Origin: Stephanodiscus triporus
Taxonomy: Eukaryota > Bacillariophyta > Thalassiosirophyceae > Thalassiosirales > Thalassiosiraceae
Reading direction: 5' to 3'
Length of the DNA: 14,386 nucleotides
NCBI GenBank assembly: GCA_036939755.1
Contig: JALLAZ010000527.1
Location: 1-14,386 of the forward strand
The notes under the pieces are model-generated. The model was given only the letters and a program-made list of their open reading frames with translations. It made no database searches and had not been told where the DNA came from. Of this stretch, positions 1 to 14,386 are shown one piece after another (positions within the stretch are counted from its first letter, which is position 1; every line of letters starts with the position of its first letter). Position numbers and translations under genes: made by a program.

Positions 1-306
1 TTGAATCGGGGGGGCTGGATTTGTGCGTTGTGGGAAATTATTTTTTTTAACGCGGTGCCGCACTTGTGTGGCAGGGGTAAATACTTACGTACGAGTTACG
101 AGGGCCTCGGTTCAAAAAAAAGTGGGGTGGTCCAGATCAATTGGCGGGAAACACGAAGGAGAGAACCAGAGGCTGCGCCGTGCGTGGTGACGTCGAATTG
201 ACGTCACTCTGCATCCCTCGCTCTCTCTCTCATCCATGAACCTCTGAGAATTGAGACAATTAAATGAAGCCGCTTCCTATTGTTAGTTGAGTTATCACAT
301 CACAGC
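1..306 (+). promoter_or_regulatory. Upstream region and 5' leader of the CLC gene
   Basis: No convincing gene lies here; an open frame over the first 200 bases has no homology I recognise. The stretch holds two CRE-like sites (188-206), a pyrimidine-rich CTCTCTCTCTC tract at about 219-231 that could mark transcription initiation, and two short upstream ORFs before the main ATG at 307. These are ATG 236 to TGA 247 (3 codons) and ATG 264 to TGA 290 (8 codons). Whether the uORFs are in the mRNA depends on the unknown transcription start. Confidence 0.5.
188..206. promoter_or_regulatory. Paired CRE-like sites (TGACGTC and TGACGTCA)
   Basis: TGACGTC at 188-194 is followed 4 bases later by a perfect palindromic cAMP-response element TGACGTCA at 199-206, about 100 bp before the CLC start codon. 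Diatom bZIP factors act on TGACGT/ACGTCA elements in CO2- and cAMP-responsive promoters such as that of the pyrenoid carbonic anhydrase of Phaeodactylum. That is knowledge of other genes; here regulation is inferred only from motif and position. Confidence 0.4.
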
Positions 307-2513
307 ATGATTGGGTCATCATTTCGTGTATTCTTCGTTGCATCTCTTCTGTACGTCGCGGTGGTTTTTCAACGAGCTCCGTGCGCCGATGCATTCCAGG
401 CGTCTTTTGCTCCGAAATGTGGCTTTCTCAATAGTTGTAGCATTCAAGGAGGGACGCGTTCTGCGTCGAGAAAGCCTAGGGAAAATATGTGGATGAAATC
501 ACATTTGATTCAGGAAGATATAAATGGAAATTCTCTCTCCGCTGATGACAAATTCATAACAGAAGAGAATGCATCGTCTTCGCCTTCATTCCGTCTTGAT
601 AAAGCATCTAGCACTACAGCGTCCACGAGCGGCACTTCCTCGCCGAAGTCTTCTCGACAACTTCCAACCAATTGGCTTGGCGAGAAGAACTACATCCTTT
701 TCACGGCCGTGTTGATAGGACTCTTCACCGGCACCAGTATTGCTGCATTCAAATCTGCCGTCGAATTCCTTCGTGAGGTATTATACGGAGATGGAATTGA
801 TCTACAGGTATTGAGTCCATTTTTATGGAAGTCGGGTGGTAAAGAAGTCCTTAGTTTTTCTATGAAGTTCGGCGAGATCATACCGCTATCGGCAATACCA
901 GCGTTGGGGGGATTGTTTGTGGGAATGCTGTTGAGATTTGGCGGTGACATGCCGCCAGGACTCCGAGACGCAGTAAAGGAAGGTACGGCATAATATCGTT
1001 GAATTGATTTTTTATTCTAACCATTGCCCCAAGCCAATCAGTCTCACGATCACACATGAACATTGTTGTATCGTATTTCAATCAATTGCATTACCTGTGA
1101 GAAACAGTCGAGCTGGACTCCATCCGCGCTTCAAATGCTACGCCGCCTACAGAACTTGTGCTGTGCACTAAAGACATTCCACCCCCATCAGAGCGAAATG
1201 ATTTCCTCCGATTCTCGCGGAAGGCTCTCGCTGCGACTGCCACCTTGGGAACAGGCAATAGTCTTGGACCTGAGGGTCCATCTGTCGAGGCAGGCATGAG
1301 TATTAGCCGTCTCTTGATGAATAATGAGTTCTTTTCACAACTCACCATGGTTTTTGGCACGTTGGAAGATAATTATATGAGTGAAGTTAAAAGAGTCAAT
1401 AGAAAGCTATCAAGGGATCGATTACTTTTGGCATGTGGGGCCGCAGCAGGTGTCAGCGCAGGTTTCAATGCTCCATTGAGTGGAGTTTTTTTTGCTTTGG
1501 AGGTCGTCCAAAGTGCCCTCAGTCCGATCGACATCCCTATCTCAAGCGAGAAGAATAATACTGATTTTGATCGAGGCGATGAGGTGCAAATTGCAACTAT
1601 TGGAGGAGAAGCACTTGCGTCGCAGCAGATTAATATCAGTGCTATTCTTCTCGCCTCGGTGGTTTCGGCGCTGACAATACAACTCCTACTGGGGAATAAG
1701 CTTGCTTTAAAGCTTGGTGCTTTCGACTTTAATAATCCTCTGATGGAGCTTCCTCTTTACGTTCTATTAGGTGTCATGTCAGGTATTACTGCAGCAACCT
1801 TTAGTGGCGTGGCACAGTTTCTGAAGAATTTGTTCGATGGGAAGGAAGGACCAGGATTCGTCCGAGAAATATTCATATCGATTCCCAAATATGCGAAGCC
1901 ATTGATTGGCAGTGTTATTTGTGGGATAGTTGCGATTTACGTTCCTGAAGTTTTATTCTTTGGATATGAAACTCTCAATGGCCTGTTTTTGATATCTGGT
2001 GGGTATATTCCCACTGGATATCTATTTATAATGCTAGTGGCCAAGCTCATGACAACAGCAAGCAGTGCCTCCAGTGGATTAGTTGGCGGGACATTTGCGC
2101 CATCGCTATTCTTAGGAGGTGTTTTGGGAGCGGGGTTTCATAATGTTATCACTGATTCTCTGCAGAGCATATCGCTCGCGTACCCTCAATTATCGGCTTA
2201 TTCAATCTTTCAGGGTGTTTCGGGGCTTCCAGTATTCGCGATGGTCGGCGCGGCATCAGTTTTGGCCGCCCTCTTCCGTGCACCGTTGACGGCCTCACTT
2301 TTGCTTTTTGAATGCACAGGAAATTATGATGTTATACTTCCTTTAATGGCCTCGGCGGGTGTAGCTTCGCTCACTGGCGACATATTTGAGAAGTGGTTAG
2401 ATGAAGAGCAGCGTGAGAGTGACAACGTGAGTTGGGGTGGTTTGGCTACGAGAACTTACGAAGAGATTGACGATGATATCTGCCTCACTCCTCCCGAGAG
2501 TAGCATCGAATAA
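307..2513 (+). CDS. CLC-family chloride channel, predicted plastid-targeted
   Basis: Two exons, 307-982 and 1108-2513, join through a 125 bp intron (GTACGG...CAG, phase 1) into 693 residues. The first ATG is at 307; the frame continues upstream only through a TTG. Residues 1-29 are a hydrophobic signal peptide ending ADA|F, the diatom ASAF-type site, followed by a Ser/Lys/Arg-rich transit-like stretch to about 120. This predicts import into the complex plastid. The CLC core follows, with GTGNSLGPEGPSVE (gating glutamate E281), GTFAP at 553-557 and the anion-coordinating tyrosine in GNY at 632. The GTGNSLGPEGP form resembles plant CLC-e. The usual GSGIP loop is not conserved (residues 213-220 read GDMPPGLR). 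At the internal proton-glutamate position the protein reads E357-V358, where antiporters have a second Glu, so a channel is more likely than an exchanger. There are no C-terminal CBS domains. It probably conducts Cl-/NO3- across a thylakoid or envelope membrane. Confidence 0.92.
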
Positions 2514-2606
2514 ACATAGAGTATCGTAAGTTGATTTTAGGGAGAGCGAAACGGTGGGGCGAGTGTTTTGTACTAAATAACATATTGAAAGTATCCATTA
2601 CCACCT

Positions 2607-4925
2607 TCATAGCAGCGTAATGTCGACATCGAAACTACCCGTTGCATCAGATGCAATGAACGCATCGTTTTTTTTGCTGTGATTAACTTCAAATGACACG
2701 ATGTTCGTGCCATGGCCATGCAGGTGAATGTTCAAAATCATTCCACGGTATCGCAATTCCTTAAGATAAATTGTCGGCGCGGGAAACAAATCTTTAGGTT
2801 TCATCGGGGAGAACCGGATTCCTTCCAATTCCAGCCGGACACCAAAAACACCGTGATACATCATTGAGAGGTAACCGGTCGCACTCCAGAGTTGACTCCT
2901 CCTTCCCTCTGGGAATGTTCCATTCAAATTGTAGAATTCAGCAAAAGTGTTTCCTTCGGAAGAGCACAGAGAAAGCAAGAAGACAGTAATTAGAAAAAAA
3001 TCGCAGCACAGACCCAAAATGCAAACAGCTTGAGACTGACCCTTTTCAGACAACGCAGTAATTCCTTTCAGGGCTTCAGAAAACAGATCATCCCTTCCTT
3101 GATGTGCTGCTGCCATTGCCCAATATCCCTGTACAAAAGGCCAAAGGCGACCATTGTGGTAATGTCTAGCTACTCTCCATTCCCAGACGGCCGCTGAGTA
3201 CTTGAACTGAGGCCAGAGGCACGGAATACCATACTCGGTAGTATAGGTGGATTTCAGAATCATATCATTCCGTTCATCGTCATCAAATTCAAGCAGAGCC
3301 AAGGCAGAGCCAAGGCCTTCAGTATGATCTACTAGCAAGCCGTATTCATCCTCAAAATAAGCATAGTTATTCAATGATGCCGACCACAACCTAAGGAGTA
3401 TTTTTTAGCGTTTACCGCAACGAGTCCATTGCTGTCAAGGTGATGTGTGTTGAATACGGAGCAAGCAAGAGCTTGGTTAGGCTTACTTACCGTCGCTGAA
3501 TGGTAGCTTTGAGCAAGCTTGCCTTTTCCTCCAAATCACGAATTGATGCATCGACTATTCCCAATTCTTGCCCCATTTTCGCTGCATACTTATACCCAGA
3601 ATAATACAACATATTCGTACTCAACGCCTGGAGTGATAAAATGGAAGGTATTTATGCGTGTGAAAATCAATCAGCTCATCTGTTAATGGTGTTGAAATGC
3701 ACAAAAAGACAAACCGAAGTCACCTTGGTTTTCCCCACGAGAGCTCCTTCACTCGCGTACTTTTCAGGATAGCCACTGTTTGACTCAAGAAAACTAGAGC
3801 ATCCAAGGAAAAGTCCAGTGTCCTTGTCCAACGCTTCCTCTTCGGCTCTTTGTAGGCTAGCTTTTGTCACTTGATAAGCCCATGACAAAAATCTGCCGTA
3901 CAATTGGCGTGAATAAGAAAAATTGCGTTGGTAATCCAATACAATACATGTATGCGACAGGACACTCACTCTTTATCTCCAGTGACGAGATACAACGGCC
4001 ACGCGCCACGAACTCCAACAATAGCGTCCGAAAGAATAGGCCACCCACCAAAATGGCTACACGTATCCTGCAGCCACACCTTCTTCCCGTCTTTCCAGAC
4101 CTCTACACTATCCATCAGACTCTTCATGACGACTTGTGGATGTAGAAAGGAAGCTCCCAGCTCAGATGCATACGAAGTATCACGGGTCCACAGTTGAACC
4201 CAACCAGAACCGGCCACAAAGTGATTGCATGCAATATTGGTTCCAACTTCTTTCAAAGCTAATTTGTAAGCAATTTCATATCGAGATCTTTGAATGGTAG
4301 ATGAACCGAGAATTAGTTCTGGCGGAGAATTCACCTTCAGTGCTAGCTGAGCGTAGTGTATGATCCCGCTATCATTCCTCCCTTGAATATCAATGACGTG
4401 ATTGCCCGGTTTGAGAAATGTCATTTTTCTTTCATCCAACACTCCCTGCCCCAAGCTGAACGTATGATTTACTAGCACATCATTTTCGCCATGATCTTTT
4501 ATGTCACAAGTGCCGAAATTGAAGTTGTGTCCGTCATTGTTTGCAGAGAGCGCTGCTTTGGAAATGGTAGAGACGAGCCGAGAATCAAGGAAAATTTTCA
4601 GCGCACTCAAGTTCTTAGGAAGATCGAGGCCGAAGCCGACAGGAACTGTTGATAGAATCTCGATTGGATCCAAGAGAAGTATGTCTCCGTCAAGTATCGG
4701 AGGTCTGATATATCGGAGCAACATGTGGAACACAACTATGAGAGCGAACAAAACTACCGTTACCCTGAGGATTAAGGGTCGCTGCACATCGATTTTTCTC
4801 TTTTCGAATGATGCACTGTCGCGACGGCGAGGAGCGGATAATGTCTCGGCATATTGCGGTGTTGAATGAGAAGAAGGAGAAGGAGAAGTTGCATTTCGTT
4901 TTCTCAGCACAGAAGATTCAAGCAT
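2607..4925 (-). CDS. Type II membrane six-hairpin glycosidase (MGH1/GH63-like)
   Basis: Five exons on the minus strand: 4925-3970, 3892-3724, 3627-3491, 3390-3041 and 2953-2607, giving 652 residues. Introns are 77, 96, 100 and 87 bp, all GT-AG, and phases agree at each junction. The start is the first ATG. Residues 1-49 are Ser/Arg/Lys-rich and cytosolic, about 50-72 form one membrane anchor, and the rest would face the ER or Golgi lumen. The catalytic part carries WTRDTSYA (246-253), HFGGWPILSD (291-300), an ALSTNMLYY segment, FAEFYN (541-546) and a WSATGYL segment. This layout is typical of (alpha/alpha)6 glycosidases such as mannosylglycerate-hydrolase-like, glycogen-debranching-like and GH63-like proteins. 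D248 and E543 are my candidates for catalytic acids. Substrate is unknown; trimming of N-glycans or storage glucan is possible. The gene is convergent with CLC (93 bp gap) and divergent from the hydrolase. Confidence 0.82.
2954..3040 (-). other. Stop-free, multiple-of-three intron in the glycosidase gene
   Basis: On the minus strand this 87 bp segment begins GTCAGT and ends in a long pyrimidine tract plus CCGAAG. It sits between the conserved segments ALSEKG and NTFAEFY. Removing it joins G|GA in frame. It has no stop codon in the gene's frame, so retention would insert 29 mostly hydrophobic residues instead of ending translation. I call it an intron because of the pyrimidine tract and because the insert would interrupt the conserved catalytic region. 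Confidence 0.75.
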
Positions 4926-5252
4926 GGTGTATCGTAGGCGATTTTATTATTTTGTGTGTGCCCAGTTTGGCCTTACTACCTACTCCTATTATTATGCTGA
5001 GGATGTCTTATCTTCTACCTACTCTAGAGAGTTAGAGTAGGTAGATAGGGCCGTACCCTCCCTGTATGTAGGGCCTAGACCTTGACATCTTCTTGCTGAG
5101 CGAGCCACAAAATATGAGTAAAATGAGGCCAAACGTTCAGTACACTCTCTGTCTCAACGACGTCATAGGTAACAATATGTACTCCTATCTCTAGTAGAGA
5201 GAGCCTTGGCACACACACTCGGCCATCCTTGTAAAATATTAACACCAACACC
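4926..5252. promoter_or_regulatory. Divergent promoter region, glycosidase and hydrolase
   Basis: These 327 bp separate two divergent start codons. They contain a perfect long palindrome (5014-5045), a CRE-like CGACGTCA ending at 5165 about 87 bp before the hydrolase ATG, and an odd-centred palindrome TCTCTAGTAGAGA near 5189-5201. Two TAGGGCC copies lie near 5046-5075. The start context CAACACCATGA at 5253 suits a eukaryotic initiator. No gene is visible. Confidence 0.5.
5014..5045. repeat. Perfect inverted repeat, 13 bp arms, 6 bp loop
   Basis: The left arm TCTACCTACTCTA (5014-5026) and right arm TAGAGTAGGTAGA (5033-5045) are perfectly complementary around GAGAGT. Position midway between two divergent genes would suit a dimeric regulator site shared by both, but a small foldback remnant is equally possible. 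Confidence 0.7.
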
Positions 5253-7211
5253 ATGAAAATACTGAACTCCGCCTCAGTCGCCGCTGCTTCCGAAGATGCT
5301 ACGGCTCAATTACCTCATCCCCAGGCATCAACTGCAACCGCAAGTACCACCACGATCAGTAGCCTGTTTTCCAGTGACGAAGATGCAGCAGATGATGGTC
5401 GGCTAGATCATGACAACGTTTGGGAATATTTCAGTGAGGCCCATGTCAAACGAATGAACAAAATAGCCGAAGATGAGAATAAAAGATTAAACTTGAACCT
5501 CGGCATGCCCGTAGATCTCACAGTTTTCACGAGGCGTGATGTGGCTGCCTCAGGAGTGGTACAAAAAGTGTTGCGCCCGCCAATACGAATGCTCCTTCGT
5601 CTTCTGGATCGTCTATTGGCATTCATCGAAAGCCCAGTTTTCCACGTTTGGGGCAATTGCGTTCCTTTGAGGCTGAGGCAAAAGGTTACCTTTTTAGCTT
5701 GGGGGTTGTACCTCCCCATCCATAAAGCATTGATTGGACGGAAGACGGGATTGCATCGGGATGTAAGCTTGGAGTGTCATGCTTTGACTTCCGTTATCTG
5801 GTGGGGAAGATTGGTGCGTTTTTACGATCCATTACATTTCATAAAAATGAATACCCCTCCTAACTTGGCCTTTTTGTACATCGATTGCAGTTCCCTGTCA
5901 CAATCAAACGAATGAGATTTTCACTCAGCCAATTGCATGTGTGGCATCCTCCTGAACAGTGAGATTTATTTTTTTGGCATAACCGAGATTCCATGGATAA
6001 GTCGCTCACCTTTTCTATCTTTCCAAAATATTCAAAGATACCCGCAATGGACCTTGGCAGAAAAATATCGGGAAACACATGATATCCTAAACAAGCCACG
6101 TAATGGTAATAGACATGGTATCCGTGGTCATTTGTATGAAGTTCATCATCGAATGAAACAGAAACGCACCCCCACGGGAATCCGAGACTCAACCGAAGAT
6201 GTATCCGTTGAAGAGATGGTAGTCACTGGCCAATATGTTCAACATTCATCCCAACCATCGCAAAAGGTAATATTTTGGATATTTGGTGGAGCATTCTTGG
6301 GCGGAGATAGTAAAGGCAACCTGGGCATTGCAGAGAAGATGGGTATGATCTGTGCAAATCGGGAGGAACATAATCGTAGCGATGATGGCATGCGAGATGT
6401 ATTCATACCCGATTACCGGCTTGTTCCTGAACACCACCTTGATGATGCGATTCATGATATTGCATTGGCGTATGAGTATTTGATCTATGAACGACATATT
6501 CGACCTGATGATATAATCTTGGTGGGGGTTAGCTCTGGAGGCGGTTTGGTCGTGCTTCTATTGCAGGCTCTTGCAAGGGCGAAGCGTGAATTCGAGGAGA
6601 AGAATGCAGTTACTGGACATGACGAATGGGACTACAGCAGCTCGAGTTGTGCAGTCCCGATGCCTGCGGGAGGTGTGATGATGGGTCCATTTGTAGATTA
6701 TACTGACCCAAAGGGCTCCATGAAAGAGTATATCAAACATGACTTGATCGTCAATCAGGTATGTCAGTAGATTTTTTGTTGCATGCCGCTGCCATTGTGC
6801 AAATCTCATGTAATTTTTCGTCCGTCCTTGTCGATAGTCTGTATATGATGAAGGGATTCCCTATCTAGAGAAAGTTCTCGGCTCTCATGAAAATCGCGTC
6901 AAAGCCTCGCCAGTGTTTGGTAGCTTTGAAGGTCTTCCACCTCTGTGTGTCTGTGTTAGTCAGCACGAGGTTGTGTTTGATCAGGCAATGCTTTTGGCAA
7001 AACGCGCCAAGGAGCAGGGCGTTGATGTCACAGTTGGCGTTTGGAAATACATGTAAGTCACATCGTTTGTGCTCTAGAACAAAATATTTGCATTAGTGAT
7101 TTCTAACTCTTTCTGTTGATTAGGTGCCATATTTTTCCACTGCTGTGCCCATTTTTACCGGAGGGACAGGAAAGTTTCGATTTCATGTGTGACTGGATAA
7201 GACGTCGTTGA
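5253..7211 (+). CDS. Alpha/beta hydrolase (HSL / arylacetamide deacetylase-like)
   Basis: Five exons, 5253-5813, 5891-5958, 6038-6758, 6838-7052 and 7124-7211, give 550 residues. The introns are 77, 79, 79 and 71 bp, GT-AG, with consistent phases. The 68 bp second exon encodes FPVTIKRM...VWHPPE and restores a continuous protein. Residues 1-60 are Ala/Ser/Thr-rich and disordered; about 60-200 form a helical N-terminal region with amphipathic segments; the hydrolase core starts near 285. It shows an oxyanion-loop segment IFGGAF (291-296), a nucleophile elbow GVSSG with S375, an acid candidate D498 in VFDQA, and H524 in MCHIF, so the triad is complete. The family normally has HGGG or HGGA at the oxyanion loop; here the histidine is phenylalanine. 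Esterase or lipase activity on lipid or xenobiotic esters is inferred. No signal peptide is obvious. Confidence 0.87.
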
Positions 7212-7676
7212 TTCAATTTGATGCTATCGCTACTATTAAGATTGGACCAGAGCGCTATGTAAAATGACTAATCTTATTATGGGCGCGAATTACACCGAGT
7301 AAGCAGGAGACAATGTGTAGTTTGCCATTCTGTTTCATACTGTGAAAAAGAGCCAGCTCTCATCTCTGTACGTCAATATTTTCAGACCAACATCATTGTC
7401 ATAGGAGTGAGCAGTTTAACATTCATAATTACTTAGCATGTTCCGAATTGTAACTGCAGCAACTTGAACGAGTAATGTTTCATGCAAAATACCCTAAATC
7501 TATTTTATTTCCAGTACGATAATGCTAGAAGGAACAGGACAGGTGACTTTATGCAATTTGGTGGGAGAGTTTAATTCGCCTTCATGCAAACATGTTGAAA
7601 GCGTTAATGATTTTTCCTTGTTTAAGATGGGACGTGCACTTCGAATTCCATTCACCCATCCATGCAACGAACTTCG
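7212..7676. other. Convergent intergenic region
   Basis: These 465 bp lie between the 3' ends of the alpha/beta hydrolase and the minus-strand membrane protein and presumably hold both 3' UTRs. The sequence is AT-rich. I found no gene, clear AATAAA signal or strong repeat. Short open frames crossing 7522-7855 only mirror the neighbouring gene. Confidence 0.5.
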
Positions 7677-8387
7677 TCACGCCCCCCGCCGAAACACATC
7701 CATACTCCCATCCCTCAGAATGCATACGCACGCATGCATCCCCATGGGCGGGAAGATCATCCACAGGCTATTCGAGAATCCTACGAATAAGCATACCTCC
7801 AGCATCGACTTGCCCACGTACCGCCGGTTGTACACGAAGGAAAGGAGGTAGATGATCGTGCCGTACATTACCTGCCAGTACATCGCCAATCCTATGCACC
7901 CCACCCACAGCGGCGACACCTTATCCGGCCATACGATCGCGACATTGATCAGTAAGGATGGCGGGATCGTCGACATTCCGTTCCCGAAATCGATGAAGAA
8001 TCCGAACGATTCCCGATTCTGATAGGACGGGTCGTACAGCGAGTACGTGGACCACATCCTGCTCCAAACCTTCGAGTCGAACAGCTGGCCGATCGTCAGC
8101 GGCATCGTCAGGTACGCGACGCAGGCATCCCACTCGTTCCCCTTGTACGTCTCGCGCAGGTTCAAGTAATCGCGTTGGATGTACCCTATATTCATTCCCA
8201 GGCAGATCTCGCACATGGCGATGAAAATATTCAGGTTGTTGAAGAAGAGGAGACATGGCACGAGTATTGTCGAGGAAGTCGTCGCCTTGGAGGGTGGGGG
8301 GGGCAGCTGGGAGAGGAAGAGGGAGGTCGTGAGGACGAGCCAAAGGGCTATCGCGCAGCCGACGTTTAGGATCTTGAGAGACGACAT
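7677..8387 (-). CDS. Polytopic membrane protein, EBP/EXPERA-like (tentative)
   Basis: A single-exon frame of 236 residues starts at the first in-frame ATG (8387). Residues 8-28 form an N-terminal hydrophobic helix, possibly a signal anchor, and about four more membrane segments follow near 40-70, 135-155, 160-185 and 195-222. Several motifs resemble emopamil-binding proteins: MWSTYSLYDPSY (111-122) against their W-K-E-Y-A-x-x-D-x-R-Y, D133 ten residues before a proline pair, QVMYGTIIY (172-180) against QIYGDVLYF, and SNSLWMIFP (205-213) against MNALWLVLP. The histidine and threonine used by sterol isomerases do not seem to be kept, so catalysis may be lost. Third codon positions are strongly C/G, unlike the neighbours. 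That may mean high expression and explains the long spurious frames in other phases. Divergent from eEFSec with 158 bp between starts. Function unknown; the family guess is mine. Confidence 0.68.
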   Translation of the reverse strand: MSSLKILNVGCAIALWLVLTTSLFLSQLPPPPSKATTSSTILVPCLLFFNNLNIFIAMCEICLGMNIGYIQRDYLNLRETYKGNEWDACVAYLTMPLTIGQLFDSKVWSRMWSTYSLYDPSYQNRESFGFFIDFGNGMSTIPPSLLINVAIVWPDKVSPLWVGCIGLAMYWQVMYGTIIYLLSFVYNRRYVGKSMLEVCLFVGFSNSLWMIFPPMGMHACVCILRDGSMDVFRRGA

Positions 8388-8545
8388 CGAGGATGGAGGG
8401 GATGGGGCTATCGTAGCTGCCTATAGCTTTTGCTTTTGGAGAAGTTGGTGAGATTTGATCTAGAGTTCCTACGTTCAGCAATGGCATTATGGTTCTGGGG
8501 TCTTCGCTCCAAGAAGTATCATAGATACTCTACGATACCTATTTT
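8388..8545. promoter_or_regulatory. Short divergent promoter, membrane protein and eEFSec
   Basis: Only 158 bp separate the two start codons. A perfect small palindrome AGTATC-ATA-GATACT lies at 8515-8529, followed by a related GATACC at about 8534-8539, shortly before the eEFSec ATG. An out-of-frame upstream ATG for the minus-strand gene is at 8487. Confidence 0.4.
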
Positions 8546-11500
8546 ATGGTAGCCCCCCCGCGGCGCCGTCCACAATTCAGTCGAAGGGCATGGTGCTGGA
8601 CAAAAGAAGGCAATATGGCGACATTGAAGGGTGCAAAAAAGAAGATAGACATCAATGATATCCGCGCAGACAGAGGCGGGGATCCAGAAAAATATCGTCG
8701 GGCTCTGTCGATGTATGATTCTTCCTCCTCACCGTCGATTCCGCGGGCTTCCCCCCTGCATAAAAATAACGATGGCGGGGATTGCTCCGCATCGGCGCCG
8801 TACATAGATGAAGCATTATCCCTCGATTCCCAACGCCGGTCGACGCTCACAAACCTCGAAAGTCTCCGATCCAAACTGTCGAATTTGCAAAAAACTGTCG
8901 TAGCGCCCAAGATGAAGGCCAAAGAGGACGTCACCCAAGAGTTGGCACAAATGAAGGAGTGGAAAACGGAGATAACGAAACTATCAAATGAAGTGAACGA
9001 TGCGGAGAAGAGGAGGGACGCGCTGCTTGACAAAATCAACGAGGTATTGGCGAATATCAATTTGGACGAAATGGTTTTGCGCGATGTTGGCTCGGCTGAC
9101 AACAGCGCAACGCCGGGGCCGGGCCGTGACAAGGTCGTTGCAGTTCAGGCCCAGCAAAAGATGCAACAACCGTTATCGGTATCAGCTGCTGCATTTTCGC
9201 CCAAAACTCCAGTGAAACCAATTGGCGAGACATCCTCCACTGTCCCCCTCCTATCTCCGGAGGAAATTAAATCAGTACCGCCCGAGAGAATTCTCAATAT
9301 CAACGTTGGTGTCCTAGGTCATGTCGATACTGGCAAAACCTCTCTAGTGAAAACTCTCAGCTCTGTTCTCTCCACTGCTGCATTGGATAAATCCAAGCAA
9401 TCACGAGCGAGGGGTATCACGTTAGACTTGGGTTTCTCTGCTTTTTTATTACCGTTGCCGGAGCATATGAGGAAAGCGGACGCGGTTGGCGGTGATAGTT
9501 GCAAGGACAATGAAACATCTAATAACGACAGCGGCAACGGTTCAAAACAAAATGCTCATGACACCAAAAATACTGATGCCGATTCGCGAGAAACGAACCT
9601 ACGACACAAGTACGACTTGCTTCAGGTTACACTCGTGGACTGTCCCGGCCACGCCTCATTGATCAGAACCATAATCGGAGGAGCTCAAATCATCGACATG
9701 ATCTTGCTCGTCGTGGATGCTACCAAGGGAATGCAAACACAAACGGCCGAATGCCTCGTCATCGCCGAAATGACAACTCGCAATTTAATTGTGGTTCTCA
9801 ACAAGATTGATATGTTTCCAGAGAATGAACGCGAAGACCGATTGCGCGTGGCGGAGAAGAAAATGAGGGCTGCACTTCGAGGGACCAAATTTGAGGATGC
9901 CCAGATGGTAGGCATAAGCGCATGTGTGGGTGGCGAGAAGGTGGCTGCCGTGGGAGGCACTGGCGCCGGTGATGTGGGTCACGGCGGGATAACGGCGGCT
10001 AAGGTTGCGGGAACGCACAATATTCACGGTCTACTGAACTTATTACAATCGCAAATGCGAGCGCCGCATCGAGATGCCCGCCCATCGCCCGATCAATTCC
10101 ATTTTGCCGTGGATCACTGCTTTCCCATCAAGGGCCAAGGGACTGTCCTCACGGGTACCTGTCTGGCAGGGTCCGCTCGCCCTAACGATATGGTGGAATT
10201 TCCCACCCTATCAATACAGAAGAAGATAAAAGGTCTTCAAATGTTCAGACGAAAGGCGAGTATTGTTCAACAGGGCGATAGAGCTGGGATTTGTGTTTCA
10301 AATTTCGATGCCAAGTTGATGGAACGTGGTATCATCGCCTCTCCCGGAACTGTGACATTAATACGTGGAGCAATCGCAACTGTGCGGAAGGTGCGCTTCT
10401 TTAAGGGAGAGCTGAACTCAGGGGCGAAGTTCCATATCAGTGTTGGACATACAACGGTAATGGCCACTGTCACATTCTGGGGTGCTCGTGAGATTGCGAA
10501 GCAGGTGCAATATGAAGAGGAAAAGAAAACGGAAGCATTTGGAAAATCGTCACTAGGAGGCTCCGCGGACTTGGCGGGTTTGCCTCGGTTAAAGTTTGAC
10601 TGGAATCAAGATTTCTTGCATCAGGACAATTATCTCGATTCGCTTCCAACATGTGACAACAATTCTGAGTGGGATAAGTCGACGCCAGAACAAGGAAACA
10701 GGAAAGACACTCTTCCGCCCTTGCATTGGGCAAGGCTCGAGTTTCTCACTCCTGTATATTGTCCTATGGATTCTCTTGTGATTGGGTCAAGGCTGGATTC
10801 GGATGTGAATGCCAATGCTTGTCGACTTGCTTTTTCCGGCCGGTTAGTTGAGAGATATAATGCAAAATCTGTAAGAGATAGTGGATTTTTTGTCGTTCCA
10901 TCTCTTCCTTCTCTCACATTGTCATCTCATCTCTGTCACTTCTCAAGGATCACGGCCGTTTGAGAACATACACCAAAAAAGTAAAAGTGGGCACTGTATG
11001 TCGGCTAGGCGATCCTTTCAGACGCACCGATGACAACAAAATAGTTCGCTATGAAGTCTTTGGCACAGACTTATTTAAAAAGGAAACCAATATGACGCAA
11101 TTTGTTGGTCTGCTTGTTGAAACTGACAATGGTGATGTCGGAAGCATTCAATCATCGTTCGGAACCTCGGGTAAATTCCGTGTCAATTTTCCAGGTGGTA
11201 CTGAAATCCGTGAGGGCGACCCGTTGTATCTGCGCTTTAAACGATATGCCAACGATCCTAAAAAGGCCATACACCAGGACGGAATCCTCCCTCCCGCAAG
11301 GACTGGCACTATCGTTGATCCTCCGGTGAAAAAGAAAAAAAATAAAGGTAAGAATGGAAAAATTCAGCATGGATCACTACAATCAGCGGCGGCAAATAGC
11401 ACAACAAGAAAGGATGATGCTAAGACAAACAATTCATTCGGAGACATTGTGAAACTCAAAGGAGAACTATTAGACAACGGCAAGCACACTGTAGCAATTG

Positions 11501-11685
11501 TGGCGGGATTGTTTTCCATGGAAGACGATATCAGTCAACACAAAGGACGCAGCATATTGTCCCTTTCAACCGAAGAAGAGGGAACGGTCGATGGTTCATT
11601 TGGAAAAATGGGAAAATGCAAAGTTTTTTTCAAGGAGGGTGTCTCTGCAAAGATTGGAAGTAAAGTAAAAATGATAATAAATTAA
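8546..11685 (+). CDS. EEFSEC: Selenocysteine-specific elongation factor (eEFSec) with SerRS-arm fusion
   Basis: Two exons, 8546-10870 and 10948-11685, join in phase 0 over a 77 bp intron (GTAAGA...CAAG) into 1020 residues. The protein is a GTPase that delivers Sec-tRNA-Sec to UGA codons in selenoprotein mRNAs with SECIS elements. Residues 34-183 resemble the SerRS tRNA-binding arm; 184-247 are a Pro/Ser/Gln linker. The G domain has GHVDTGKT (258-265), RGITLD (289-294), DCPGH (365-369) and NKID (419-422), plus an Asn/Asp/Ser-rich insert at about 310-352. Domains II and III follow. D523, H524 and R579 match the pair and arginine reported to bind Sec in human eEFSec. Domain IV (about 780-876) contains GTDLFKKETN and SSFGTSGKF. 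After a Lys-rich linker (902-911), residues 940-1020 look like a second, diverged domain IV barrel. M24 at 8615 has better start context (A at -3, G at +4) and may be used, giving 997 residues. Confidence 0.94.
8645..9094 (+). other. SerRS N-terminal tRNA-binding arm domain within eEFSec
   Basis: Residues 34-183. The first helix IDINDIRADRGGDPEKYR matches the opening of eukaryotic cytosolic SerRS (pattern L-D-x-N-x-F-R-x-x-K-G-G-x-P-E-x-x-R). A Ser/Pro/Asn-rich insert (about 57-82) follows. A long heptad-rich coiled coil (about 86-170) has the order seen in SerRS: IDEAL..LD.QRR, LESLRSKLSNLQK, a basic turn with AKEDV, then the returning helix ELAQMK.WK.EI..L..EV to DALLDKI, and a short VL segment where SerRS arms end before the catalytic domain. 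No class II synthetase motif follows; the frame runs into the GTPase domain instead. Residue comparison is by eye from family knowledge. Confidence 0.8.
11440..11682 (+). repeat. Diverged second copy of eEFSec domain IV barrel
   Basis: Residues 986-1019 (GTVDGSFGKMGKCKVFF region) align without gaps to 840-873 of the main domain IV (GSIQSSFGTSGKFRVNF region) with about 10 identities in 34, including SFG, GK, V, F and two late glycines. The preceding VAGLFSMEDD also parallels VGLLVETDNG. Both are followed by alternating hydrophobic strands. A Lys/Asn-rich linker separates them. Confidence 0.6.
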
Positions 11686-11710
11686 TAATCATCTGTTCAA
11701 CTTTTATTTC

Positions 11711-11748
11711 AGAAGTGTTATAAGACTTCTTGTCATTGTGATGGCAAG
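11711..11748 (+). other. Two overlapping hairpins just after the eEFSec stop
   Basis: Starting 26 bases after the stop codon, AGAAGT (11711-11716) can pair with ACTTCT (11725-11730). Overlapping it, CTTGTCAT (11729-11736) can pair with ATGGCAAG (11741-11748) with one G-U pair and a TGTG loop. They share two bases, so they could be alternative folds of the 3' UTR. They do not show the quartet and AA loop required of a SECIS element. Confidence 0.35.
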
Positions 11749-12151
11749 TGATGTTAATAGATTACTTTTGATGGTAGCAATGGACGATGGCATCGAGTAT
11801 GACCCAAGAATACCTGTGGTCATTAGGGAAACCTATGGGATGTAGAAAAGTGCTCCTGGGATCAAAACCCGTCTGATCACAGCATAGTAGGTAGATATGT
11901 ACACAGATCTATCAGCGGGCAGTTTCAAGTAACTGTTTGAGAATCGTGTGCTATCGAACTCGGCAAATCAAGTCGAGGTTGTTCGATCGGAGCAGCCTAT
12001 GCAATGGATGGGTTTCAGCTATACAATCATCTTTCGTCATGAAAATCTCGGTGGAGATGTTCCCTCATTAATCTACATGTTGGACAGTCCTCTCGGAACG
12101 TAAATACAGATGGGCATATTGACCCTCAGCTTGGGAGATCATTCACGGTAA
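11749..12151. other. Intergenic sequence without a supported gene
   Basis: In the same frame as the degraded patch that follows, an ATG at 11771 opens a 24-codon run, and stretches at 11933-12100 are free of stops. Several stops of all kinds break the frame (TAG near 11843, paired TAG near 11885, TAA at 11930, 12101 and 12149). It could be the eroded 5' part of the same pseudogene, but the stop density alone is not far from chance. Confidence 0.3.
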
Positions 12152-12751
12152 CATTTTTTGGATCAAGATACTGGCGATGCTCCGTTGCTGATGCCTGATG
12201 CAACAAAGCTAACTGGGCTTGGGGGGGTCATTTCTGTTTCGGAGGCTATCAAGGGAAGTTTTGCCGCCAATGATGCATTATATGAGCTTTGAATTGCCAC
12301 GAAGTTGCTCAAAGAATCAAGACAATGAATTGTCGTACATGTACCCGTCGAGACCCTCCTGCCTCCTCCTGCCCCATCAATCGATGCCCCACCCGATAAT
12401 GACGATTGGACCCCAGCGTCGCTCGGCGTACCGTTCGTGAAGTTGCCGAGTGAATTTCTCGCAGGTGTGGGTGCGAAGCGGAGCAGTATCTTCTACATAG
12501 ACAACATCCGTGATCCCTCGGGACGGGACAATACTGTCATAGGCGCGAAGATCCATGATCATCAACAAATGTTCATCACCCAGATGCGGAGGACGACAAC
12601 GTCTTCCACGTCTAACAAAAGTTCTCATAAACACCGCCTAAGATCTAATCGTGATTCGACAATAATTATGCACTCTTATGTTTTTGAGTTCTCTTTCTGC
12701 TACTACTCATATAATCTTAACAAGTCTGTTGTGAATGAAGAAGACTATTGA
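12152..12751 (+). pseudogene. Degraded coding-like stretch, family unknown
   Basis: One frame runs 200 codons with only two internal stops (TGA at 12290 and 12326), where about nine would be expected by chance. The first part reads DQDTGDAPLLMPDATKLTGL and the last PFVKLPSEFLAGVG then SSIFYIDNIRDPSGRDN, with higher GC than the flanks. No start codon, splice sites spanning the stops, or domain I recognise is present. The antisense frame 12634-12377 is also open, so strand is uncertain. It may be a dying gene or retroelement fragment, or an exon of an unrecognised gene. Confidence 0.28.
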
Positions 12752-12954
12752 AATGGTTAAGTCTGGTACGATAGAGTAGTACACAGGCAGGTGTATCTCC
12801 AAGACACGTGCAAAAAAACACCACCTCTCAGTTCTACAATACGCGACATCTTCGGTATGTTGATCGCTTACTTTTTTCACTACTAACTTACCCTATTTGC
12901 TAAACAATGTTTTACATAAAAGTACGTTAGATAGCCCACAAACACAACTCAACC

Positions 12955-13134
12955 ATGTTTTCCGATGCTTCACCAGGAGCGGCCAACCCCAAGATGAATG
13001 AATCATTAGTTCATACAGCACAGAGGTCTTTCAACCGTGCATGCGCACAGTTATTGACGGAGATATTTGGTCAGACAGTGGTTGGTTTTTGGTTGGTTTT
13101 GGGGTTGTGGGACATCCGACATGCAATTAGCTAG
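12955..13134 (+). CDS. Possible small protein or first exon, 59 residues
   Basis: An ATG at 12955 in the good context CAACTCAACCATG opens 59 codons to TAG at 13134. The N-terminal half (MFSDASPGAANPKMNES) is polar, a helix-like middle follows, and a Trp/Val/Leu-rich segment near residues 42-53 may be membrane-associated. A GT at about 13070 (after TTACTGACGGAGATATTTG-like sequence) could instead be a splice donor. No homology is recognised, and such an ORF can occur by chance. Confidence 0.2.
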   Translation: MFSDASPGAANPKMNESLVHTAQRSFNRACAQLLTEIFGQTVVGFWLVLGLWDIRHAIS

Positions 13135-13828
13135 GCTGAAGCTAGCTAAAAAAACACACCCCAACCATGGCGGCTGCCGTGGCGCTCCCCCTGGCGCCGC
13201 TGCATCATACAACAATCAGCCAACATGCTGCAGGACAAGTATATGTCATTAAAGTTAGTGAATATAATTGTTTGTATAATTAATTGACTATTTAAAGACA
13301 CAGCGCGTTGTTGACGCACTGTGCACTCCAAAATTAGAGGTTCTTTTCATGATAAAAACGCCATCTACCCTAAGGGCCCAATCGATAGGATAGTGCATTA
13401 TGAGTTGATGGCAGGTTTTAGGTAGATGGGGTTTCAAGAAATGAATGCGTACAAACAATTGGCTTGGATGCCATTGTCTCTATCTTTTTATTGGAGATTT
13501 TACCATGCTGTGTGTGCAAGGGTGAATTCGGAAGAGAGAGTTCCGACTGGAGATTTTTTGTTTCACGCTCCGTACCTAGTACGTAGGAATTAAATTTGTA
13601 TGCAAACTTCTTTTTAGCTAAATCCCACTGTACCATCTCTTTTTTCAGATCATATTCCGCATTTTTCCCTATTTATTCCAATTCGCACCATCTTTTTTTG
13701 AGATTGTTTCTTAAATTTTGTGGTACCAATGCTACAAATTCCTACATACCTGGGCTCAAGTAGGAATCCCTTTTTTTGGACTTCAAATTTTTTCTGTCCA
13801 CCAAAGCAGATTCATACAAATTCGTATG
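13135..13828. other. Gene-free AT-rich region with small hairpins
   Basis: No supported gene. Contents include a hairpin at 13299-13323 (CACAGCGCGT pairing with ACGCACTGTG, 9 of 10, TGTTG loop). An imperfect inverted repeat has CCATCTACCCTAA at 13361-13373 and TTAGGTAGATGG at 13418-13429. GTAGGAATT-type sequences near 13581 and, inverted, near 13735-13745 form another pair. An ATG at 13167 opens only 38 codons. Just upstream, a G-rich run of GG and GGGG blocks at about 13078-13111 could form a two-layer quadruplex. Confidence 0.4.
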
Positions 13829-13993
13829 ATACAAATTGGTTTTGTTAATTTGTATGATACAAATTCATATCATGTTATGATACGAATTGGTTTTGTGTGA
13901 ATTCGTATTATACGAGTTTGTATCAAACATGATATGAATTGGTACTTCATGATACAAATTTGTATCACACAAATTAACCAAACCGATATGTAT
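13829..13993. repeat. Nested AT-rich foldback (inverted repeat)
   Basis: Outer arms 13838-13865 and 13957-13984 are complementary at 26 of 28 positions and continue outward more weakly to 13829 and 13993. Inside, AATTCATATCATGTT (13862-13876) pairs perfectly with 13926-13940, and ATACGAATT (13880-13888) pairs perfectly with 13900-13908. An 18 bp perfect palindrome TGATACAAATTTGTATCA lies at 13950-13967 on the right side only. The short unit ATGATACAAATT recurs several times in both directions. It may be a MITE-like foldback or a transcribed hairpin. Confidence 0.75.
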
Positions 13994-14239
13994 TGAGGTT
14001 GAGGGAAATAGATGGGGCGATATATTATCTTAAAATATCACAGTCACTTACTAAGCTAGTACACTGTACTAAAAGTATGAATTCACGTTTTTTATTAGGT
14101 GAATTTTACTCTGTAAAAATACTTGACTATGGTTTCCGCCTCCGCCTCTCCCCTCCGCTAGCCTTATAGAATAGTTACTAATGACTTTAGGCAATTGATT
14201 ATGAAAGAATAGGCTCTATTTTATAAAAATTATAGTCTA
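13994..14239. other. 3' flank of the partial minus-strand gene
   Basis: These 246 AT-rich bases presumably contain the 3' UTR of the gene whose stop codon is at 14242-14240. A pyrimidine-rich block (CCGCCTCCGCCTCTCCCCTCC) lies near 14139-14158. No gene is visible. Confidence 0.4.
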
Positions 14240-14386
14240 TCACTCGAAATAGTTGTTGTCGTACCCAGCCTCAAAGAGGCTCTTGCCGCAGTCCATGATG
14301 GTGATTTGGGTCACCACCGCAAACGCCCGGAACGCGGTCCCATGGAGGGTGATGCAGTGGCGAAAGACCTGGGAGAGTATCCCCCA
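14240..14386 (-). CDS. C-terminal end of an unidentified protein, partial
   Basis: On the minus strand the window edge opens directly into 48 codons ending with TGA at 14242-14240. The visible tail begins WGILSQVFRHCITLHG, then a small-residue/hydrophobic stretch (FRAFAVVTQITIM), and ends CGKSLFEAGYDNNYFE. Codons favour G/C at the third position (AAC, TAC, GAG, GTG, CTC), and GC content drops sharply right after the stop, which supports real coding sequence. No family is recognised. The 5' part lies beyond 14386. Confidence 0.55.
   Translation of the reverse strand, partial: WGILSQVFRHCITLHGTAFRAFAVVTQITIMDCGKSLFEAGYDNNYFE

Follow-up and report, generated by a model that had tools for sequence, protein, structure and literature searches.

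How eEFSec, the selenocysteine elongation factor, selects tRNA-Sec among all aminoacyl-tRNAs is described as an open question in a passage of PMC5059743. A locus of the diatom Stephanodiscus triporus bears on that question, since an earlier note on it had claimed that a tRNA-binding arm of seryl-tRNA synthetase (SerRS) is fused in frame to eEFSec. What this N-terminal segment is, where it came from and what it might do for the factor are considered here. The window, meaning the whole stretch of DNA analysed, comprises 14,386 nucleotides of contig JALLAZ010000527.1, and residues of its eEFSec protein are counted from position 8546 unless another protein is named.

Gene structure and the eEFSec body

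The gene model of the fusion is that of the present analysis and was drawn from the genomic sequence (assembly of 21.65 Mb in 1,324 contigs). An uninterrupted frame on the forward strand runs from 8546 as far as the splice donor of an intron of 77 nt (GTAAGA...CTCAAG, 10871..10947) and spans both the arm and the GTPase, which agrees with the single intron-free frame claimed earlier. Coding exon 2 (10948..11685, forward) holds the eEFSec C-terminal RIFT domain IV (PF21131) and the stop codon, and the spliced junction AKSDHGRL is present in P0001, a relative that is transcript-derived according to its name. When P0001 is aligned to the genome, a first block (8627-10870, 78% identity) ends exactly at 10870, and a second (10906-11682, 72%) begins within the intron and spans exon 2. 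Spliced translation from 8546 reproduces the 1020 residues of the earlier note, with GHVDTGKT at 258; however, homologue N-termini lie near Met24 (MVTMKGAKKNIDIN in P0018), so that translation probably begins at nt 8615 and yields 997 aa. The in-frame upstream ATG would add 23 arginine-rich residues (8546-8614) that are unalignable to the homologue N-termini seen, and judged by those homologues Met24 is the likelier start. Coding exon 1 is accordingly given as 8615..10870 (forward), from the open frame, the homologue N-termini and the end of the P0001 block.

Four Pfam domains of the factor follow in order on the forward strand. The GTPase domain (PF00009, aa 252-460, 9299..9925, with the G1 motif GHVDTGKT at 9317-9340) scores 95.3 bits against a cut-off of 26.5, eukaryotic SelB domain III (PF21208, 10373..10840) 110.4 against 27, and domain IV 79.5 against 27, all above threshold, whereas EF-Tu domain 2 (PF03144, 10139..10330) falls below its cut-off of 30.3 at 25.8 bits. 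Compared with PDB, the body matches human eEFSec best (5izk and 7zjw, 391 bits). Asp229, His230 and Arg285 of human eEFSec are Sec-pocket residues whose substitution abolished activity, as stated in part of PMC5059743. These three are identical in the window by the PDB alignment, with positions counted by hand and a 20-residue tag offset inferred, and their counterparts in P0001 (D497, H498, R553) are invariant in a 59-sequence alignment. The eEFSec part apparently is intact as judged from these sequence features, with no sign of a broken factor. In the fusion group the GTPase also contains a variable insertion ahead of the DCPGH motif (aa 303-353; P0001 aa 285-329), with 32% mean identity and pLDDT below 50.

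Three other genes or reading frames were noted in the window. A CLC voltage-gated chloride channel gene lies at 280-2513 (forward) as two ORFs, the second matching PF00654 with 211 bits; an intron somewhere in the interval from about 980 to 1160 may separate them. An alpha/beta hydrolase of the hormone-sensitive-lipase-like type lies at 5937-6770 (forward). The nearest, at 7677-8387 (reverse), is an ORF that appears membrane-spanning by eye and has no match in Pfam or NCBIfam; it is divergent from the eEFSec gene over roughly 160-230 bp.

Identity and predicted fold of the N-terminal domain

Ahead of the GTPase, eEFSec is fused to the whole tRNA-binding domain of the SerRS N-terminus, comprising helix 1 and the two-helix arm. 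The in-frame fusion claimed earlier is borne out by profile, alignment and predicted fold alike. The SerRS N-terminal family PF02403 (Seryl_tRNA_N) matches aa 85-164 with 35.6 bits (curated cut-off 28.2, E 1.2e-8), and the second-best of 24,736 Pfam families on the protein stands at E 0.013, six orders of magnitude behind. Outside this match, the helix-1 motif IDINDIRADRGGDPEKYRRAL (aa 34-54, 8645..8707, forward) aligns to IDINELRDYKGGDPAKWRKHM of P0124, a cytosolic SerRS; a single BLASTP alignment carries helix 1 and the arm together along P0124 (33% over 135 aa, 72.8 bits). Between them lies a variable insert (aa 55-83, 8708..8794, forward) that is short in Skeletonema-type members. The antiparallel coiled-coil arm itself, as delimited by PF02403 and the predicted structure, occupies aa 84-170 (8795..9055, forward) and is followed by a linker (aa 171-232, 9056..9241, forward) and by a conserved pre-GTPase segment, LPLLSPEEIKSVPPERILN.. 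(aa 233-257, 9242..9316, forward), which begins VPLLSPEE in the window. Of the arm boundaries 34-183 proposed earlier, helix 1 and the coiled coil therefore stand, and the distal limit moves back to near residue 170.

Structural evidence points the same way. The top five matches among PDB sequences are all SerRS, of which the first alone has E below 0.001 (0.00066; the other four 0.0056-0.015), and a second PDB sequence search likewise ranks SerRS first. An AlphaFold2 model (mean pLDDT 74.4, pTM 0.57) predicts an antiparallel two-helix arm behind a short N-terminal helix, the arm helices at 85-124 and 130-169 having pLDDT of about 98. When this model was compared with known structures, SerRS took the first ten places among 50 listed PDB matches; the SerRS matches align model residues 31-33 through 164-176, and the structural matches include 8p7b/8p7d and the tRNA-Sec complex 4rqf. 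In a full-length model of P0001 (mean pLDDT 72.3, pTM 0.56) the arm reaches about 94 and the equivalent linker (143-206) falls below 50, so that the linker is probably a flexible tether. Neither exon has a Pfam match, at E up to 10, to the SerRS class II catalytic domain PF00587, and the earlier statement that no catalytic SerRS domain is present holds.

Distribution and origin of the fusion

In a full-length search 8,000 candidates were scored, and 1,500 proteins reached E <= 1e-5; the window, the best 120 of these 1,500 and three proteins from the arm search with P0039 made up a set of 124 eEFSec rows. The arm is present in 40 of the 124, 37 by pattern and P0003, P0022 and P0057 by eye, and the architecture is thus found in other diatoms, as had been proposed as a check. 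A clear short armless N-terminus is seen in 67 rows, and P0046 is also armless with an uncertain start. The other 16 are undecidable, being 12 models that lack an N-terminus, two that start within the arm (P0006, P0023) and two that look truncated (P0015, P0035). Precomputed domain lists place PF02403 on 37 of the 39 arm-bearing homologues (missing on P0009 and P0012), and it was over cut-off in ten of ten homologues scanned, all ten having been pre-chosen as bearing it. Two relatives, P0001 and P0008, have MMETSP transcript names marked complete and hold arm and GTPase in a single ORF, which speaks against separate messages for the two parts.

Named carriers among the best 120 of 1,500 are Thalassiosira profunda, T. 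exigua, Cyclostephanos tholiformis, Skeletonema marinoi and Stephanocyclus meneghinianus, four of them Thalassiosirales by taxonomy look-up and the fifth another Thalassiosira; named armless rows from the same 120 are Fistulifera, Cylindrotheca, Seminavis and Nitzschia. A quick tree of 108 rows, computed with the arm columns excluded (LG+G4, SH-aLRT alone, midpoint root), nonetheless places the arm carriers in one group of 40 rows with SH-aLRT 100. This group holds 34 rows with the arm by pattern, five unclear (P0003, P0006, P0022, P0023, P0035) and P0015, labelled armless; the other 67 of the 68 rows labelled armless fall outside it, as does P0046. Five long end branches occur in the tree, none inside the arm group. 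Presence and absence of the arm require two changes on the tree, P0015 being the second. Because linker sequence is still present in P0015, it is probably a truncated model, although its sequence may alternatively reflect loss of the arm. The simplest history would be a single gain of the fusion before the sampled Thalassiosirales diatoms diverged.

Searches with the arm region alone bear on both spread and source. With P0001 as query, limited to lengths of about 555-1766 aa and so with ordinary SerRS beyond reach, 26 of 1725 candidates were retained, all eEFSec fusions; with P0039, 15 of 1188 were retained, 14 fusions and the SerRS P0124. Both searches require shared 5-residue words, and the known fusions P0022, P0038 and P0042 are absent from both, so that carriers outside the group may exist. 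P0124, the sole SerRS recovered by the arm searches, is a protein of 492 aa of cytosolic type, identified as SerRS by TIGR00414 (397.7 bits, cut-off 301.65) and by PDB matches; that it comes from a diatom is a guess. It matches the P0039 arm at 40% identity over 88% coverage (E 5e-12 in 5.8 billion proteins) and shares a tip motif with the fusions (LNKLQKEVIAPKKKAKE in P0124, LSTLQKTVIAPKKKANE in fusions). An HMM of 36 fusion arms scores 91.9 bits on P0124; when the first 120 residues of P0124 were shuffled 1000 times, the highest score was 9.4. By these sequence comparisons the fused arm is like the domain of eukaryotic cytosolic SerRS.

Apart from the arm, no SerRS was found in the genome assembly by searches with PF02403, TIGR00414, PF00587 and P0124, and no SepSecS by a search with PF05889. 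The four PF00587 matches in the genome look, by eye and from their motifs, like ThrRS, two ProRS and HisRS. The missing SerRS and SepSecS read as an incomplete assembly rather than as loss. Two tRNA-Sec genes score over the cut-off of 47 (83.7 and 71.1 bits), at C766:2411-2496 (reverse) and C114:21176-21264 (forward), so the substrate exists in this genome. The two genes have pair-preserving differences in the D and anticodon stems; the copy on C114 has one additional base in the anticodon loop, and an RNase MRP match (55.4 bits) lies about 40 nt before it.

Conservation of the arm

Mean pairwise identities were calculated for 36 of the 40 arm carriers, P0010, P0012, P0024 and P0057 having been dropped by pattern, which gives 630 pairs. 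Helix 1 averages 73% and the coiled coil 61%, whereas the insert between them averages 21% (153 of 630 pairs comparable) and the linker 20% (500 of 630 pairs); conservation of the arm and not of the linker suggests selection on the arm rather than on the tether. Across the same 36 fusions the pre-GTPase segment averages 85%, the two GTPase blocks 98% and 92%, and domain II 91% (528 of 630 pairs). Some armless eEFSec proteins have an N-terminus similar to the pre-GTPase segment (ITAKDLKNIDPSRILN.. in P0048), and the arm was therefore probably placed before a pre-existing eEFSec.

On each of the two helices the conserved surface residues line up in a stripe, the strength of which was reached by 4 and 5 of 5000 permutations; these residues include R97, R98, E105, R108, S112, Q115 and K122 on the one hand and K137, K140, E154 and N165 on the other. 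The stripe lies just 31-44 degrees off the hydrophobic face, and packing may account for some of it. The basic residues K122, K124, K137 and K140 are retained in at least 34 of the 36 fusions and in P0124. At position 112, where P0124 has Asn, Ser is found in 35 of the 36 fusions, and this substitution suggests that arm contacts may have changed.

Proposed function and alternatives

SerRS is the enzyme that starts selenocysteine synthesis, and tRNA-Sec is its substrate. The reading that probably accounts best for the locus is that the SerRS N-terminal domain was fused once to an intact eEFSec and has been kept since as a second grip on tRNA-Sec that raises affinity. According to part of PMC11479938, the stalk of the SerRS N-terminal domain binds the cleft of the T-arm and long variable arm, and a passage of PMC5059743 describes the Sec-moiety pocket of eEFSec. 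The tethered arm would grip the long variable arm of tRNA-Sec as a second contact. The resulting avidity would give higher affinity for Sec-tRNA-Sec and keep other tRNA-binding proteins away from it until it reaches the ribosome, where the arm would let go. By analogy with SerRS, we infer the contact of the arm with tRNA-Sec, the gain in affinity and the release on the ribosome. Discrimination of tRNA-Sec from tRNA-Ser would stay with the eEFSec body, as the arm alone would hardly be able to provide it. Against the need for a fused arm stands the suggestion, in part of PMC5059743, that domain IV of human eEFSec may itself reach the variable arm.

A bolder form, in which the arm takes over tRNA-Sec from SerRS and keeps hold of the tRNA's variable arm as far as the ribosome, so that the pathway is channelled and the tRNA hardly ever free, is possible but on the doubtful side. 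The fused arm and SerRS would compete for one site on the tRNA, so that the hand-over from SerRS proposed earlier would presumably have to proceed by displacement. If true, a single diatom order would have a channelled selenocysteine pathway, with a synthetase selection module in cis on the elongation factor.

It is slightly less likely still that the arm keeps the SerRS fold without binding tRNA and acts as a coiled-coil dock for SerRS, SepSecS, SBP2 or the ribosome, which would bring eEFSec to where Sec-tRNA-Sec is made or used. Protein contacts often run through coiled coils, a loop of the SerRS N-terminal domain (K12, G13) contacts METTL6 in the part of PMC11479938 concerned, and the replacement of the SerRS Asn at position 112 would fit such a change of partner. 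Against a dock, the entire domain with helix 1 is conserved and the four lysines are kept, and the arm is joined to a carrier of a tRNA that SerRS itself uses as substrate.

Rather improbable is a role in which the arm displaces SerRS and keeps tRNA-Sec through phosphorylation and selenylation, the tRNA cycling among a few proteins. The binding module is the same as that of SerRS and the long linker is predicted to be disordered, as such a role would have it; but PSTK and SepSecS likewise require surfaces of tRNA-Sec, and SerRS and SepSecS themselves were not found in the assembly, which looks incomplete. Coiled coils do give weak matches to many families, yet a chance or convergent coiled coil, or an artefact of assembly or gene model, is barely credible given the PF02403 margin, the helix-1 motif, the P0124 match (E 5e-12), the HMM scores against shuffles, and the recurrence of the architecture in many database sequences, including the transcript-named P0001 and P0008.

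The second grip on tRNA-Sec remains the preferred reading, and an arm carried on eEFSec itself allows the part played by the variable arm to be probed through arm deletion in diatoms; Thalassiosira and Skeletonema are genera grown in culture.

Comparison with known systems

No report of a SerRS arm-eEFSec fusion was found in searches of open-licence literature. The terms 'SerRS' and 'seryl' are absent from PMC6627142 and PMC10215577, papers that name eEFSec and Thalassiosira; in PMC7539508, which also names both, 'SerRS' is absent, and passages describe other algal selenoprotein fusions, not SerRS-eEFSec.

The fusion has its GTPase, domains III and IV and Sec-pocket residues in common with human EEFSEC (5izk, 7zjw). 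The human chain matches from residue 27, probably directly after the tag, which leaves no room for an arm, and an arm is likewise missing from the 67 rows that lie outside the arm group and have a clear short N-terminus. With the SerRS N-terminal domain (PF02403) it has in common the helix-1 motif, the antiparallel two-helix arm and the tip motif of P0124; it differs in lacking a catalytic domain behind the arm, in the insert after helix 1 in many members, and in the change of Asn to Ser at residue 112.

Three other systems offer partial parallels, each as described in portions of its source. In the METTL6-SerRS-tRNA complex (PMC11479938) a tRNA-acting protein likewise uses SerRS as a tRNA selection factor, there as the whole enzyme in trans and in the diatoms as the arm in cis. 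Plant ProXp-ala (PMC9425024) is a tRNA-handling protein with a lineage-specific helical domain that improves tRNA binding, although protein and domain are different ones and the domain is C-terminal and dimerising. In the SLIMP/SerRS2alpha system of protostome mitochondria (PMC10817482) the SerRS arm and catalytic function evolve apart, as here, but the arm remains on a catalytically altered SerRS paralogue and not on an elongation factor. Set beside these, the diatom fusion does not amount to a new kind of system; it gives a known factor a new domain architecture, in which a synthetase tRNA-recognition domain has been reused within a translational GTPase.
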